Positions 1 through 64,000 of a stretch of 64,000 nt of DNA are shown in pieces (position 1 is the first letter of the stretch; each line of letters begins with the position of its first letter). Location: contig NZ_CP085135.1 of assembly GCF_020616515.1 (NCBI RefSeq), forward strand, positions 3,348,001 to 3,412,000, read 5' to 3'. This DNA comes from Mesorhizobium sp. PAMC28654. GTDB lineage: Bacteria > Pseudomonadota > Alphaproteobacteria > Rhizobiales > Rhizobiaceae. The position numbers and the translations under genes were made by a program. The notes beneath the pieces are model-generated. The model saw only the letters and a list, made by a program, of their open reading frames with translations, made no database searches and was not told where the DNA came from.

Positions 1-167
1 ATGATCATTGCCGGGATGAGCACGGCCATGCCGGCCAGCACGCTTGTCTTCACCATTGTGATCGCCGCGGTGTCGCCAAGCAGTTCGACCGTCACCGTCG
101 ACAGCCAGAAGGCCGACACGGTGAGGAGCGCGATGGCGCCAGCGGCTGCGTGAATCTTCGTTTTCAT
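1..167 (-). CDS. Partial small membrane protein, C-terminus outside window
   Basis: This reading frame begins at an ATG at 165-167, preceded by a strong ribosome binding site (GGAGG read on the minus strand, 173-177), and runs off the left edge of the window. About 55 residues are visible. They start MKTKIHAAAGAIALL, and two hydrophobic stretches (about residues 8-20 and 38-55) suggest membrane segments. It is divergent from the MarR gene at 232, and the shared 64-base gap carries two identical palindromes, so MarR probably controls it. I do not recognise the family. No function is proposed. Confidence 0.7.
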   Translation of the reverse strand, partial: MKTKIHAAAGAIALLTVSAFWLSTVTVELLGDTAAITMVKTSVLAGMAVLIPAMI

Positions 168-177
168 ACTTGCCTCC

Positions 178-211
178 ATAGCATGCTATATATCATTGCA
201 TAGCATGCTAT
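178..211. promoter_or_regulatory. Two identical palindromic operators for the MarR regulator
   Basis: The perfect 12-base palindrome ATAGCATGCTAT occurs twice, at 178-189 and 200-211. The copies start 22 bases apart, about two helical turns, so two dimers could sit on one DNA face. They lie between the divergent membrane protein and MarR genes, next to both start codons. MarR-family repressors usually bind such palindromes between their own gene and a divergent target, so autorepression with co-control of the left gene is the natural reading. The palindromes are seen; the binding is inferred. Confidence 0.75.
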
Positions 212-231
212 TCAACTGATATCTGGCTGAC

Positions 232-663
232 ATGGCATTTCAGAAGGAACGATCCGCCGGTTTCCTGGCGAACCATATGGCGCGGCTGTTCGCAACTGGC
301 CTGCAGCAGCGCATCCGGCCCCTTGGGCTGGCGCCCGCCCAGTTCATGACGCTGCTGGCGCTATGGGAACAGGATGGCCTGACACAGCGGGAACTGGTGC
401 TGCGGCTCAGCGTCGAGCAGGCGACGATGGCCAACACGCTGATCCGCATGGAACGCGACGGGCTGATCGAAAGGCGATCGCATCCTGAAGATGGCCGCTC
501 GCAGTCAATCCATCTCACCGCGAGAGCCTTTGCGCTCCGCGAACCGGCGACGCAGGCGGCACGTTCACAGAACGAGGCGGCGATGGCCGGATTCAGCGAG
601 GATGAAAGGCATCTGTTTCTCGACCTGATGCGCCGCGCCATCGCGTCGATGCAAACGGACTGA
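232..663 (+). CDS. MarR family transcriptional regulator
   Basis: A 143-residue protein of normal MarR size. The central winged helix-turn-helix spans about residues 30-95, with the typical pattern of a helix-rich dimerisation end, a recognition helix (SVEQATMANTLIRMERDGLI) and the wing EDGRSQSIHLT. MarR proteins are dimeric repressors that often respond to phenolic ligands or oxidants. The gene is divergent from a small membrane protein, and two identical ATAGCATGCTAT palindromes fill the gap, which points to local autoregulation. No cysteine suggestive of redox sensing is visible. The ligand cannot be predicted. Confidence 0.93.
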   Translation: MAFQKERSAGFLANHMARLFATGLQQRIRPLGLAPAQFMTLLALWEQDGLTQRELVLRLSVEQATMANTLIRMERDGLIERRSHPEDGRSQSIHLTARAFALREPATQAARSQNEAAMAGFSEDERHLFLDLMRRAIASMQTD

Positions 664-682
664 CGCAGCGGATCGCCAAGGC

Positions 683-1129
683 TCACTCGGCCCCGCAGGA
701 GACCTTGCCTGTGAAATCCGCGGACCTGTGGTCCGCGTCGGCCGTACTGTCATAGACGGCAAGCGAGTACTGCCCGTCATAGACGCCTTCTTCGGTGGCC
801 TTTGTCAGGATCGTCAGTTCGACGGAGCTGAACATCTTCAACACTTGGTGCTCGTGATAGACGAGCAGTCGCAATTCCCTGTCGTCGAGCCAGTACTGCG
901 TCAGGTTGGAATTCTCGAACACGGTCTTGCGCAGATCGTCGCCGACGGGTCTGCCCAGAATTTCAAGATCGCCGCGAAAATTGAAGGTCGGGTTGCCCAG
1001 GCCGTTGGTGACACCGGCGTCGAGCTGGAATTTCACCGCGGCATCATCGGCGGAACACCAGATGCCGCCGGAAGCGAAAGCAGCATTGGCTGACAGCAAC
1101 AGCATGGCAGCGCAGATGATCGTCCGCAT
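683..1129 (-). CDS. Hypothetical secreted protein
   Basis: A 148-residue protein. The chosen ATG (1127-1129) follows an AGGTGG ribosome binding site and starts a classical signal peptide (MRTIICAAMLLLSANAAFA, then SGG). The mature part is about 130 residues, mostly predicted beta strands, with one cysteine shortly after the cleavage site (IWCSADD) and one near the C-terminus (VSCGAE), which could form a disulfide in the periplasm. The frame stays open upstream to 1291, but that extension lacks a signal peptide and overlaps the next gene. It converges with marR 19 bases away. The family is not recognised and no function is proposed. Confidence 0.72.
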   Translation of the reverse strand: MRTIICAAMLLLSANAAFASGGIWCSADDAAVKFQLDAGVTNGLGNPTFNFRGDLEILGRPVGDDLRKTVFENSNLTQYWLDDRELRLLVYHEHQVLKMFSSVELTILTKATEEGVYDGQYSLAVYDSTADADHRSADFTGKVSCGAE

Positions 1130-1285
1130 GTCTTCCACCTCACGCCCAAGGGGCTGCATTGACGCCTGCCTCGCCATCGAGGTCAAGGACCTGACGTATG
1201 GGGCTGAGCCAATGCAGGACGACAGCGCGGCCAATTGCCGTTCACGATGCCGATTGGCTAGAAGGAACCAACGAGAGGGGTATCC

Positions 1286-2668
1286 ATGCACAGCATCGAC
1301 AATTCGAAGACTTCCATCGGCGGCATCAGCGCGGCTCGTGTCGCCGAACTGCGCGAAACCGAGAGCGAGGTCTTTCGCAAGGCGCGGCCGAAATCAGCGG
1401 CCAAGGTCGGCAATGGCCTGCCCGGCTTCTTTGGCGGCGTGCCCATGCACTGGATGAAGGACTGGCCGACGCCGTTTCCGATCCTGGTCGACAGCGCCAG
1501 GGGCGCAGGCATCACCGATATCGACGGCAACCGGCTCGACGATTTCTGCCTAGGCGATACCGGGTCGATGTTCGGCCATTCGCCGCCGCCGGTGGCGCGA
1601 GCCATCCGACGCCAGGCCGGGCGTGGCCTGACCTACATGCTGCCCTCGGAGGACGCGCTCGCCATCGGACCGCTGCTGCAGGAACGGTTCGGCCTGCCCT
1701 TCTGGCAGATCGCGACGACGGCGACCGATGCCAACCGCTTTGCGCTGCGCGTCGCCCGCGCCGTCACCGGCCGCGAAAAGATCCTCGTCTTCAATGGCTG
1801 CTATCACGGCTCGGTCGACGAGACGATGGTGCGGCTGGTCGACGGCAAGCCCGTCAACCGGCCGGGACTCGCCGGCGAGTTCCGCGACCTGACCCGCACG
1901 GCCAAGGTAATCGAGTTCAACGACATCTCCGCCCTGGAAGCCGCGCTCAAAGACAAGGACGTCGCCTGCGTCATCGCCGAGCCGGTGCTCACCAATTCCT
2001 GCATGGTGCTGGCCGATGCCGGTTATCACGACGCGTTGCGCCGCCTGACGCGTGCGGCGGGCACATTGCTGCTGATCGACGAGACGCACACGATCTCGAC
2101 CGGCCCCGGCGGCTACACACGCAAATACGGGTTGGATCCCGACCTGTTCGTGCTGGGCAAGCCGATCGCCGGCGGCGTGCCCGCCAGTGTCTGGGGCATG
2201 AGCGACGAGGTCGCCACGCGCTACGCCGACTACAACAGGACCAAGGAACCCGGCTATTCCGGCATGGGCACGACGCTGTCCGCCAACCCGCTACAATTCG
2301 CGACGATGCGCGCCACGCTCGAAGAGGTGATGACTGAAGAGAATTACGCGCGCATGGACAAGCTGGCGCGGCGGCTCGACGCCGGGCTCAGCGCCGCCAT
2401 CGAGCGAAACCGCCTGCCCTGGCATGTTGCCCGTGTCGGCGCCCGCGTCGAGTTCATCTGCGCTCCCGGTCCGCTGCGGAACGGCGCCGAGGCCGAGACA
2501 GCGCATGCGCCGGAGCTTGAGGCCGCCATCCATGTCGCGCTGGTCAATCGCGGCGTGCTGATCGCGCCGTTCCACAACATGATGCTGATCTCGCCAGCGA
2601 CCAAGGCCGCCCAGGTGGACCGGCTGATAGCCGCCTTCGGCGCGGTTGCGGCAAAGCTTGCGGCATGA
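1286..2668 (+). CDS. Class III aminotransferase, PLP-dependent (aspartate aminotransferase family)
   Basis: A 460-residue enzyme with the fold and motifs of class III (omega) aminotransferases and glutamate-1-semialdehyde aminomutase relatives. It shows a glycine-rich cofactor segment, FNGCYHGSVDE (PLP ring stacking), LLIDETHT with the conserved aspartate near residue 265, and the Schiff-base lysine in LFVLGKPIAGG near residue 292. An AGAGGGG Shine-Dalgarno-like tract lies upstream. The next gene, a glutamine-synthetase-like ligase, overlaps or abuts it. In rhizobia such pairs typically serve catabolism of amines or amino acids, with the ligase gamma-glutamylating the amine. The amino donor cannot be read from sequence. 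The class is certain, the substrate is not. Confidence 0.88.
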   Translation: MHSIDNSKTSIGGISAARVAELRETESEVFRKARPKSAAKVGNGLPGFFGGVPMHWMKDWPTPFPILVDSARGAGITDIDGNRLDDFCLGDTGSMFGHSPPPVARAIRRQAGRGLTYMLPSEDALAIGPLLQERFGLPFWQIATTATDANRFALRVARAVTGREKILVFNGCYHGSVDETMVRLVDGKPVNRPGLAGEFRDLTRTAKVIEFNDISALEAALKDKDVACVIAEPVLTNSCMVLADAGYHDALRRLTRAAGTLLLIDETHTISTGPGGYTRKYGLDPDLFVLGKPIAGGVPASVWGMSDEVATRYADYNRTKEPGYSGMGTTLSANPLQFATMRATLEEVMTEENYARMDKLARRLDAGLSAAIERNRLPWHVARVGARVEFICAPGPLRNGAEAETAHAPELEAAIHVALVNRGVLIAPFHNMMLISPATKAAQVDRLIAAFGAVAAKLAA

Positions 2669-2700
2669 GACAAGCGCGCGAGCAAAACCAGAGTGCCATC

Positions 2701-4086
2701 ATGAACTCCCCTTCGGGCTCTTCGCCCACCGAGGCGCAAGCCTTTCTCGACGCTCATCCCGAGATTGAGGCCTTCGATATCGTGCTGACCGACGCCAATG
2801 GCGTTGGCCGCGGCAAGATCGTGCGCCGGCACGAGCTGAAAAGCATTTTCGAGGGCGGCCGGCACATGCCGATCTCCATCCTCGGCCTCGACATCACCGG
2901 CGAGGATGTGCACGAAACCGGGCTGATCTGGACGACCGGCGACGGCGATCTCAGGGCATGGCCTATTCCGGGCACGCTGGTGCCGCTCTACGGCACAAGC
3001 CCACCGCGCGGCCAGGTGCTGATGGCGATGTATATGCTCGATGGCCGACCAATGTCGTCGGACCCGCGCCTGGCGCTGGCCCGGCAAGTTGAGATATTGG
3101 CCGCGAAGGGTCTCTATCCGGCCGGCGCCTTCGAGCTCGAATTTTTTCTCCTCGCCAATGAACGCGATGGCGACGGCAAGGTGCAGCCGGCTCGCGCCGT
3201 GCTCGACGGCCGCGTCTCGGGCAAGACCGAGGTCTATTCCGTCGACCATCTGCACGGCATGGAGCCGCTGTTTTCCGACATCTATGCGGCCGCCAGGGCC
3301 CAAGGGATTCCAGCCGAGACGGTTATTTCCGAATATGCGCCGGGCCAATACGAATTGACGCTGAACTACCGCAAGGACGTGATGCGGGCCGCCGACGATC
3401 TGGTCATGCTGAAGCGGCTGGTGCGGGCACAGGCGCGCCGCCACGGCGTCACCGCCTGCTTCATGGCCAAGCCGATCGAGAAATATGCCGGCTCGGGCAT
3501 GCATTTCCACGTCTCGCTGCAGGACAAGGCCGGCCGCAACGTCTTCGCCGAAGCCGGCGGCGAGAGCTGGTCGCTGCCGCTGCTCCAGGGGCTTGGCGGC
3601 CTCATCCAGACCATGGCCGAATCGATGCTGGTGTTTGCGCCGCACGCCAACTCGTGGCGGCGCTTCGTCTCGCAATCCTATGCGCCGGTGGCGCCGACCT
3701 GGGGCGTCAACAACCGTTCGGTGGCGCTGCGCGTACCCGCTGGCGACGCCAGGAACCGGCGCATCGAACACCGGCCGTCGGGCGTTGACGCCAATCCTTA
3801 CCTGATTGCGGCAACCGTGCTCGCGGGCATCATCAAGGGCCTCGATGAAGGCCTTGATCCCGGACCGGAGACGACCGGCAACGGCTATGAGTCAGCGATC
3901 ACGCGCACGACGATGCCGGTGGACTGGCGCGCCGCGATCGAGGCGGCGAGGGCTTCCACCTTCCTCAAGGATGCACTGGGCGAAGACCTGCACCGCACCT
4001 TCGTGGCGATCAAGCAGTCCGAATACCTGCGCGTGGCACGCACGGTCAGCGAACTGGATTACCACCTCTATCTCCACGAGGTCTGA
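2701..4086 (+). CDS. Glutamine synthetase family protein (gamma-glutamylamine synthetase-like)
   Basis: 461 residues from ATG 2701. An alternative ATG at 2665 overlaps the preceding stop codon and would add 12 residues; neither start has a strong ribosome binding site. The catalytic domain has the family signatures: AFELEFFL (metal-binding glutamates), YAPGQYELTL, GSGMHFHVSLQD (ammonia/metal site), and NRSVALRVP followed by RRIEHRPSG (ATP/glutamate site). Non-GlnA members such as PuuA ligate glutamate to an amine using ATP. The location directly behind a class III aminotransferase fits amine or polyamine catabolism rather than ammonia assimilation. It lacks the adenylylation loop I would expect of GlnA-I, but I have not aligned it. 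Confidence 0.85.
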   Translation: MNSPSGSSPTEAQAFLDAHPEIEAFDIVLTDANGVGRGKIVRRHELKSIFEGGRHMPISILGLDITGEDVHETGLIWTTGDGDLRAWPIPGTLVPLYGTSPPRGQVLMAMYMLDGRPMSSDPRLALARQVEILAAKGLYPAGAFELEFFLLANERDGDGKVQPARAVLDGRVSGKTEVYSVDHLHGMEPLFSDIYAAARAQGIPAETVISEYAPGQYELTLNYRKDVMRAADDLVMLKRLVRAQARRHGVTACFMAKPIEKYAGSGMHFHVSLQDKAGRNVFAEAGGESWSLPLLQGLGGLIQTMAESMLVFAPHANSWRRFVSQSYAPVAPTWGVNNRSVALRVPAGDARNRRIEHRPSGVDANPYLIAATVLAGIIKGLDEGLDPGPETTGNGYESAITRTTMPVDWRAAIEAARASTFLKDALGEDLHRTFVAIKQSEYLRVARTVSELDYHLYLHEV

Positions 4087-4101
4087 CCCCAGGAGGATTT
4101 G

Positions 4102-4125
4102 AGGCGGCGATCACTTTCGCCGCCT
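4102..4125 (+). terminator. Stem-loop after the glutamine-synthetase-like gene
   Basis: A perfect 9-base-pair GC-rich stem (AGGCGGCGA with TCGCCGCCT) closes a 6-base loop 15 bases after the stop codon. No T-run follows, so it is either a weak or Rho-assisted terminator or a 3' mRNA-stabilising hairpin. Confidence 0.5.
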
Positions 4126-4174
4126 CCCATCAAATGTGGTGGCGTGCCGGTCGTTTGGAACATATCATGAACGG

Positions 4175-5410
4175 ATGACCGCACTCACCGTTCTCGAAAA
4201 GCTGGCGATCCTGTCCGATGCCGCCAAATATGACGCATCCTGCGCTTCATCGGGCTCAGCCAAGCGCGATTCGCTGAAATCCGGGGGCATCGGCTCCACG
4301 GAGGGCATGGGCATCTGCCATTCCTATGCGCCGGACGGTCGCTGCATTTCGCTGCTGAAGATCCTGCTCACCAATTTCTGCATCTATGATTGCAGCTATT
4401 GCATCAACCGTTCCTCGTCGAATGTGCGGCGCGCCCGCTTTACCGTCGACGAGGTGGTCAAGCTGACCATGGATTTCTACCGGCGCAACTATATCGAGGG
4501 CCTGTTCCTGTCCTCGGGCGTCATCCGCTCGCCAGATGAGACGATGGGCGAGATGGTCGAAGTGGCGCGGCGGCTGCGGCTGGACGAGAAGTTTTCCGGC
4601 TACATCCATCTGAAGACCATCCCGGAAAGCTCGGCGGAACTGGTCGAGAAGGCAGGCCTCTATGCCGACCGGCTGTCGATCAATGTCGAGCTGCCGACCG
4701 ATGAAGGCGTGAAGAAGCTGGCGCCGGAGAAGAAGCCTGAGACCATCCGGCTTTCGATGGCCAATCTGCGGCGCAAGATCGAAGAGAAATCGGAGCCGAC
4801 GCTGAGGACCAAAAAGCGCGAACGCTTCGCGCCGGGCGGACAATCGACGCAGATGATCGTCGGCGCCGACAAGACCTCCGACGACGGCATCCTGCACACC
4901 AGCGCGCGGCTCTATGGCAGCTACCATCTGCGGCGCGTCTACTATTCCGCGTTCAGCCCGATTCCGGATTCATCGTCGTCGCTGCCCTTGCAGAAGCCGC
5001 CGCTGATGCGCGAACACCGGCTCTATCAGGCCGACTGGCTGATTCGCTTCTACGGGTTTTCGCAGCCGGAAATCCTGGCCGGCAGCAGCGACGGCATGCT
5101 TGACCTCGCCATCGATCCGAAGCTCGCCTGGGCGCTGCGCAACCGGGGGCAATTCCCCGTCGACATCAACCGCGCCGACCGTGAAGCGCTGCTGCGCGTG
5201 CCCGGCCTCGGTACCAAGGTGGTGGCGAAAATCCTGGAGACCCGCCGCCATCGGCGCATGCGGCTCGAAGATGTCGGACGGCTGTGCCAGTCGATCACCA
5301 AGCTACGGCCGTTCATCATCGCCGAGGGATGGTCGCCGGGCGCGCTGACCGACGGGGCCGGCTTGCGCGGCAAGATCGTGCAACCTTGCGAACAACTGTC
5401 GCTGTTTTGA
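4175..5410 (+). CDS. Putative DNA modification/repair radical SAM protein
   Basis: 411 residues from ATG 4175; a GTG at 4136 would add a non-conserved 13-residue tail. The radical SAM cluster motif CxxxCxxC is at C69, C73 and C76 (FCIYDCSYC). A helix-hairpin-helix DNA-binding segment follows near residues 329-358 (INRADREALLRVPGLGTKVV), so a SAM-radical chemistry domain is joined to a DNA-contacting one. This is the family annotated as putative DNA modification/repair radical SAM protein (TIGR03916, recalled from memory). It typically travels with a UDG-like partner, and here that partner starts 2 bases after this stop codon, so the two are almost certainly co-translated. The reaction is not known. 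Confidence 0.88.
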   Translation: MTALTVLEKLAILSDAAKYDASCASSGSAKRDSLKSGGIGSTEGMGICHSYAPDGRCISLLKILLTNFCIYDCSYCINRSSSNVRRARFTVDEVVKLTMDFYRRNYIEGLFLSSGVIRSPDETMGEMVEVARRLRLDEKFSGYIHLKTIPESSAELVEKAGLYADRLSINVELPTDEGVKKLAPEKKPETIRLSMANLRRKIEEKSEPTLRTKKRERFAPGGQSTQMIVGADKTSDDGILHTSARLYGSYHLRRVYYSAFSPIPDSSSSLPLQKPPLMREHRLYQADWLIRFYGFSQPEILAGSSDGMLDLAIDPKLAWALRNRGQFPVDINRADREALLRVPGLGTKVVAKILETRRHRRMRLEDVGRLCQSITKLRPFIIAEGWSPGALTDGAGLRGKIVQPCEQLSLF

Positions 5411-5412
5411 CC

Positions 5413-6873
5413 ATGCAGCCGGCCGAACTCGATCTTGGAGGATATATCGTGCGGCTCGACAGCGAGACCGATTTCGCCGGCTGGCGCGACGCGGCACGGC
5501 GGCTTGCGCTGAACGAAGTCAGGCCGGAGGATATCGGCTGGCATGTCGTGCCGGGCTCCGATCAAGCTGATCTGCCGGCCGTGCCCGCGGGCGCGCAGCT
5601 CGTGGTGCCGCGCGACTTCATCGGGCATGCCGAGACAGCATTCTGCCATTCCGACCCCAGCCGGTTCGCTTTTCTCTACCGGCTGCTCTGGCGACTGCGA
5701 AGCGAACCCAAACTGCTGGCCATCGCATCGGATCCCGACACCAGGCGTCTCGAAACGATGGAAAAGGCGGTGCGGCGCGACAGCCACAAGATGCACGCCT
5801 TCGTGCGCTTCCGGAAGATTGGCGATGGCGACGAGGAGCGCTATGTCGCCTGGTTCGAGCCCGATCATTTCATCGTCGAGCGCAACGCGGATTTCTTCGT
5901 CAGGCGCTTCACCGGCATGCGCTGGACGATCCTGACCCCCTATGCGTCCGCCGACTGGGACGGCGAAAGGCTGGCGATCGGGCCGGGCGCCGCCAAGGGC
6001 GATGCGCCGACGCAGGACGACACCGAAGCGCTGTGGCGCACCTATTTCCAGAACATCTTCAACCCGGCACGGCTGAAGGTGAAAGCCATGCAGAAGGAGA
6101 TGCCGAAGAAATATTGGCGGAACCTTCCCGAGGCTTCGCTCATTCCGGAGCTGATCGCAGGAGCGGACAAGGCCGCCAAGGACATGATTGCCAGAACGCC
6201 GACAACGCCAGCGCCGCACCACGCCAAGGTGCAGGCAAGGCATTGGCCGAAGCATGAGCCCGCCGAAGCAAGGGACGACGATAGTGCAACCACGATCCCG
6301 GAACTGCGTGAAGCGGCGAAGGGTTGCCGCCGCTGCCCGCTGTGGCGCGACGCGACACAGACTGTATTCGGCGAAGGGCCTGAAAACGCCAAGGTAATCT
6401 TCGTCGGCGAACAGCCGGGCGATCAGGAAGATCTCGCCGGCAAACCTTTTGTCGGCCCGGCGGGCAAGGTATTCGATGCGATCCTTGATGACGCGGGCGT
6501 CGACCGCCAGAAAGTCTACGTCACCAACGCGGTCAAGCATTTCAAATTCGAACCGCGCGGCAAGCGCCGCATCCACTCCAAGCCGAATGCCGGCGAAGTT
6601 CAGGCCTGCCGCTGGTGGATCGACAGGGAGTTCGCTCTGATCAAGCCGGATCTCGCCGTGGCGCTGGGCGCAACGGCGGCCCTATCGCTGCTCGGCAAGG
6701 CCATCCCGGTGACGAAGATGCGCGGCCAGGTGATCAAACGCGAGGATGGGTTGCGCGTGTTCATCACCATCCACCCCTCCTTCATCCTGCGCATCCATGA
6801 GCCCGCGGACAAGGACGCAGAACGCGAACGGTTCCTGCACGATATGAAGCAGGTGAAGCGGCTGATGGCCTGA
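5413..6873 (+). CDS. udgX: UdgX family uracil-DNA binding protein with N-terminal DUF4130-type domain
   Basis: 486 residues from ATG 5413. Residues 1 to about 250 match the DUF4130-type domain often fused in this family. Residues about 285-486 form a family 4/5-like uracil-DNA glycosylase domain, with CRRC (iron-sulfur ligands), GEQPGDQEDLAG from residue 332, and the diagnostic UdgX loop KRRIH at residues 384-388. In characterised UdgX that histidine forms a covalent bond to the abasic sugar after uracil excision, so His388 should trap uracil sites suicidally. The final motif HPSFILR fits the UDG superfamily. It is translationally linked to the radical SAM gene. The presence of KRRIH makes UdgX more likely than an ordinary family 4 UDG. 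Confidence 0.9.
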   Translation: MQPAELDLGGYIVRLDSETDFAGWRDAARRLALNEVRPEDIGWHVVPGSDQADLPAVPAGAQLVVPRDFIGHAETAFCHSDPSRFAFLYRLLWRLRSEPKLLAIASDPDTRRLETMEKAVRRDSHKMHAFVRFRKIGDGDEERYVAWFEPDHFIVERNADFFVRRFTGMRWTILTPYASADWDGERLAIGPGAAKGDAPTQDDTEALWRTYFQNIFNPARLKVKAMQKEMPKKYWRNLPEASLIPELIAGADKAAKDMIARTPTTPAPHHAKVQARHWPKHEPAEARDDDSATTIPELREAAKGCRRCPLWRDATQTVFGEGPENAKVIFVGEQPGDQEDLAGKPFVGPAGKVFDAILDDAGVDRQKVYVTNAVKHFKFEPRGKRRIHSKPNAGEVQACRWWIDREFALIKPDLAVALGATAALSLLGKAIPVTKMRGQVIKREDGLRVFITIHPSFILRIHEPADKDAERERFLHDMKQVKRLMA

Positions 6874-6882
6874 TCGATTGGC

Positions 6883-8148
6883 CTATCGAACCAGGATCGC
6901 CCGCAGATCATTGACGTTCGTGCCGGTCGGGCCGGGCACGAAAAGATCGCCGACGGCGTCGAATGCCGTCCAGGCATTGTTGCCCGCCAGCATGGCCTTG
7001 GCATCCACACCCGCCGCGCGCATCCGCGACACCGTCGAGCCATCGGCGAAGGCGCCGGCATTGTCTTCCGAACCGTCGATGCCGTCGGTGTCGGCGGCCA
7101 GCGCATGGATACCTTCCGCGCCATTGATGGCGATGGCGAAGGCTAGAAGGAATTCCGAATTCCGGCCGCCCTTGCCCTTGGCGCGGAGCGTTACCGTTGT
7201 CTCGCCACCGGACAGGATGAGAACCGGCTTCGGGAAGGGCCGGTTGCGCGTTGCCACTTCGCGTGCGATTGCCGCATGGACGCCGCCGACCTCGCGCGCT
7301 TCGCCCTCGATTGAATCGGAGAGGATGACGGCCTCTATGCCTTGGCGCCTGGCTTCCGCTGCCGCTGCTTCCAGCGAGACTCCAGCCGAGGCGATCAGAT
7401 GCACTTCGTTTTGCGAAAAGCGCTGATCCTCGGGGCTTGGCGCATCGGCGGCCGGCGAATTGATATGCGCCATCACTGACGCCGGCAGCTTCATGCCGTA
7501 GGCGGCGATCGACGCCAGCGCGTCTTCCCGGCTGCCGGAATCAGGAACGGTCGGACCGGAAGCGACCAGCGCCGGATTGTCGCCGGGAATATCGGAAACG
7601 ACCAGGGACACCACCCTGGCCGGCCAGGCGGCGGCGGCCAGCCGACCGCCCTTGATGGTGGAAACATGCTTGCGGATGGTGTTCATGGCCGCGATCGGCG
7701 CGCCGGAGGCGAGCAGCGCCTCGTTGACGGCGATCTCGTCGGCCAGCGTCAAGCTTCCCGCTGGCGATGGCAGCAGCGCCGAGCCTCCGCCGGAAATAAG
7801 GGCCACGACGAGATCGTCCGCTGTCAGACCCTGCACCTTTGCCAGCAGGCGGCGCGAGGCCTCGAGCCCTGCGGCATCCGGCACGGGATGCGCGGCCTCG
7901 ATGATTTCGATGCGCTCGCATTTGGCGCCATAGCCATAGCGGGTGACGACCAGCCCTTCGATCGGCCCGTCCCAGACCCTCTCGAAGGCCGCGGCCATCT
8001 GTGCCGAGCCTTTTCCCGCGCCAATGACGATGGTGCGACCCTTGGGCTTCGCCGGCAAATGATCGCGGATCGTGCGTTGCGGATCGGCGGCCGCGACGGC
8101 GGCGTTGAAGACCGATGTGAGGAAGAGCTTGGGGTCCATGCCGGTCAT
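6883..8148 (-). CDS. Glycerate 2-kinase (MOFRL family)
   Basis: 421 residues, normal length for type II glycerate kinases (GckA/TtuD). The N-terminal domain contains GAGKGSAQMA and LISGGGSALLPSP; the C-terminal MOFRL domain contains LSGGETTVT, GGRNSEFLLAFA and ADTDGIDGSEDNAGA. It phosphorylates D-glycerate at C2 using ATP. The start codon overlaps the stop of the upstream UPF0303 gene (ATGA at 8145-8148), so the two are translationally coupled. Neighbouring purine degradation genes end in glyoxylate, and glyoxylate is commonly assimilated through tartronate semialdehyde and glycerate, so a role at the end of that route is reasonable but inferred. It converges with udgX 9 bases away. Confidence 0.92.
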   Translation of the reverse strand: MTGMDPKLFLTSVFNAAVAAADPQRTIRDHLPAKPKGRTIVIGAGKGSAQMAAAFERVWDGPIEGLVVTRYGYGAKCERIEIIEAAHPVPDAAGLEASRRLLAKVQGLTADDLVVALISGGGSALLPSPAGSLTLADEIAVNEALLASGAPIAAMNTIRKHVSTIKGGRLAAAAWPARVVSLVVSDIPGDNPALVASGPTVPDSGSREDALASIAAYGMKLPASVMAHINSPAADAPSPEDQRFSQNEVHLIASAGVSLEAAAAEARRQGIEAVILSDSIEGEAREVGGVHAAIAREVATRNRPFPKPVLILSGGETTVTLRAKGKGGRNSEFLLAFAIAINGAEGIHALAADTDGIDGSEDNAGAFADGSTVSRMRAAGVDAKAMLAGNNAWTAFDAVGDLFVPGPTGTNVNDLRAILVR

Positions 8149-8648
8149 TTTTCTTCCGGAGCCAGGGCCAGGCCGCTCTTGTCGATGCCGAGGTGATCGC
8201 AGAGCGCATCAACGACCACACCATGATCCTCGCGCTCCGGCAGGCCGGACACCGCGATCACGCCGATGACGCCAGCGCCGTTGACCGTGACCGGAAAGCC
8301 GCCGCCGGCGAGCACAAAGTCCGATATGTCCAGCCCTTCACCGACCTTGAAGGTGCGGTCGGGGCGCTGCTGCTCCAGCACCATGCGATAGGTACTCCTG
8401 AGAAACCGGCGGACGACATTGATCTTGCGCCGCGCCCAGTCCGGGTTGGAAGCATTCGAACCCGGCATTGCGGCATAGAACATCGGCCGGTCGAAGGTGC
8501 GGATATCAACAATGACGGGCAGGTTTTCGGCGAGAGCGCGGTCGCGGATGGCCGAACCGATCTTGAAGGCCACGGCCTCATCGAAGGCCGGGAAGACAAG
8601 AACCTCTTCCTGTTTCTTGATCAGAGCGATGTCGTCGGCAACGGCCAT
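8145..8648 (-). CDS. UPF0303 / heme-degrading domain (GlcG/HbpS-like) protein
   Basis: A 167-residue single-domain protein of the GlcG/HbpS/PduO-C fold as found in the UPF0303 family (often labelled heme-degrading domain-containing). Typical features are the Gly-rich core LAGGGFPVTV and GVIGVIAVSGLPEREDHGVVVDAL. It overlaps the glycerate kinase start by four bases, implying co-expression. GlcG-like proteins are frequently encoded in glycolate/glyoxylate operons without a settled biochemical role, which agrees with the neighbour here. No signal peptide is visible, so it should be cytoplasmic. Confidence 0.82.
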   Translation of the reverse strand: MAVADDIALIKKQEEVLVFPAFDEAVAFKIGSAIRDRALAENLPVIVDIRTFDRPMFYAAMPGSNASNPDWARRKINVVRRFLRSTYRMVLEQQRPDRTFKVGEGLDISDFVLAGGGFPVTVNGAGVIGVIAVSGLPEREDHGVVVDALCDHLGIDKSGLALAPEEK

Positions 8649-8731
8649 GTCGTTCCCCTGTCAGCTTCGCCGCACGCTTTGACCGATGGCTGCCGCCGGG
8701 TCAAGCGAGGAACGCATCGGGCCGCGCCAAG

Positions 8732-10045
8732 CTAGACCGCCATATTCGTCTTGGCCGGCCGTCCCGCGACATAAACCTCGCGCACGGCGCGATCGTCACC
8801 CAGCGTCTGCAGCAGAAACAGTTCTTCGGCCAGCGTGCCCACCGTCTCCATGCGCAGCCGCATCGCCGGCGTGGCGCGGGCGTCGAGCACGATGATGTCG
8901 GCGTCGGTCCCCTCATCCAGCGTGCCGACCTTTTCAACCACCGACAGCGCTTCGGCATTGCCGCGCGTCATCTGCCAGAAGGACTGGTACGGGTTCAGCT
9001 TCTCGCCGTTCAGCGCGATCACCTTGTAGCCCTCGTCCATGGTGCGCAGCATCGAATAGTTGGTGCCGCCGCCGACATCGGTGGCGGCCGCGATCCGCAG
9101 GGCTTTGTCGCGCGCGCGGTAGCGCTGATAATCGAACAGGCCCGAGCCAAGGAACAGGTTCGAGGTCGGGCAGAACACCGCAACCGAGCCGCTCTGCGAG
9201 AGCGCATCCGCCTCGCGTTCCGAGAGATGGATGCAGTGGCCAAACAGGCTCTTTTTTCCCAGCAACCCGTAATGCTCGTAGACGTCGGTGTAGTCGCGCG
9301 ACCAGGGATAGAGCTCTTGCGTGAAAGCGATCTCGGCGTGGTTTTCGGACAGATGCGTCTGCATGTGGAGGTCTGGATGTTCCCGGCACAGCGCGCCCGC
9401 CATTTCCATCTGTTCCGGCGACGAGGTGATGGCGAAGCGCGGCGTGATGGCATAGTGCTGCCGCCCCTTGCCGTGCCATTGCGCGATCAGCGCCTTGGTG
9501 TCGTCATAGCCGGACTGGGGCGTGTCGAGAACACCATCGGGCGCATTGCGGTCCATCATCACCTTGCCGGCAATGTTGAGCATGTTGCGGTCGTGCGATT
9601 CCGCGAAGAAGGCTTCGGCGGATGCCTTGTGCACCGAGCAGTAGGCCGCGACCGTCGTGGTGCCGTGGCGCACCATCTCGTCGAGGAACAGCCGCGCAAT
9701 GCGGCGGCCATGCTGGGCGTTGGCGAATTTCGTCTCTTCCGGGAAGGTGTAGGTGTTCAGCCAGTCGAGCAGTTCGGCGCCATATGAAGCGATGATCTGC
9801 ATCTGCGGGAAATGGACATGGGCATCGATGAAGCCGGGCAACAGCAGATGCGGCCGGTGGTCGATCTTCCTTGCTCCCTCGCCCGCCTGCTTTTCGACAT
9901 CGGCGTAGGTGCCCGTGGCGATGATCCTGCCGTTCCGGATCAGCAGGCCGCCATCCTCCTCATAACGCCAGGCGGAATGGTCGTCGATGGTTTCGGGCCA
10001 GCGCAGGAAGGACAGGGTGCGGCCGCGCAGAAGTGTGGTGGTCAT
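8732..10045 (-). CDS. guaD: Guanine deaminase
   Basis: 437 residues from the ATG at 10043-10045, which gives the usual start MTTTLLRGRTL; the frame extends further upstream without homology. It belongs to the amidohydrolase superfamily and has the zinc-ligand series DAHVHFPQ (HxH), QTHLSENHAEI, GHCIHLSE and TDVGGGTNYSML. The guanine deaminase hallmark CPTSNLFLGSG is present. It converts guanine to xanthine, which feeds the XdhABC enzyme encoded downstream in this window. PuuD follows 62 bases away on the same strand (upstream in transcription), suggesting a puuD-guaD operon. Confidence 0.94.
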   Translation of the reverse strand: MTTTLLRGRTLSFLRWPETIDDHSAWRYEEDGGLLIRNGRIIATGTYADVEKQAGEGARKIDHRPHLLLPGFIDAHVHFPQMQIIASYGAELLDWLNTYTFPEETKFANAQHGRRIARLFLDEMVRHGTTTVAAYCSVHKASAEAFFAESHDRNMLNIAGKVMMDRNAPDGVLDTPQSGYDDTKALIAQWHGKGRQHYAITPRFAITSSPEQMEMAGALCREHPDLHMQTHLSENHAEIAFTQELYPWSRDYTDVYEHYGLLGKKSLFGHCIHLSEREADALSQSGSVAVFCPTSNLFLGSGLFDYQRYRARDKALRIAAATDVGGGTNYSMLRTMDEGYKVIALNGEKLNPYQSFWQMTRGNAEALSVVEKVGTLDEGTDADIIVLDARATPAMRLRMETVGTLAEELFLLQTLGDDRAVREVYVAGRPAKTNMAV

Positions 10046-10107
10046 GAAATCCGCCGTGTCATTGTCTTGAAAATGCCGTCTCGTCCGCGAGAAAGGCGCC
10101 GGCCCGG

Positions 10108-11334
10108 CTATTTGCCCGCGCCCTCGAACCACGCCACCAGCAGCGCCCGCTCCTTGTCGGTGACCTGGGTGACGTTGGCGGGCGGCATCGCATGGCTGCG
10201 CCCGGCCTGCAGGTAGATCTCGCGGGCGTGGTTGGCGATATTGGCGTCGGTGTCGAGCATCACGCCCTTGGGGGCATGATAGATGCCTTCATAGGAAGGC
10301 TCCGCGGCGTGACACATCGAGCAGCGCCCGAGCACGGTGTCGCGAACGGCCGAGAAATGCGCCGAGGCGATATAGACTTCCGCCGAGGCGGACACCTTCG
10401 GCTCACCGGTCAGCACCTTCGGCACGGTCGACAGCCAGATGATGATGATGAACAGGACAAGGGCGCCCAGCCAGGTCCAGTGCGGGTTTCCGGCGCGCTT
10501 GTGCACTGTATTGAAATAGTGCCGGATCAGCACACCGATGATGAACACCAGCGAGGCGATGACCCAGTTGAACTGGGTGCCGAACGCCAGCGGATAATGG
10601 TTCGACAGCATCAGGAACAGCACCGGCAGCGTCAAATAGTTGTTGTGCAGGGAGCGCTGCTTGGCGATCTTGCCGTATTTCGGATCGGGCTTGCGGCCAG
10701 CGATGAGGTCGGCGACGACGATCTTCTGGTTGGGAATGATGACCATGAAGACATTGGCCGACATGATCGTGGCGGTGATGGCGCCGAGATGCAGGAAAGC
10801 GGCGCGGCCGGTGAACAGATGGGTGAGCCCCCAGGCAATGAACACCAGCACGCAATATAGGACCAGCATCAGGCCGGTGTCGCTTTTTCCCAGCGGCGAG
10901 CGGCACAGGAGATCATAGACCACCCAGCCAACGCCGATCGTTGCCATGGACAGCAGGATGCCGACCGGCACCGACATCGGCAGCACGTTAGGATCGATCA
11001 GGAACAGGTCGGCGCCGGCATAGTAGACGACGCACAGCATGGCGAAGCCGGACAGCCAGGTGGCGTAGGACTCCCATTTGAACCAGGTCAGATGCTCGGG
11101 CATTTCGGCCGGCGCCACCAGATATTTCTGGATGTGATAGAAGCCGCCGCCATGCACCTGCCACTCTTCGCCGAAGGCGCCGACAGGCATGCCCGGGCGC
11201 TGCCGCAGGCCGAGATCCAGCGCGACGAAGTAGAAGGACGAGCCGATCCAGGCGATGCCGGTGATGACATGCAGCCAGCGCACGGCGAAACTCAGCCATT
11301 CCCAGAAAATCGCGAAATCCATCATCGAACTCAT
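10108..11334 (-). CDS. puuD: Urate oxidase, membrane-bound with C-terminal cytochrome c domain (PuuD)
   Basis: 408 residues. The N-terminal DUF989-type part (about 1-310) has at least eight hydrophobic membrane segments with histidines such as RWLHVITGIAWIGSSFYF near the start. The C-terminal periplasmic domain has a single heme c motif CSMCH at 338-342 and a likely axial methionine at residue 383 (SHAMPP). PuuD proteins oxidise urate to 5-hydroxyisourate while passing electrons to a c-type cytochrome instead of releasing peroxide. The context (guanine deaminase, XDH, UraH, PuuE-UraD) supports this strongly. Divergent from a LysR gene. Confidence 0.92.
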   Translation of the reverse strand: MSSMMDFAIFWEWLSFAVRWLHVITGIAWIGSSFYFVALDLGLRQRPGMPVGAFGEEWQVHGGGFYHIQKYLVAPAEMPEHLTWFKWESYATWLSGFAMLCVVYYAGADLFLIDPNVLPMSVPVGILLSMATIGVGWVVYDLLCRSPLGKSDTGLMLVLYCVLVFIAWGLTHLFTGRAAFLHLGAITATIMSANVFMVIIPNQKIVVADLIAGRKPDPKYGKIAKQRSLHNNYLTLPVLFLMLSNHYPLAFGTQFNWVIASLVFIIGVLIRHYFNTVHKRAGNPHWTWLGALVLFIIIIWLSTVPKVLTGEPKVSASAEVYIASAHFSAVRDTVLGRCSMCHAAEPSYEGIYHAPKGVMLDTDANIANHAREIYLQAGRSHAMPPANVTQVTDKERALLVAWFEGAGK

Positions 11335-11420
11335 CCCTGCCAGTCCAGTGACTTTAAGAGCTTGAACGCAAACGGAAAGAGGCGAAGTGTGCGATGACTT
11401 TCAAAAAAAAATGGAAAATA

Positions 11421-11464
11421 CTACAGCGCCGCGCGTCCACTTGGACGCGCAAAGGACGCTGTAG
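11421..11464. repeat. Rhizobial intergenic palindrome, type 1 (copy 1)
   Basis: An imperfect inverted repeat with outer arms CTACAGCG/CGCTGTAG-like and inner arms GCGCGTCC/GGACGCGC around a short loop. A second copy with the same GGACGCGCAAAGGACGCT core lies at about 60396-60436. Sequences of this type are dispersed between genes in Mesorhizobium and relatives. It could act as a transcript-end hairpin or be a non-autonomous repeat. Confidence 0.7.
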
Positions 11465-11477
11465 GCTATTTTGGCTG

Positions 11478-11525
11478 GTTCATGATCCTTTCCGAAAATC
11501 GATTCCGAATTTCGGGGTCATGAAC
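11478..11525. repeat. Rhizobial intergenic palindrome, type 2 (copy 1)
   Basis: A 48-base inverted repeat with 8-base outer arms GTTCATGA/TCATGAAC and inner complementary CCGAAA/TTTCGG segments. Related elements with the same architecture (CATG-containing outer arms, CCGAAA or CCCAAA inner arms) occur at 24038, 49022 and 62566. It sits directly upstream of the LysR gene and next to a type 1 palindrome. Confidence 0.7.
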
Positions 11526-11567
11526 TAGAGTCGCAACAAGCCGCAGCATGAAAGCCACGGGAACCGC

Positions 11568-12488
11568 ATGGCCTATCTCGACAATATCGCCGTTTTCGTC
11601 CGTGTCGTCGAACTTGGCAATCTGTCAGCGGCAGGACGCGACATGCGTATTTCTCCTGCAGTCGCCTCCAACCGCATCAAGGAACTGGAGAAGCACCTTG
11701 GCGTGCGGCTGTTCAACCGCACCACGCGGCAATTGATGCCGACCGAACATGGCACCGTTTTCTATTCCGGCGCCAAGCAGGTGCTGGAAGCGATCACCGA
11801 GGCGGAAGCCGCCGTCTCGGCACTCTCCGGACAGCCGCGCGGCACCATCAAGGTGACGGCGCCGCTTGGCCTCGGCCGCCGGCTGGTGGCATCGGGCATT
11901 CCCGATTTTCACGACAAATATCCCGACATCGAAGTACGGCTCAGGCTCTCCGACCACAATGTCGACATCATGAAGGAAGGCATCGACGTCGCCTTCCGGC
12001 TCGGCATCATCGAGGATTCCAGTCTCAGGATGCGCGGCATCATGGAATGTGAGCGGGTCTTGGTGGCGGCGCCGAAATATCTGGAAGCGCGGGGAGAGCC
12101 GACCGACCCGCAGGAATTGATCGGCAAGAAGCACGACTGCCTGATGCTGCGCTATTCCGGCGCGCGCGAATATGTGTGGACCCTGCAGACCCCCACCGGC
12201 CCGCAGAAGTTCGAAGTACACGGCCCCTACGACACCGATGACGGCGACGTGTTGACCGGCTGGGCACTCTCGGGGCGCGGCATCATCAACAAGCCGCGCT
12301 TCGAGGTCGAGCCGTTCATCCGTGACCAGCGGCTGCAAGTGATCCTGACCAGCACGCCGCCGACACCAGTCCAGTTCGCCGCCGTCTATCCGCACAAGAA
12401 GCTGCAGGATCCGAAAGTGCGGCTGCTGCTCGACTTCATGGCCGAGCGTTGCCAGCGGCTGATCAACGATCTTCTGGCGGGCCGGTGA
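11568..12488 (+). CDS. LysR family transcriptional regulator
   Basis: 306 residues, standard LysR length. The N-terminal winged helix-turn-helix is at residues 1-60 (FVRVVELGNLSAAGRDMRIS, then NRIKELEKHLGVRLFNRTTR). An effector-binding domain follows from about residue 90 (GTIKVTAPLGLGRRLV). It is divergent from puuD across a 233-base gap holding two repeat elements, and co-oriented with two FMN monooxygenase genes beginning 105 bases downstream. LysR proteins usually act on a divergent or adjacent operon, so puuD-guaD or the monooxygenase pair are candidate targets. The effector is unknown. Confidence 0.92.
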   Translation: MAYLDNIAVFVRVVELGNLSAAGRDMRISPAVASNRIKELEKHLGVRLFNRTTRQLMPTEHGTVFYSGAKQVLEAITEAEAAVSALSGQPRGTIKVTAPLGLGRRLVASGIPDFHDKYPDIEVRLRLSDHNVDIMKEGIDVAFRLGIIEDSSLRMRGIMECERVLVAAPKYLEARGEPTDPQELIGKKHDCLMLRYSGAREYVWTLQTPTGPQKFEVHGPYDTDDGDVLTGWALSGRGIINKPRFEVEPFIRDQRLQVILTSTPPTPVQFAAVYPHKKLQDPKVRLLLDFMAERCQRLINDLLAGR

Positions 12489-12592
12489 CAGCTGGCCGCC
12501 AAGTGACCGGCGGTTGGTCCAGCGCCAGCGGTTGCCTTCCCCGCAACCCGCGAACATAGTTCCGGTCCTATCTCGCTTTGCAGGAACCATCG

Positions 12593-13612
12593 ATGGACAA
12601 CGGCGCCACAATGCATCTTGCCGTTTCGCTGCTTACCGGAACCGCCGACACTTCGCCCAGGGCCGAGCCGGAATTCGATCGTCTGGCTGGCTTTGTGCAA
12701 AAGGCTGAATCAGCCGAGCTGGACATGGTTGTTATCGCCGATAACACGCCGGATCCCGGTGATGATGCCGCGAACACCCAGGTGCCCTTCGAAGCGACGA
12801 CGTTACTGGCGGCGCTGGCGACGGTAACGAGCAGGATCGGCCTTGTCGCCGGGGCCTCGACGGTTGCCCACCAGCCGTACAATCTGGCGCGCCGTTTCGC
12901 CTCGCTCGATATCATCAGCCATGGCCGCGCCGGCTGGAACGCGACCATGACGCAGGCGCCGCGCGAAGCCGCCAATTTCAGCCGGACGGAAGGGTTTTCG
13001 CCCGACGTTTTTCGCCGTCGCACGGATGAATATATCGGCATCGTTCAGGGCTTATGGGAGGGCTGGGATCCGGACGCACTGCTGTTCGACAAGAGCGGCG
13101 GCCGCTTTCATGACCCCAAGAAGATGCATCTGCTTGACCACAAGGGCGAGTTCTTTTCGGTGCAAGGACCGTTGAACGTCGCACGATCGCCGCAGGACAT
13201 GCCGGTGCTCGTTCTGTCGGGCCTGTCGGAACCCGACATGGATATTGCCACTCGTACCGCCGACGTCATCCTGCTGGACGACGGACCGATCGAGAGTGCG
13301 AAAGCGCGCTATGACGATCTCAAGCGCCGCGTTGCCGCCTGGGGGCGCGATCCAGATGTCGTGAAGATACTGATGAACGTCTCACCCGTCACCGATGGCA
13401 AGCCGGCCGGCGCCGCCGACATGCTGGAAGAGCAGTTCCGGTCAAAAAGCTGCGACGGTTTCAACATCGAGATGCCCGCGCAGCTCTCAGTACTCGACTA
13501 TTTCGTCGATCTGGTTTTGCCGGAATTGCGACAGCGTGGCCTGTTTCGAGAGCGCTATGGCGGGGCGACGTTGCGCTCGCATCTCGGACTTGCCGGCGGA
13601 GGTGACCAATGA
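12593..13612 (+). CDS. LLM-class flavin-dependent monooxygenase (NtaA/SnaA/DszA type), shorter partner
   Basis: 339 residues from ATG 12593, which has AGGAA six bases upstream; a TTG at 12578 is also in frame. It is a bacterial luciferase-like TIM barrel with the NtaA-type signatures TTLLAALATVTSRIGLVAGAST, PYNLARRFASLDIISHGRAGWN and NFSR. Such enzymes use FMNH2 and oxygen to oxidise aminopolycarboxylates, sulfur heterocycles or similar xenobiotics. At 339 residues it is shorter than typical NtaA/DszA (about 440) and lacks part of the C-terminal insertion present in its neighbour. It is translationally coupled to the next gene by ATGA overlap, so the two may form one enzyme or act in series. 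Confidence 0.85.
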   Translation: MDNGATMHLAVSLLTGTADTSPRAEPEFDRLAGFVQKAESAELDMVVIADNTPDPGDDAANTQVPFEATTLLAALATVTSRIGLVAGASTVAHQPYNLARRFASLDIISHGRAGWNATMTQAPREAANFSRTEGFSPDVFRRRTDEYIGIVQGLWEGWDPDALLFDKSGGRFHDPKKMHLLDHKGEFFSVQGPLNVARSPQDMPVLVLSGLSEPDMDIATRTADVILLDDGPIESAKARYDDLKRRVAAWGRDPDVVKILMNVSPVTDGKPAGAADMLEEQFRSKSCDGFNIEMPAQLSVLDYFVDLVLPELRQRGLFRERYGGATLRSHLGLAGGGDQ

Positions 13613-14874
13613 CCGCCGCTCCCCGCCAGATGAAGCTCGGCGCCTTCCTGTGGGCGACAGGCCACCACATTGCGGCCTGGCGCCACCCCGAATCGCATGT
13701 GAGGGCCGGCATAGACATCGACCACTACGTCCGGCTGGCACGCACGGCGGAAGCGGCGAAGTTCGACATGATCTTCTGCGAGGATGCCGCCGGCCTGCGC
13801 GAAGCCAATGTCGGCATCGCCAGCCAGACGTCGCGCTCGATCGGCTTCGAACCAATCAGCCTGCTGTCGGCGCTGGCCGTCCAGACCAGCCGCATCGGTC
13901 TCGTTTCAACGGCGTCGACAAGCTACAATGAGCCTTATGGGCTGGCGCGGACCTTCCTGTCGCTCGATCATCTGAGTGGTGGCCGGGCCGGCTGGAACCT
14001 GGTCACATCAGCCAGTCCCATCGAGGCCGCCAATTTCGGCTCGACCGGCCTCAAGCCCCATGCCGACCGCTATGAGCGGGCGCGTGAGTTCGCCGAGGTG
14101 GTGACCGGGCTTTGGCACGGCAAGCTCGGCGGCGCCTCCGGTCACGACGGCCAGAGCTTTTCGCTTCGCGACCCACTCGACTTGCCGCGTTCGCCCCAGG
14201 GCGCACCGGTCATGGTACAGGCCGGTGCCTCGGATGTCGGGCGCGACCTTGCCGCCCGCACCGCCGATGTCGTGTTCACCGCCGCGCAGACATTCGAAGA
14301 AGCGAAGGCCTTCTACGACAATCTGAAGGGGCGTCTGGCCGCGTATGGGCGCGAGCCCGACGACATCAAGATCATGCCCGGCGTCGCCCCCGTTGTGGCG
14401 GAAACCGCGGCTGAGGCTCAGGAAAAATACGAGGAGTTGCAGGAGCTGATTCCCGACGATGTCGGCGTTGCCCTGCTGTCCAGCTATCTCAGCATCTCCG
14501 ATCTGGGACGCTATCCGATCGACGGGCCGATGCCGGAGTTGCCAGAGACCGAGGGTATGAAGAGTCGCCAAGCACTGGTCATCGAGCAGTCGCGCCGCGA
14601 CAACCTTTCCATCCGCCAGCTTGCGCGGCATTTCGCCGGCGCGCGGGGCCATTGGCGCATCGTCGGAACGGCGGCGCAGGTCGCCGACGAGTTGCAGGCG
14701 CGGTTCGAAGGCGGTGCTGCCGACGGATTCAACGTCATGCCCTCCTGGTTCCCCGGCGAACTCGATGCCTTCGCCACGCTCGTCGTGCCGGAACTTCAGC
14801 GGCGGGGCCTGTTCCGCCGGGATTATGAAGGCCGTACGCTGCGCGACCATCTCGGCTTGAAACGACCCGTATGA
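13609..14874 (+). CDS. LLM-class FMN-dependent monooxygenase (NtaA/DmoA family)
   Basis: 421 residues. It has the luciferase-like barrel with MKLGAFLWATGHHIAAWRHP at the start (typical of NtaA/DmoA proteins), FDMIFCEDA, SRIGLVSTASTSYNEPYGLARTF, LSGGRAGWNLVTS, and the late segment NVMPSWFPGELDAF. It probably requires reduced FMN from a separate reductase, and none is encoded beside it. The ATGA overlap at 13609-13612 couples it to the shorter paralogue, and the convergent PhzF gene ends 13 bases beyond. Substrate unknown; sulfur- or nitrogen-containing organics are the usual substrates in this family. Confidence 0.88.
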   Translation: MTAAPRQMKLGAFLWATGHHIAAWRHPESHVRAGIDIDHYVRLARTAEAAKFDMIFCEDAAGLREANVGIASQTSRSIGFEPISLLSALAVQTSRIGLVSTASTSYNEPYGLARTFLSLDHLSGGRAGWNLVTSASPIEAANFGSTGLKPHADRYERAREFAEVVTGLWHGKLGGASGHDGQSFSLRDPLDLPRSPQGAPVMVQAGASDVGRDLAARTADVVFTAAQTFEEAKAFYDNLKGRLAAYGREPDDIKIMPGVAPVVAETAAEAQEKYEELQELIPDDVGVALLSSYLSISDLGRYPIDGPMPELPETEGMKSRQALVIEQSRRDNLSIRQLARHFAGARGHWRIVGTAAQVADELQARFEGGAADGFNVMPSWFPGELDAFATLVVPELQRRGLFRRDYEGRTLRDHLGLKRPV

Positions 14875-14887
14875 GAACGAGGGGCGC

Positions 14888-15724
14888 CTACGCTTCTTCC
14901 ATCATCCGCGCAGTACCCGAGACCCTGATAGAAGTCCCCCTCTCCGGCGGAATGTCGGCATGCAAGCGCGAACGCATGCCCATGTCTTCGCCCTGAACGA
15001 CATCGACAGCGCCGCCATGCGGCCAGCCAATGTCGCGCAGATAGCCCGCGAATGCCGCCGTGGAGGCGCCTGTCGCCGGATCCTCGTAGACACCGCCGGA
15101 CGCAAACGGATTGCGCGTATGGAACAATCGCAGCGTTTCGGCATAGGCAAGCAGGACCGTCACCAGCCCTTCCCGCCGCATGAAGGCCTGGCCGGCCTTC
15201 AGATCGTAGCGCATGGCGGCCAGCGCCTCGCGCGATTTGAGGGCCAGAACAAGGTGGTCCGCGCCGCCATGGATCAAGGCCGGCGGAATGGCCGGATCGA
15301 GATCGCCGGGCGCATAGCCGAACAGCGCCAGCGCCTCGGTAGTCAGCTCCGGCGGAGCCGGCCTGCTGCGTGTTGGCGGCGACTGCAGAGCGGCGGCGAC
15401 ATTGGCGCCATCGCGGAACCCTTCGACGGTGATGCTCGCCTGGTTGAGGGTCAGCGGGAAAATTCCGTCACCGAATTGCCGGACCAACGCCGCACCAAGA
15501 GCTATGGTGGCGTGACCGCAAAAGGGCACCTCGGATTCCGGCGAGAAATAGCGGACCCGCCAGTTGTTCCCATCGGGTGCGGCAAAAGCGGTTTCCGAAA
15601 AACCCACCTGGGCCGCGATGCCCTGCATTTCGGCGGCATCGGGCAAGACATCGCCGATCAGGACTCCAGCAGGATTGCCGCCGGCACTACCATCCGAAAA
15701 GGCTGCAATTTTCAAAACGTCCAT
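14888..15724 (-). CDS. PhzF family isomerase/epimerase
   Basis: 278 residues from ATG 15722-15724; the longer frame to 15760 adds a poorly conserved Cys-rich tail. It has a diaminopimelate-epimerase-like fold with PhzF motifs: FSDGSAGGNPAGV near the N-terminus, GFSETAFA with the putative catalytic glutamate, PFCGHATIAL, and EDPATGASTAAFAGYL in the second half. PhzF relatives isomerise small amino-acid-like substrates, and most outside phenazine operons have no known reaction. No other phenazine gene is present here. It is convergent with the monooxygenase pair and lies behind xdhC on the same strand with a 100-base gap. Confidence 0.87.
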   Translation of the reverse strand: MDVLKIAAFSDGSAGGNPAGVLIGDVLPDAAEMQGIAAQVGFSETAFAAPDGNNWRVRYFSPESEVPFCGHATIALGAALVRQFGDGIFPLTLNQASITVEGFRDGANVAAALQSPPTRSRPAPPELTTEALALFGYAPGDLDPAIPPALIHGGADHLVLALKSREALAAMRYDLKAGQAFMRREGLVTVLLAYAETLRLFHTRNPFASGGVYEDPATGASTAAFAGYLRDIGWPHGGAVDVVQGEDMGMRSRLHADIPPERGTSIRVSGTARMMEEA

Positions 15725-15824
15725 GTGTCTCCGCCTCGCGCTGCAATGCAGACACAGCAAACGCGCTTTTCGAGCGATTGGGAAATGACGAAATCGACGA
15801 GCAGCTGTGACTTATCCGATGAGG

Positions 15825-16742
15825 CTAGCCGGCCATAACCTTGTCATGCGGAGCATGTTGGCCGGCATTGGAGATTGCGGCATGGGTGACCAGCGCGGTC
15901 ATGATCTCGGCGGCCGCGAGAGCGGCGATGACGGGTGGGCGCTTGTCTTTAACGGCATCGCCGCCGATCGGTGAGACGAGGCGGGCAAATTCAGCTTCCG
16001 TGCCGTCCGCGGATTTCAGGAACCAGTTCCTGAACGTCGCTTTCTTGGTCTTCGAGCCGATCATGCCGACATAGGCGGTGTCGTCGCGCTTCAGTGCTTC
16101 GGCGACGATCAGGAAATCGAGCGCGTGGTCGTGGGTGAGGATGGCGAAGGCGGTGCCGGCTGGAGCATCGCGCACCATCGCTTCCGGCATCGCCGTCAGT
16201 CGCGTCTCGACGGTTTCCGGCATGCCTTCCATCGCCTCGGCCCGCGTCTCGATGACGACACCGTGCACGGGAAGAAGCGCAATCGTCGATGCCAGCGCCT
16301 GGCCGACATGTCCGCCGCCGAAAATGTAGACATGCGGCAGATCAGCTTCTTCGGCTTCCGCCGTCTGGATCAGTTCGGCCTCGAGCGCGGCATCCACCAG
16401 CCGGATCAGCACCTCTACCCGACCGCCGCAGCATTGGCCGATCTCCGGGCCTAGTGGCACGTCGAGTGTAGCGCAGACCTCATCGACCTCGATGCGGGAA
16501 CTCGTTTGAAGGCGGCTGACCGACCCAGGACGGACGGACGGCGCTACCATCTGCCGAGCCTTGTCGAGGGCCATGTATTCGAGCTGACCGCCGCCGATCG
16601 TGCCAAGAATCGCCGATGCCGAGACAAGCATGAAGGCGCCCTTCTCGCGCGGCGTCGAGCCTTTGGTGCCGGCCACTTCGACCAGGGCGACCCGGCCGGC
16701 GCTGGCAAGAAAGGCTTTCAGGCTTTGCACTTTCGAGTTCAT
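15825..16742 (-). CDS. xdhC: Xanthine dehydrogenase accessory protein XdhC
   Basis: 305 residues. The N-terminal XdhC/CoxI domain has VALVEVAGTKGSTPREKGAFMLV and GTIGGGQLEYMAL, then EIGQCCGGRVEVLI; the C-terminal Rossmann-like domain has VYIFGGGHVGQALA and AFAILTHDHALDF. XdhC binds molybdenum cofactor, promotes its sulfuration and inserts it into the XdhB subunit. It lies downstream of xdhA-xdhB on the same strand, 62 bases after xdhB, as in most proteobacterial xdhABC operons. Confidence 0.95.
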   Translation of the reverse strand: MNSKVQSLKAFLASAGRVALVEVAGTKGSTPREKGAFMLVSASAILGTIGGGQLEYMALDKARQMVAPSVRPGSVSRLQTSSRIEVDEVCATLDVPLGPEIGQCCGGRVEVLIRLVDAALEAELIQTAEAEEADLPHVYIFGGGHVGQALASTIALLPVHGVVIETRAEAMEGMPETVETRLTAMPEAMVRDAPAGTAFAILTHDHALDFLIVAEALKRDDTAYVGMIGSKTKKATFRNWFLKSADGTEAEFARLVSPIGGDAVKDKRPPVIAALAAAEIMTALVTHAAISNAGQHAPHDKVMAG

Positions 16743-16804
16743 GGCTCACATTCCCGAATGGGAAATATAGGTTTTTTCGACCCGGATTGCACCTTTTGTC
16801 GGAT

Positions 16805-19168
16805 TCAGGCGCCCGCCTTCGCCTCTTTCTTCAGCCGCTCGATGGCCATCAGCACGCGCTCCGGTGTTGCCGGCGCATCGAGGCGTGGACAGATCTTGTT
16901 GTCGGCGACGCTTGCCACCGCATCCGAAAGCGCATGAAGCACCGACATGCCGTGCGGCAAAGGCGGCTCGCCGACCGCCTTGGAGCGATGGATGGTCGGC
17001 TCATAGGCTTGCGACCAGTCGGTCAGCGCCACGTTGAATATCTTTGGGCGGTCGGATGCGAGCGGGATCTTGTAGGTCGACGGCGCATGCGTGCGCAGCC
17101 GGCCCTTGTCGTCCCACCAGAGCTCTTCCGTCGTCAGCCAGCCCATGCCCTGGATGAAGCCGCCCTCGACCTGGCCGATGTCGATGGCCCGGTTCAGCGA
17201 GCGCCCGCAGTCGTGCAGGATGTCGGTGCGCTCGACCACATATTCGCCGGTGAGCGTATCCACCGACACTTCCGAACAGGCCGCGCCATAGGCGTAGTAG
17301 TAGAAGGCATGGCCCTGGCCCTTGCTGCGGTCCCAATGGATTTTCGGCGTCTTGTAGAAACCGGCCGCTGAAAGCTGGATGCGCGAAATGAAGGCCTGCC
17401 TGACCAGGTCGTTGAAGCTGATCTCCTGGTTGCCGACGCGAACCCGGTTGGGCAGGAACACCACCTGATCGATCGGCACCTGATATTTCTCGGCGGCGAA
17501 ATCGGTGAGCCGCTGACGGATCTGCCGCGCCGCATTCTGCGCCGCCATGCCGTTGAGATCGGCGCCCGAGGACGCCGCCGTCGGTGCCGTGTTCGGCACC
17601 TTGGCGGTGGTGGTGGCGGTAATCTTCACCCGGTCGAGATCTATCTGGAATTCCTCGGCCACGACCTGCGCCACCTTGAGGTGCAGGCCCTGGCCCATTT
17701 CCGTGCCGCCATGGTTCATGTGCACGGAGCCATCGGCATAGACATGCACCAGAGCGCCGGCCTGGTTGGACTCGGTCTTGGTGAACGAAATACCGAACTT
17801 GACCGGCGTCAGCGCCAGGCCGCGCTTGATGAAGCGGCTCTTGGCGTTGAAGGCCGATATCTCTTGCCGCCTTCCGGCATAATCGGCACTTTCCTCCAGT
17901 TCGGCCACGATGCGGTGGATGATGTTGTCTTCGACCTTCTGGTGATAGGGCGTGACGTTGCGGGTGCCGATCGCGTCCATCGGATCGTAGAAATTCAGCT
18001 TGCGGATTTCGAGCGGGTCCTTGCCCACGGCGAAGGCAACCTCGTCGATGATGCGCTCGGCGCCGACCATGCCTTGCGGGCCGCCAAAGCCCCGGAAAGC
18101 CGTATTGGAAACGGTGTTGGTGTAGAGCGGCGCCGACCTGGCGTGGACATTCGGATAGAAATAGGCGTTGTCGCAATGGAACAGCGCACGGTCGCCGACG
18201 GGACCTGACAGGTCGGCCGAGAAGCCAGCATTGAGTGCGAACATGAAGTCGACGCCGAGGATATTGCCCTCATTGTCGAAACCGACGTCATAGTCGATGG
18301 CGAAGTCGTGCCGCTTGCCGGTAGCGGTCATGTCCTCGTCGCGGTCGAGCCTGACCTTGACGGCCCGCTGATGCTTCTTGGCCGCGATCGCGGCGATGGC
18401 CGCGCACTGGTTGGCCTGTGTTTCCTTGCCGCCGAAGCCGCCGCCCATGCGACGGACTTCCACGGTCACCGCGTGGCTGGGAACGCCGAGCACATGGGAG
18501 ACAAGGTGCTGGGTTTCGCTCGGGCCCTGGGTTGAGCAGTAGACCGTGACCTCGTCGTCTTCGCCCGGCACAGCCAACGACACCTGGCCCTCGAGGTAGA
18601 AGTGGTCCTGTCCGCCGAGTTTCATCCGCCCCTTCACCCGACGGGGTGCAGCGGCGATCGCGGCGGCCGCGTCGCCGCGCCGCAAGGTCAGCGGCGTGGT
18701 GACCAGCTTGTCCTTGACCGGGTCGAGGCCCCATATGTCGATGATGGCGGGTAATTCGTCATATTCGATCCTGGCCAGCCGAGCGGCGCGCCGTGCTTGC
18801 TCGCGCGTCGTGGCGATGACCGCGAAGATCGGCTGGCCGAAGAACTGTACCTTGCTTTCCGCCAGCACCGGATCGTCATGCATGTTGCTCGGCGACACAT
18901 CATTCTCGCCAGGCACGTCCGCATAGGTCAACACATCGACGACGCCGGGCGCTGTCCGCACCGCCGAGAGGTCGACGCTCTTCAGAATGCCGTGCGCGAC
19001 CTTGGACAGGCCGAGCCCGGCATGCAGCGTGCCGGCCGGCTCCGGCATGTCATCGATGTAAACGGCCGTGCCGCCGACATGCTTGTGCGCGGAATCATGG
19101 CGCTGATCGGTGGCAACACCGCCAACGATCTTTACCGCCTTGAGATTTTGAGTGGCGTGGTTGTTCAT
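16805..19168 (-). CDS. xdhB: Xanthine dehydrogenase, molybdopterin-binding large subunit
   Basis: 787 residues. It shows the aldehyde oxidase/xanthine dehydrogenase architecture: an N-terminal a/b hammerhead domain (VGGTAVYIDDMPEPAGTLHAGLGLS) and large molybdenum-cofactor domains with LEGQVSLAVPGEDDE, RRMGGGFGGKETQ, AFRGFGGPQGM, HGGTEMGQGLH and, near the end, SKAVGEPPLPHG, which carries the catalytic glutamate. It oxidises hypoxanthine and xanthine to urate. Its ATG overlaps the stop codon of xdhA (TGATG at 19166-19170), so subunit synthesis is coupled. Confidence 0.96.
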   Translation of the reverse strand: MNNHATQNLKAVKIVGGVATDQRHDSAHKHVGGTAVYIDDMPEPAGTLHAGLGLSKVAHGILKSVDLSAVRTAPGVVDVLTYADVPGENDVSPSNMHDDPVLAESKVQFFGQPIFAVIATTREQARRAARLARIEYDELPAIIDIWGLDPVKDKLVTTPLTLRRGDAAAAIAAAPRRVKGRMKLGGQDHFYLEGQVSLAVPGEDDEVTVYCSTQGPSETQHLVSHVLGVPSHAVTVEVRRMGGGFGGKETQANQCAAIAAIAAKKHQRAVKVRLDRDEDMTATGKRHDFAIDYDVGFDNEGNILGVDFMFALNAGFSADLSGPVGDRALFHCDNAYFYPNVHARSAPLYTNTVSNTAFRGFGGPQGMVGAERIIDEVAFAVGKDPLEIRKLNFYDPMDAIGTRNVTPYHQKVEDNIIHRIVAELEESADYAGRRQEISAFNAKSRFIKRGLALTPVKFGISFTKTESNQAGALVHVYADGSVHMNHGGTEMGQGLHLKVAQVVAEEFQIDLDRVKITATTTAKVPNTAPTAASSGADLNGMAAQNAARQIRQRLTDFAAEKYQVPIDQVVFLPNRVRVGNQEISFNDLVRQAFISRIQLSAAGFYKTPKIHWDRSKGQGHAFYYYAYGAACSEVSVDTLTGEYVVERTDILHDCGRSLNRAIDIGQVEGGFIQGMGWLTTEELWWDDKGRLRTHAPSTYKIPLASDRPKIFNVALTDWSQAYEPTIHRSKAVGEPPLPHGMSVLHALSDAVASVADNKICPRLDAPATPERVLMAIERLKKEAKAGA

Positions 19169-20649
19169 CAGGCAGCCTCGTGTCGCGAGACCTGAATCGG
19201 CGCTTTGGTACCGCTGGTCTCGGCAAAGAACCGCAACAGAAGATTGCGCGCGGCCAGCGCCCGATATTCGGCGGAGGCACGCATGTCGGTCAACGGTGTG
19301 AAATCATCAGCATACTTCGCCATCGCCGCCTCCACCGTCTGCTCCGTCCAGGGTTTGCCAAGTAGCGCATGCTCGACCGTCGAGGCTCGTTTCGGCGTTG
19401 CCGCCATGCCGCCATAGGCGATGCGGACATCCGCGACGGTACCGTCCTTGGCCAACGTCAGCAGGAAGGCGCCGAGCGTGGCCGTGATGTCCTCGTCGCG
19501 GCGCTTGGTGACCTTGTAGACGGCGAATTTCGTGCCCTTGGCGGGAACCGGCACATGCACCGCCTCGACGAATTCGCCGGGCTGGCGGTCCTGCTTGCCA
19601 TAGGTAATGAAGAATTTCTCCAGCGGGATCGTGCGCCGCTCCTTGCCCCTGCGCAGCGTCAGCTGTGCGCCGAGCGCGATCAAGGGCGGCGGCGTGTCGC
19701 CGATCGGCGAACCGTTGGCAACGTTGCCACCGATCGTTCCCATGTTGCGAACCTGTTCGCCGCCGATGCGATCGACCAGCGCGCCCAGCGCCGGGATGCG
19801 TTTGGCGAGCGTCGAGAACGCCTCGGTGTAGGTGACGCCGGCGCCGATGGTGATGACACCATCCTCCTCGGACATCGCGCACAGACCTTCGAGATTGCCA
19901 ATGAACACCGCCGGCGAAATATCGCGCATATGCTTGGTCACCCACAGGCCGACATCGGTCGAGCCGGCCACGATGGTGGCGCCCGGCTCCTTGTCGAGGA
20001 TGTCAGCGAAATCATCGACATCGGCCGGCACGATCAGCCGCGCCTTGGCCGTGCCGACCTCGACGCGCAGGCCGTCGTTCATCGCTTCAAGCCGGGCCGT
20101 GATCGCCTTGCGCTCCACCGCCAGCGGGTCCTTCGCCGACTTGCCATAGCTGGAGATGGCGCGGGCCGCACGCATGATCGCCTCGTAGCCGGTGCAGCGG
20201 CAGAGATTGCCCTGCAAGGCCTTTTCTATTGCCCCGTCCGACGGGTCCGGCGACTTCATCCACAGACCATAGAGCGACATGACGAAGCCCGGCGTGCAGA
20301 AGCCGCATTGCGATCCGTGGAAATCGACCATCGCCTGCTGGACGGGATGCAGTTTGCCCGGCTCGCCGCGCAGATGCTCGATCGTCACCACATGAGTGCC
20401 GTCGAGCGAGCCGAGGAAGCGTATGCAGGCATTGACGCTTTCATAGACCAGTCCGCCGCTAGACAGTTTGCCGACCAGCACCGTGCAGGCGCCACAATCG
20501 CCTTCGGCGCAGCCTTCCTTGGTGCCGCGCAGCGTGCGGTTGAGCCGCAGCCAGTCGAGCAAGGTCTCGTCGGGCGCGACCGCGGCGAGGGCGATGTCCT
20601 GCCCGTTGAGGATGAAGCGTATCTCGTTGCGTGTCGTGACCGTGACCAT
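19168..20649 (-). CDS. xdhA: Xanthine dehydrogenase small subunit (2Fe-2S and FAD domains)
   Basis: 493 residues. The N-terminal 2Fe-2S ferredoxin domain has the ligands CAEGDCGAC with a fourth cysteine further on (SVNACIRFL). The second 2Fe-2S helical domain has SQCGFCTPGFVMSL and GNLCRCTGYEAI. The FAD-binding domain from about residue 190 has ATIVAGSTDVGLWVTK and GTIGGNVANGSPIGDTPP. It transfers electrons from the molybdenum centre in XdhB to NAD+. It is the first xdh gene, 3 bases downstream of uraH on the minus strand, indicating a uraH-xdhA-xdhB-xdhC operon. Confidence 0.96.
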   Translation of the reverse strand: MVTVTTRNEIRFILNGQDIALAAVAPDETLLDWLRLNRTLRGTKEGCAEGDCGACTVLVGKLSSGGLVYESVNACIRFLGSLDGTHVVTIEHLRGEPGKLHPVQQAMVDFHGSQCGFCTPGFVMSLYGLWMKSPDPSDGAIEKALQGNLCRCTGYEAIMRAARAISSYGKSAKDPLAVERKAITARLEAMNDGLRVEVGTAKARLIVPADVDDFADILDKEPGATIVAGSTDVGLWVTKHMRDISPAVFIGNLEGLCAMSEEDGVITIGAGVTYTEAFSTLAKRIPALGALVDRIGGEQVRNMGTIGGNVANGSPIGDTPPPLIALGAQLTLRRGKERRTIPLEKFFITYGKQDRQPGEFVEAVHVPVPAKGTKFAVYKVTKRRDEDITATLGAFLLTLAKDGTVADVRIAYGGMAATPKRASTVEHALLGKPWTEQTVEAAMAKYADDFTPLTDMRASAEYRALAARNLLLRFFAETSGTKAPIQVSRHEAA

Positions 20650-20652
20650 GCC

Positions 20653-21027
20653 TCAGCTCCCCCTGTAGGTCGAATAGCCGTAGGGCGAGACGAGCAGCGG
20701 CACATGATAGTGCACCGGTTCGGCCATGCCGAAACGGATCGGCACGACGTCAAGGAAGGCTGGCTCCGGCAGCTTTGTTCCCTGTCGGCGCAGATAGTCG
20801 CCGGCCGCGAAGACCAGCTCGTATTCGCCGGTGCGGAAATCCCCGCCAGCAAGCAATGGCGCGTCGCAGCGGCCATCGGCGTTGGTGGCAACGGTCTTCA
20901 AATGGGTCCGCGCGGTGCCGTCGATGCGATAGAGTTCGATCGACAGCCCGGCCGCCGGCTTGCCTGTCGCGGTATCGAGGACGTGCGTCGTCAGGCGCCC
21001 GCCGTCGGCTTTCAACGTCTCTGCCAC
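20653..21027 (-). CDS. uraH: 5-Hydroxyisourate hydrolase
   Basis: 124 residues, the standard size for bacterial transthyretin-like HIU hydrolases. It has the N-terminal signature [17 protein letters not shown] (catalytic histidine), the central arginine segment [26 protein letters not shown], and the diagnostic C-terminal YRGS tetrapeptide. It hydrolyses 5-hydroxyisourate, the PuuD product, to OHCU, which is decarboxylated by the UraD domain encoded divergently at 21249. It is first in the xdh operon and transcribed away from puuE-uraD. Confidence 0.96.
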
Positions 21028-21044
21028 TGGCCGCCTCCCATTTC

Positions 21045-21082
21045 CAATACGACGAACTGGCCCAATACGAACGAACTGGCCC
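21045..21082. promoter_or_regulatory. Tandem direct repeat in the uraH / puuE divergent promoter region
   Basis: Two near-identical 18-19-base units lie end to end: CAATACGACGAACTGGCC at 21045 and CAATACGAACGAACTGGCC at 21063, differing by one inserted base. They sit 18 bases upstream of the uraH start and in the 221-base gap shared by the two purine-catabolic operons. A direct-repeat operator for a purine-responsive regulator is plausible; no regulator gene is adjacent. Confidence 0.45.
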
Positions 21083-21248
21083 GGTACAGCCGAACACTAC
21101 TGCTGAATTGTGCGCCAATTAAAGGCGATGCATAAGTCCCGGTCGAGCGGAGCGCGGCAAAAACACTTTCAAAAATTTCGAGGGAATGCGCACGCGGCCC
21201 TTTCGACTATTCTGAACACACTCCCGGCAGCGGCCGGCAGGAGGGATC

Positions 21249-22667
21249 ATGCGTTACGAACGAGACATGCGCGGCTATGGTGCCAATCCGCCCGATCCGA
21301 AATGGCCTGGCGGGGCGCATGTCGCCGTGCAGTTCGTCGTCAATTACGAGGAAGGCGGCGAGAACTGCGTCCTGCATGGCGACAAGGCATCCGAAGCCTT
21401 CCTGTCCGAGATTGTCGGCGCCGCGCCCTGGCTTGGCCAACGCCACTGGAACATGGAATCGATCTACGAATATGGCGCGCGCGCTGGATTCTGGCGACTT
21501 CTTCGCCTGTTCAACGAGTCCGAAGTACCGATAACCTGCTACGGCGTCGCCACCGCGCTCGCCCGCTCGCCAGACCAGGTCACGGCGATGCAGGACGCCG
21601 GCTGGGAGATCGCCTCGCACGGGCTGAAATGGATCGACTACCGCGACCATGCCGCGGAGGATGAGCGCCGCGACATGGAAGAAGCGATCAAGCTGCACTA
21701 CGAGGTGACCGGCCAGCGCCCGACCGGCTGGTATACCGGCCGCAGTTCGGTCAACACGGTGCGGCTGGCGGCACAGGAAGGTGGCTTCGACTATGTGTCG
21801 GACACTTATGACGACGAACTGCCCTACTGGTTCGAGCATGAAGGCGGCGCCCAGCTCATCATCCCCTACACGCTCGACGCCAACGACATGCGCTTCGCCA
21901 CGCCGCAGGGGTTCAATTCGGGCGACCAGTTCTTTGCCTATCTGAAGGATAGTTTCGACACGCTCTATGCCGAGGGCAAGACTGGGCGGCCGCGCATGAT
22001 GAACATCGGCCTGCATTGCCGCCTCGTCGGGCGGCCGGGCCGTGTCGCGGCGCTGAAGCGCTTCGTCGACTATGTGAAGTCGCACGACAAGGTCTGGCTG
22101 GCGCGGCGCATCGATATCGCCAAACACTGGCAAGAGAACCATCCCTACACGCCGGCGGCACTGCGTCCGTCGAAGATGGAATTCGAGACGTTCGTCCACA
22201 CATTCGGCGGCGTGTTCGAGCATTCGCCGTGGATCGCCGAGCGGGCCTACGAACTGGAACTCGGTCCGACGCACGACACGGCCGGCGGCCTGCACAACGC
22301 GCTCTGCCGCATCTTCCGCGCCGCCAGCGAGACTGAACGGCTCGGCGTGCTCAACGCCCATCCCGACCTTGCCGGCAAGCTTGCAAAGGCCAAGCGGCTG
22401 ACGGTGGAATCGACCAGGGAACAGACCTCGGCTGGCCTCGACGCGCTGACCGACAAGGAGCGCGAACTGTTCACCAAGCTCAACGCCGCCTACGTCACCA
22501 CCTTCGGCTTCCCCTTCATCATCGCGGTGAAAGGCAAGACCAAGGAGGAGATCCTGGCGGAGTTCGAAACACGCATCGGCAACAGCCGCGCGGCCGAATT
22601 CGACACCGCCTGCAAACAGGTGGAGCGCATCGCGCTGCTCCGCCTCAAGGACATGCTCCCTTCATAG
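21249..22667 (+). CDS. puuE: Allantoinase PuuE fused to OHCU decarboxylase UraD
   Basis: 472 residues, two enzymes in one chain. Residues 1 to about 300 are a polysaccharide-deacetylase-like allantoinase (FVVNYEEGGENCVLHGD, EIASHGLKWIDY, HCRLVGRPGR), which opens allantoin to allantoate without the usual amidohydrolase zinc site. From about residue 305, UraD features appear: FVHTFGGVFEHSPWIAERAY, LNAHPDLAGKLA with the catalytic histidine at 371, and TSAGLDALT. UraD converts OHCU to (S)-allantoin, so the fusion channels two consecutive steps in one polypeptide. An AGGAGGGATC ribosome binding site precedes the ATG. It is first of a four-gene run continuing with ureidoglycine and ureidoglycolate enzymes. 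Confidence 0.95.
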   Translation: MRYERDMRGYGANPPDPKWPGGAHVAVQFVVNYEEGGENCVLHGDKASEAFLSEIVGAAPWLGQRHWNMESIYEYGARAGFWRLLRLFNESEVPITCYGVATALARSPDQVTAMQDAGWEIASHGLKWIDYRDHAAEDERRDMEEAIKLHYEVTGQRPTGWYTGRSSVNTVRLAAQEGGFDYVSDTYDDELPYWFEHEGGAQLIIPYTLDANDMRFATPQGFNSGDQFFAYLKDSFDTLYAEGKTGRPRMMNIGLHCRLVGRPGRVAALKRFVDYVKSHDKVWLARRIDIAKHWQENHPYTPAALRPSKMEFETFVHTFGGVFEHSPWIAERAYELELGPTHDTAGGLHNALCRIFRAASETERLGVLNAHPDLAGKLAKAKRLTVESTREQTSAGLDALTDKERELFTKLNAAYVTTFGFPFIIAVKGKTKEEILAEFETRIGNSRAAEFDTACKQVERIALLRLKDMLPS

Positions 22668-22677
22668 GTTTGAACTC

Positions 22678-23541
22678 ATGGATACGCTCAAGATGCCCGA
22701 CCGAACCTATTATGCACCGCATGGCGGTCATCCCGGCCAGAACGAGCTTCTGACCGGTCGCGCCGTCTTCACCGAAGCCTACGCCGTCATTCCCCGGGGC
22801 GTGATGCAAGACATCGTCACCAGCGCCCTGCCGTTCTGGGACAAGACCCGCGTCTGGATATTGTCACGACCGCTGTCCGGTTTTGCCGAGACGTTCTCGC
22901 AATACATCGTCGAGGTCGCGCCCGGCGGTGGCAGCGACCGGCCGGAACCCGATGCTGGCGCCGAAGGCGCCCTGTTCGTGGTCGAGGGTGACCTCACCGT
23001 CATGCTTGCCGGCAAGAAACATGTGTTGCGTCCCGGCGGCTTTGCTTTCCTGCCGCCGGCAAGCGGCTGGACGGTTCGCAACGAAAGCAAGGCTGCCGTC
23101 CGCTTCCACTGGATTCGCAAGGCCTACGACGCCGTCGATGGCCTCGATGCGCCCGAAGCCTTCTTCACCAACGAGCAGGATATCGCGCCGACACCGATGC
23201 CCGGCACCGAAGGCCGCTGGGCGACAACGCGTTTCGTTGATCCCGCCGACATGCGCCACGACATGCACATGACCATCGTGACGCTCGAACCGGGCGCCGT
23301 CATTCCCTTCGCGGAGACCCATGTCATGGAGCACGGCCTCTATGTGCTGGAAGGCAAGGCGGTCTATCGCCTGAACCAGGACTGGGTCGAGGTCGAGGCC
23401 GGCGACTATATGTGGCTGCGCGCGTTCTGCCCGCAGGCCTGCTACGCCGGCGGCCCGGGCAGGTTCCGCTACCTGCTCTACAAGGACGTCAACCGGCACG
23501 CCAAGCTTGGCGGCGCCGGCATCGCGAAGCGCGCGCCATGA
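22678..23541 (+). CDS. allE: (S)-Ureidoglycine aminohydrolase
   Basis: 287 residues made of two cupin domains (about 50-150 and 185-270), the architecture of AllE/YlbA. Recognisable segments are TRTYYAPHGG-like DRTYYAPHGGHPGQ, LFVVEGDLTVMLAGKKHVLRPGGFAFLPP and, in the second cupin, HDMHMTIVTLEPGAVIPFAETHVMEHGLYVLEG with the manganese-binding histidines and glutamate. It releases ammonia from (S)-ureidoglycine to give (S)-ureidoglycolate. It starts 10 bases after puuE-uraD and overlaps allA by four bases, so it is co-transcribed. Confidence 0.94.
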   Translation: MDTLKMPDRTYYAPHGGHPGQNELLTGRAVFTEAYAVIPRGVMQDIVTSALPFWDKTRVWILSRPLSGFAETFSQYIVEVAPGGGSDRPEPDAGAEGALFVVEGDLTVMLAGKKHVLRPGGFAFLPPASGWTVRNESKAAVRFHWIRKAYDAVDGLDAPEAFFTNEQDIAPTPMPGTEGRWATTRFVDPADMRHDMHMTIVTLEPGAVIPFAETHVMEHGLYVLEGKAVYRLNQDWVEVEAGDYMWLRAFCPQACYAGGPGRFRYLLYKDVNRHAKLGGAGIAKRAP

Positions 23542-24029
23542 CCCGCATCGTCGCGCGGCCGCTGACCCGCGAGAGCTTTGCCGAATTCGGCGACGTGATC
23601 GACATGGGCGGCGACAACCACTATCCGATCAATGGCGGCAGGGCCGAGCGCTATCACGATCTCGCCACGGCGCAGGCGACTGGCCCCAACGCCCGCGTGC
23701 TGATCTCGATGGTGCGCGGCACGCCCTACGAATTGCCGCTGAAGCTGACCATGGTCGAGCGCCATCCCTTCGGCAGCCAGGCCTTCATCCCGCTGTCGCC
23801 GCGCCCGTTCCTGGTCGTCGTCTGCCATGACGGTGATGAGGGGCCGGGCGAGCCGCATGCCTTCATCACCGCGCCCGGACAAGGCATCAACTATTCCCGC
23901 AATCTCTGGCATGGCGTGCTGACGCCGATCGGCGAGGCCCAGGATTTCCTGATCGTCGACCGTGGCGGCGACGGCTCCAACCTCGAGGAATTCCATTTCT
24001 CGCACGCCTACGAGATCCACCTCCCTTAA
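23538..24029 (+). CDS. allA: Ureidoglycolate lyase
   Basis: 163 residues from the ATG overlapping the allE stop (ATGA at 23538-23541). It has the cupin-like AllA fold with ARPLTRESFAEFGDVID at the N-terminus, MVERHPFGSQAFIPL, and GQGINYSRNLWHGVLTPI. It cleaves (S)-ureidoglycolate to glyoxylate and urea, the last purine-ring-opening step. The glyoxylate produced can feed the glycerate 2-kinase route encoded at 6883. No urease genes are in the window. Confidence 0.94.
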   Translation: MTRIVARPLTRESFAEFGDVIDMGGDNHYPINGGRAERYHDLATAQATGPNARVLISMVRGTPYELPLKLTMVERHPFGSQAFIPLSPRPFLVVVCHDGDEGPGEPHAFITAPGQGINYSRNLWHGVLTPIGEAQDFLIVDRGGDGSNLEEFHFSHAYEIHLP

Positions 24030-24037
24030 TTTGTTGT

Positions 24038-24080
24038 GCATGTCGTTATCCCAAACCCGGGGCACTTTTGTGCGACATGC
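24038..24080. repeat. Rhizobial intergenic palindrome, type 2 (copy 2)
   Basis: A 43-base inverted repeat with 8-base outer arms GCATGTCG/CGACATGC and inner AAAC/GCAC mismatched arms. It lies in the 67-base gap between allA and the deaminase gene and ends just before that gene's ribosome binding site, so it could modulate read-through inside the operon. Confidence 0.7.
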
Positions 24081-24096
24081 GGCAGGAGACCCGATA

Positions 24097-24690
24097 ATGA
24101 CCGACATTTCGCTGATCGACCGCCTGCTCGACGTCATCGAGCATGACATCGTGCCGAAGACGGCGGATGGCGTTGCCCATGGCAACAAGCTGTTCGGCGC
24201 GGCGATCCTGCGCAAGGACGACCATTCGCTGGTGCTGGCCGAGACCAACAACGAGATGGAAAACCCGCTCTGGCATGGCGAGGTGCACTGCCTCAAGCGC
24301 TTCTACGAAATGCCGAAAGCCGAGCGCGTCGACACCAAGGACGCCATCTTCCTGGCCACGCACGAACCCTGTTCGCTGTGCCTGTCGGCGATCACCTGGA
24401 CCGGCTTTGACAATTTCTACTACCTGTTCTCCCATGAAGATTCGCGCGACAGCTTCGCCATTCCGCACGATCTGAAGATCCTCAAGGAGGTCTTCACCCT
24501 CGATCCCGGCGGCTACAATGCCGAGAACGCCTATTGGAAAAGTTTTTCCATACGCAAGCTGGCGCGGGCACTGCCCGAGGCCGAGCGTCAGCGCCTGGAG
24601 GCGCGCATCGGCAGGATTTCGGCGCTCTACGAAGACATGTCCGGCGCCTATCAGGCGAGCAAGGACGAGAACGACATTCCGCTGAACTGA
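24097..24690 (+). CDS. Nucleoside/base deaminase of the cytidine deaminase fold
   Basis: 197 residues from ATG 24097, with GGAGAC upstream. The zinc-dependent deaminase motifs are WHGEVHCLKRF (HxE with the proton-shuttling glutamate) and EPCSLCLSAI (PCxxC). The family includes bacterial guanine deaminases, cytosine deaminases and tRNA adenosine deaminases. The C-terminal 60 residues are charged and helical. Its position at the end of the puuE-uraD/allE/allA run points to a purine base or a ring-opened derivative as substrate. Since a separate amidohydrolase-type GuaD is present, the exact substrate is open. Confidence 0.82.
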   Translation: MTDISLIDRLLDVIEHDIVPKTADGVAHGNKLFGAAILRKDDHSLVLAETNNEMENPLWHGEVHCLKRFYEMPKAERVDTKDAIFLATHEPCSLCLSAITWTGFDNFYYLFSHEDSRDSFAIPHDLKILKEVFTLDPGGYNAENAYWKSFSIRKLARALPEAERQRLEARIGRISALYEDMSGAYQASKDENDIPLN

Positions 24691-24785
24691 TCGTTTTCGT
24701 CGGTCAATTGGCAGCTCAATCGCTTCCTACAATTGGAGACGACAACTATCGAGGTTGGCGCTGCCCCTCATTGCCCTGCCGGGCA

Positions 24786-24813
24786 TTTCTCCCCGTATGG
24801 TGACGGGGAGAAA
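24786..24813. repeat. Strong intergenic hairpin, likely dispersed repeat
   Basis: An 11-base-pair perfect stem (TTTCTCCCCGT with ACGGGGAGAAA) closes a 6-base loop about 100 bases after the deaminase stop. The surrounding segment (about 24760-24850) looks like a dispersed rhizobial intergenic element. On the + strand it could end deaminase transcription, although the A-rich 3' arm is not a canonical U tract. Confidence 0.5.
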
Positions 24814-24917
24814 GAAGCGCTCCAGGCAACCGCAGCGCCCATGGCAGGTCGCATATTTCGCTGCTCCAGTCGCGAATGGCGATTGAAAGTTGCCTCGCTG
24901 CGGGGCGTTATGCAGCC

Positions 24918-26903
24918 ATGAAAACCATCACTGAATTTCCCCGCAAGGTCATCGAATTCCCGGACACGGCGATCGTCATGCCGGATGGCTGCCGGCTTTC
25001 GGCGCGGGTGTGGATGCCAGACGATGCCGGCGACGATCCGGTACCGGCGATCCTTGAGCATCTGCCCTACCGCAAGCGTGACGGCACGATCTTTCGCGAT
25101 CAGCTGACGCATCCCTATTTCGCCGGCCACGGCTACGCCTCGATCCGCGTCGACATGCGCGGCAATGGCGATTCCGAAGGGCTGATGGACGACGAATATT
25201 CCGAGCAGGAATTGCAGGACGCCTGCGACGTCATCACCTGGGCGGCATCCCAGCCCTGGTGCAACGGCAATGTCGGCATGATGGGTATTTCCTGGGGCGG
25301 CTTCAACTGCCTGCAAGTTGCGGCCAAGCAGCCGCCGGCGCTGAAGGCGGTGATCAGCCTGTGCTCGACCGTCGACCGCTACGCCGACGACATCCACTAC
25401 AAGGGCGGCTGCCTGCTGATCGAGAATTTCGGCTGGGCCTCCACCATGCTGTCCTATTCGTCGCGGCCGCCGGATCCGCTGATTGCCGGCGACAACCGGT
25501 GGCGTGATCTGTGGCTGACCCGGCTGGAGAACGAGCCCTTCCTGGCACCGCTGTGGCTGAAGCACCAGCACCGCGACGCCTACTGGAAACGCGGCTCGAT
25601 CTGCGAGGATTTTTCCGCTGTCAAAGCCGCGGTGCTGTCGATCGGCGGCTGGCATGACGGCTATCGCAACACCGTCTCCCACTTGGCCACCAACATCGAA
25701 GCGCCGGTGAAGGGCATCATCGGCCCCTGGATCCATAAGTATCCGCATTATGCCGCACCCAAGCCCGCCATCGGCTTCCTGCAGGCGGCCCTGCGCTGGT
25801 GGGACCGCTGGCTGAAGGACATCGACACCGGCGTCGAGGCGGACCCGGCCTACCGAGCCTATGTGATGGACAGCGTGCGTCCCGCGCGCTGGCACCCGGA
25901 ACGGCCGGGCCGCTGGGTGGCGGAACAGGAATGGCCCTCGCCGAACATCAAGGCGGAAGCGACCGAGCTGATGCCCAAGGGCGGCAAACCCGCAATCGTG
26001 GCCTCGCCGCAGACCTGCGGCCTGGCCGGCGGCGAATATTTTCCGTTCACCTTCGGCCCGGAATTGCCGGGCGACCAGCGGCCCGACGACGCGCTGTCGG
26101 TGTGTTTCGACCAGCCGCCGCTGACCGAGGCGATCGACATCGTGGGCGCGCCGGAGGTTCTGGTTCAGCTCGCCTCGGACCGCCGGCAGGCCAACATCGC
26201 GATCAGGCTGTGCGACGTGCATCCCGACGGCACCTCGGAACTGATCTCTTATGGCGTGCTCAACCTGACGCATCGCAACTCGCATGAATTCCCCCAGGCC
26301 CTGGTCCCGAGCGAAACGGTGTCGGCGCGCGTGGTGCTCGACCAATGCGCCTACCGCGTGCCTGCCGGCCATCATCTTCGCATCGCCGTTTCGAATGCCT
26401 ACTGGCCGATGATCTGGCCGTCGCCGGAACCGGTCCGCCTCGACCTCTCCGCAGCGACATTGATGCTGCCGTTGCGGCCCCTGGCGAAAGGCGACGAGAT
26501 TTCATTCCCAGCCCCAGAGGGCGCCACGCCTTGGGCGACCGAAACGATCCGCGCCGCCAATTCCGAGCGCCATGTCGGGCGTGACGAAAAGACAGGAATC
26601 GTCACGCTTTCCATCGTCGACGATTTCGGCGAACTGCGCGATGCCGAGCATGGCCTTTCCCATGGCAGCATCGCCCGCGAGACCTGGGCGATCCATCCTG
26701 ACGATCCCTTGTCAGCCTCGGGCAAGACGCACTGGACACAGACCCTGTCGCGAAATGGATGGTCGGTCCGGACCGAAACATCGGCCGAGATGCGATCCGA
26801 CGCGCAAAACTTCATCGTCAGCGCCCGAATCGAAGCCTATGAAGGCGAAATCCTGGTTTTCGAGCGCAACTTCGAGGAGAAAATTCCACGCGCTCTGCTC
26901 TGA
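24918..26903 (+). CDS. CocE/NonD family serine hydrolase (X-Pro dipeptidyl-peptidase S15-like)
   Basis: 661 residues from ATG 24918. An alpha/beta-hydrolase domain occupies about residues 25-330. The nucleophile Ser125 sits in MMGISWGGF, the acid is probably in IGGWHDGYRN, and the base histidine in GPWIHKYPHY. A C-terminal jelly-roll domain characteristic of CocE and PepX follows from about residue 365 (LPGDQRPDDALSVCFDQPPL). No signal peptide is visible, so it is probably cytoplasmic. Family members hydrolyse esters or N-acylated and proline peptides. It precedes, on the same strand, a peptide-type ABC importer whose substrate it may cleave. The fold is certain and the substrate unknown. Confidence 0.9.
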   Translation: MKTITEFPRKVIEFPDTAIVMPDGCRLSARVWMPDDAGDDPVPAILEHLPYRKRDGTIFRDQLTHPYFAGHGYASIRVDMRGNGDSEGLMDDEYSEQELQDACDVITWAASQPWCNGNVGMMGISWGGFNCLQVAAKQPPALKAVISLCSTVDRYADDIHYKGGCLLIENFGWASTMLSYSSRPPDPLIAGDNRWRDLWLTRLENEPFLAPLWLKHQHRDAYWKRGSICEDFSAVKAAVLSIGGWHDGYRNTVSHLATNIEAPVKGIIGPWIHKYPHYAAPKPAIGFLQAALRWWDRWLKDIDTGVEADPAYRAYVMDSVRPARWHPERPGRWVAEQEWPSPNIKAEATELMPKGGKPAIVASPQTCGLAGGEYFPFTFGPELPGDQRPDDALSVCFDQPPLTEAIDIVGAPEVLVQLASDRRQANIAIRLCDVHPDGTSELISYGVLNLTHRNSHEFPQALVPSETVSARVVLDQCAYRVPAGHHLRIAVSNAYWPMIWPSPEPVRLDLSAATLMLPLRPLAKGDEISFPAPEGATPWATETIRAANSERHVGRDEKTGIVTLSIVDDFGELRDAEHGLSHGSIARETWAIHPDDPLSASGKTHWTQTLSRNGWSVRTETSAEMRSDAQNFIVSARIEAYEGEILVFERNFEEKIPRALL

Positions 26904-27058
26904 GTGCTCGACGGATTGGTCCAAAAGCGACGTACGATTTACGCCACGGCATGTCGCATTCCGTCTTGCTTACCGCATTAGCTTACCCTCATTATTCCAG
27001 AGAGAATAAACAAGAAAAATCGGCCGCAGAGTCGAACCAACAGAGTGAGGAACTCAAA

Positions 27059-28645
27059 ATGTCAAACGAACTCGAATTCCTTAGCCGGCGTGTCGCATCG
27101 GGCAAGCTGAGCCGTCGTGATTTTCTCGGTCGGGCGGCAGCGCTCGGCGTTACCGCCCCCTTTGCCAATCTGCTGCTTTCCAGTGCGGCGCGCGCGGCTG
27201 GCCCGGTCAAGGGCGGTACGCTCAAGGCCGGCCTGGTCGGCGGCGAATCCACCAACAGCCTCGATCCGGCGCTGATGATGACGCAGGTGCCGTTCGCGTT
27301 CGGCAAGATGTGGGGCGAAATGATCGTCGAGCTGTCGCCGGACGGCAAGCTCGAGAACCGCATCGCCGAGGAGATCGGTTCGTCGCCGGACGCCAAGACG
27401 TGGACGCTGAAAATCCGCGACGGCGTCGAATTCCACAATGGCAAGACGGTGACCGCCGACGACGTGGCCGCCACGCTCGAGCGCCATTCCGACGAAAAGT
27501 CGAAGTCCGGCGCGCTCGGCTACATGAAGGGCATCGCCACCATCAAGGCCAGTGGCAAGGAAGTCGTGCTGACGCTGAAGGAGCCGAATGCCGACCTTCC
27601 CTACCTGCTTAGCGACTACCACCTGATCGTGCAGCCCAATGGTGGCAAGGACAAGCCAGATGCCGGCATCTCGGCTGGCCCCTACAAGATCACTACCAAC
27701 GAGCCGGGCGTGCGCCACGGCGGCGAGCGTTTCGCCAACTACTGGCAGGGCGACAAGATGGGCCATGCCGACCAGATCGAAATCATCGTCATCAACGACG
27801 CCACGGCGCGGACGGCGGCCCTGCAGGGCGGCCAGGTCAACATGATCAACCGCGTCGAGCCGAAGATCGTCGACCTGATCAAGCGCGTGCCGGGCGTGAC
27901 CATCCGCAACCACGCCGGTCCCGGCCACTACGTCTTCATCATGCACTGCAACACGGCGCCGTTCGACAACGCGGATTTGCGCATGGCGCTGAAGCTGGCG
28001 ATCGACCGCGAGGAGATGCTGAACAAGGTGCTGCGCGGCTACGGATCGCTGGGCAACGACTTCCCGATCAATGCCTCTTATCCGCTGTTCACGGAGATCG
28101 AGCAGCGCAAGTATGATCCCGACAAGGCCAAGTTCCACTTCAAGAAGTCTGGCCATGACGGCTCGGTGCTGCTGCGGACCTCGGATGTCGCCTTCCCCGG
28201 CGCCGTCGATGCGGCTCAGCTCTTCCAGCAGAGCGCGGCCAAAGCCGGCATCACGCTTGAGATCAAGCGCGAACCCGGTGACGGCTACTGGTCGGAAGTC
28301 TGGAACAAGCAGCCCTTCTGCGCGTCCTACTGGGGCGGGCGCTCGACCCAGGACCAGATGTATTCGACCGCCTATCTGTCGACGGCTGACTGGAACGACA
28401 CGCGCTTCATGCGTCCGGACTTCGACAAGATGGTGCTGGCCGCGCGCGCCGAGCTCGACGAGACGAAGCGCAAGGCGATGTACCACGACATGGCCGTCAT
28501 GGTGCGCGACGACGGCGGTCTCATCCTGCCGATGTTCAACCAGTTCATCGACGCGACCGGCGCCAAGGTCGACGGCTGGGTGGACGATCCGCATCAGGAA
28601 TTGATGAACGGCTACGCCTTGGCGAAGTGCTGGCTGCAGGCCTGA
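27059..28645 (+). CDS. ABC transporter substrate-binding protein (family 5), Tat-exported, paralogue 1
   Basis: 528 residues from ATG 27059 with GAGGAA upstream. It begins with a twin-arginine signal (LSRRDFLGRAAALG, cleavage near SSAARAAG), so it is exported folded. The mature part is a peptide/dipeptide/nickel-type solute-binding protein (VKGGTLKAGLVGGESTNSLDPAL, DGVEFHNGKTVTADDV, YHLIVQPNGG, APFDNADLRMALKLAIDREEM). It is followed 15 bases later by two permeases and a double ATPase. A second protein of identical length (32249) and by eye about two thirds identical sits at the other end of the same operon. The ligand is probably a short peptide or other cationic oligomer; not resolvable. Confidence 0.93.
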   Translation: MSNELEFLSRRVASGKLSRRDFLGRAAALGVTAPFANLLLSSAARAAGPVKGGTLKAGLVGGESTNSLDPALMMTQVPFAFGKMWGEMIVELSPDGKLENRIAEEIGSSPDAKTWTLKIRDGVEFHNGKTVTADDVAATLERHSDEKSKSGALGYMKGIATIKASGKEVVLTLKEPNADLPYLLSDYHLIVQPNGGKDKPDAGISAGPYKITTNEPGVRHGGERFANYWQGDKMGHADQIEIIVINDATARTAALQGGQVNMINRVEPKIVDLIKRVPGVTIRNHAGPGHYVFIMHCNTAPFDNADLRMALKLAIDREEMLNKVLRGYGSLGNDFPINASYPLFTEIEQRKYDPDKAKFHFKKSGHDGSVLLRTSDVAFPGAVDAAQLFQQSAAKAGITLEIKREPGDGYWSEVWNKQPFCASYWGGRSTQDQMYSTAYLSTADWNDTRFMRPDFDKMVLAARAELDETKRKAMYHDMAVMVRDDGGLILPMFNQFIDATGAKVDGWVDDPHQELMNGYALAKCWLQA

Positions 28646-28660
28646 GCCGGCTTTGCAGAT

Positions 28661-29620
28661 ATGTCTTCACCCATCCTGAAACTCATTGCCCAGCGCATCG
28701 CGCTGGGCATTCTCCTCCTGCTGGCCGTTTCGGTCCTGATCTTCGCCGGCACACAGATCCTGCCCGGCGACGTCGCACAAGCCATTCTCGGACAATCGGC
28801 GACGCCGGAGTCGCTCGCCAATCTGCGCGCGCAGCTCGGACTGAACGACCCGGCCTATATCAGGTATTTCCACTGGCTCGGCGGTGTGCTGACCGGCGAT
28901 CTCGGCACGGCGATGTCGAGCGGCCAGGATATCGCAACGTCGATCAAGGGACGCTTGTGGAATACGCTGTTCCTGGCCTTCTGGGCGGCGATCGTGGCCG
29001 TGCCGCTGGCGATCATCCTTGGCCTGATTGCCGTACGCTACCGCAATGGCTGGATCGACAAGCTGATCTCGGGCCTCGCGCTCGCCTCGACCTCGTTTCC
29101 CGAATTCTTCATCGGCTATGTGCTCGTCTATTTCTTCGCCGTGAAGTGGCAGATCTTCCCAGGCATCTCCACCGTCTATGACGGAATGCCATTCCTTGAG
29201 CGGATGCAGGCGATCGCGCTGCCGGCGACGGCACTGACGCTGGTCGTTCTCGCACACATGATGCGCATGACGCGCGCCGCGATCCTCAATGTCATGCAGT
29301 CGGCCTATGTCGAGACGGCGGAACTGAAGGGCCTGTCGGCTTTCAACGTGATCCGCAAGCACGCCTTCCCCAATGCAATCGCGCCGATCATCAACGTCGT
29401 CATGCTCAACCTTGCCTATCTGATCGTCGGCGTGGTCGTGGTCGAGGTGATCTTCGTCTATCCCGGCATGGGACAGTACCTCGTCGACCACGTCACCAAG
29501 CGCGACGTGCCCGTGGTGCAGGCCGTCGGCCTGATCTTCGCCGCCGTCTACATCAGCCTGAACATCATTGCGGACATAGCGGCGATCGTCGCCAATCCGC
29601 GTCTCAGACATCCGAAATAG
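28661..29620 (+). CDS. ABC transporter permease, DppB type
   Basis: 319 residues with six hydrophobic segments, beginning LKLIAQRIALGILLLLAVSVLIF, followed by the periplasmic stretch typical of DppB/OppB and the cytoplasmic coupling motif VETAELKGLSAFNVIRKHAF near residue 215-235. It pairs with the DppC-type permease 9 bases downstream. The start is preceded by CAGATATG-type weak signals, and translation is probably linked to the upstream binding-protein gene. Confidence 0.93.
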   Translation: MSSPILKLIAQRIALGILLLLAVSVLIFAGTQILPGDVAQAILGQSATPESLANLRAQLGLNDPAYIRYFHWLGGVLTGDLGTAMSSGQDIATSIKGRLWNTLFLAFWAAIVAVPLAIILGLIAVRYRNGWIDKLISGLALASTSFPEFFIGYVLVYFFAVKWQIFPGISTVYDGMPFLERMQAIALPATALTLVVLAHMMRMTRAAILNVMQSAYVETAELKGLSAFNVIRKHAFPNAIAPIINVVMLNLAYLIVGVVVVEVIFVYPGMGQYLVDHVTKRDVPVVQAVGLIFAAVYISLNIIADIAAIVANPRLRHPK

Positions 29621-29629
29621 GGGGCGGAT

Positions 29630-30454
29630 ATGCTCGATATCAAACGCATCCCCATCCCGGCGCTGATCGGCATAGTCCTGACGACGTTGTTCGTGCTGGC
29701 GGCGATATTTGCTCCATGGATCGCGCCGCACGGCAATGGCGAGATCATTGGTGACGTCTGGGAACCGATGTCGGCGGCGCATTGGCTGGGCACCGACAAT
29801 CTCGGCCGTGACCTGCTTTCGCGCATGATCTACGGCGCCCGCATCACGCTGTTCATCGCGGTGCTTGCCACAGCGCTGTCGTTCTCGCTCGGCGCCATCC
29901 TTGGCTTCTCGGCGGCGGTGTTTGGCGGCTGGTTCGACACGCTGCTATCGCGCCTCGTCGACCTTTTGATGTCGATCCCGACCCTGATCATGGGCCTGGT
30001 CGTGCTGTCGGTGCTGCCGACCAACCTGGTGACGCTGATCCTGGTGATGGGTATTCTCGACTCAACCCGCGTCTATCGCCTGTCGCGGGCCGTGGCCGTC
30101 GATATCAACGTCATGGACTATGTCGAGGCGGCAAAGCTGCGTGGCGAGGGCAGTGGCTGGATCATCTTTCGCGAGATCCTGCCCAACGCGCTGTCGCCAC
30201 TGGTTTCGGAACTAGGCTTGCGCTTCATCTATGCGGTGCTGTTCCTGTCGACGCTGTCCTTCCTCGGCCTTGGCGTGCAACCGCCAGATGCCGACTGGGG
30301 CGGCATGGTCAAGGAAAACAAGGACGGCATCGTCTTCGGCATAGGGGCAGCATTGATCCCGGCCGCGGCAATCGCCATGCTGGCGATTTCGGTGAACCTG
30401 GTCGCCGACTGGGTGCTCAACCGTACGACAAGCCTCAAGGGAGGACGTGGGTGA
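29630..30454 (+). CDS. ABC transporter permease, DppC type
   Basis: 274 residues. It has an N-terminal transmembrane segment (PALIGIVLTTLFVLAAIFAPW), the DppC-like sequence HWLGTDNLGRDLLSRMIYGAR, then five more membrane segments and the coupling loop VEAAKLRGEGSGWIIFREIL near 165-185. GGGGGC lies ahead of the ATG. Its stop codon overlaps the ATG of the ATPase gene (TGATG at 30452-30456), so both are translated together. Confidence 0.93.
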   Translation: MLDIKRIPIPALIGIVLTTLFVLAAIFAPWIAPHGNGEIIGDVWEPMSAAHWLGTDNLGRDLLSRMIYGARITLFIAVLATALSFSLGAILGFSAAVFGGWFDTLLSRLVDLLMSIPTLIMGLVVLSVLPTNLVTLILVMGILDSTRVYRLSRAVAVDINVMDYVEAAKLRGEGSGWIIFREILPNALSPLVSELGLRFIYAVLFLSTLSFLGLGVQPPDADWGGMVKENKDGIVFGIGAALIPAAAIAMLAISVNLVADWVLNRTTSLKGGRG

Positions 30455-32109
30455 TGGCCGAACAGCGACCGAAGTCCGACTTGCTCCTCGACATCCGCAA
30501 TCTGCGCATCGAGGCCACCGTCTTCCCACCCGGCGAGCCGCCGAAGAACATCGTGTTGGTACACGATGTTTCGCTGACCTTGCAGAAGGGCAAGGTGCTT
30601 GGCCTGATCGGCGAATCCGGAGCCGGGAAATCGACCATCGGCCTGTCCTCGATGGGCTATGGCCGCGGCGGTGTGCGCATTACCGGGGGTGAAGTGATCC
30701 TGAACGGCCGCGACATCCTCAAGGGCGGCAAGGACGGCTTTCGCAAGCTGCGCGGCCACGAGGTCTGCTACGTGGCGCAATCGGCGGCCGCCGCCTTCAA
30801 CCCCGCCCACCGGTTGATGGACCAGGTGGTCGAGGCCACGCTCCTGCATGGCAGGGCCACGAGGGCCGAGGCCGAGAAGCGCGCGGTCGCGCTGTTCAGA
30901 AAACTCAGCCTGCCAAACCCGGAAACCATCGGCGAACGCTTTCCGCACCAGGTGTCGGGCGGCCAGCTGCAGCGGGTAATGACGGCGATGGCGCTGTGTT
31001 CGGAACCGGACTTGATCGTCTTCGACGAGCCGACCACCGCGCTCGACGTGACGACGCAAATCGACGTGCTGGCGGCAATCAAGGATGCCATCCGCGATAC
31101 AGGAGTTGCCGCGCTCTACATCACCCACGATCTTGCCGTCGTCGCCCAGGTTTCCGACGAGATCATGGTGCTGCGCCATGGCCGGCTGGTCGAATGGGGC
31201 GGCACCCGCCAGATCATCAAGGAACCGCGCCAAGAATACACCAATGCGCTGGTATCGGTGCACGAGATCGAACATGCCGAGCAGAAGCCCGGCGCGACGC
31301 CGTTCCTGTCGGTGAAAAACGTCACCGCCGCCTACGGCCGCAGCCACATCAAGGTGCTGAAGAATGTCTCGGTCGATATCTACCCGGGCCAGACGCTGGC
31401 CGTGGTCGGCGAATCCGGCTCCGGCAAGTCGACGCTGGCGCGTGCCATCACCGGCTTGCTGCCGCCAGAAGAAGGCACCGTCACCTTTGACGGGCGTCCG
31501 CTGGCCAACAAGCTTGCCGACCGGCCGAAGGAAGACCTGCGCCAGTTGCAGATGATCTACCAGATGGCGGACGTGGCGATGAACCCGCGCCAGACGGTCG
31601 GCACCATCATCGGCCGGCCGCTCGAATTCTATTTCGGCATACGTGGCCGCGAACGCGACAAGCGCGTCGCTGAACTTCTCGACAAGATCGAAATGGGCAA
31701 GGGCTTTTCCGATCGCTACCCGGCCGAGCTTTCCGGCGGCCAGAAGCAGCGCGTCTGCATTGCCCGATCGCTGGCGGCCAAACCGAAGCTGATCATCTGC
31801 GACGAGGTGACCTCGGCGCTCGATCCGCTGGTGGCGCATGGCATCCTTGAGTTGTTGCTCGAACTCCAGAAAGAGGAAAACGTCGCCTATCTGTTCATCA
31901 CCCATGACCTGGCGACAGTGAAGTCCATCGCCGATTCGATCGCGGTCATGTATCGCGGCGAGGTGGTGCGATACGGCCCGAAGAGCAAGGTGCTGGCGCC
32001 GCCATTCGACGCCTATACCGACCTTCTGCTGTCTTCGGTTCCGGAAATGGAGATGGGCTGGCTGGAGAAGGCAATCAAGGGACGGCGCATGGCCAGCGCG
32101 GGGAATTAG
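30454..32109 (+). CDS. ABC transporter ATP-binding protein, fused double ATPase (DppDF type)
   Basis: 551 residues from ATG 30454; a GTG one codon upstream is possible. Two complete nucleotide-binding domains are joined. The first has Walker A GESGAGKST, signature VSGGQLQRV and Walker B DEPTTALD. The second has GESGSGKST, LSGGQKQRV and CDEVTSALD, where valine replaces the common proline. Fusion of the DppD and DppF equivalents is frequent in Rhizobiales. It energises the adjacent permease pair. The gene ends 139 bases before the second binding-protein gene. Confidence 0.94.
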   Translation: MAEQRPKSDLLLDIRNLRIEATVFPPGEPPKNIVLVHDVSLTLQKGKVLGLIGESGAGKSTIGLSSMGYGRGGVRITGGEVILNGRDILKGGKDGFRKLRGHEVCYVAQSAAAAFNPAHRLMDQVVEATLLHGRATRAEAEKRAVALFRKLSLPNPETIGERFPHQVSGGQLQRVMTAMALCSEPDLIVFDEPTTALDVTTQIDVLAAIKDAIRDTGVAALYITHDLAVVAQVSDEIMVLRHGRLVEWGGTRQIIKEPRQEYTNALVSVHEIEHAEQKPGATPFLSVKNVTAAYGRSHIKVLKNVSVDIYPGQTLAVVGESGSGKSTLARAITGLLPPEEGTVTFDGRPLANKLADRPKEDLRQLQMIYQMADVAMNPRQTVGTIIGRPLEFYFGIRGRERDKRVAELLDKIEMGKGFSDRYPAELSGGQKQRVCIARSLAAKPKLIICDEVTSALDPLVAHGILELLLELQKEENVAYLFITHDLATVKSIADSIAVMYRGEVVRYGPKSKVLAPPFDAYTDLLLSSVPEMEMGWLEKAIKGRRMASAGN

Positions 32110-32248
32110 GCCGACTGGAGTCATCAATTCACAGCTTGGGCGTACCAAAGTGCTGCGACCGTCATGCGGTTGCAATGCAGGACAAACAGGATTGACACCA
32201 ACGGGCGCCGCCCGTGCATTTTTAGGTTTGCAATAGGGGGACTTTGAT

Positions 32249-33835
32249 ATGAAGACCGAACTCGACCATCTTGCTGAACTCGCCGGCCAGGGCCGGATAT
32301 CGCGTCGTGCCTTCCTGGGGCGCGCCGCCGCACTCGGCGTGTCCGCGGCATTTGCCACGACACTGGCCGGGAAAGCCTTCGCGCAGACGCCGGTCAAGGG
32401 CGGCACCATCAAGGCCGGCCTGCAGGGCGGCGAATCGACCAACAGCCTCGATCCGGCGCTGAACCTCAGCCAGGTTACCTACAGCTTCGGCAAGCTTTGG
32501 GGCGAGTATCTCGTGCGCCTCACCCCCGAGAACAAGCTGGTCAACCTGATCGCCGAAGACATCGGCGCCTCAAAGGACGCCAAGACATGGACGATCAAGG
32601 TCCGTGACGGCATCGAATTCCACAATGGCAAGACGGTCAGCGCGGAAGATGTCGCGGCCACCATCGAACGCCATGCCGACGAGAAGTCGAAGTCGGGCGC
32701 GCTCGGCATCCTCAAGAATATCAAGGGCGTCAAGGCGAGCGGCAAGGAAGTCATCGTCACGCTCGGCGACGCGGATGCCGACTTCCCGTACCTGATGGCC
32801 GATTATCACCTTGTCATCCAGCCGAATGGCGGCAGGGACAACCCGAATGCCGGCATCAGCGCCGGCCCCTACAAGGTTAGCGTCAACCAGCCGGGCGTGC
32901 GCCACGGCGGCGAACGCTTCGCCAATTACTGGCTTGGCGACAAGGCCGGCCATGCCGACCAGGTCGAGATCGTCGTCATCAACGACGCGACGGCGCGTCT
33001 GGCCGCCCTGCAAGGCGGTCAGGTCCATATGATCAACCGCGTCGAGCCGAAGGTCGTGGATCTGGTCAAGCGCATTGCGGGCGTCAGCATCGAGAACGTC
33101 TCGGGCAAGGGCTACTACCCGTTCAACATGTTCTGCGACACCGCGCCCTTCGACAGCAATGATCTGCGCATGGCGCTCAAGCTCGCCATGGACCGTGACG
33201 AGATGCTGGAGAAGATTCTGCGCGGCTACGGTTCGGCCGGCAACGACTTTCCGATCAACGAAGCCTACCCGCTGTTTACCGCCATCGAACAGCGCAAATT
33301 CGATCCGGAAAAGGCAGCCGCCCTTTACAAGAAGTCCGGCCATAGCGGCTCGGTCGTGCTGCGTACGTCCGACGTCGCCTTCCCCGGCGCCGTCGACGCC
33401 GCCCAGCTCTATCAGCAGAGTGCCGCCAAGGCCGGCATCAAGATCGAGATCAAGCGCGAGCCGGGCGACGGCTACTGGTCGGAAGTTTGGAACAAGCAGC
33501 CCTTCTCGCTTTCCTACTGGGGCGGACGTGCCACGCAGGACCAGATGTACTCCACCGGCTACGTCTCGACCGCCGACTGGAACGACACGCGCTTCAAGCG
33601 GCCGGAGTTCGACAAGATGCTGTTCACAGCGCGCGGCGAGCTCGACCAGGACAAGCGCAAGGCGATCTACCATGACATGGCCATGCTGATGCGCGATGAG
33701 GGCGGGCTGATCGTGCCCTTCTTCAACCAGTTCATCGACGCGGCAGCCACCAACAAGATCGGCGGCTTTGCCAAGAGCCCGATCGGCGAAATGATGGATG
33801 GCTACGCGCTTGCCGAGTGCTGGCTCAACGCTTAG
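32249..33835 (+). CDS. ABC transporter substrate-binding protein (family 5), Tat-exported, paralogue 2
   Basis: 528 residues, the same length as the product of 27059 and aligning with it without gaps over most of its length. It begins with a twin-arginine signal (ISRRAFLGRAAALG, cleavage near AFAQTP). The conserved blocks GGESTNSLDPAL, EFHNGKTV, SAGPYKV, GDGYWSEVWNKQPF and MINRVEPKVVDL match the first copy, while the N-terminal third, the region after SGKGYYPFN and the C-terminal 25 residues differ most. A 139-base gap before it could hold its own promoter. Two receptors for one transporter would widen or tune substrate range. Confidence 0.93.
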   Translation: MKTELDHLAELAGQGRISRRAFLGRAAALGVSAAFATTLAGKAFAQTPVKGGTIKAGLQGGESTNSLDPALNLSQVTYSFGKLWGEYLVRLTPENKLVNLIAEDIGASKDAKTWTIKVRDGIEFHNGKTVSAEDVAATIERHADEKSKSGALGILKNIKGVKASGKEVIVTLGDADADFPYLMADYHLVIQPNGGRDNPNAGISAGPYKVSVNQPGVRHGGERFANYWLGDKAGHADQVEIVVINDATARLAALQGGQVHMINRVEPKVVDLVKRIAGVSIENVSGKGYYPFNMFCDTAPFDSNDLRMALKLAMDRDEMLEKILRGYGSAGNDFPINEAYPLFTAIEQRKFDPEKAAALYKKSGHSGSVVLRTSDVAFPGAVDAAQLYQQSAAKAGIKIEIKREPGDGYWSEVWNKQPFSLSYWGGRATQDQMYSTGYVSTADWNDTRFKRPEFDKMLFTARGELDQDKRKAIYHDMAMLMRDEGGLIVPFFNQFIDAAATNKIGGFAKSPIGEMMDGYALAECWLNA

Positions 33836-33866
33836 TCAAGATCCGATCGTCTGATCAATCCAGGAG

Positions 33867-33898
33867 AACGCCGTGTGCCCATGACGGCACACGGCGTT
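33867..33898 (+). terminator. Strong stem-loop after the second binding-protein gene
   Basis: A perfect 13-base-pair stem (AACGCCGTGTGCC with GGCACACGGCGTT) closes a 6-base loop (CATGAC) 31 bases after the stop codon. Only a short pyrimidine-rich run (CCTGTCTC) follows. It probably ends or reduces transcription before the phosphodiesterase gene. It also argues against the upstream GTG at 33875, which lies inside the stem. Confidence 0.7.
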
Positions 33899-33919
33899 CC
33901 TGTCTCAACGACCAACCGC

Positions 33920-34771
33920 ATGGAGCAGCCCGTGGCGCTCAAATCAAAACTCCTGCTGATCATCCTCGATGGCGTTCCCTACAGGAACTGGCGCCGGCTG
34001 ATGGGCAATCTCGAAGGCTGGGTGCAATCGCGCGAGGCGAGCGTCTGGAAGATGCGCTCCGTCCTGCCGTCGACCTCGGCCTGCTGCTACGCCTCGATCC
34101 ACACCGGCGTCTCGCCCCAGGTGCACGGCATCCTGTCCAATGAGAACCGGTTCCGCGTCGAGCAGCCTGATATTTTTTCGGAAGTCAGCAAGGCCGGCGG
34201 CAAGACGGGCGCGGTCACGCATTCCTACTGGTCGGAGTTCTTCCGCGCCTATCCTTTCGATCTGGTCGAGGACATGGAGTATGACGAGCCGGGCGGGCCG
34301 ATCACGCATGGCCGCTTCCACACCATGACCGGCTACAATGCCAGGAACCAGATGACGCCGAGCGATGTCGACCTGTTCGCGACGCTGACCATGCTAACCA
34401 AGCGCCACGGCATCGACTACGGCATCCTGCACACCTGCACGCTGGATTCGATGGGTCACCGTTTCGGCCATGACTGCCACGAGATGGACCATGCCGTTTA
34501 CGCCATGGACGGCATGCTCGCCGCCTTCCTGCCGCGCTGGCGTGAAGCCGGCTACGAAGTGATGGTCACCGCCGACCACGGCCAGACCGACCGCGGCCAC
34601 CATGGCGGCCATGACGACGAGATGCAGGATTTCGCGCTCTATTATTTCGGATCCGGCAAGGGGCCGGAAGGCGATGCACTGCTCGACCAGTTGCAGCTGG
34701 CGCCGACAATCCTGAGCCGCCTTGGCGTGCCCGTGCCGGCGACGATGAAGGCGAAGTCTTTCTTGGGGTGA
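33920..34771 (+). CDS. Alkaline phosphatase superfamily protein (type I phosphodiesterase/nucleotide pyrophosphatase-like)
   Basis: 283 residues from ATG 33920; GTG 33932 with GGAG six bases ahead is an equally good start. It has an alkaline-phosphatase-fold metal site: ILDGVPYRN (first aspartate), the nucleophile region VLPSTSACCYASIHTG, CTLDSMGHRFGHD, and TADHGQTDRGHHGGHDDE, giving the expected Asp/His ligands for two zinc ions. It is smaller than eukaryotic NPPs and has no signal peptide, so it is likely cytoplasmic. It sits behind the peptide-type ABC operon, perhaps acting on an imported phosphodiester. The substrate is unknown. Confidence 0.85.
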   Translation: MEQPVALKSKLLLIILDGVPYRNWRRLMGNLEGWVQSREASVWKMRSVLPSTSACCYASIHTGVSPQVHGILSNENRFRVEQPDIFSEVSKAGGKTGAVTHSYWSEFFRAYPFDLVEDMEYDEPGGPITHGRFHTMTGYNARNQMTPSDVDLFATLTMLTKRHGIDYGILHTCTLDSMGHRFGHDCHEMDHAVYAMDGMLAAFLPRWREAGYEVMVTADHGQTDRGHHGGHDDEMQDFALYYFGSGKGPEGDALLDQLQLAPTILSRLGVPVPATMKAKSFLG

Positions 34772-35107
34772 GAAGCGGCGGCCGAAGGCCACGAAAAGCC
34801 AATTGCTTGGCTTTTCGAGCTTCGAACGCCCTGAGCCCGCGAAGGGCCGGGTTAACGCGGATCGGCGTGCGGCGCCGATGACGGTGCTGGAAGAAACGCG
34901 GCGCTGCCGTCCCTACGCTATGGTTTCGGGCGTTCGTCACTTCAATCGACAAATCGTTGTCGATTGACCCGCCTCTGGCGGGACGCTCCTCACCCTCTGG
35001 CAACATCCCCATACTTCGGTTAGCCTCCGCGAATTCCTTGGCGGAGGATGAACCTTTTTGGACCGATCAGCGACAGAGCAGGCAGGAGCCAGGCGGCTCG
35101 ACCGGCG
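34772..35107. other. Gene-free gap upstream of the ECF sigma gene
   Basis: No convincing gene is seen in this 336-base gap. It contains a perfect hairpin at 34792-34817 (annotated separately) and a 7-base-pair stem CCTCCGC/GCGGAGG at 35024-35047 whose 3' arm is a Shine-Dalgarno sequence lying directly against an ATG at 35048. That spacing is too short for initiation there, so the sigma start was placed at 35108. The promoter of the sigma operon must lie in this gap, but I could not pick a reliable -35/-10 pair. Confidence 0.5.
34792..34817. terminator. Hairpin terminator after the phosphodiesterase gene
   Basis: An 11-base-pair perfect stem (CGAAAAGCCAA with TTGGCTTTTCG) closes a 4-base loop 20 bases after the stop codon. 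The 3' arm contains TTTT, giving a terminator-like transcript end even without a longer U tail. Confidence 0.6.
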
Positions 35108-35674
35108 ATGACGGCCGCGACGGAGACCGATCGCGCGCTTGTCGACCGGGTCGCGAAGGGCGACCGTGCCGCCGTGCGGCTCCTGTTCATGCGTCACCAC
35201 GCGCGGGTCTACCGCTTCGTGGCGCGCCAGACGGGATCGGAAATGATGGCTGACGATATCGCGAACGAGGTGTTTCTGGAACTGTGGCGACAGGCGCCAG
35301 GTTTCGAGGGGCGTTCCGAAGTCTCGACATGGCTGCTCGGCATCGCCCGTTTCAAGGCGCTGTCCCTGCTGCGCAAGCGGAAGGAAGACTGGATCGACGA
35401 CGAGGCCGCCGCCGCGGTGCCCGACAGCGCCGACACGCCGGAAGTCGTCACCATGAAGGAGGACAAGGCTGCTGCCTTGCGCCGCTTCGTCGATGCCTTG
35501 CCGGACGAACACCGCGTGGTGATCGACCTCGCCTACTATCACGGACAATCGGTGAGCGAGATCGGCGAGGTGCTCGACATTCCTGTCGCCACGGTCAAGA
35601 CCAGGATGTTCTACGCCCGCAAGAAACTCGGCGAAGCCCTGAAGGCCGCCGGTTACGACAGGGGGTGGCCATGA
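35108..35674 (+). CDS. ECF-type RNA polymerase sigma factor
   Basis: 188 residues from ATG 35108; ATG 35048 would add 20 residues but has a ribosome binding site jammed against it. Region 2 spans about residues 25-90 (FMRHHARVYRFVARQTG, MADDIANEVFLELWR, FEGRSEVSTWLLGIARFKALSLLRKRK). Region 4 spans about 120-175 (LPDEHRVVIDLAYYHGQSVSEIGEVLDIPVATVKTRMFYARKKL as two helix-turn-helix pieces). Such sigma factors are held inactive by a membrane anti-sigma factor, encoded here with an ATGA overlap. A subtilase gene overlaps the anti-sigma gene in turn, giving a three-gene unit. Confidence 0.92.
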   Translation: MTAATETDRALVDRVAKGDRAAVRLLFMRHHARVYRFVARQTGSEMMADDIANEVFLELWRQAPGFEGRSEVSTWLLGIARFKALSLLRKRKEDWIDDEAAAAVPDSADTPEVVTMKEDKAAALRRFVDALPDEHRVVIDLAYYHGQSVSEIGEVLDIPVATVKTRMFYARKKLGEALKAAGYDRGWP

Positions 35675-36339
35675 GCGCCGCTGAAAAAATGTCGCGCCGC
35701 GACGAAATGGAAACGCTGCTGCCGTTCTATCTGAACGGCTCGCTGGAAGGGTCCGATCTGGAAGCCGTCGAGGAATGGCTGGCCAGCTATCCCACGGCGA
35801 TGGGCGCGCTCGGCGAGGCCGAGGCCGAATTCTCCGGCACCGCCGCCGCAAATGAAGCGATCCGGCCGCCGGCCGATGCGCTCAGCCGCTTCGCCAGGGC
35901 GCTTGACGCCGAGGCCGGTCCGGCGCGCGCGCCGGCAAATCCGTCCTGGCTGGCGCAGGCGTGGAACCGCTTCATGTCGGTTCCCGCTGGTGTCGCCTGG
36001 GCCGCCGCCGCGGTGCTGCTTGCCGTCATCATGGTGCAATCCCTTGTACACCCCGGCGGCAAGGGCGGCGATTTCGAGGTTGCCGGGGCGGAAACCGACC
36101 TGGCGAAGATTCCGTTCGCGCTGGCAAGGTTCAAGCCGGATGCGAGGATGTCTGATATCACCGGCTTTCTTGGCCAGAATGGTTTGAAAATCCTGGATGG
36201 CCCGACCGCCGACGGCGTTTTCCGACTGGGTATCCCCGCCACGACCGCGGCTGACTATGAAAAAGCGCTCGGCCTTATTGCTGCCCAGCCTTTCGCGGAA
36301 GCTGTGATGGAGGGAAGGAAACCGGCCAGTGGCGGCTAA
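35671..36339 (+). CDS. Membrane anti-sigma factor with periplasmic propeptide-like domain
   Basis: 222 residues. A cytoplasmic anti-sigma part (about 1-100, EMETLLPFYLNGSLEGSDLEAVEEWLASYP) lacks the zinc-binding HxxxCxxC motif. One membrane segment is at about 104-125. A periplasmic part (about 135-215) follows. In it, GLKILDGPTADGVFRLGIP (171-189) resembles the segment GLQVRSQRQSRLLG...VRFGIP of the protease encoded next, in what looks like an inhibitor I9-type propeptide; this is comparison by eye. The start overlaps the sigma stop (ATGA), and the end overlaps the protease start by 11 bases. It should sequester the sigma factor and perhaps sense the protease. Confidence 0.82.
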   Translation: MSAAEKMSRRDEMETLLPFYLNGSLEGSDLEAVEEWLASYPTAMGALGEAEAEFSGTAAANEAIRPPADALSRFARALDAEAGPARAPANPSWLAQAWNRFMSVPAGVAWAAAAVLLAVIMVQSLVHPGGKGGDFEVAGAETDLAKIPFALARFKPDARMSDITGFLGQNGLKILDGPTADGVFRLGIPATTAADYEKALGLIAAQPFAEAVMEGRKPASGG

Positions 36340-37810
36340 GGCGGTCATTCGATTTTCGGTGGCAGTGGCGATGACAATCGCCGCCGGCTCGGCCTTCGCG
36401 CAAACCAACGATCCGAACCTGAGCCAGACGCAGATCGACTGCCTCGACCGGACGAACGCCGCGGGCGCCGACTGCAACAAGGGAAGCGGCGACACGAAGA
36501 CCGGCGGAAAAGACAATGCAGGTGCGACGCCCGGCACGGATAAGGCGCGCCCCGGCGCTGTGTTTCTTCCCAGCCTGATCGTCGATCTGTTCCCCAATCC
36601 TTCCGGCGCGAGCCCAACGCCAACCACCAACTCGCCCAGCGAGCCGGCAAACGGCGCGGCACCGCCGTCTCAGCCCGTTGCCACGCAGGCCGCCGCGCCG
36701 AGTGGGCCTGTCACCCCGCCCACGGGTCTCGTCCTGACCGAGCCGCCGCGCGCTGTCTCCGGCGCGTTCGTGCCCGACGAGGTGTTGGTGACGGTTGCCG
36801 GCGATGCTGGAGCCGTGCAGCAGATCGCCAATTCGTTTGGCCTTCAGGTGCGTTCGCAGCGCCAGTCCAGGCTGCTCGGCTCGACGCTGGTGCGCTTTGG
36901 TATCCCCGATGGACGCCCGGTCGGCGTCGTGCTGGCGCAGCTTGCCGCCGACGGCCGCACCCAGAGGCGCGAGCCCAACCACATCTATTCGCTGCAGCAG
37001 GCGGCCACCATCGTCAACTATGCCTTCGACCACATCGTGCTCGATCCGAAACAGGCCAGCGGCGAGAATGTGCGCATTGCCGTCATCGACACCGGCATCG
37101 ACGACACCAACCCGGCGCTGTCCGGCGTCATTGGCGGGCAGTTCGACGCCATGCCCGATGTGCCGATCAAGGCGCGCGACCATGGCACATCCGTCGATGG
37201 CCTGATCGCCGGTGTCGGAACGCTCGAAGGCATGGCGCCAGGCGCCAGAATATACCACGCCCGCGCCTTCGAAGGCGGCAAGTCCACCATGGATGTCATC
37301 CTGGCGGCGCTGGACTGGGCTGCGGACCAGAATGTCCGAATCATCAACATGAGCTTTGTCGGCCCGAAGAACGACTTGCTGGGCACGGCCTGCCAGAACG
37401 CGCGGGCGCTGGGCATCGTGCTGGTCGCCGCCGCTGGGAATAACGGGCCGAAGGCTCCCTATGGCTACCCGGCCGCCTTCGACAGCGTCATCGCGGTGAC
37501 CGCCACCGATGCCAAGGACCAGTTGATGCCGCAGGCCAATCGCGGACCCTACGTGTTCATCTCCGCCCCCGGCGTCGAGATGGTGGCGCCGAGTGGCGCG
37601 GGGTCGGATGTGGTCACCGGCACCTCGTTTGCAGCGGCAATCGTGACCGGCGCCATCGCCAACCTCTTTCATGCCGCGCCCGACCGCACCGCCGACGGCG
37701 TCGAGAAGGCGCTGGCCACGACCGCCAGGGATCTCGGCGGGCATGGCCGTGACGATGATTTCGGCTACGGGCTGCTGGATATCAAGGCGGCCGAGGCGGC
37801 GAAGGAATAG
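36329..37810 (+). CDS. Secreted S8 family subtilisin-like serine protease
   Basis: 493 residues from GTG 36329, with GGAGGGAAGGA about 9 bases ahead. It has a signal peptide (cleavage near SAFAQT), a low-complexity Pro/Ala/Thr linker at about 60-135, a propeptide-like domain at about 147-218, and a subtilase catalytic domain at 240-493. The triad is Asp254 (VIDTGID), His285 (RDHGTS) and Ser433 (GTSFAAA), with the oxyanion asparagine in AAGNNG near 371. It should act in the periplasm or outside. Its overlap with an anti-sigma gene suggests a role in, or control by, that sigma pathway. It converges with aglR. Confidence 0.92.
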   Translation: MAAKAVIRFSVAVAMTIAAGSAFAQTNDPNLSQTQIDCLDRTNAAGADCNKGSGDTKTGGKDNAGATPGTDKARPGAVFLPSLIVDLFPNPSGASPTPTTNSPSEPANGAAPPSQPVATQAAAPSGPVTPPTGLVLTEPPRAVSGAFVPDEVLVTVAGDAGAVQQIANSFGLQVRSQRQSRLLGSTLVRFGIPDGRPVGVVLAQLAADGRTQRREPNHIYSLQQAATIVNYAFDHIVLDPKQASGENVRIAVIDTGIDDTNPALSGVIGGQFDAMPDVPIKARDHGTSVDGLIAGVGTLEGMAPGARIYHARAFEGGKSTMDVILAALDWAADQNVRIINMSFVGPKNDLLGTACQNARALGIVLVAAAGNNGPKAPYGYPAAFDSVIAVTATDAKDQLMPQANRGPYVFISAPGVEMVAPSGAGSDVVTGTSFAAAIVTGAIANLFHAAPDRTADGVEKALATTARDLGGHGRDDDFGYGLLDIKAAEAAKE

Positions 37811-37846
37811 ACCCAGGCCCCTGGGCCGGATCAGTCATGGCACATA

Positions 37847-38869
37847 TCAAACTGGCGCGCCGGCGACCGATCCCCTGACCACCAGATCGACCGGCCAGAC
37901 TTCCCCTCGCGCGCCCTCCTCCAGCCCGGAAATCCGTGCCGCCAGCCGCTCGGCAATGCGGGCGCCGGCCAGCCGGATCGAAGAGCGCGTGGTCGACAGC
38001 GGAACGGAGAAATTTTCTGGCTTCAGCCAGGGGAAGACGTCGTCATGGGCGATCAGCGACACGTCGCCCGGGATGGTGAGGCCGAGGTCGCGCACCGCGC
38101 GCACGACGCCCAGCGCCATGATCAGGCTGGAACAGGCGATCGCCGTCGGCGCATCCTGCTGTTCGAGCAATCGCCTGGTGGCGCGATAGCCATTCTCCTC
38201 GGTCATCGAGACAGAGCAGACATGGCGCTCGCCCAGTGCCAATCCACTCGCCGCCAGGGCGCGGCGCACGCCGCGCTCGCGATGGATGGCGAAGGTCTCG
38301 CGATCATCGCCATTGATCAGCGCCAGCCGGCGGTGGCCAAGCTGGATGAGAAGCCTGGCTGCCTCGTGGAACGCGCCCTCATTGTCGATGTCGGTGAAAG
38401 GATAGTCGAAGTCGAACCCTTCGCTGCGACCATGCACGATGAAGGGAATGCCGAGCGCGTTGACCAGCGCGACGCGGCGGTCGGCGGGTCTCGGCGACGA
38501 GATGTAGACCGCGTCGACCTGCTTGTTGGCGATGATACGCCTGTAGGTCGTCTCCTGGTCGTCGGCATCGGCCGGCGACAGCACCAGGTCAAGCTCATGC
38601 GAGCGGGCATAGTCGCCAAGGCCGGACAGGAACTCGACGAAATGCGGATCGATGTCGACGGAGGCACCCGTCGGCAGCACATAACCGATCATCCCGGTCT
38701 TGCCGGTCGCCAGCCGCCGCGCGCTCGGATTGGGGCGATAGCCATGGCGCTTGGCGGCATCCACGACCCGCCGGCGGGTTTCCTCATTGACCTCCGGATA
38801 GCCGTTCAGCGCACGGCTGACCGTGGTCTGCGAAAGCGCCAGCATGTGCGAGAGTTGCTTGAGATTCAC
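37847..38869 (-). CDS. aglR: LacI family repressor of the alpha-glucoside operon
   Basis: 340 residues from GTG 38869, which has GGAGG six bases upstream. The N-terminal LacI helix-turn-helix is MNLKQLSHMLALSQTTVSRALNGYPEVNEETRR with the hinge RPNPSARRLATGKT. A periplasmic-binding-like effector domain follows (IPFIVHGRSEGFDFDYPFTDIDNEGA, CSSLIMALGVVRAVRDLGL). It is divergent from aglE. Palindromes with the core AAAGCGCTTT occur just before this gene and before aglE, consistent with control of both promoters and relief by an alpha-glucoside. Confidence 0.93.
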   Translation of the reverse strand: MNLKQLSHMLALSQTTVSRALNGYPEVNEETRRRVVDAAKRHGYRPNPSARRLATGKTGMIGYVLPTGASVDIDPHFVEFLSGLGDYARSHELDLVLSPADADDQETTYRRIIANKQVDAVYISSPRPADRRVALVNALGIPFIVHGRSEGFDFDYPFTDIDNEGAFHEAARLLIQLGHRRLALINGDDRETFAIHRERGVRRALAASGLALGERHVCSVSMTEENGYRATRRLLEQQDAPTAIACSSLIMALGVVRAVRDLGLTIPGDVSLIAHDDVFPWLKPENFSVPLSTTRSSIRLAGARIAERLAARISGLEEGARGEVWPVDLVVRGSVAGAPV

Positions 38870-38887
38870 GGGAGGCCTCCAAGCCTC

Positions 38888-38897
38888 AAAGCGCTTT
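38888..38897. promoter_or_regulatory. Putative AglR operator at the aglR promoter
   Basis: The palindromic core AAAGCGCTTT lies 19-28 bases upstream of the aglR GTG. It is shared with the aglE-side palindrome at 39106 and is typical of LacI-family operators. Autoregulation is inferred. Confidence 0.6.
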
Positions 38898-39068
38898 CAA
38901 TTCTGAATCCGGGCCGCCGCCGTGACGGCGCTGGTAGCCACAGGGACCATAGCCGGGCTTTGGAACACTTTGAAAGAAAAATTGCTGTTGCACCGCCATA
39001 AATGCATGCTGCAGCGCACTTTTATGACACCTTGGCCCGGAAACTAAATCGATTAGCTCGCACCCCTC

Positions 39069-39119
39069 TTGACTTCCGAACGATTCAATGGCGAGATCGG
39101 GAAGGCCAAAGCGCTTTGG
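39069..39119 (+). promoter_or_regulatory. aglE promoter region with AglR operator
   Basis: A perfect 14-base palindrome CCAAAGCGCTTTGG is at 39106-39119, 110 bases before aglE. A TTGACT -35-like hexamer is at 39069-39074, which would place the transcription start near or within the palindrome, so repressor binding would block initiation. The -10 element is not distinct. The rest of the 360-base aglR-aglE gap shows nothing else I can support. Confidence 0.6.
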
Positions 39120-39229
39120 AATACTCTTCAAAAGGTTGCGGTTCCCTTCTGACTGAGTCACATTCCTGCGACGTCGGTGGGCGGAATGGAGGTTCCGTCC
39201 GGTGTTGATGACCACTGGGAGGGATACCA

Positions 39230-40585
39230 ATGAAGAAAATGCTTCTGCTTGGCGTCGCTGTTGCAGCGTTCGCCCTGAGTGCGCCCGCGCAGGCTGAACT
39301 GAAATTCAAGCCGGGCGAGGATCCGCGCTTTCACTGGTCGAATTACGACGACCTCAAGAAGGTCGACCTCAAGGGCGAGACCCTGTCGATCTTCGGGCCA
39401 TGGCGCGGCGAGGACGAGACGCTGGTCCGCAACGTTCTCGAATATTTCCAGGAAGCCACCGGCGTTGAGATCAAATACTCCTCGTCGGAAAATTACGAGC
39501 AGCAGATCGTCATTGATACGCAGGCCGGCAGCCCGCCCAACATCGCCGTGCTGCCGCAGCCGGGCCTGATCCAGGACCTGGCCTCCAAGGGCTTGCTGAC
39601 GCCGCTCGGCGACGCGACCGGAAAATGGGTCGCCGAAAACTATGGCGCCGGCCAGTCCTGGGCCGCGCTCGGCACGTACAAGGGCAAGGACGGAAAGTCC
39701 GATTTCTATGCGTTGCCCTACAAGGCCGACGTCAAGGGCCTCATCTGGTATTCTCCGGACAATTTCAAGGAAGCCGGCTACACGGTGCCGAAATCCCAGG
39801 AAGAGCTGGCCACGCTTGAGCAGAAGATCATCGCCGACGGCGGCAAGCCATGGTGCATCGGCCTCGGCTCCGGCGGTGCCACCGGCTGGCCGGCGACCGA
39901 CTGGGTCGAAGACATCATGCTGCGCACGCAGGCGCCGGAGGTCTATGACAAGTGGGTGACGAACCAGATCCCGTTCACCGATCCAGCGGTCGTCAACGCC
40001 ATCGACATCTTCGCCAAGATCGCGACCGACGACAAGATGGTCGACGGCGGCGCCAAGGCGGTTGCGGCGACCGATTTCCGCGACAGCCCGAAAGGGCTCT
40101 TCACGGTGCCGCCGAAGTGCTACATGCATCATCAGGCATCGTTCATCCCGAGCTTCTTTCCCGAAGGCACCAAGCTTGGTCAGGACGCCGATTTCTTCCT
40201 GTACCCGCCCTATGCCTCCAAGCCTGAACTCGGCACGCCAGTGGAAGGCGCCGGCACCTTGGTCATGATCACCAAGGATTCGAAGGCGGCGCGCGCCTTC
40301 ATCGAATTCCTCAAGATGCCGCTGGCGCATGAACTCTGGATGGCCCAGGGCAGCTTCGTGACGCCGTTCAAGGGGGTCAACAAGGATGCCTATGCCAGCG
40401 AAGCGCTCAAGCGACAGGGTGAAATCCTGGCGAATGCGACGACCTTCCGCTTCGACGGCTCGGACCTGATGCCCGGCAAGATCGGCGCCGGCGCCTTCTG
40501 GACGGGCATGGTCGACCTGGTCGGCGGCAAGCCCGCCAAGGATGTCGCGGCCGACATCCAGAAAGCCTGGGATGCAATCAAGTAG
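39230..40585 (+). CDS. aglE: Alpha-glucoside ABC transporter, substrate-binding protein
   Basis: 451 residues with a Sec signal peptide (MKKMLLLGVAVAAFALSAPAQA, cleavage before ELKF). The mature protein is a carbohydrate-type (family 1) solute-binding protein (LSIFGPWRGEDETLVRNVLEYFQEATG, VDIQ-like C-terminal helix). GGGAGGGATACCA precedes the ATG. It is the first gene of aglEFGAK, the order known from Sinorhizobium, where the system imports sucrose, maltose and trehalose. A strong hairpin separates it from aglF, as is common for abundant binding proteins. Confidence 0.95.
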   Translation: MKKMLLLGVAVAAFALSAPAQAELKFKPGEDPRFHWSNYDDLKKVDLKGETLSIFGPWRGEDETLVRNVLEYFQEATGVEIKYSSSENYEQQIVIDTQAGSPPNIAVLPQPGLIQDLASKGLLTPLGDATGKWVAENYGAGQSWAALGTYKGKDGKSDFYALPYKADVKGLIWYSPDNFKEAGYTVPKSQEELATLEQKIIADGGKPWCIGLGSGGATGWPATDWVEDIMLRTQAPEVYDKWVTNQIPFTDPAVVNAIDIFAKIATDDKMVDGGAKAVAATDFRDSPKGLFTVPPKCYMHHQASFIPSFFPEGTKLGQDADFFLYPPYASKPELGTPVEGAGTLVMITKDSKAARAFIEFLKMPLAHELWMAQGSFVTPFKGVNKDAYASEALKRQGEILANATTFRFDGSDLMPGKIGAGAFWTGMVDLVGGKPAKDVAADIQKAWDAIK

Positions 40586-40611
40586 TCGGGTCTAGCCGGC
40601 CCATCGCCCTA

Positions 40612-40635
40612 GATCCGGGCCCCCCGGCCCGGATC
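40612..40635 (+). promoter_or_regulatory. Intercistronic hairpin between aglE and aglF
   Basis: A perfect 10-base-pair GC-rich stem (GATCCGGGCC with GGCCCGGATC) closes a CCCC loop 26 bases after the aglE stop. There is no T-run, so full termination is unlikely. It probably protects the aglE mRNA 3' end and lowers permease expression relative to the binding protein. The remaining roughly 170 bases to aglF show no gene. Confidence 0.65.
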
Positions 40636-40808
40636 CGACGAGCATCATCGCTCGCGATCCTCATGAGCGCATAGACCATTTCCGGCATGAAGCACCGACC
40701 GCAAGAAGGAGGAGCCTGCTTGCCTCGACGGTGCTCTCGAAAAACTGAATCTGCGCCTGATCCCATCGCCAAGATCGTTGGCTGGTCACGCGCATGGGGA
40801 GGGATACC

Positions 40809-41822
40809 ATGGCGGGTCAGATTTTCTCGGCCATATTCGTCATCATCATCGGCGTCGGCGGTTGCGTCGCCTATTTCTGGGGCGCCAACAAGCTGGTCGA
40901 CCTGATATTCCCGTCGCGCGGCGTCGCGGGTGCCGCCGCGATCGACAATCTGCGCCGGCAAGGGTTGGTCCGCCCCTGGCTGTTCGTCGGCCCGGCGATG
41001 ATCATCCTGACCATCTACCTGATCTACCCGGTGGTCGAGACGCTGCGGCTGTCGTTCCTCGATCGCGGCGGCACCAGTTTCGTCGGATTTGCCAACTATC
41101 AATGGGCGTTCGGCGACCGCGACTTCCGCAACTCGATCCTCAACAATATCATCTGGCTGGCCGTCGTGCCCGCCGCCTGCACCTTCCTTGGCCTGATCAT
41201 CGCCGTGCTCACCGACAAGATCTGGTGGGGCACGATCGCCAAGAGCCTGATCTTCCTGCCGCTGGCCATCTCCTTCGTCGGCGCCAGCGTGATCTGGAAA
41301 TTCATCTATGAGTATCGCGGTGAGGGCCAGGTGCAGATCGGCATCCTCAACGCCATCATCCAGCATTTCGGCGGCCAGCCGCAGGTCTGGATATCGCTGC
41401 CGTTCTGGAACAATTTCTTCCTGATGATCATCCTGATCTGGATCCAGACCGGCTTTGCCATGGTCATCCTTTCATCCGCCCTGCGCGGCATTCCCGAGGA
41501 AACGCTGGAGGCCGCGGTCATCGACGGCGCCAACCCGTTCCAGATCTTCTGGAAGATCATGGTGCCGCAGATATGGGGCACCATCGCCGTGGTGTGGACC
41601 ACCATCACCATCCTTGTGCTCAAGGTGTTCGACATCGTGCTGACCATGACCAATGGGCAATGGAACAGCCAGGTTCTGGCCAATCTGATGTTCGACTGGA
41701 TGTTCCGCGGCGGCGGCGATTTCGGTCGCGGCGCGACCATCGCCATCATCATCATGATCGCGGTCATTCCCATCATGATCTGGAACATCCGCCAGGCGAA
41801 CAAAGAGACGGGAGGGCATTGA
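40809..41822 (+). CDS. aglF: Alpha-glucoside ABC transporter permease AglF
   Basis: 337 residues from ATG 40809, preceded by GGGGAGGGATACC, nearly the same leader as aglE. It is a MalF-type permease with six or more membrane segments, starting with FSAIFVIIIGVGGCVAYFWG and RPWLFVGPAMIILTIYLIYPVV. The coupling motif LEAAVIDGANPFQIFWKIMV lies near residues 235-255. It forms a heterodimer with AglG, whose gene starts 1 base after this stop. Confidence 0.95.
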   Translation: MAGQIFSAIFVIIIGVGGCVAYFWGANKLVDLIFPSRGVAGAAAIDNLRRQGLVRPWLFVGPAMIILTIYLIYPVVETLRLSFLDRGGTSFVGFANYQWAFGDRDFRNSILNNIIWLAVVPAACTFLGLIIAVLTDKIWWGTIAKSLIFLPLAISFVGASVIWKFIYEYRGEGQVQIGILNAIIQHFGGQPQVWISLPFWNNFFLMIILIWIQTGFAMVILSSALRGIPEETLEAAVIDGANPFQIFWKIMVPQIWGTIAVVWTTITILVLKVFDIVLTMTNGQWNSQVLANLMFDWMFRGGGDFGRGATIAIIIMIAVIPIMIWNIRQANKETGGH

Positions 41823-41823
41823 G

Positions 41824-42978
41824 ATGGCTGTCGCAACCGGAAACTCCCTTGCCAGCCGCTTCGGCGTCCACTTTGCCGTGCTGGTCTTCGTGGTGATCTG
41901 GACCATCCCGACACTCGGCATTCTCGTCTCGTCGCTGCGCGACAAGGATCAGATCATCGCCTCGGGCTGGTGGAACTCGTTCTCCAGTTCGAGCCAGACG
42001 GAAGCGGGCCGACTGCCCGCCGCCTCGACGCAAATCCAGAAGGACGGCAAGTTCGTCCTGCAGGGCAACATCTTCGGCGACGGCGCCAAGCGCAACATCA
42101 GCGCCTTTGGCGTCAAGTCGGCCGCGCCGACGCAATATCCGGCGGGCAGCACCGCCGACCTTGGCGACGGCGTCACCTTGCAGCTCAACGCCGACGGCGG
42201 TTTCGTCATGCAATCGCCCAAGGCCTTCGAAGGCGACCGCGGCCAGCGCGTCTACTATGCATCGTCGGCGCCACCGAAATTCACCACCGACAATTACAAG
42301 ACGGTGCTGTTTTCGGAAGGCATCGGCCGCTCTTTCATGAACTCGCTGACCGTCACCATTCCGGCGACCGTCATCCCGATCCTGATCGCAGCCTTTGCCG
42401 CCTATGCGCTGGCCTGGATGCGTTTTCCCGGCCGGGCCCTGCTCATCGCGGTGATCATCGGCCTTCTGGTCGTGCCCCTGCAGATGTCGCTGATCCCGCT
42501 GTTGAAGCTCTACAACGGCGTCGGTACTTTCTTCGGGGTTCCCTCGAAGACCTATCTCGGCATCTGGCTGGCGCATACCGGCTTTGGCCTGCCCTTCGCC
42601 ATCTACCTGCTGCGCAGCTACATTGCCGGCCTGCCGCGCGAAATCATGGAGTCGGCGCGCATCGACGGCGCCAGCGATTTCGAGATCTTCGTCAAGATCG
42701 TGCTGCCACTGTCGTTCCCGGTGCTGGCATCCTTCGCCATCTTCCAATTCCTGTGGGTATGGAACGATCTGCTGGTCGCAATGGTTTTCCTTGGTACGGA
42801 AGCTGATCAGATCGTGCTGACAGCCAAGCTCAATGCACTGCTTGGTTCGCGCGGCGGCAATTGGGAGATCCTGACGACATCGGCGTTCATCACCATCATC
42901 GTGCCGCTGATCGTGTTCTTCTCGCTACAGCGCTATTTTGTTCGCGGGCTGCTTGCCGGCTCGGTGAAAGGAGGTTGA
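41824..42978 (+). CDS. aglG: Alpha-glucoside ABC transporter permease AglG
   Basis: 384 residues, about 100 longer than ordinary MalG-type permeases because of a large periplasmic insertion (about residues 35-150) between the first and second membrane segments, which is characteristic of AglG. The coupling motif MESARIDGASDFEIFVKIVL is near residue 275. It pairs with AglF in the membrane. The aglA gene follows after 4 bases. Confidence 0.95.
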   Translation: MAVATGNSLASRFGVHFAVLVFVVIWTIPTLGILVSSLRDKDQIIASGWWNSFSSSSQTEAGRLPAASTQIQKDGKFVLQGNIFGDGAKRNISAFGVKSAAPTQYPAGSTADLGDGVTLQLNADGGFVMQSPKAFEGDRGQRVYYASSAPPKFTTDNYKTVLFSEGIGRSFMNSLTVTIPATVIPILIAAFAAYALAWMRFPGRALLIAVIIGLLVVPLQMSLIPLLKLYNGVGTFFGVPSKTYLGIWLAHTGFGLPFAIYLLRSYIAGLPREIMESARIDGASDFEIFVKIVLPLSFPVLASFAIFQFLWVWNDLLVAMVFLGTEADQIVLTAKLNALLGSRGGNWEILTTSAFITIIVPLIVFFSLQRYFVRGLLAGSVKGG

Positions 42979-42982
42979 GATA

Positions 42983-44647
42983 ATGCAATCCGCTTTGAAG
43001 GTTACCGCAAAGCCCGATGCCGCCATCGATCGCGACTGGTGGCGTGGCGCGGTGATCTACCAGATCTACCCGCGCAGCTATCAGGACTCGAATGGCGACG
43101 GCATCGGCGACCTGAAGGGCATCATCACCAGGCTGCCCTACGTCGCGGCGCTCGGCGCGGACGCGATCTGGATCTCGCCTTTCTTCAAGTCGCCGATGAA
43201 GGATTTCGGCTACGACGTCACCGATTATTGCGACGTCGATCCGATGTTCGGCACGCTGGCCGACTTCGATGCGCTGACAGCGGAAGCGCACAGGCTGGGC
43301 CTGAAGGTGATGATCGACGAGGTGCTCTCGCACACCGCCGACAACCACCCGTGGTTCAAGGAGAGCCGGGCAAGCCGCCGCAACCCGAAGGCCGACTGGT
43401 ATGTATGGGCGGACGCCAGGCCGGACGGCACACCGCCCAACAACTGGCTGTCGATCTTCGGCGGCTCGGCCTGGCAATGGGATACCAGCCGCCAGCAATA
43501 TTACCTGCACAATTTCCTGGCCGAACAGCCGGACCTCAACTTCCACAACCGCCAAGTCCAGGACGCGCTGCTCGACGTCACCCGCTTCTGGCTGGAGCGC
43601 GGCGTCGACGGTTTCCGCCTCGACACGATCAACTTCTACTTCCACAGCCAAGGCCTGGAGAGCAATCCGCCGCTGCCGCCGGAAGAGCGCAACGACCAGA
43701 CCGCGCCGGCGGTCAATCCCTACAACTACCAGGACCATCTCTACGACAAGAGCCGCCCGGAAAACCTCGGTTTCCTCGAACGCTTCCGCGCCTTGCTCGA
43801 TGAGTATCCGGCAACCGCCGCTGTCGGCGAAGTCGGCGATTCGCAGCGCGGACTGGAAGTGGTGGCCGCCTACACCGCTGGCGGCAAGCGCGTGCATATG
43901 TGCTATTCGTTCGACTTCCTGGCCCCCGAGAAGATCAGCGCCACCAAGGTGCGCTCGGTGCTGGAAGCCTTCGGCAGGGTCGCCAGCGACGGCTGGTCGT
44001 GCTGGGCCTTTTCCAACCATGACGTGATGCGCCCGGCGACGCGCTGGGCGACTGGCGAAGCCGATCCGACCGCCTATCTCAAGGTGATATCGGCGCTGCT
44101 GATGTCCCTGCGCGGCTCGGTCTGCATCTATCAGGGTGAGGAACTCGGGCTCGGCGAAGCCGACCTCCAACTGGAAGACCTGCAAGACCCCTACGGCATC
44201 CGCTTCTGGCCGGAATTCAAGGGCCGCGACGGCTGCCGCACGCCGATGGTGTGGGACGCCGCCGCCAGGAATGGCGGCTTCTCGACGGCAAAGCCCTGGC
44301 TGCCCGTGCCCGGCAAACACCTCTCGCAGGCGGTCAATGTGCAGCAGGGTGACGGCAACTCGCTGCTCGAACATTACCGACGCTTCCTCGCCTTCCGCCG
44401 CGCTCACCCGGCGCTGGCCAAGGGCGATATTGATTTCATCGAAAGCGAGGGGGATACGGTTGCGTTCACACGCCGCGAAGGCAACGAGCGGATCGCCTGT
44501 GTCTTCAATCTCGGCAGCAAACCGGCCGAGGTCAACCTCGGCGGCGGTTCGCTGCAACCCTTGCCGGGACACGGTTTTTCGGGGCAGTCGGGGACTGGTT
44601 CCATCCGGCTCGGGGGCTACGGAGCCTGGTTTGGGCGTATCGACTGA
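42983..44647 (+). CDS. aglA: Alpha-glucosidase (glycoside hydrolase family 13)
   Basis: 554 residues, cytoplasmic, with no signal peptide. It has a GH13 barrel with DWWRGAVIYQIYPRSYQDSNGDG at the start. Catalytic motifs are GVDGFRLDTINF (nucleophile aspartate), AAVGEVGD (acid/base glutamate) and FSNHDVMRP (transition-state aspartate). The GH13_23/oligo-1,6-glucosidase-like layout suits hydrolysis of imported sucrose, maltose or trehalulose-type alpha-glucosides to glucose. GGAGG precedes the ATG. It sits between the permeases and the ATPase gene of the same importer. Confidence 0.95.
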   Translation: MQSALKVTAKPDAAIDRDWWRGAVIYQIYPRSYQDSNGDGIGDLKGIITRLPYVAALGADAIWISPFFKSPMKDFGYDVTDYCDVDPMFGTLADFDALTAEAHRLGLKVMIDEVLSHTADNHPWFKESRASRRNPKADWYVWADARPDGTPPNNWLSIFGGSAWQWDTSRQQYYLHNFLAEQPDLNFHNRQVQDALLDVTRFWLERGVDGFRLDTINFYFHSQGLESNPPLPPEERNDQTAPAVNPYNYQDHLYDKSRPENLGFLERFRALLDEYPATAAVGEVGDSQRGLEVVAAYTAGGKRVHMCYSFDFLAPEKISATKVRSVLEAFGRVASDGWSCWAFSNHDVMRPATRWATGEADPTAYLKVISALLMSLRGSVCIYQGEELGLGEADLQLEDLQDPYGIRFWPEFKGRDGCRTPMVWDAAARNGGFSTAKPWLPVPGKHLSQAVNVQQGDGNSLLEHYRRFLAFRRAHPALAKGDIDFIESEGDTVAFTRREGNERIACVFNLGSKPAEVNLGGGSLQPLPGHGFSGQSGTGSIRLGGYGAWFGRID

Positions 44648-44679
44648 ATTTTTCTTGAGGAAATCACTGGGAGGAAATC

Positions 44680-45792
44680 ATGGCCGATGTCACGCTAAGG
44701 CAAGTGAAGAAATCATACGGCAATCTCAACATTCTCCACGGCATCGACCTCGACATCAAGTCTGGCGAGTTCATTGTCTTCGTCGGCCCGTCAGGTTGCG
44801 GCAAGTCGACCTTGCTGCGGTCGATCGCAGGGCTGGAGGAAATCACCTCCGGTGAGCTCAAGATAGCCGGCGAAGTGGTGAACGATGTGCCGCCCTCGAA
44901 GCGCGGTATCGCCATGGTGTTCCAGTCCTACGCGCTCTATCCGCACATGACCGTTTACGACAACATGGCGTTCTCGATGAAGATCGGCAAAGAAAACAAG
45001 GCCGAGATCGACCGGCGCGTGCGCCAGGCGGCGGAAATCCTGCAGCTGACCAAATATCTTGACCGCCTGCCGAAGGCGATGTCAGGCGGGCAGCGCCAGC
45101 GCGTCGCCATCGGCCGCGCCATCGTGCGCAATCCCAAGGTGTTCCTGTTCGACGAACCGCTGTCTAACCTCGACGCGGCGCTGCGCGTCGCCACCCGCAT
45201 CGAGATCGCCAAGCTCAAAGAATCGATGCCGAACACGACGATGATCTACGTCACTCACGACCAGGTCGAGGCGATGACGCTGGCGGATCGCATCGTGGTG
45301 TTGAAGGACGGCCATATCGAACAGGTCGGCACGCCGATGGATCTTTACAAGAAACCCGGCAACCTGTTCGTCGCCCAGTTCATCGGCTCGCCGGCCATGA
45401 ACATCGTGCCGGCCAGGATCGAGACCGCCGGCGCGGTGACGGCGATCAGCCATATCGGCGCAAACAAGGTCAATGTGCCCCTGGCGACGCCGGCGTCCGC
45501 CAAGGGGACCGAGGTCAGCTTCGGCGTGCGGCCAGAAGATCTGTTCATCGTCACCGGGGCCGATTTCCTGTTCGAGGGAAGGGTCGACTATGTCGAGCAA
45601 CTCGGCGAGGTCCAGCTGGTCTACATCGATATCGGCCGCGCCGACCTGCCGCTAGTGACCAAGCTGCCGGGCAATGTCGAGGTCAAGCGCGGGGCGACGC
45701 TGCGGCTGACCGCCAATGCCGAAGACCTTCATATCTTCGACACAGACGGACGTTCATTCGCGCTGCATGAGGCCGAGGCCAAAGCGGCCTGA
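44680..45792 (+). CDS. aglK: Alpha-glucoside ABC transporter ATP-binding protein
   Basis: 370 residues. It has a MalK-type nucleotide-binding domain with Walker A GPSGCGKST, Q-loop VFQSYALYPHMTV, signature MSGGQRQRVA, Walker B VFLFDEPLSNLD and H-loop VTHDQVEA. A C-terminal regulatory OB-fold (TOBE) domain follows from about residue 240 (FIGSPAMNIVPARI, GVRPEDLF). GGGAGG lies before the ATG. It is the last gene of the agl operon and is followed by a bidirectional terminator. Confidence 0.95.
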   Translation: MADVTLRQVKKSYGNLNILHGIDLDIKSGEFIVFVGPSGCGKSTLLRSIAGLEEITSGELKIAGEVVNDVPPSKRGIAMVFQSYALYPHMTVYDNMAFSMKIGKENKAEIDRRVRQAAEILQLTKYLDRLPKAMSGGQRQRVAIGRAIVRNPKVFLFDEPLSNLDAALRVATRIEIAKLKESMPNTTMIYVTHDQVEAMTLADRIVVLKDGHIEQVGTPMDLYKKPGNLFVAQFIGSPAMNIVPARIETAGAVTAISHIGANKVNVPLATPASAKGTEVSFGVRPEDLFIVTGADFLFEGRVDYVEQLGEVQLVYIDIGRADLPLVTKLPGNVEVKRGATLRLTANAEDLHIFDTDGRSFALHEAEAKAA

Positions 45793-45821
45793 AGCGGCCC
45801 AGAAGAATGTCAAACCACGGG

Positions 45822-45866
45822 TGAAAAACAAAAGCGGCGGGCCATGCCCGCCGCTCTTGTTTTTTA
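45822..45866. terminator. Bidirectional intrinsic terminator between aglK and the DUF680 array
   Basis: A 10-base-pair stem (AGCGGCGGGC with GCCCGCCGCT) closes a CAT loop. An A-rich tract lies on its left (AAAAACAAA) and a T-rich tract on its right (TCTTGTTTTTT), so it can stop aglK transcripts on the + strand and DUF680 transcripts on the - strand. Confidence 0.9.
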
Positions 45867-45883
45867 TAGATAAGCTTCGGCTC

Positions 45884-46123
45884 TTAGTTGTTGCCGAAGA
45901 GATTGCGGTCCGCACCCTGAGGGGCGGGCTTCGCCGTGTCATGCGACGAATTGAGCAACTTGTAGACCGGCGAGTCGCTGTTGGCGATCGACGCCGTCGG
46001 CGTCTTGTCGACATTGACGATAGCCTGCTGGTCGGGGCCGTTCGAGCCGTAGTGGTCACTGCCGGCGAAAGCCGTACCCGAGATGGCCAGAAGGGTTGCG
46101 GCGGTGAGGATGATCTTTTTCAT
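45884..46123 (-). CDS. DUF680 small secreted protein, divergent copy
   Basis: 79 residues from the ATG at 46121-46123, preceded by AGGAG. The signal peptide MKKIILTAATLLAISGTAFA is followed by GSDHYGSN and a C-terminal QGADRNLFGNN tail, both shared with three downstream neighbours. The middle (PDQQAIVNVDKTPTASIANSD) is different and longer by 10 residues, so this is the oldest or fastest-changing member of the array. It is the last gene of the array on the minus strand. Function unknown; probably periplasmic or secreted. Confidence 0.88.
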   Translation of the reverse strand: MKKIILTAATLLAISGTAFAGSDHYGSNGPDQQAIVNVDKTPTASIANSDSPVYKLLNSSHDTAKPAPQGADRNLFGNN

Positions 46124-46193
46124 TTCAAGTACTCCTAGATTTCGATATCCGCCGGAGAAGCAGGCCATGCCCACTCCTCCGCGGTCGGCAGCA

Positions 46194-46403
46194 TTAGTTG
46201 TTGCCGAAGAGGTTGCGGTCGGCGCCCTGTGTGACGGGCTGCTGCTTGGCAGCCGGTTCCGACTTCTTGATGGAAGCGGTGTACGAGCTGTCGACGGTGT
46301 TCGCGGCCTGATTGGCGTCATTGGAACCGTAGTGGTCGCTACCAGCGAACGCGGTGCCGGAGATTGCCAGGAGGGTGGCGGCGGTGAGGATGATCTTTTT
46401 CAT
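46194..46403 (-). CDS. DUF680 small secreted protein, tandem copy
   Basis: 69 residues with the signal peptide MKKIILTAATLLAISGTAFA. The mature 49-residue part is rich in Ser, Asn, Ala and Gln and lacks cysteine, ending QGADRNLFGNN. The protein is identical to that of 46472-46681. Start at 46401-46403 with AGGAG upstream. The whole unit, including its leader, repeats with a 278-base period. Confidence 0.9.
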   Translation of the reverse strand: MKKIILTAATLLAISGTAFAGSDHYGSNDANQAANTVDSSYTASIKKSEPAAKQQPVTQGADRNLFGNN

Positions 46404-46471
46404 TTCAAGTACTCCTGAATTCTGAAGTCCCGGGTGCAGCGGGCGGAGCCCGCCGGCCATCGGGATCGGCA

Positions 46472-46681
46472 CTAGTTGTTGCCGAAGAGGTTACGGTCGG
46501 CGCCCTGCGTGACGGGCTGCTGCTTGGCAGCCGGTTCCGACTTCTTGATGGAAGCGGTGTACGAGCTGTCGACGGTGTTCGCGGCCTGATTGGCGTCATT
46601 GGAACCGTAGTGGTCGCTACCAGCGAACGCGGTGCCGGAGATTGCCAGAAGGGTGGCGGCGGTGAGGATGATCTTTTTCAT
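46472..46681 (-). CDS. DUF680 small secreted protein, tandem copy
   Basis: 69 residues, protein identical to the copy at 46194-46403; the DNA differs at only about three coding positions. Its stop codon is TAG, whereas its neighbours use TAA. It shares the signal peptide, the central segment SSYTASIKKSEPAAKQQP and the C-terminal tail. Function unknown. The identity indicates recent duplication or gene conversion. Confidence 0.9.
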   Translation of the reverse strand: MKKIILTAATLLAISGTAFAGSDHYGSNDANQAANTVDSSYTASIKKSEPAAKQQPVTQGADRNLFGNN

Positions 46682-46749
46682 TTCAAGTACTCCTGAATTC
46701 TGAAGTCCCGGGTGCAGCGGGCGGAGCCCGCCGGCCATCGGGATCGGCA

Positions 46750-46959
46750 TTAGTTGTTGCCGAAGAGGTTACGGTCGGCGCCCTGCGTGACGGGCTGCTG
46801 CTTGGCAGCCGGTTCCGACTTCTTGATGGAAGCGGTGTACGAGCTGTCGACGGTGTTCGCGGCCTGATTGGCGTCATTGGAACCGTAGTGGTCGCTACCA
46901 GCGAAGGCGCTGCCGGAGATCGCCAGAAGGGCGGCGGCAGTGAGAATGATCTTTTTCAT
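46750..46959 (-). CDS. DUF680 small secreted protein, first gene of the tandem array
   Basis: 69 residues. The mature sequence is identical to the two central copies; the signal peptide differs by two residues (AALLAISGSAFA). Start at 46957-46959 with a GGAGTACC ribosome binding site. As the promoter-proximal member on the minus strand it has a different upstream leader from the others, so the array probably grew by duplication behind it. A promoter should lie in the AT-rich stretch around 47090-47160. Confidence 0.9.
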   Translation of the reverse strand: MKKIILTAAALLAISGSAFAGSDHYGSNDANQAANTVDSSYTASIKKSEPAAKQQPVTQGADRNLFGNN

Positions 46960-47475
46960 TTTTGGTACTCCAGTATCTTTTTCCGTCCGTCTAGCGGCGT
47001 GTCTTGGAAGGAATTCGCGTCGTTCGGACAGCCCCGATGTGGGTAAGACATCCGGCGGTTTCCAATCACGAAGTTGTTCCGTGTGGACCATGAATCCACA
47101 CCTTGAAATTGTGCCAGGCGACTCCAGACGAACTATTTAAATGTTTATTATCAGATACTTATGTAAATTTCACTCGCAGGTTTGCCAAGCTGTTCGTGAG
47201 CTGGCGTTCACACCGCCCTGCACGCACTGTCAACAGAAACGAACCGTTCGGTTCGATTTTAGAAACAGCTAATAGTCACTTTTCGAAACTGTTAACGTTT
47301 TTTAACCATTCCGCGGGCCAAGCCCGATGGGCGAATCGCCCATTTGTCGCTGGCAAAGTGCCTTCCCTGCCACAAGTCAGGACCACTCCGTTTCGGATGC
47401 GTGTCGCGCCACATGGATGCGATGTCGCTTTCATGCCGATGTCGCAAACGTTGTCGTGATTAGATCGTGTCATCT
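46960..47475. other. Gene-free AT-richer divergent promoter region
   Basis: No gene is supported. The segment 47100-47300 is clearly more AT-rich than its surroundings (for example ATTTAAATGTTTATTATCAG), as expected for promoters of the DUF680 array to the left and of the riboswitch transcript to the right. A small hairpin CGAACC-GTTC-GGTTCG is at 47240-47255. Short open frames here lack ribosome binding sites and family features. Confidence 0.5.
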
Positions 47476-47660
47476 CAGGTGCCGGTTCGAGACAAACGAA
47501 GCGGAGAATTGGGAAGCCGGTCGAAATCCGGCGCTGCCCCCGCAACGGTGGTGGAGTTCAAGTCGCAACGGGAGACCACTGGGCCAAGGCCTGGGAAGGT
47601 GTCGCGACCGTCCAAATGGACACTCCAGAGCCCGGAAACCAGCCCGAGATTTTTGAACTC
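47476..47660 (+). ncRNA. Cobalamin (B12) riboswitch
   Basis: The segment carries the conserved landmarks of the adenosylcobalamin riboswitch in order. There is a GGTGCC-like start (AGGTGCCGG at 47477), the core AATTGGGAAGCCGGTCGAAA with TCCGGCGCTGCCCCCGC and AACGGT (47508-47548), CCACTGGGCC then TGGGAAGG (47576-47599), and a B12-box-like AGCCCGGAAACCAGCC (47629-47644). It lies about 130 bases upstream of the gbcA start on the same strand. Such elements normally reduce expression when B12 is plentiful. The recognition is by sequence pattern; folding was not computed. Boundaries are approximate. Confidence 0.93.
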
Positions 47661-47776
47661 GACTGATCGCGGTGGGCGGTCAAGAGGTGGATCGTGCATG
47701 TCCGGCGCATTGCCGGCCTGCGTCCAATCCTTCCTCTCTTCCCCTCCGGTTCAGTCCTTGAATGCGAGGACAGGAC

Positions 47777-49022
47777 ATGGACGCACGCAATGATATGCTG
47801 AGGCTGCTGCACAGCCGCAGGGAAGGCTTCTCCCTCGAGCAGCCCTTTTATACGGACCCGGAATACTTCAAGCTCGACATGGAGCTGATCTGGTATCGCG
47901 ACTGGCTGTTCATCGGCCATGATTGCGAACTGCCGAAGCCCGGCAGCTACATCACCGTGCAGATCGGCGACTACCCGGTTGTGCTGGTGCGAGACCAGAA
48001 GGGCAATATCAACGCCTTCCACAATTCCTGCCGCCATCGTGGCAGCCGCGTCTGCAACACCGAGAAGGGCACGGCGGCAAAGCTCGTCTGCCTATCACCA
48101 GTGGACCTATGAACTGGATGGTCGCCTGCTGTTCGCCCGGCAGATGGCGGATAGCTTCGACAAGAGCCAGTTCGGCCTGAAGCCGGTCGCCTGCGAAAGC
48201 GTCGGCGGCTACATCTTCATCTGCCTGGCCAAGGAGCCTGTCGATTTCGCGCCGATGCGGGCGATGGTAGAGCCCTATCTTCTGCCGCACCGGCTGCGCG
48301 ATGCGAAAGTCGCCTTCGAAAGCACGATCGTCGAGAAGGGCAACTGGAAGCTGGTCTGGGAAAACAACCGCGAGTGCTACCATTGCGCCGGCAACCACCC
48401 GGAACTGTGCAAGACATTCCCGGAAGCGCCGACAGTGACCGGCGTGCAGGGCGCCGACAGCGATCCTGAAATGCTCGCGCATTGGGCGAAGTGCGAGGCG
48501 GCGGGCTTGCCAAGCAGGTTCCGCATCGATCCGGCCGGGCAGTATCGCGCCACCCGCGCGCCGCTGCTGCGCGATGCCGTCAGCTACACGATGACGGGAA
48601 AGCGCGCCGTGAAGAAGAACCTTTCCGACAGTGTTTCCACTGACCGGATCGGTTCGCTGCTGCTCTACCATTACCCAACGACGTGGAACCACATCCTTGG
48701 TGACCACGCGGTGACCTTCCGCGTGTTGCCGATCAGCGCCACGGAAACGGCGGTGACGACGAAGTGGCTGGTGCACAAGGATGCGGTTGAAGGCGTCGAC
48801 TACAACCTCGACGAACTCACCCATGTCTGGACCGAGACCAACGACCAGGATCGCCGCATCGTCGAGGAAAACGCCTTCGGCATCCTGTCTCCCGCCTACG
48901 AGCCAGGCCCTTACTCGGAGTTGCATGAGGGCGGCGTCATCCAGTTCGTCGAATGGTACGCGTCCTTCATCGGCCCGCGCCTTGCCGAAGGCGGCCGGCC
49001 GGCGCTGCGCAGTGTCGCCTAG
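47777..49022 (+). pseudogene. gbcA: Glycine betaine demethylase-type Rieske oxygenase (GbcA), frameshifted
   Basis: An aromatic-ring-hydroxylating dioxygenase alpha subunit of the GbcA kind, whose Pseudomonas relative oxidatively demethylates glycine betaine to dimethylglycine. From ATG 47777 the frame reads well through the first Rieske ligands CRHRGS, then shifts at 48091-48093. The second ligand motif should read CPYHQW, but two bases are missing after C48092, so translation from the start ends at 48112 after 111 residues. The rest continues in another frame to 49022, with the mononuclear iron site NRECYHCAGNHPELC intact. Repaired, it would be 415 residues. Either a true inactivating deletion or a sequencing error. 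Confidence 0.88.
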
Positions 49023-49070
49023 CTCATGTCGCCCAAAAGTGCCCCGCGGTTTTGGGATCACGACATGAGC
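49022..49070. repeat. Rhizobial intergenic palindrome, type 2 (copy 3)
   Basis: A 49-base inverted repeat with 10-base outer arms GCTCATGTCG/CGACATGAGC and 7-base inner arms CCCAAAA/TTTTGGG. It starts at the gbcA stop codon and ends 22 bases before gbcB. It is the most regular of the four copies. Confidence 0.75.
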
Positions 49071-49091
49071 AGTGCAAGAACGACTTGAGGG

Positions 49092-50198
49092 ATGAACGCG
49101 ATGACTGACCTTGGCCTCTATCGCCATCTCGACCAGATGGCGCCCTGGAACGACAGGCTTCAGGTGCTGGAAGTGATCGGCGTGAGCGACGAGGCGCCGG
49201 ACGTGAAGACCTTCACCTTCCGCTCCGACAACCAGACCTGGTTCCGCTACAAGCCGGGGCAGTTCGTGACACTGGAACTGCCGACAGCCGACGGCCCGCT
49301 GATGCGCACCTATACGCTGTCATCTTCGCCGTCGCGGCCATTCTCGATCGCGGTGACCGTGAAGGCGCAGGCGGGCAGCATCGGCACGCGCTGGATGTTC
49401 GACCATCTGAAACCCGGCACTCACGTCAAGGCCTATGGCCCGACAGGCGACTTTTCACTGCACAGCCACCCGGCCGCGAAGTACCTGCTCATTTCGGCCG
49501 GCTCCGGCGTCACGCCAATGATGTCGATGCTGCGCTGGTTGAACGACTGCGCGCCATGGACCGACGTCGGCTTCGTCAACTGCGCGCGGCGCCCGGAGGA
49601 GATCATCTTCCGCAAGGAACTCGAACTGCTTGGCGGCCATATGCCGGGCCTGTCGCTCGGCTTCATGATCGAGGAACGGTCCAGCCGCGAAGGCTGGTAC
49701 GGGCACATGGGCCGGATCGACGCGATACGTCTGCCGCTGCTGGCGCCCGACTTTCGCGACCGCGAGATCTTCTGCTGTGGTCCCGACCCCTTCATGCGCG
49801 CCGTGCGCGGCATGCTGGAAGCCACGGGTTTCGACATGGCCCACTACCACCAGGAGAGCTTTGCCGCTCCCATCGTGGAGGAAGTGCCGGCACCCTTCGC
49901 TTCGCCGGCGGAGGGCGTCGAAACGGTTGTGGAAGTCACGGTGCCGATCCGCTTCTCGCTTTCGGACGTCGATGCCGAATGTGTTGCCGGCCAGACAGTG
50001 TTGCAGACGGCCCGCGCTTCAGGGGTCCGGATTCCCGCCGCTTGCGAATTCGGCCTGTGCGGGACCTGCAAGGTGAAGAAGGTCGCGGGCGACGTCGAAA
50101 TGAGCCACAATGGCGGTATCCTCGATCATGAGGTCGATGACGGCTTCATCCTCGCCTGCTGCTCCAAGCCACTGTCGGCGCTTGAAATCGAGGCCTGA
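49092..50198 (+). CDS. gbcB: Glycine betaine demethylase reductase component (GbcB)
   Basis: 368 residues from ATG 49092 with GAGGG upstream. It has an FAD-binding ferredoxin-reductase domain (FRYKPGQFVTLELPT, RTYTLSSSPS), an NAD(P)-binding domain (LLISAGSGVTPMMSML, FCCGPDPFM) and a C-terminal plant-type 2Fe-2S ferredoxin domain with CEFGLCGTCKVKK and the final ligand in ILACCSKP. It passes electrons from NAD(P)H to the Rieske oxygenase. It is intact although gbcA is frameshifted. It lies downstream of the same B12 riboswitch and is probably co-transcribed with gbcA. Confidence 0.92.
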   Translation: MNAMTDLGLYRHLDQMAPWNDRLQVLEVIGVSDEAPDVKTFTFRSDNQTWFRYKPGQFVTLELPTADGPLMRTYTLSSSPSRPFSIAVTVKAQAGSIGTRWMFDHLKPGTHVKAYGPTGDFSLHSHPAAKYLLISAGSGVTPMMSMLRWLNDCAPWTDVGFVNCARRPEEIIFRKELELLGGHMPGLSLGFMIEERSSREGWYGHMGRIDAIRLPLLAPDFRDREIFCCGPDPFMRAVRGMLEATGFDMAHYHQESFAAPIVEEVPAPFASPAEGVETVVEVTVPIRFSLSDVDAECVAGQTVLQTARASGVRIPAACEFGLCGTCKVKKVAGDVEMSHNGGILDHEVDDGFILACCSKPLSALEIEA

Positions 50199-50344
50199 TC
50201 CGGCCACGGCCAAACCGATCCCCAAAAATGGCCCGCGCCGCGCCGGCGCCCTTGTCTTGCCAAGGCGGACCCGACTGTTTACAGGCCTTGTCGAGGGGTG
50301 GAACGATCGCGACTGACGGGGATCGCGGAGCAGGGCCAGGACCA

Positions 50345-50776
50345 ATGCGTCATTCCGATGTTTACGCGATTGCAAGCAAGGATATCGTCTTTGAGTCTTT
50401 CGACGGCGAGGCCGTGGTCCTCGATCTGTCGACCGGCAAGTATTTTGGCTTCTCCGATTCAGGCAGCAGGCTCTGGCAGGCATTGTCGTCGGGTATTTCC
50501 GCCCAAGCCCTGGTTGGCCAATCGGCCGGTGGCGCGACGATAAGCATTGCCGAACTCGAAGGTTTCATTTCACGGCTGCTCGAATTCGGGCTGCTCGCGC
50601 CTCTAGCCGACACGCCGGCGCAACCCGTTTCGGCCGACCGTCTTGCCGAGCTCGCCCAGACCCGCGAACCGATCAAGGTCGAGGTTCATGACGATCTCGC
50701 CGACCTTATCATCGTCGACCCGATCCATGAGGTCGAAGAGCCCCAGGGCTGGCCGGCGGTCAAGCAGACATCGTGA
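50345..50776 (+). CDS. PqqD-like peptide chaperone of the HprK-related kinase A cassette
   Basis: 143 residues from ATG 50345, with CAGGG upstream. The first 95 residues have the PqqD fold pattern (FESFDGEAVVLDLSTGKYFGFSDSGSRLWQAL), in which PqqD relatives bind a precursor peptide for modification. The C-terminal 50 residues are acidic and apparently specific to this subgroup. It precedes an HPr-kinase-like gene by 55 bases, the pairing annotated elsewhere as the HPr-rel-A system. No rSAM, YcaO or lasso cyclase gene is nearby, so the modified peptide is unknown. Confidence 0.85.
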   Translation: MRHSDVYAIASKDIVFESFDGEAVVLDLSTGKYFGFSDSGSRLWQALSSGISAQALVGQSAGGATISIAELEGFISRLLEFGLLAPLADTPAQPVSADRLAELAQTREPIKVEVHDDLADLIIVDPIHEVEEPQGWPAVKQTS

Positions 50777-50831
50777 GCACCCATGCCTTGCGCACCTTCA
50801 CGTTGCTGGCCGGCACGGGGATAGGCCAGCC

Positions 50832-51881
50832 ATGCAGCGTGTCACTCTTGAAAACCTGACGGACTATGCCCGCCATGTGATTGAGGCGGCTGAGAGCAAC
50901 GCTGACAGCTACCCCATCACCAGCACGGTGCGGCTGCCGGGGCTGGGCCTTACAGTGCATGCGGGCCACGGCCCGCTGGCGGATGCCGTCAAGCAGGCCT
51001 TTGTTGGGGCTCCCGATAGCCAAGCACCGTGTGCCGACTGCCGCATTTTCGTCGCGCATCCAGGTATCGGCGCCATTCCTGAGCCGGCGGCATGGGGCCA
51101 GGGGCATTTCACGCCGCAGTCCTTCGCCAGCAAACTGGCCGATGCCGGGCTGCGCGGCAGTTATTTCCACGATCTGGATTTCTGGCAGTTCTACGATCCG
51201 GACCGACGCGTCGGCGCCCAGTTGATGAGATCAGCCGACAGTTTTCCGCCTTGGGAGCCAGGGGCTCCACTGCGAGCTTTCCTGCATTGGGAGTATGCGG
51301 CGCGCGGCATGCGGCTGGCTCACGCCGGAACCCTGGGCATCGGTGGCAAGGGCATTCTGCTCGCCGGCGCGGGCGGGTCCGGGAAGTCTGGAACGGTCGT
51401 CGCCGGTTTGCTCAACGGGCTTGACAGTGTCGGTGACGATTATGTGTTGACCGACATAGTCGACGGAGTGACCGCTTATCCATTGTTTGCGACGCTCAAG
51501 CAGGACCCCAAAGGTTTCAGGCGATTGGGGTTGCAGCACAGATTAAAGTCCCGCGGCCCGCTGAACTGGCAGGGGAAGCATCAGTTTCTTCTGGAAAATA
51601 TCGCGGTGCAAACAACGCCCGCACGTCTGGACATTGTTGCATTGTTGGTGCCAAGTATCGGCGGGAGTGGGGTAAGCTCGATAATGTCGTTATCGCGCAA
51701 GGATGCCATGATTGCCTTGGCGCCGTCTGGTATTGCCCAGATGCCGGGCGAACGGGAAAGCGGCTTCCGCTTTTTCGGTGAGTTGACGCGCCTTTTGCCA
51801 TGCTACCGGCTGTCTCTTGGGACACGGCCGGAGGAGATAGCAGGTACGATTTCGGAATTTCTGGCGCGAGGCAATGCATGA
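50832..51881 (+). CDS. HprK-related kinase A
   Basis: 349 residues from ATG 50832. The C-terminal half is an HPr-kinase-like P-loop domain with Walker A GAGGSGKSG at 179-187 and the acidic motif GDDYV at 201-205. The N-terminal half (about 1-160) is specific to this family and has no HPr-serine recognition motif that I can see. HPr kinases phosphorylate a serine on a protein, and a homologue in lasso-peptide clusters phosphorylates the precursor peptide. The PqqD-like gene upstream suggests a peptide target here too. The start of the next gene overlaps its stop (ATGA). Confidence 0.85.
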   Translation: MQRVTLENLTDYARHVIEAAESNADSYPITSTVRLPGLGLTVHAGHGPLADAVKQAFVGAPDSQAPCADCRIFVAHPGIGAIPEPAAWGQGHFTPQSFASKLADAGLRGSYFHDLDFWQFYDPDRRVGAQLMRSADSFPPWEPGAPLRAFLHWEYAARGMRLAHAGTLGIGGKGILLAGAGGSGKSGTVVAGLLNGLDSVGDDYVLTDIVDGVTAYPLFATLKQDPKGFRRLGLQHRLKSRGPLNWQGKHQFLLENIAVQTTPARLDIVALLVPSIGGSGVSSIMSLSRKDAMIALAPSGIAQMPGERESGFRFFGELTRLLPCYRLSLGTRPEEIAGTISEFLARGNA

Positions 51882-52630
51882 AGCTCAGCGTGATCATGCC
51901 GGTCTACAATCGCGAAAAGTATGTCGTCCCCGTCTTGCGATCCCTGCTCAGGCAACGCGACGCAGCCGAGCTCGACATCATCGTCATCGACGACGGCTCG
52001 ACCGACGGATCGGCCAAGGCGGTGCGCGCGATGATGAGCGAGGCACCGTGCATCCGCCTTTTCCAGCAAACCAACCAGGGTGTCGCCAAGGCGCGCAATC
52101 ATGGGCTGAGGCGATTGCTGCCGCAAACCGAGCTCATATCGTTTCTCGACTCCGACGACATTTCGCCCGCCGGACGATTCAAGGCCGACCTTGCCCGCTT
52201 CGAGACCGATCCCAGTCTTGAACTGACCTATTCGCTGATGAAGCTGGTCGACACCATGGATGATGAGGCGCTGGAGCCGGCTGCCAACACCAGGTCCCTG
52301 ACCGTCCGGGGGCTTTCCTTGAGCGCTGGGATATTCACCCGGAGGCTGGTCGATCGAACAGGCGTTTTCGACGAGGCGTTCAGCCAGGCCGAAGACACCG
52401 ACTACCTGCTGCGCATATTTGAAAGCGGCGCGAGATTCGTCATGCCCGATACCGTGGCAACCTACTACAGGCGCCACCCCGGCAACATGACCAAGGCGCG
52501 GGACGTTCCGCTTCGCGAGTATTTGCGCGCCATCCACAAATCGATGAGGCGGCGCAAGGCGAATCCGTCGCTGCGCATGGTCGAGGGTATCTTCGACCTC
52601 AGGGATTCCGCCGGTTGGCGCTTCATGTGA
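51878..52630 (+). CDS. Family 2 glycosyltransferase, tandem copy 1
   Basis: 250 residues from the ATG overlapping the kinase stop. A GT-A fold with SVIMPVYNREKYV, IIVIDDGSTDGSA, FLDSDDISPAGRF (DxD metal site) and QAEDTDYLLRIFESGA, with the late motif YYRRHPGNMTKARD. It is soluble, with no membrane segment. It is closely similar to the protein at 52718 over its whole length. The ATGA overlap ties it to the kinase, implying glycosylation of the same substrate. Confidence 0.9.
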   Translation: MKLSVIMPVYNREKYVVPVLRSLLRQRDAAELDIIVIDDGSTDGSAKAVRAMMSEAPCIRLFQQTNQGVAKARNHGLRRLLPQTELISFLDSDDISPAGRFKADLARFETDPSLELTYSLMKLVDTMDDEALEPAANTRSLTVRGLSLSAGIFTRRLVDRTGVFDEAFSQAEDTDYLLRIFESGARFVMPDTVATYYRRHPGNMTKARDVPLREYLRAIHKSMRRRKANPSLRMVEGIFDLRDSAGWRFM

Positions 52631-52631
52631 C

Positions 52632-52718
52632 ATGGTCAATGATGGGATGATTGTCGCCGGGAACGTGGCCCGGGCGGATGAAGCAATCACGGCAAAGCCC
52701 CTGATGCGGGACGGCTGA
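52632..52718 (+). CDS. Possible 28-residue peptide between the two glycosyltransferases
   Basis: A 29-codon frame from ATG 52632 fills the whole gap between the two glycosyltransferase genes. Its stop codon overlaps the ATG of the next gene (TGATG). The product would be 28 residues (starts MVNDGMIVAGN, ends KPLMRDG), with no cysteine and one threonine. No clear ribosome binding site precedes it. It may be a leader for coupling, a decayed gene remnant or chance. Confidence 0.25.
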   Translation: MVNDGMIVAGNVARADEAITAKPLMRDG

Positions 52719-53470
52719 TGAAGCTCAGCGTGATCATGCCGGTCTACAATCGCGAAAAATTTGTCGGCTCGGCGCTGCGCTCTTTGCTGAGGCAACGCGA
52801 TGCCGCCGACCTCGACATCATCGTCGTCGACGATGGCTCCACGGATGGGTCGGCCGATGTCGTGCGAACGCTCATGGACGAAGCATCGTGCATCCGCCTT
52901 TTCAGCCAGGCCAATGCCGGCGTGACCAAGGCGCGCAACAGCGGCCTGCGGCAGTTGCCACCGCAGACCGAGTTCGTGTCATTCCTCGACTCCGACGACA
53001 TATCGCCGGCCGGACGCTTCAAGGCGGATCTTGCCTGTTTTGCCGGGGATTCCGGGCTTGAACTGACGTATTCCCTGATGACACTGGTCGACAATATCGA
53101 CGACGAGGCGCTGGCGCCGGCCGCGGACGCCAATTGCGTGACAGTTCGCGGAATTCACTTGTCAGCTGGGATTTTCGCGAGGAACCTCGTCGACCGAACC
53201 GGCGGCTTCGACGAGGCATTCCAGCAAGCCGAAGATACCGACTATCTGCTGCGCGTCTTCGAGAGCGGGCCGAAATATGTCATGCCTGACACGGTGGCGT
53301 TGTATTACAGGCGTCATCCCGGCAATATGACCAAGGAGGCCGATGTTCCAGCTCGAGAATTCATGCGAGCCATTTACAAATCGATGACTCGGCGCAAGGC
53401 TAACCCCTCACTGAAACGAATAGAGGGCATCTTCGATTTCAAGGATCTCGCCGGCTGGCGTTTTATGTGA
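52718..53470 (+). CDS. Family 2 glycosyltransferase, tandem copy 2
   Basis: 250 residues, equal in length to copy 1 and, by eye, roughly 70 percent identical, including an identical first stretch MKLSVIMPVYNREK and the end AGWRFM. Motifs are IIVVDDGSTDGSA, FLDSDDISPAGRF and QAEDTDYLLRVFESGP. The two genes clearly arose by local duplication. The differences concentrate in the acceptor-side half, so a second sugar or linkage is possible. Confidence 0.9.
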   Translation: MKLSVIMPVYNREKFVGSALRSLLRQRDAADLDIIVVDDGSTDGSADVVRTLMDEASCIRLFSQANAGVTKARNSGLRQLPPQTEFVSFLDSDDISPAGRFKADLACFAGDSGLELTYSLMTLVDNIDDEALAPAADANCVTVRGIHLSAGIFARNLVDRTGGFDEAFQQAEDTDYLLRVFESGPKYVMPDTVALYYRRHPGNMTKEADVPAREFMRAIYKSMTRRKANPSLKRIEGIFDFKDLAGWRFM

Positions 53471-53471
53471 G

Positions 53472-54149
53472 ATGTCGAGCTACAGCGTCGTCATCCCGGC
53501 CTTCAATGCGGCCGCCACCATCGCTGAAACCCTGCGATCTGTCGTGGCCCAGTCGATCAAGCCCGAAGCCATCATCATTGTCGACGATGGCTCGACCGAT
53601 GACACTGTGGCCGTGATCAACGCAATGAACCTGCCGGTGCGGGTGCTGCGCCAGGAAAACGAAGGGCCTGGAAGCGCCACCACCAGAGGCTTTGCCGCGC
53701 TGTCGACGCCGCTCGTCGCGACGCTGGATGCCGATGATCTATGGTTGCCTAACAAGATCGAGGAACAGTTCGCGCATTTCAGCCGATCTCAGGGGACATC
53801 CGGTGTTTTTACGCATATGCGCAGTTTCCGCGATGATCGGCCCGATGCCGCCGAAGTCGCCGCCGTTCCCGGCTGGTCGCGCTCGACAATGATGATCCGC
53901 CGCGAGGTCGTCGACGCCGTCGGGCCGATCGTCGATCCGACTGGCGGGCGCGGTGAGATGATCGACTGGATCGCGCGCGCACGCGAGGCGGGTTTCATTC
54001 TCGACATGCTGGGGCAGGCACTGGCGTTGCGCCGCATCCGGCCCGGTAGTCTGTCTCATGGACGCGATGCCCAGCGCGATCGCGGCTACGTCGAGGTTGC
54101 CCGGCTGGCAATGCAGCGCCGGGCCCGGAACAAGGCGGGCTCCGCTTGA
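53472..54149 (+). CDS. Family 2 glycosyltransferase, third of the cassette
   Basis: 225 residues, a shorter and more distant GT-A glycosyltransferase: SYSVVIPAFNAAATIAETLRSV, IIIVDDGSTDDTVAVI and TLDADDLWLPNKIE. It starts one base after the preceding stop, and its own stop overlaps the nucleotidyltransferase start (ATGA at 54146-54149). The sequence VPGWSRSTMMIRREVVDAVG resembles the acceptor domain of sugar-adding enzymes acting on surface or peptide substrates. Confidence 0.88.
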   Translation: MSSYSVVIPAFNAAATIAETLRSVVAQSIKPEAIIIVDDGSTDDTVAVINAMNLPVRVLRQENEGPGSATTRGFAALSTPLVATLDADDLWLPNKIEEQFAHFSRSQGTSGVFTHMRSFRDDRPDAAEVAAVPGWSRSTMMIRREVVDAVGPIVDPTGGRGEMIDWIARAREAGFILDMLGQALALRRIRPGSLSHGRDAQRDRGYVEVARLAMQRRARNKAGSA

Positions 54150-55615
54150 CGGCCGGACCGATCCGCCGCATCGGCCGCCGGTTCCCCGACTATGGCTGGT
54201 CCTGGCCCACCGGCAAGCTCGACCAGTTGCTCAAGGCGGCGCTTCTTCCCGACGACGAAACAGCGTGCCACCACGCGGCGCGCTGGCTGGATGACAACGA
54301 CATCGATCTCGTCTCCTTCCGCGAGCACCGCCTGCTCACCGCGATTTCCGACAGGTTTGGCAGGAAGCTCTCGGGCCACGCAGCCTATCCACGCCTTGTC
54401 GGCCTGCAAAAGATGCTGTGGACCAAGTCGCGGATGGCCATGCGCGAGGCGGAGCCGGCGCTCAAGGCAATGGTCGACGCAGGCGTTGACGTCATGCTGA
54501 TCAAGGGCGCCAGCCGCATTGCGGTGGACGCTTCGGCGCAGCGTGGCCGTGTGGCGCACGACATCGACATATTGGTGCGCCCTCTGCATATGACGGTCGC
54601 CTTCGATGTGCTGCGTGACCGCGACTGGCAAATCGCCACCGGCGTCAGCCCGCAATATCTGCGGACCAGGCTGGGTTCCATCCGGTCGATGAACTTCTTC
54701 AAGGGCAGCTTCGGCGACATCGACCTGCACCAACTGGGCTATGACGGCTCTCAGACCAGCGAGGAAGACGACCTGGCCATCTGGCAGCGAGCCGCGAAGG
54801 CCGAGTTCAGCGGCGTCGACGTGTTCGTACCGTCGCCAGCCGACCGCATGGCGCTTGCGATCGCGCATGGCGGCCTGGATGCCCATACGCACAGCGACTG
54901 GCTGGTCGATTGCGCTGTCGCGATCCATGGCGGCGATGTCGACTGGGAGGTGTTCAACGATATCGTCGCCAGACGCAGCATCGCCGTTCCCGCCTCGGTG
55001 GCGCTCTCCTATCTCTTCCTGTAGGTCGGGATTCCGGTATCCGAAGCCGCGCTTGCAAGCGTGGTCGCGATGGCCGACAGGGCCGGTCTGTCGCGCTGGT
55101 CCTCGATCCTGCAAGCCAAGCCGCGTACCGATTTCGGCGGTCTCGTCTGGTTGTCGCGCGGATTTGCCAAGCAATTGCGTCTGAAGCGGAAGAAGGGCCG
55201 GCTGCGGCAATCCACGCCCGAAATCGTCTGGCGCGGCCGGTCGATCAGGCATGCGGCGGCGACGACGCCATTCGTGTTTTCGCAAGCCATCCCCCAGCCG
55301 GAAACAACCGGAGACGTGATGCTGGACCTCGTCGTCAGGATCGACGTTCCTCCGGTACGGCGGCGCATCGAAATGGAGATCAATGCCGCAAGCCGCCATG
55401 TCGCCCGCCTGCGGTCGATGGCCATAAGCCGCTCCGGCAAGGAGAGGGTGCTGCATTTCCGCGGCAAGGTCACGCTGGACGGCGCGCGGCAAGCGTTCGT
55501 GCTCGAAGCCAGGCCAGCCCGCCAGTTTCGCGAATGGAACGATGCGGCGACCGTCGCCGCCTACGGCGCGCTACCCTTCCAGTTGCTGTCGGCGAAGTTC
55601 TCGCCCGCAGGATAG
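54146..55615 (+). pseudogene. Nucleotidyltransferase family protein (PF14907-like), interrupted by an in-frame stop
   Basis: The ORF starts at ATG 54146, overlapping the previous stop, and reads 292 residues to a TAG at 55022-55024. The same frame then continues without another stop for about 197 codons to 55615. Joined, it would be a 489-residue protein of the uncharacterised nucleotidyltransferase type, with VDVMLIKGASRIAVD and HDIDILVRP (catalytic aspartates) in the first part. The second part (RSMAISRSGKERVLHF) is probably a C-terminal domain of the same chain. The catalytic part is intact, so the truncated product might still be active. A nonsense mutation, sequencing error or read-through are all possible. 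Confidence 0.78.
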
Positions 55616-55644
55616 GCAAAGGGGTAGCAGGTCGACTTTCCGGG

Positions 55645-56391
55645 TCACACCCCATAGCGCTCGGTGCGGATGATATCGGCCGGAATATCGGCGTCGATCA
55701 GCGCCTGCGCGGCGGCCGACACAAATGAGTTCGAGCCGCAGACGAAGGCAAGTTTCGGCGGTTCTGGGAGCCGCGCCATGGATTGCACCGCCATTGCGGC
55801 ATCGATGCGTCGCGAATAGTCCGACGGGCGCCGGGCTGCCTCGCGCGTCAGTGTCAGCACCAGTTGAAGGCCATCCTTGCGGTCATCAAGACCGATCAGT
55901 TCGTCGCGAAAGATCACCTCGTCCCAGACACGGGCGGAAAACATCAGGGCCACCGGCACTGGCGACTTGCGCGCGAAGCGATGACGGATCATCGCCGCCA
56001 ACGGCACAACTCCGGAGCCGCCGCCGACCAGCATAAGCGGGCCGCCGTCGCTGTCGGACCAGACGAAATGTCCGCCAAGCGGCCCGCGCAATTCGATCTC
56101 GTCGCCCACCGCCGCGACATCGTGGAAGAAGGGCGAAACCTCGCCATCGTCCAGCCTTTCGATGGCCAGTTCGATGGCTTCGCCCACTTCCGGCGCGGAT
56201 GCAATGGAGTAGGAACGGCGTGCCTGATAGCCGTCCGGCGCAGTCAGCCTGACATCGACATGCTGTCCGGCGCGGTAGGTGAAGGGACGCGACGGCTGGA
56301 TGAAGAAGCTGGTCACACGTGGCGTGCGCTTGCGGATGCCGGTGATGGTGGCTGCCTGCCACGGCGATTGCGCGGCCGCTTCGCCACTCAT
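55645..56391 (-). CDS. FAD/NAD(P)-binding ferredoxin-reductase-like oxidoreductase
   Basis: 248 residues from the ATG at 56389-56391, which overlaps the stop codon of the upstream molybdoenzyme gene (ATGA). It has an FAD-binding beta barrel (FTYRAGQHVDVRLTAPDGYQARRSYSIASAP) and an NAD(P) domain (LMLVGGGSGVVPLAAMIRH, FVCGSNSFVSAAAQAL). There is no iron-sulfur domain. It is probably the NAD(P)H-linked electron donor to the sulfite-oxidase-like protein, replacing the usual membrane or cytochrome partner. Convergent with the broken nucleotidyltransferase gene. Confidence 0.9.
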   Translation of the reverse strand: MSGEAAAQSPWQAATITGIRKRTPRVTSFFIQPSRPFTYRAGQHVDVRLTAPDGYQARRSYSIASAPEVGEAIELAIERLDDGEVSPFFHDVAAVGDEIELRGPLGGHFVWSDSDGGPLMLVGGGSGVVPLAAMIRHRFARKSPVPVALMFSARVWDEVIFRDELIGLDDRKDGLQLVLTLTREAARRPSDYSRRIDAAMAVQSMARLPEPPKLAFVCGSNSFVSAAAQALIDADIPADIIRTERYGV

Positions 56392-56996
56392 GGGTCGCTC
56401 GTATAGCGCTGCTCGCGCCAGGGATCCCCGTAAATATGGTAACCGCGCAATTCCCAGAAGCCCGGCTCGTCGCGCTGGGTGAACTGCAGCCCGCTCACCC
56501 ATTTGGCCGATTTCCAGAAATAGAGATGCGGAACAAGCAGCCTTGCGGGTCCGCCATGGTCTGGCGTGATCGGCTTGCCTTCGTAGAACAGCGCCACCAT
56601 CGCCTTGCCGGCCACGAGATCCTTTGTCGGCACATTTGTCGAATAGCCGTCGAAGGAAAGCGCGAGCGTGAAGGCGGTTGGCGGCTCGATCCCGGCATCG
56701 CCAAGAATGTCGTCAACCAAAACACCCTGCCAAGGCGTGTCGAACTTGGTCCACGCGGTGACGCAATGGATGTCTCTGGTCATCTTGCTCAGAGGCAAGG
56801 CGTTGAACTCGGCCCAATTCCATTTCTTGATCGGCCGGGGGCCATGTTTCAGCGTGAACGACCAGTCCTGCGTACGCACGCGCGGCGTCGGCCCAGCCGA
56901 CAGGACCGGAAAGCCCTGTTCGAGATACTGACCGGGCGGGATGCGCCCATCATCGCTGGTGGGAGGCCGTCGTCCGGAAAAGCCGCGGGTGACCAT
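56388..56996 (-). CDS. Sulfite oxidase-like molybdopterin oxidoreductase (cytoplasmic)
   Basis: 202 residues with the Mo-cofactor dimerisation-free fold of the SUOX/YuiH group. The molybdenum-ligand cysteine is in MTRDIHCVTAWTKFD, followed by GVLVDDIL and GGPARLLVPHLYFWKSAKWV. No Tat or Sec signal is evident, so it works in the cytoplasm, unlike YedY/MsrP. It is translationally coupled to a ferredoxin-reductase-like protein. The substrate (a sulfoxide, sulfite or other oxyanion) is not determinable. It lies 152 bases downstream of degP, past a strong hairpin. Confidence 0.9.
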   Translation of the reverse strand: MVTRGFSGRRPPTSDDGRIPPGQYLEQGFPVLSAGPTPRVRTQDWSFTLKHGPRPIKKWNWAEFNALPLSKMTRDIHCVTAWTKFDTPWQGVLVDDILGDAGIEPPTAFTLALSFDGYSTNVPTKDLVAGKAMVALFYEGKPITPDHGGPARLLVPHLYFWKSAKWVSGLQFTQRDEPGFWELRGYHIYGDPWREQRYTSDP

Positions 56997-57088
56997 CGAG
57001 ACACTCCGATTGCTTCAGCCGTCCAGCGGCCATCCGCAGTGTTCTCGAAGATGCAATGGCAGGCAACAAAATTCGTCGACCCGGACCG

Positions 57089-57124
57089 GCGGCAAGCCTG
57101 CCTATGTATTGGCAGGCTTGCCGC
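57089..57124 (-). terminator. Long hairpin after degP
   Basis: A perfect 14-base-pair stem (GCGGCAAGCCTGCC with GGCAGGCTTGCCGC) closes an 8-base loop 25 bases beyond the degP stop on the minus strand. An AT-containing stretch (GAATTTTGTTGCC, read on the minus strand) follows at some distance, so it should end degP transcription before the sulfite-oxidase-like gene. Confidence 0.75.
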
Positions 57125-57148
57125 TTCCGGTTGCGTCTGCGTTTGGCC

Positions 57149-58681
57149 TCAGCCAGCGGCGAAAGGCACGGCGACGAATATCTGCGCGCCGCCACGTTCC
57201 ACCAGCAACAGCACCGACTTCTTGCCGGACTTGCCCGCCTGGGCGATCGCCTGGGTTACTTGACGGGCGGTCTTCACCGGGGCCTGATTGACGGCGATGA
57301 TGATGTCACCGGTCTGGATGCCGGCAGCCGATGCGGTCTTGTCCGGATTGACGGCCGCGACGACGGCGCCGTGTTGATTGACCGGGAGGTTCATCGCCTG
57401 GCGGATGTCGGGGGTGATGTCCATCAAGCCGAGGCCGATGGCGGGAGAGCGAAGCCCCTGCTCGGCCGACGGCGTGCCGGAATCGTCCAGCGAAGCGGTC
57501 TTGACGTCATCTCCGTTGCTGCCGACATCGACGGAAATCGCCATTGCCTTGCCGTTGCGCCAGATGTCGAGCGTTTCCTTGGCACCGGGCGAGACGTCAG
57601 CCACGGCACGCGACAAGTCCTTGGGATCCTTTATCTCCTGTCCGGCAAAGCTGGTGATCACGTCACCCGTCTGCACGCCGGCCTTGGAGGCAGGCGAGCC
57701 GTCATTGACCTGGGAAACCAGGGCGCCGCTGGAATGATCGAACCCGATCGCACTGGCCACATCCGCTGTCACAGGCTGAATCTGGACACCCAGGTAGCCA
57801 TACTGGATAGAGCCGTCCTTCATCAGCTTGGCGACCACTTTCTGCGCCTGGTCGGACGGGATGGCGAAGCCGACGCCAACGCTACCGCCATTCGGCGAAT
57901 AGATCGCCGTGTTGATGCCGACGACATCGCCGTTCACATCCACCAGCGGACCACCGGAATTGCCGTGATTGATCGGCGCGTCGATCTGGATGAAGTCGTC
58001 AAACGGGCCGCTGTGCAGGTCGCGGCCACGCGCCGAAACAATGCCGGCGGTGACGGTGGTGCCGATGCCGAAAGGATTGCCGATGGCGAGCACCTGGTCG
58101 CCGGTCATCAGCTTGTCGGAATCACCCCATTTGACGGTCGGGAGAGGCTTGTCGGCCTTGATCTTGAGGACCGCGAGGTCGTTCTTGGCATCGCGACCGA
58201 CCAGTGTGGCGGGAAGCTCGGTGCCATCGTCGAGCGTGACCTTGATCGACACCGCGCCGTCGACGACGTGGTTGTTGGTGACTATGGTGCCGTCGGCGGC
58301 AACGATGAAGCCCGAACCGAGGGCCTCGGTGCGCTGGGCCTGCTCTTGCGGCGGCGTCTTGGGCGTCCGGCGCCCTTGATCACCAAAGAACTGGTGGAAA
58401 TATTCGTCAAACGGAGATTTGCCGCTGGACGGCGTGTCGTCGCTTGCGTCCGCGGGCTGAGCCTTCATGAGGGTGGTGACCGTCACCACCGCTGGCTTGT
58501 CGGTCGCCACGATGGGGGCGAACGAGCCGTTGGGAGCCGCCACGCCGGCGACAGGCGTCATTGTCGCGGCCTGGGCATAATTGGTGGCCCTGAGAGCCGA
58601 GACGGCCAAGGGGCTTACGATCAGCGCGGCGCCCAGCAATGCGGCGACGCGATGTCTGCGTAGAATATTTAGGGATGACAT
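57149..58681 (-). CDS. degP: DegP/HtrA-type periplasmic serine protease (Do-like)
   Basis: 510 residues from the ATG at 58679-58681; the frame remains open upstream to 58831 but without a ribosome binding site or signal. A signal/membrane segment is at about 10-40 (RVAALLGAALIVSPLAVSALRA). The trypsin-like domain has the triad His in TNNHVVDG, Asp in KNDLAVLK and Ser in GNSGGPLVD. Two PDZ domains follow (YGYLGVQIQPV, then a second with PAIGLGLMDI and GIQTGDIIIAVN). It degrades or refolds damaged envelope proteins. Transcribed alone from the 451-base gap to the right. Confidence 0.95.
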   Translation of the reverse strand: MSSLNILRRHRVAALLGAALIVSPLAVSALRATNYAQAATMTPVAGVAAPNGSFAPIVATDKPAVVTVTTLMKAQPADASDDTPSSGKSPFDEYFHQFFGDQGRRTPKTPPQEQAQRTEALGSGFIVAADGTIVTNNHVVDGAVSIKVTLDDGTELPATLVGRDAKNDLAVLKIKADKPLPTVKWGDSDKLMTGDQVLAIGNPFGIGTTVTAGIVSARGRDLHSGPFDDFIQIDAPINHGNSGGPLVDVNGDVVGINTAIYSPNGGSVGVGFAIPSDQAQKVVAKLMKDGSIQYGYLGVQIQPVTADVASAIGFDHSSGALVSQVNDGSPASKAGVQTGDVITSFAGQEIKDPKDLSRAVADVSPGAKETLDIWRNGKAMAISVDVGSNGDDVKTASLDDSGTPSAEQGLRSPAIGLGLMDITPDIRQAMNLPVNQHGAVVAAVNPDKTASAAGIQTGDIIIAVNQAPVKTARQVTQAIAQAGKSGKKSVLLLVERGGAQIFVAVPFAAG

Positions 58682-59132
58682 GGTCGTTGTCCGAGCGAGA
58701 AACGGGTTGGGCGCCGTGGCGTATCCTATCCGGAATCGCCCATTCGGCTGTCGGCCTTCGGCGTTGCCGGTCTCGCTTTTCGCGGCAACCGATTGGGTCG
58801 ACAAATTTGAATCTAGTGCGCGGATGGGCAAGAATTAGGCCTTCAGGCCATGTTACAAAGATTTAATTCTTTCCCGGCTGTTCGCAATCCGGATCCTGTT
58901 CGTCCCGGAAAGCTGAAGTTCACATTTAACTGATCGGCGCTTGAACGGCAGGACAGCGCAATGCGACAAGATCGCAGTCTATGTTCGCATTGAACGAGAA
59001 AAATTCCATAGGTCTGAAAATTATATTTACCTATCCGCCAGCCACAACTTCGCGACGCACGAGATCGGCAGCAACGCAACCGTCGTCTCTTCCAGAACAC
59101 CAGAGCCTTCCAGACGAAAACCAAACCGGCAG
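58682..59132. other. Gene-free gap between degP and the Tet-type exporter
   Basis: No gene can be supported in these 451 bases. Several small open frames on both strands lack ribosome binding sites and recognisable families. The degP promoter must lie on the minus strand near 58700-58900, and the segment 58980-59040 is relatively AT-rich. No strong hairpin or repeat was found here. Confidence 0.5.
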
Positions 59133-60392
59133 CTACGACGCCTGTTCCCGCGCCTCGGCTCGATTGGCGGTCCGCGCAACCGACCAGCCGAGCAATGCCG
59201 CCGATAGCAGCACCACCGACGCGATCAGGAAGGACAGGCCTGGATAAGGCAGCGGCGAGTCCTCACTGATGGACAAGGCGTAGACCGCGCCGAAGAACAG
59301 CGGCGAGGCAACGCCGGCGATGCTCGCCACGCTCATCGTGGCGCCCTGTAGCTGGCCTTGCTCGGATTCTGAAACATGCTGCGTCATCAGCGACTGCAGG
59401 GTTGGCATGGCCAGGCCCCACAGCGCGTTCGGCAGCATGGCAAGCGTGAACATGAGACCTGTCGGCGCGAGACCCATCAGCGCGATACCGACGGCGCCGC
59501 CGAACAGGCCAAAGACCATGGTGGCGCGATCACCGAAGCGCTTGACCACCCGGCTCACCAGCAGCCCCTGCACGATCATGTCGAGCACGCCGACCATCGC
59601 CAACAGCACGCCGACCTCCCAGGCATGCCAGTTGTAGCGATAGGCGGCGTAAAGAACGAACACCGCTGAAAAGACGTGATGGGCGAAGTGCAGCAGGAAG
59701 GTGACGGCGGCGAGGCCTGAAAGCTCCGGATGCGAGCGCAGCAGCAGCATGGCGCCGAACGGATTGGCGCGACGCCACGAAAACGCCATGCGCTTTTCGG
59801 GCGCCAGCGATTCCGGCAGGACGAGTAGTCCATAGAGGAAAGCAAGACCGCTCATGCCGGCGGCGACCCAGAACGGCGCGCGTGGCGATATCTCGCCGAG
59901 AAAGCCCCCAAGCAGCGGCCCGGCGACGAAACCAGCGCTGAAGGCAGCGCCGATCATACCATAGGCCTTGGCGCGCCCTTCCGGCGGCGTGATATCAGCC
60001 ATGTAGGCGAACACCGTGGTGAAGCTGGACGAGGTAATGCCGGCAACGACGCGGCCGAGCGCCAGCCACCAAAGGTTCGGCGCCAGCGCCATCAACACAT
60101 AGTCAGCCGAAAGGCCGATGGTCGACAAAAGGATCACCGGCCGCCTGCCATATTTGTCGGACAGCGAGCCTATGATCGGCGAGGCGACGAACTGCATGCC
60201 GGCCCACAGCGCCACGAACACGCCGTTGATCCAGCCGGCATTGGCATTCGAACCGACAAACTCCTCAATCAGCGACGGCAGCACCGGGATGATGATGCCC
60301 ATCGCCACGATATCGAGCACGGCGGTGACAAAGATGAAGGCGATGGCCGCCTGGCGTTTGGAACCGGACACAATGGACATGGATGCGCTCAC
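59133..60392 (-). CDS. MFS drug exporter of the TetA (TCR/Tet) family
   Basis: 419 residues with 12 hydrophobic segments. The first membrane segment contains AVLDIVAMGIIIPVLPSLI, and motif A follows in the loop between segments 2 and 3 (GSLSDKYGRRPVIL). The region VAGITSSSFTTVFAYMADITPPEGRAKAYGMIGAAF is typical of tetracycline/H+ antiporters. ATG 60392 or the in-frame ATG four codons later may be used. Chromosomal relatives in rhizobia are common and need not confer tetracycline resistance. No TetR gene is adjacent. A type 1 palindrome lies immediately upstream. Confidence 0.92.
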   Translation of the reverse strand: MSASMSIVSGSKRQAAIAFIFVTAVLDIVAMGIIIPVLPSLIEEFVGSNANAGWINGVFVALWAGMQFVASPIIGSLSDKYGRRPVILLSTIGLSADYVLMALAPNLWWLALGRVVAGITSSSFTTVFAYMADITPPEGRAKAYGMIGAAFSAGFVAGPLLGGFLGEISPRAPFWVAAGMSGLAFLYGLLVLPESLAPEKRMAFSWRRANPFGAMLLLRSHPELSGLAAVTFLLHFAHHVFSAVFVLYAAYRYNWHAWEVGVLLAMVGVLDMIVQGLLVSRVVKRFGDRATMVFGLFGGAVGIALMGLAPTGLMFTLAMLPNALWGLAMPTLQSLMTQHVSESEQGQLQGATMSVASIAGVASPLFFGAVYALSISEDSPLPYPGLSFLIASVVLLSAALLGWSVARTANRAEAREQAS

Positions 60393-60395
60393 TTG

Positions 60396-60436
60396 CTGCG
60401 CGCCGCGTGTCCTTCCGGACGCGCAAAGGACGCTCC
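60396..60436. repeat. Rhizobial intergenic palindrome, type 1 (copy 2)
   Basis: Contains GCGCCGCGTGTCC then TTCCGGACGCGCAAAGGACGCT, matching the copy at 11421 at nearly every core position. It overlaps the leader just upstream of the Tet-type exporter start. Confidence 0.65.
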
Positions 60437-60602
60437 AACATTACTAGAACCTCGGGAGCGGCGCTTATACAGACGTCAAACGCCCATGGCCACAATCCGC
60501 CGGCCACGATGCGGACCACTCCTGACATAGCATTGGCGGCTATGCCTGGAGGTTACTGTTCGGAGATCTCCGATATCGGCGAGCCTCCCTGGCTGAGGAG
60601 AG

Positions 60603-61325
60603 CTAGGCGTCGGCCTCGCCGGTTTTGCTCAGATAGTCGGCTGCGATCTCGCGCATTCGTTTGCCGTCGAAGCTTGTGCCATGGCCGCCATGGCCGATGC
60701 GGATCGGCAGGTCGAGCAGTCGTTGCATCGTGCGGCGATAAGCGGTGCTGTCAGAGTCCGGCAGATCGTCGATCAGCCGATCATCGTAGATGGCGTCGCC
60801 GCTGAAGAACAGCCCGTCGGCCTCGTCGAACAGCGCGATCGAATCCGGCGAATGGCCGGGCAGATGCAGGACGCGGAATTGCCGGTCGCCGAGATCGATC
60901 ACGTCGCCTTCGTCGAGAATCCGTGTCAGCGGCGCGGGAGGTATCGCATAGTCGGCCGCCTTCCAGCCCGGTGCAGGCAGTTTCGAAACGGCACCTTCCA
61001 GATCATGGAACATGTAGGCATAGGTAACGGCATCATCCATGCTGTCGAATTGACCAGCGCTTTGCCGTGGTCCTGCCCGCAGCGGGAATTCATGCAGCGA
61101 GCCGACATGGTCGAGATGGATGTGGGTGGCGACGACCAGCAGCGGCTTGCCGGCCGGCGTGTCGATCTCCGGTGCCAGCGGACAAATGCCCATGCCGGTG
61201 TCGACCAGCAGGTCAACGTCGCGGCCGCGCAGGTGCCAGATATTGGCGCGCACATATTCATGCACGAACGGCTCGGTCAGCATCGTCGTCTTTTCGTCGA
61301 CGATGCTCTTGCTGAACCAGTCCAT
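60603..61325 (-). CDS. Metallo-beta-lactamase-fold hydrolase
   Basis: 240 residues. The zinc motif HxHxDH appears as THIHLDHVGS (about residue 68). Further ligands lie in LHLPGHSPDSIALFD and FFSGDAIYDD, with a terminal HGGHGTSFDG histidine. It is a glyoxalase-II or quorum-lactonase-like soluble hydrolase; the substrate is not predictable. Its ATG overlaps the phosphofructokinase stop (TGATG at 61323-61327), so it is co-translated with that gene. Confidence 0.9.
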   Translation of the reverse strand: MDWFSKSIVDEKTTMLTEPFVHEYVRANIWHLRGRDVDLLVDTGMGICPLAPEIDTPAGKPLLVVATHIHLDHVGSLHEFPLRAGPRQSAGQFDSMDDAVTYAYMFHDLEGAVSKLPAPGWKAADYAIPPAPLTRILDEGDVIDLGDRQFRVLHLPGHSPDSIALFDEADGLFFSGDAIYDDRLIDDLPDSDSTAYRRTMQRLLDLPIRIGHGGHGTSFDGKRMREIAADYLSKTGEADA

Positions 61326-62491
61326 CAGACGAACGGTTTCCCGACCTTGTACTTTTCCGGCACAAGCCGCTTGAAATAGGCCATGCCGGTATCGGACAGC
61401 TGATGGGCATCCGGTTTCATGAAATTGTCGGGCATGTGGCGCGTCTTGCCGGCGACATTCTCCAGCGGCACTTTCTTCAACACGGTTTTCGTGCCGTCAA
61501 ACTGCAGCGCCACGGAGCCGCCGCCCTGTTCCGCGACGGTGATGGCAAAGGCGCCGGCATCAAAGGCTTCCTGGGCATCGACAGCGCTGATGGCGCCGAC
61601 ATTGCCGCGCGGCATGTAGCCGAGCGCATCGACGCGTGCGCGTTTGCCCGGCAGCCCTTCGGCCAGCGCGCGCTCAAGAGCGGCCGGCAGATCGCTGCCC
61701 GAAAGTTTCAGATTGCCATGCGCGTCGCGCTCCAGTTTCTCAGGCGGCACCAGGCTTTCGACCAGCGCCTTGCCGTCAGCGGTGCTGACGCCTTCCGACA
61801 CGGCGACGATACAGCGCTTGTGACGGTCCATGGTGGCGCGGACATCGTCAATGAAGCCGGCCGGGGAGAATGGACGCTCCGGCACGTAAAGCAGGTGCGG
61901 GCCGCTGTCGCGGTCGAGCTGCCATGCGGCTGAAGCCGCCGTCAGAAAGCCGGCGTGGCGGCCCATGACAATGCCGACATAGATGCCCGGCAAAGCACGG
62001 AAATCGAGGTCAACCGAAAGGAACGCTCCGGCGACGAACTCGGCCGCCGACATGAAGCCCGGCGTATGGTCGTTTTCCTCGAGATCGTTGTCGATGGTCT
62101 TGGGTGCATGGACGAAGGCGATCTTGCCGCCCGCGGCGTCGGTCAGGATCTGCTGCGTGCCCGACGTGTCGTTGCCGCCGATATAGATGAAGGCGTCGGC
62201 GCCGACCTTCTTCAGGCCGGCCAGGACGAGCTCGCAATAGGCGGCGTCCGGCTTGTCGCGCGTCGAGCCGAGTGCGGCGCTCGGCGTTGCCGCGATCAGC
62301 CGCAGGCGATCCTCTGGGACGGCGGAGAGATCGACATAGTTGCCGTCACGGATGCCGCGAACGCCGTGCAGGGACCCCAGAACCTTCGCGCCGGGATGCC
62401 GCTTGCGAACCTCCAGTGCCGCCCCCACCACGGTCTGGTTGATGACGGCGGTGGGGCCGCCGCCTTGCGCGATGACAAAAGTTCCGGACAT
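61325..62491 (-). CDS. pfp: 6-Phosphofructokinase, pyrophosphate-type by signature
   Basis: 388 residues with GGAGG before the ATG. It is a PfkA-superfamily enzyme: GGGPTAVINQT at the start, GGNDTSG at 105-111 and PKTIDND at 130-136. In the E. coli ATP enzyme the two discriminating positions are glycine (GGDGS and PGTIDND). Here Asp108 and Lys131 occupy them, the pattern of pyrophosphate-dependent PFK, which interconverts fructose 6-phosphate and fructose 1,6-bisphosphate reversibly. Rhizobia mostly lack ATP-PFK, so this may serve gluconeogenic or pentose-phosphate flux. Coupled to the downstream hydrolase gene. Confidence 0.9.
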   Translation of the reverse strand: MSGTFVIAQGGGPTAVINQTVVGAALEVRKRHPGAKVLGSLHGVRGIRDGNYVDLSAVPEDRLRLIAATPSAALGSTRDKPDAAYCELVLAGLKKVGADAFIYIGGNDTSGTQQILTDAAGGKIAFVHAPKTIDNDLEENDHTPGFMSAAEFVAGAFLSVDLDFRALPGIYVGIVMGRHAGFLTAASAAWQLDRDSGPHLLYVPERPFSPAGFIDDVRATMDRHKRCIVAVSEGVSTADGKALVESLVPPEKLERDAHGNLKLSGSDLPAALERALAEGLPGKRARVDALGYMPRGNVGAISAVDAQEAFDAGAFAITVAEQGGGSVALQFDGTKTVLKKVPLENVAGKTRHMPDNFMKPDAHQLSDTGMAYFKRLVPEKYKVGKPFV

Positions 62492-62565
62492 TCTTCAGGC
62501 CTCCCGGGCGGTGGATTTCCCGGCACATTCGCCTGTCTTGCGCCATCGCGCAACGGGAGAAACGA

Positions 62566-62616
62566 GAGCATGATCCCGAAAACTCCGGAACCGTTTTCGG
62601 GAAAAAGGTCATGCTC
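62566..62616. repeat. Rhizobial intergenic palindrome, type 2 (copy 4)
   Basis: A 51-base inverted repeat with outer arms GAGCAT/ATGCTC and inner arms CCCGAAAAC/GTTTTCGGG. It lies between the L,D-transpeptidase gene end and the phosphofructokinase promoter region, close to the pfp start. Confidence 0.75.
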
Positions 62617-62656
62617 AAACAAAAAGATAGGGCGGCCGCGCACGGCGGCCGGCAGG

Positions 62657-63433
62657 TCACATGACGACGACCGGGTTCTTCTTGGAAACGCGGCTGTAGA
62701 GGTCGATGATGTCCTGGTTGATCAGGCGCACGCAGCCCGACGACATGGCCTGGCCTATGCTCCACCATTCGGGCGAGCCGTGGATGCGGTAACCGGTGTC
62801 CTTGCCGTCCTGGTAGATGTAGAGCGCACGCGCGCCGAGCGGGTTGGTGAGACCACCGGGTTGTCCACCCTGCCACTTCACCAGTTCCGGCTTGCGGGCG
62901 ATCATCTCCGGCGGCGGGGTCCAGGTCGGCCATTCCCTGCCGTACTGGATGTTGGCGCGGCCGGACCAGCGGAAGCCGTCCTTGCCGATGCCGACGCCGT
63001 AGCGGATCGCGTCGCCGCCTGGCTGCACCAGATAGAGCATGCGCTCCTGCAGATGGACCACGATGGTGCCGGGCTGCTCACCGGTCGGATCGACGACGAT
63101 CTGGCGGCGGAATTCCGCCTTGACCTTGAGATACGGCACTTCGGGCACATTGAAGCCGCCATCCGTCAAGCCCGCGTACATGAGGTCGGGGCTGGTGATG
63201 TGCTTGTCAACACTGATGCTCGGACGCATGGGCCGCACCGAACCGGTGACGGTGTCGTCGAGCTGCAGTGCCGAAAGACCACCACCGCCTCCGCCCGAAG
63301 TGGAGCAGCCGGCGACGCCAAGCAGGGCGAATGCACCGGCCCCGGACAGGACGGCACGACGGGACAGACGATTTTCGGTTTCGATTGCGTCGCCGTTACG
63401 CGGCGGCGTCAGACCTTGCGGCAACTCACGCAT
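62657..63433 (-). CDS. L,D-transpeptidase lipoprotein (ErfK/YbiS/YcfS/YnhG family)
   Basis: 258 residues. The N-terminus has a twin-arginine-like stretch (LSRRAVLSGAGAFALLG) running into a lipobox LLGVAGC, so it is probably a Tat-exported lipoprotein, with the mature protein beginning at the lipidated cysteine. The YkuD catalytic domain covers about 105-258, with His218 (YRIHGSPEWW) and the nucleophile Cys234 (MSSGCVRL). It crosslinks peptidoglycan stem peptides or links them to an outer-membrane protein, in the periplasm. A Gly-rich linker follows the lipobox. Monocistronic. Confidence 0.93.
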   Translation of the reverse strand: MRELPQGLTPPRNGDAIETENRLSRRAVLSGAGAFALLGVAGCSTSGGGGGGLSALQLDDTVTGSVRPMRPSISVDKHITSPDLMYAGLTDGGFNVPEVPYLKVKAEFRRQIVVDPTGEQPGTIVVHLQERMLYLVQPGGDAIRYGVGIGKDGFRWSGRANIQYGREWPTWTPPPEMIARKPELVKWQGGQPGGLTNPLGARALYIYQDGKDTGYRIHGSPEWWSIGQAMSSGCVRLINQDIIDLYSRVSKKNPVVVM

Positions 63434-63670
63434 ATACCAAACCCTACGCTATCGGCGGGAAGCACGGTCCGGCCGGATATCTGGCATTTTCAACAATCAT
63501 GGTTGATAAAGGGTGAAAGCCCCGCGTTTCCTGCATTCGCGCGGATGAACATGGGCTCTGACCGAGCAATCCGCCCGTCGAACGACTCATCTCGCACAAA
63601 ATGACCTCCGTCAGGTCATAATCCCGGCGCGGGCAAGCCCTACCCCTCGGACCGCGATCGAGGGGAAATC

Positions 63671-63793
63671 ATGTGCAAGACGTTAATGACAGACATCAAG
63701 CTTTTCGCGGCTGCCATCATCGCCGCCACCTTGGTGCTCGGTGCCAATGTCAGCCTGGCCGATATGGTGGGCGCGATCAGCGGCGCGAACTGA
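63671..63793 (+). CDS. Small 40-residue exported or membrane peptide
   Basis: A 41-codon ORF with a good ribosome binding site (GAGGGGAAATC before the ATG). The product has a short basic start (MCKTLMTDIKLF) and one hydrophobic core (AAAIIAATLVLGANVSLA), then a polar tail ADMVGAISGAN. It reads either as a cleaved signal peptide with a 10-residue mature peptide or as a single membrane-spanning peptide. No family recognised. The 237-base gap before it has no other gene. Confidence 0.6.
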   Translation: MCKTLMTDIKLFAAAIIAATLVLGANVSLADMVGAISGAN

Positions 63794-63888
63794 CGCCTAC
63801 CTCGCCTTGGCGAAATTAATACTTTCGCCTCTTTACATTCTCCCGGGCCCGAGGATTTATCCTTTTCTTTAACCCTAGGGAGACAGAC

Positions 63889-64000
63889 ATGTCCTTCGAA
63901 AACTGGGCCGCTTTCGCCGCCGCGTCGACGATCCTTCTCATCATTCCAGGCCCGACCATTCTGCTGGTGGTGTCCTATGCGCTGGGCCAGGGCTGGCGCA
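63889..64000 (+). CDS. LysE family amino-acid exporter, partial at right edge
   Basis: The first 37 codons are visible, with AGGGAG upstream of the ATG. The start SFENWAAFAAASTILLIIPGPTILLVVSYALG contains the PGP motif and first membrane segment typical of LysE/RhtB exporters, which expel amino acids or related compounds. The remainder lies beyond the window. Confidence 0.85.
   Translation, partial: MSFENWAAFAAASTILLIIPGPTILLVVSYALGQGWR

Follow-up and report, generated by a model that had tools for sequence, protein, structure and literature searches.

Several B12-independent enzymes, among them NrdAB, MetE, and MesXD, have B12-dependent alternatives. Among the closest described parallels to the element considered here are the riboswitches of metE and nrdAB. 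In those systems as in ours, an RF00174 leader stands before an enzyme that needs no B12, and a B12-dependent counterpart, a proposed one in our case, is encoded in the genome; in two of our loci (L041 and L125; L numbers denote loci and G numbers genomes), the operons are even adjacent. The difference lies in the enzyme, since the Rieske oxygenase and reductase pair examined here is neither a ribonucleotide reductase nor a methionine synthase but probably a catabolic, O2-dependent N-demethylase. The portions of PMC3766115 used here include a class named “isozymes of B12-dependent enzymes.” In the corresponding portions of PMC9600662, a B12-independent enzyme is repressed through a riboswitch and is aligned with the B12-dependent enzyme to which it corresponds; neither Rieske proteins nor betaine are mentioned. 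A preliminary description of our locus counted B12-independent isoenzymes among the known targets of B12 riboswitches, without linking the Rieske gene to that class.

On the enzyme side, GbcAB of Pseudomonas and Chromohalobacter provides the best curated model for both subunits. The clade examined here differs from it in scoring under the cut-offs (526 against 670 bits for the oxygenase and 360 against 500 for the reductase) and in carrying a riboswitch leader. A relative of solved structure, matched at about 537 bits, is the proline betaine demethylase Stc2, which we take to be the protein in PDB entries 3vca and 4qup (depositors' titles, “Ring-hydroxylating dioxygenase” and “Monoxygenase; demethylase”). 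The Stc2-like group (54–58% identity) differs from our clade in its neighbors and in that the riboswitch is absent from all 10 of its loci.

On the B12-dependent side, glycine betaine demethylation in Ruegeria pomeroyi is cobalamin-dependent and involves the corrinoid protein MtgC and PF06253 methyltransferases (2025, PMC12478193). In the excerpts of that paper considered here, GbcAB is treated as an alternative route in other bacteria, the MtgC of marine roseobacters is distinct from that of an anaerobe, and the word “riboswitch” occurs in a reference title only. MtgBCD is our proposed counterpart of the Rieske pair; in the genome that we studied, an MtgC-type protein lies next to DUF1638 and MttB, all three being of kinds implicated in the Ruegeria pathway. 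Its chemistry is corrinoid methyl transfer, in contrast to the O2-dependent oxidation of the Rieske pair. A further parallel is the methionine synthase MesD/MesX (PMC7857596), which is likewise B12-independent and O2-dependent, and a mesX-mesD-type pair lies under its own RF00174 element in locus L039. This enzyme differs in that it makes methionine, and the main text of PMC7857596 contains no mention of “riboswitch.”

The pairing of a cobalamin riboswitch with a Rieske gene is not described in the titles and opening lines of abstracts that we found in the open PMC literature. The 2003 tables of B12 elements (Vitreschak, Rodionov), however, reportedly include an “ardX-frdX” operon in rhizobia, which we suppose could be this same pair; the pairing as such may thus already have appeared in a table. 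In the part of PMC545781 consulted, frdX denotes a different ferredoxin gene.

We argue below that the Rieske pair is probably a B12-repressed, B12-independent isozyme, following the logic of metE and nrdAB, that serves as a spare for corrinoid-dependent demethylation of quaternary amines.

The leader and the gene pair

In the window, by which we mean the whole 64-kb stretch of DNA that was analyzed, RF00174 is the sole Rfam family at gathering level. Its match (cmscan, E 1.2e-23) covers model positions 1–189 of 189 and lies well above the gathering score of 31.5 bits (Table 1), and a genome-wide search returns the same site. The preliminary description had placed a B12 riboswitch upstream of this gene pair, which the covariance model bears out; the distance it gave, about 130 bases, is corrected to 115 nt between the end of the aptamer and a start codon at 47,777 that is conserved in relatives (MDAR/MDTR...). 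The window's genome, 6.70 Mb in one contig, contains four RF00174 riboswitches in total, and the other three precede DUF1636 and cobW, DUF1636 and an ABC ATPase gene, and cbtA-type genes. Two similar small open reading frames on the minus strand (45,884–46,321 and 46,750–47,091) diverge from this operon; both have secretion-signal-like stretches, and the second frame matches DUF680.

Table 1. Features of the riboswitch-Rieske locus, in window coordinates
Feature	Position	Strand	Basis
Cobalamin riboswitch aptamer	47460..47661	+	RF00174, complete model, 99.4 bits
P13-like hairpin, GATCG-CGGTGGG-CGGTC	47665..47681	+	Loop motif in relatives' leaders
Predicted hairpin over ribosome-binding site (about 47767-47776) and start codon	47745..47781	+	Fold energy
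Rieske oxygenase subunit gene, GbcA-like, frame broken	47777..49022	+	NF058607, PF00355, PF00848
Reductase subunit gene, GbcB-like, intact	49092..50198	+	NF058606, PF00970, PF00175, PF00111

The oxygenase gene is interrupted, a point missed in the preliminary description. According to the list of open reading frames, its first frame ends in a stop at 48,112, and a different frame carries the remainder. Compared with three relatives aligned beside it, the window is two bases shorter at this point, which could reflect either a sequencing error or a real loss. Most copies among 99 genomes of the genus are open, those of G037 and G070 also being broken, and the riboswitch and reductase gene of the window are intact despite the broken oxygenase. 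The domains of the pair are Rieske and ring-hydroxylase together with the FAD, NAD, and 2Fe-2S domains of the ferredoxin-type reductase, with no B12-binding part among them.

GbcA and GbcB are the closest curated models for the two subunits. Searched apart, the two parts of the oxygenase score 146.1 and 361.3 bits against the GbcA model, and an intact same-genus ortholog scores 525.9 bits, all below the cut-off of 670; the reductase scores 359.4 bits (360 for its ortholog) against the GbcB model, below the cut-off of 500. The designation of the pair as a gbcA-gbcB glycine-betaine demethylase in the preliminary description is therefore firmer than these scores allow. A scan of 5.8 billion proteins yielded 5731 matches at E 1e-100, and among the 120 of these that were listed, the names are generic, one being “glycine betaine catabolism A.”

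The region 3' of the reductase gene (50,228–54,149) contains an open reading frame that just passes the PqqD cut-off (23.5 against 23.4 bits, a borderline match) and, as judged by eye, an HprK-type kinase-like frame and glycosyltransferase-like frames; it resembles a peptide or polysaccharide modification cluster. In seven other loci, a conserved protein of ~90–108 amino acids is encoded 3' of the reductase gene (L039, 9464–9742; L040, 17,883–18,197; L044, 8011–8328; L056, 4676–4951; L066; L071; and L073); the copy in L040 matches nothing in Pfam or NCBIfam.

Between the aptamer and the gene lies a putative expression platform. Its first element is a hairpin that we presume to be P13, as we presume L5 to be the name of a C-rich loop of the aptamer. 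Relatives' riboswitch leaders contain the loop motif of P13 in 159 of 162 cases (151 distinct sequences), and all five stem pairs form in 154 of the 159, with changes on both sides between groups (A-U to G-C and C-G to U-A); these counts come from our own script, which includes no null model. The P13-like loop could kiss L5. The second element is the hairpin predicted over the ribosome-binding site and start codon, whose fold energy is −18.1 kcal/mol (z −1.84, 8 of 200 shuffles being equally good). Across 22 aligned leaders, 100% of cells are paired in P13, 87% in the sequestering helix, and 92 and 96% in two anti-sequestering helices, well above the 24–53% obtained when the same helices are slid by 1–3 columns. 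In these 22 leaders, however, both-sided covariation is absent from all four helices and column shuffles are not beaten. What we say of the switch beyond P13 is therefore a proposal, according to which the hairpin over the start codon would be the OFF form, and in the ON form, its 5' arm would pair with a P13 strand instead. A translational OFF switch is thus the favored, although not proven, mechanism, with adenosylcobalamin assumed as the ligand. In some same-genus leaders (L010, L014, L019, and L024), about 80–110 extra, inverted-repeat-like bases separate the ribosome-binding site from the proposed sequestering arm and could either disturb or insulate the switch.

Conservation and neighboring genes

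The position of the riboswitch upstream of the Rieske oxygenase gene is conserved. Within the genus, RF00174 lies upstream of 29 of 29 best orthologs (L010–L038) and of 5 of 5 further copies (80–84% identity) for which upstream sequence is available (L039, L040, L041, L042, and L044), making 35 of 35 leaders when the window is included. Such a copy is carried by 65 of the 99 genus genomes, about half of which were examined for the riboswitch. In other genera of the family, the element is found at 47 of 62 loci in a first set and 17 of 29 in a second (64 of 91 together); in the second set, the covariance model confirmed the 17 matches and found none at the remaining 12. Outside the family, the proportion is 4 of 7 and 2 of 7 loci, or 6 of 14. 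No riboswitch was found upstream of two paralogs in the window's own genome (L006 and L007) or at the Stc2-like loci (0 of 10, L108–L117). Among 80 named loci, where calls are by sequence-profile search only and some species overlap with the other samples, 58 have the riboswitch, including those of Mesorhizobium ciceri WSM1271, Aminobacter carboxidus, Inquilinus limosus, and Sinorhizobium fredii USDA 205, and 22 lack it, including those of Agrobacterium tumefaciens UMA610 and Rhizobium phaseoli JHI366. Most named loci with 90–94% identity come from Mesorhizobium, which is probably also the genus of the window.

The neighbors of the pair also differ with the presence of the riboswitch. Homologs of nrdA, nrdB, metE, metH, or mesXD lie within ~6 kb at 16 of 51 riboswitch loci versus 0 of 18 riboswitch-less loci of the clade (Fisher p 0.007); the proteins used as queries exceed the NCBI cut-offs for NrdA, NrdB, MetE, and MetH. 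In L041, nrdAB with its riboswitch is followed by the Rieske pair with its riboswitch and then by metE, again with its own. In L125, one of two back-to-back riboswitches (7845–8363) stands before a NrdA gene (1017 bits, cut-off 620) and the other before the Rieske pair. In L039, metH comes first and then the Rieske pair; next are a second Rieske gene, a formaldehyde dehydrogenase of the glutathione-independent type (719 bits against a cut-off of 637), and the riboswitch, mesX, and mesD-type gene of this locus (1760–4184). Two cobalamin riboswitches also lie back to back in L212 (6109–6622).

Co-distribution with MtgC

In the window's genome, a lone corrinoid protein (PF02310, PF02607) adjoins DUF1638 (PF07796) and MttB (PF06253) proteins. 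It scores below the curated MtgC cut-offs (209.1 versus 370 bits for NF047996 and 172.9 versus 310 for NF047995), and the label MtgC is therefore one given by domains and neighbors. MttB itself, considered as a discriminating trait, was dropped because it is present in all 99 genus genomes, with 3–13 copies in each. We used MtgC instead, with the own-genome corrinoid protein as query and an ortholog call at E 1e-120 or better.

In a first set of 80 genomes, MtgC was present in 46 of 47 genomes with the riboswitch and Rieske gene, in 2 of 18 whose Rieske gene lacks the riboswitch, and in 9 of 15 that have no Rieske gene. The 16 genomes that lack both riboswitch and MtgC gave only weak matches, in frames of 1,172–1,385 amino acids, the length of MetH. 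Seventeen of the 18 riboswitch-less genomes keep RF00174 elsewhere, in no case near the Rieske gene, and the loss of the riboswitch is thus specific to that gene.

For a second set of 80 genomes, expectations were fixed beforehand. MtgC was present in 21 of 23 riboswitch genomes and absent from 11 of 17 riboswitch-less ones (Fisher p 0.0004). The two riboswitch genomes without MtgC belong to a genus with a weak riboswitch and had been flagged in advance. The six riboswitch-less genomes with MtgC are G199 and five of another family, the latter with 57–62% homologs; three of the six (G199, G742, and G744) had been flagged in advance, and the others (G739, G740, and G741) ran contrary to an unhedged prediction.

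When both sets are taken together, MtgC accompanies the Rieske gene in 61 of 64 genomes with the riboswitch versus 2 of 27 without it in the other genera of the family (Fisher p 6.6e-17, a value that ignores relatedness). The exceptions are genus g94 (three genomes, weak riboswitch of 56–61 bits), which has no MtgC, and genus g102 (two genomes), which has MtgC without the riboswitch. In the window's own genus, MtgC is found in 9 of 10 riboswitch genomes, the tenth, G014, being a 940-contig assembly, and in 11 of 11 Rieske-less genomes. Rieske-less genomes of the other genera in the family have MtgC in 24 of 34 cases, which indicates that a Rieske spare is optional. Outside the family, MtgC is present in 6 of 6 riboswitch genomes but also in 6 of 8 riboswitch-less ones (57–62% homologs), so that the absence side of the association fails there.

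A probable B12-independent spare and its alternatives

That the riboswitch tracks MtgC, and that the neighbors include nrdAB, metE, metH, and mesXD, are among the reasons why we favor the reading of the Rieske pair as a B12-independent isozyme. Weighing against it are the scores of the pair and of the corrinoid protein, which fall short of the curated cut-offs, the exceptions to the association with MtgC, and the broken oxygenase gene of the window. The direction of control, the ligand, the substrate, and the identity of the reaction are inferred, as is the premise that the Rieske pair and the MttB/MtgC system act on the same substrate. With adenosylcobalamin in good supply, the fold of the leader would hide the start codon and ribosome-binding site, and MttB/MtgB and MtgC would demethylate quaternary amines, among which glycine betaine is the likeliest. 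When B12 is scarce, the leader would open, and the O2-dependent oxygenase and reductase would take over, releasing formaldehyde in place of methyl transfer to tetrahydrofolate. With somewhat less confidence, we lean toward the more specific view that in alphaproteobacteria, a B12 riboswitch chooses between two chemistries of glycine betaine demethylation, corrinoid transfer and Rieske oxidation, and that the riboswitch decays or disappears once MtgC has been lost.

Of the alternatives, the one that survives best keeps the isozyme logic and changes the substrate: the Rieske pair could replace an MttB paralog that acts on proline betaine, carnitine, choline, or another quaternary amine. It overlaps the preferred reading, which commits to quaternary amines only. 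In its favor are the 3–13 MttB copies of each genus genome and the scores of the clade, which are about equal on Stc2-type chains (537 bits) and on the GbcA model, where they fall below the cut-off; the closest solved structures are 3n0q, 3vca, and 4qup, at about 537–539 bits. Nevertheless, we regard another substrate as possible but doubtful, because the GbcA model gives two Stc2-like relatives lower scores (478 and 491 bits) and because the gene clusters of that group are not those of ours. Stc2-like loci include an old-yellow-enzyme-type gene (labeled StcD-like by eye) in 6 of 10 cases and an MttB-type gene, at PF06253 matches, in 4 of 10, and neither occurs in 62 loci of the window's clade. 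Among 247 genomes of the family, identities in the orthologous group range from 65 to 92%, and below them nothing appears until 56–58%. The identity gap, the lower GbcA scores, and the differing neighbors together mark the window's clade as a separate GbcA-like group, and on these comparisons glycine betaine is the likely substrate.

The association on which the isozyme reading depends could also be incidental, the riboswitch and MtgC having both been kept in certain lineages. We examined this with a gene tree, as distinct from a species tree, of 115 Rieske proteins and five Stc2-like outgroups; the 115 genomes have MtgC in 76 of 80 cases with the riboswitch and 8 of 35 without. On this tree, each trait needs only 14 changes, which, like the exceptions outside the family, is what incidental co-inheritance would allow. 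However, 11 of 14 path-disjoint riboswitch contrasts are concordant with MtgC and none is discordant, the remaining 3 offering no MtgC contrast (sign test p 0.001). The same agreement appears within single genera, where G237 and G145 have both traits and G300 has neither, and where G332 has both and G204 neither. Together with the conserved structure of the leader, these contrasts make mere co-inheritance improbable.

Equally improbable is a role in methionine rescue, in which starvation of MetH for B12 would call on betaine demethylation to supply one-carbon units, via formaldehyde, for B12-independent methionine synthesis. The metH and metE genes that lie within ~6 kb of 8 and 3 of the 51 riboswitch loci, respectively, speak for such a role, as does the riboswitch-mesX-mesD arrangement near the Rieske gene in L039. 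However, MetH-length frames persist in riboswitch-less genomes, where a MetH-based need should therefore persist as well. The related suggestion of the preliminary description, that betaine serves to bypass MetH, does not predict the link to MtgC; genomes that lack both MtgC and the riboswitch still show these frames, and 17 of 18 riboswitch-less genomes of the first set keep other B12 riboswitches. Least probable of all is that description's other proposal, that low B12 raises betaine demethylation so that glycine is supplied for 5-aminolevulinate and the corrin ring: the riboswitch is real and conserved, and betaine stimulates the aminolevulinate precursor and raises B12 yield in fermentation (according to the part of a review, PMC8123684, considered here), but precursor supply predicts no link to MtgC, contrary to the 61 of 64 versus 2 of 27 genomes seen, and the recurrent neighbors that we could recognize are B12-independent isozymes and metH.

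If the Rieske pair is indeed a B12-independent isozyme, it would add a further riboswitch-controlled pair to MetE/MetH and NrdAB/NrdJ, one that serves carbon and nitrogen nutrition and not biosynthesis, and what had been an unexplained riboswitch location becomes a directly testable isozyme pair. It would also offer a genomic handle on aerobic corrinoid demethylation, since the presence of MtgC can be predicted, within the family, from a riboswitch ahead of the Rieske gene. For the organisms themselves, the supply of B12 would decide how rhizobia and their relatives use a major plant osmolyte, tying the status of a micronutrient to the flux of carbon, nitrogen, and formaldehyde.
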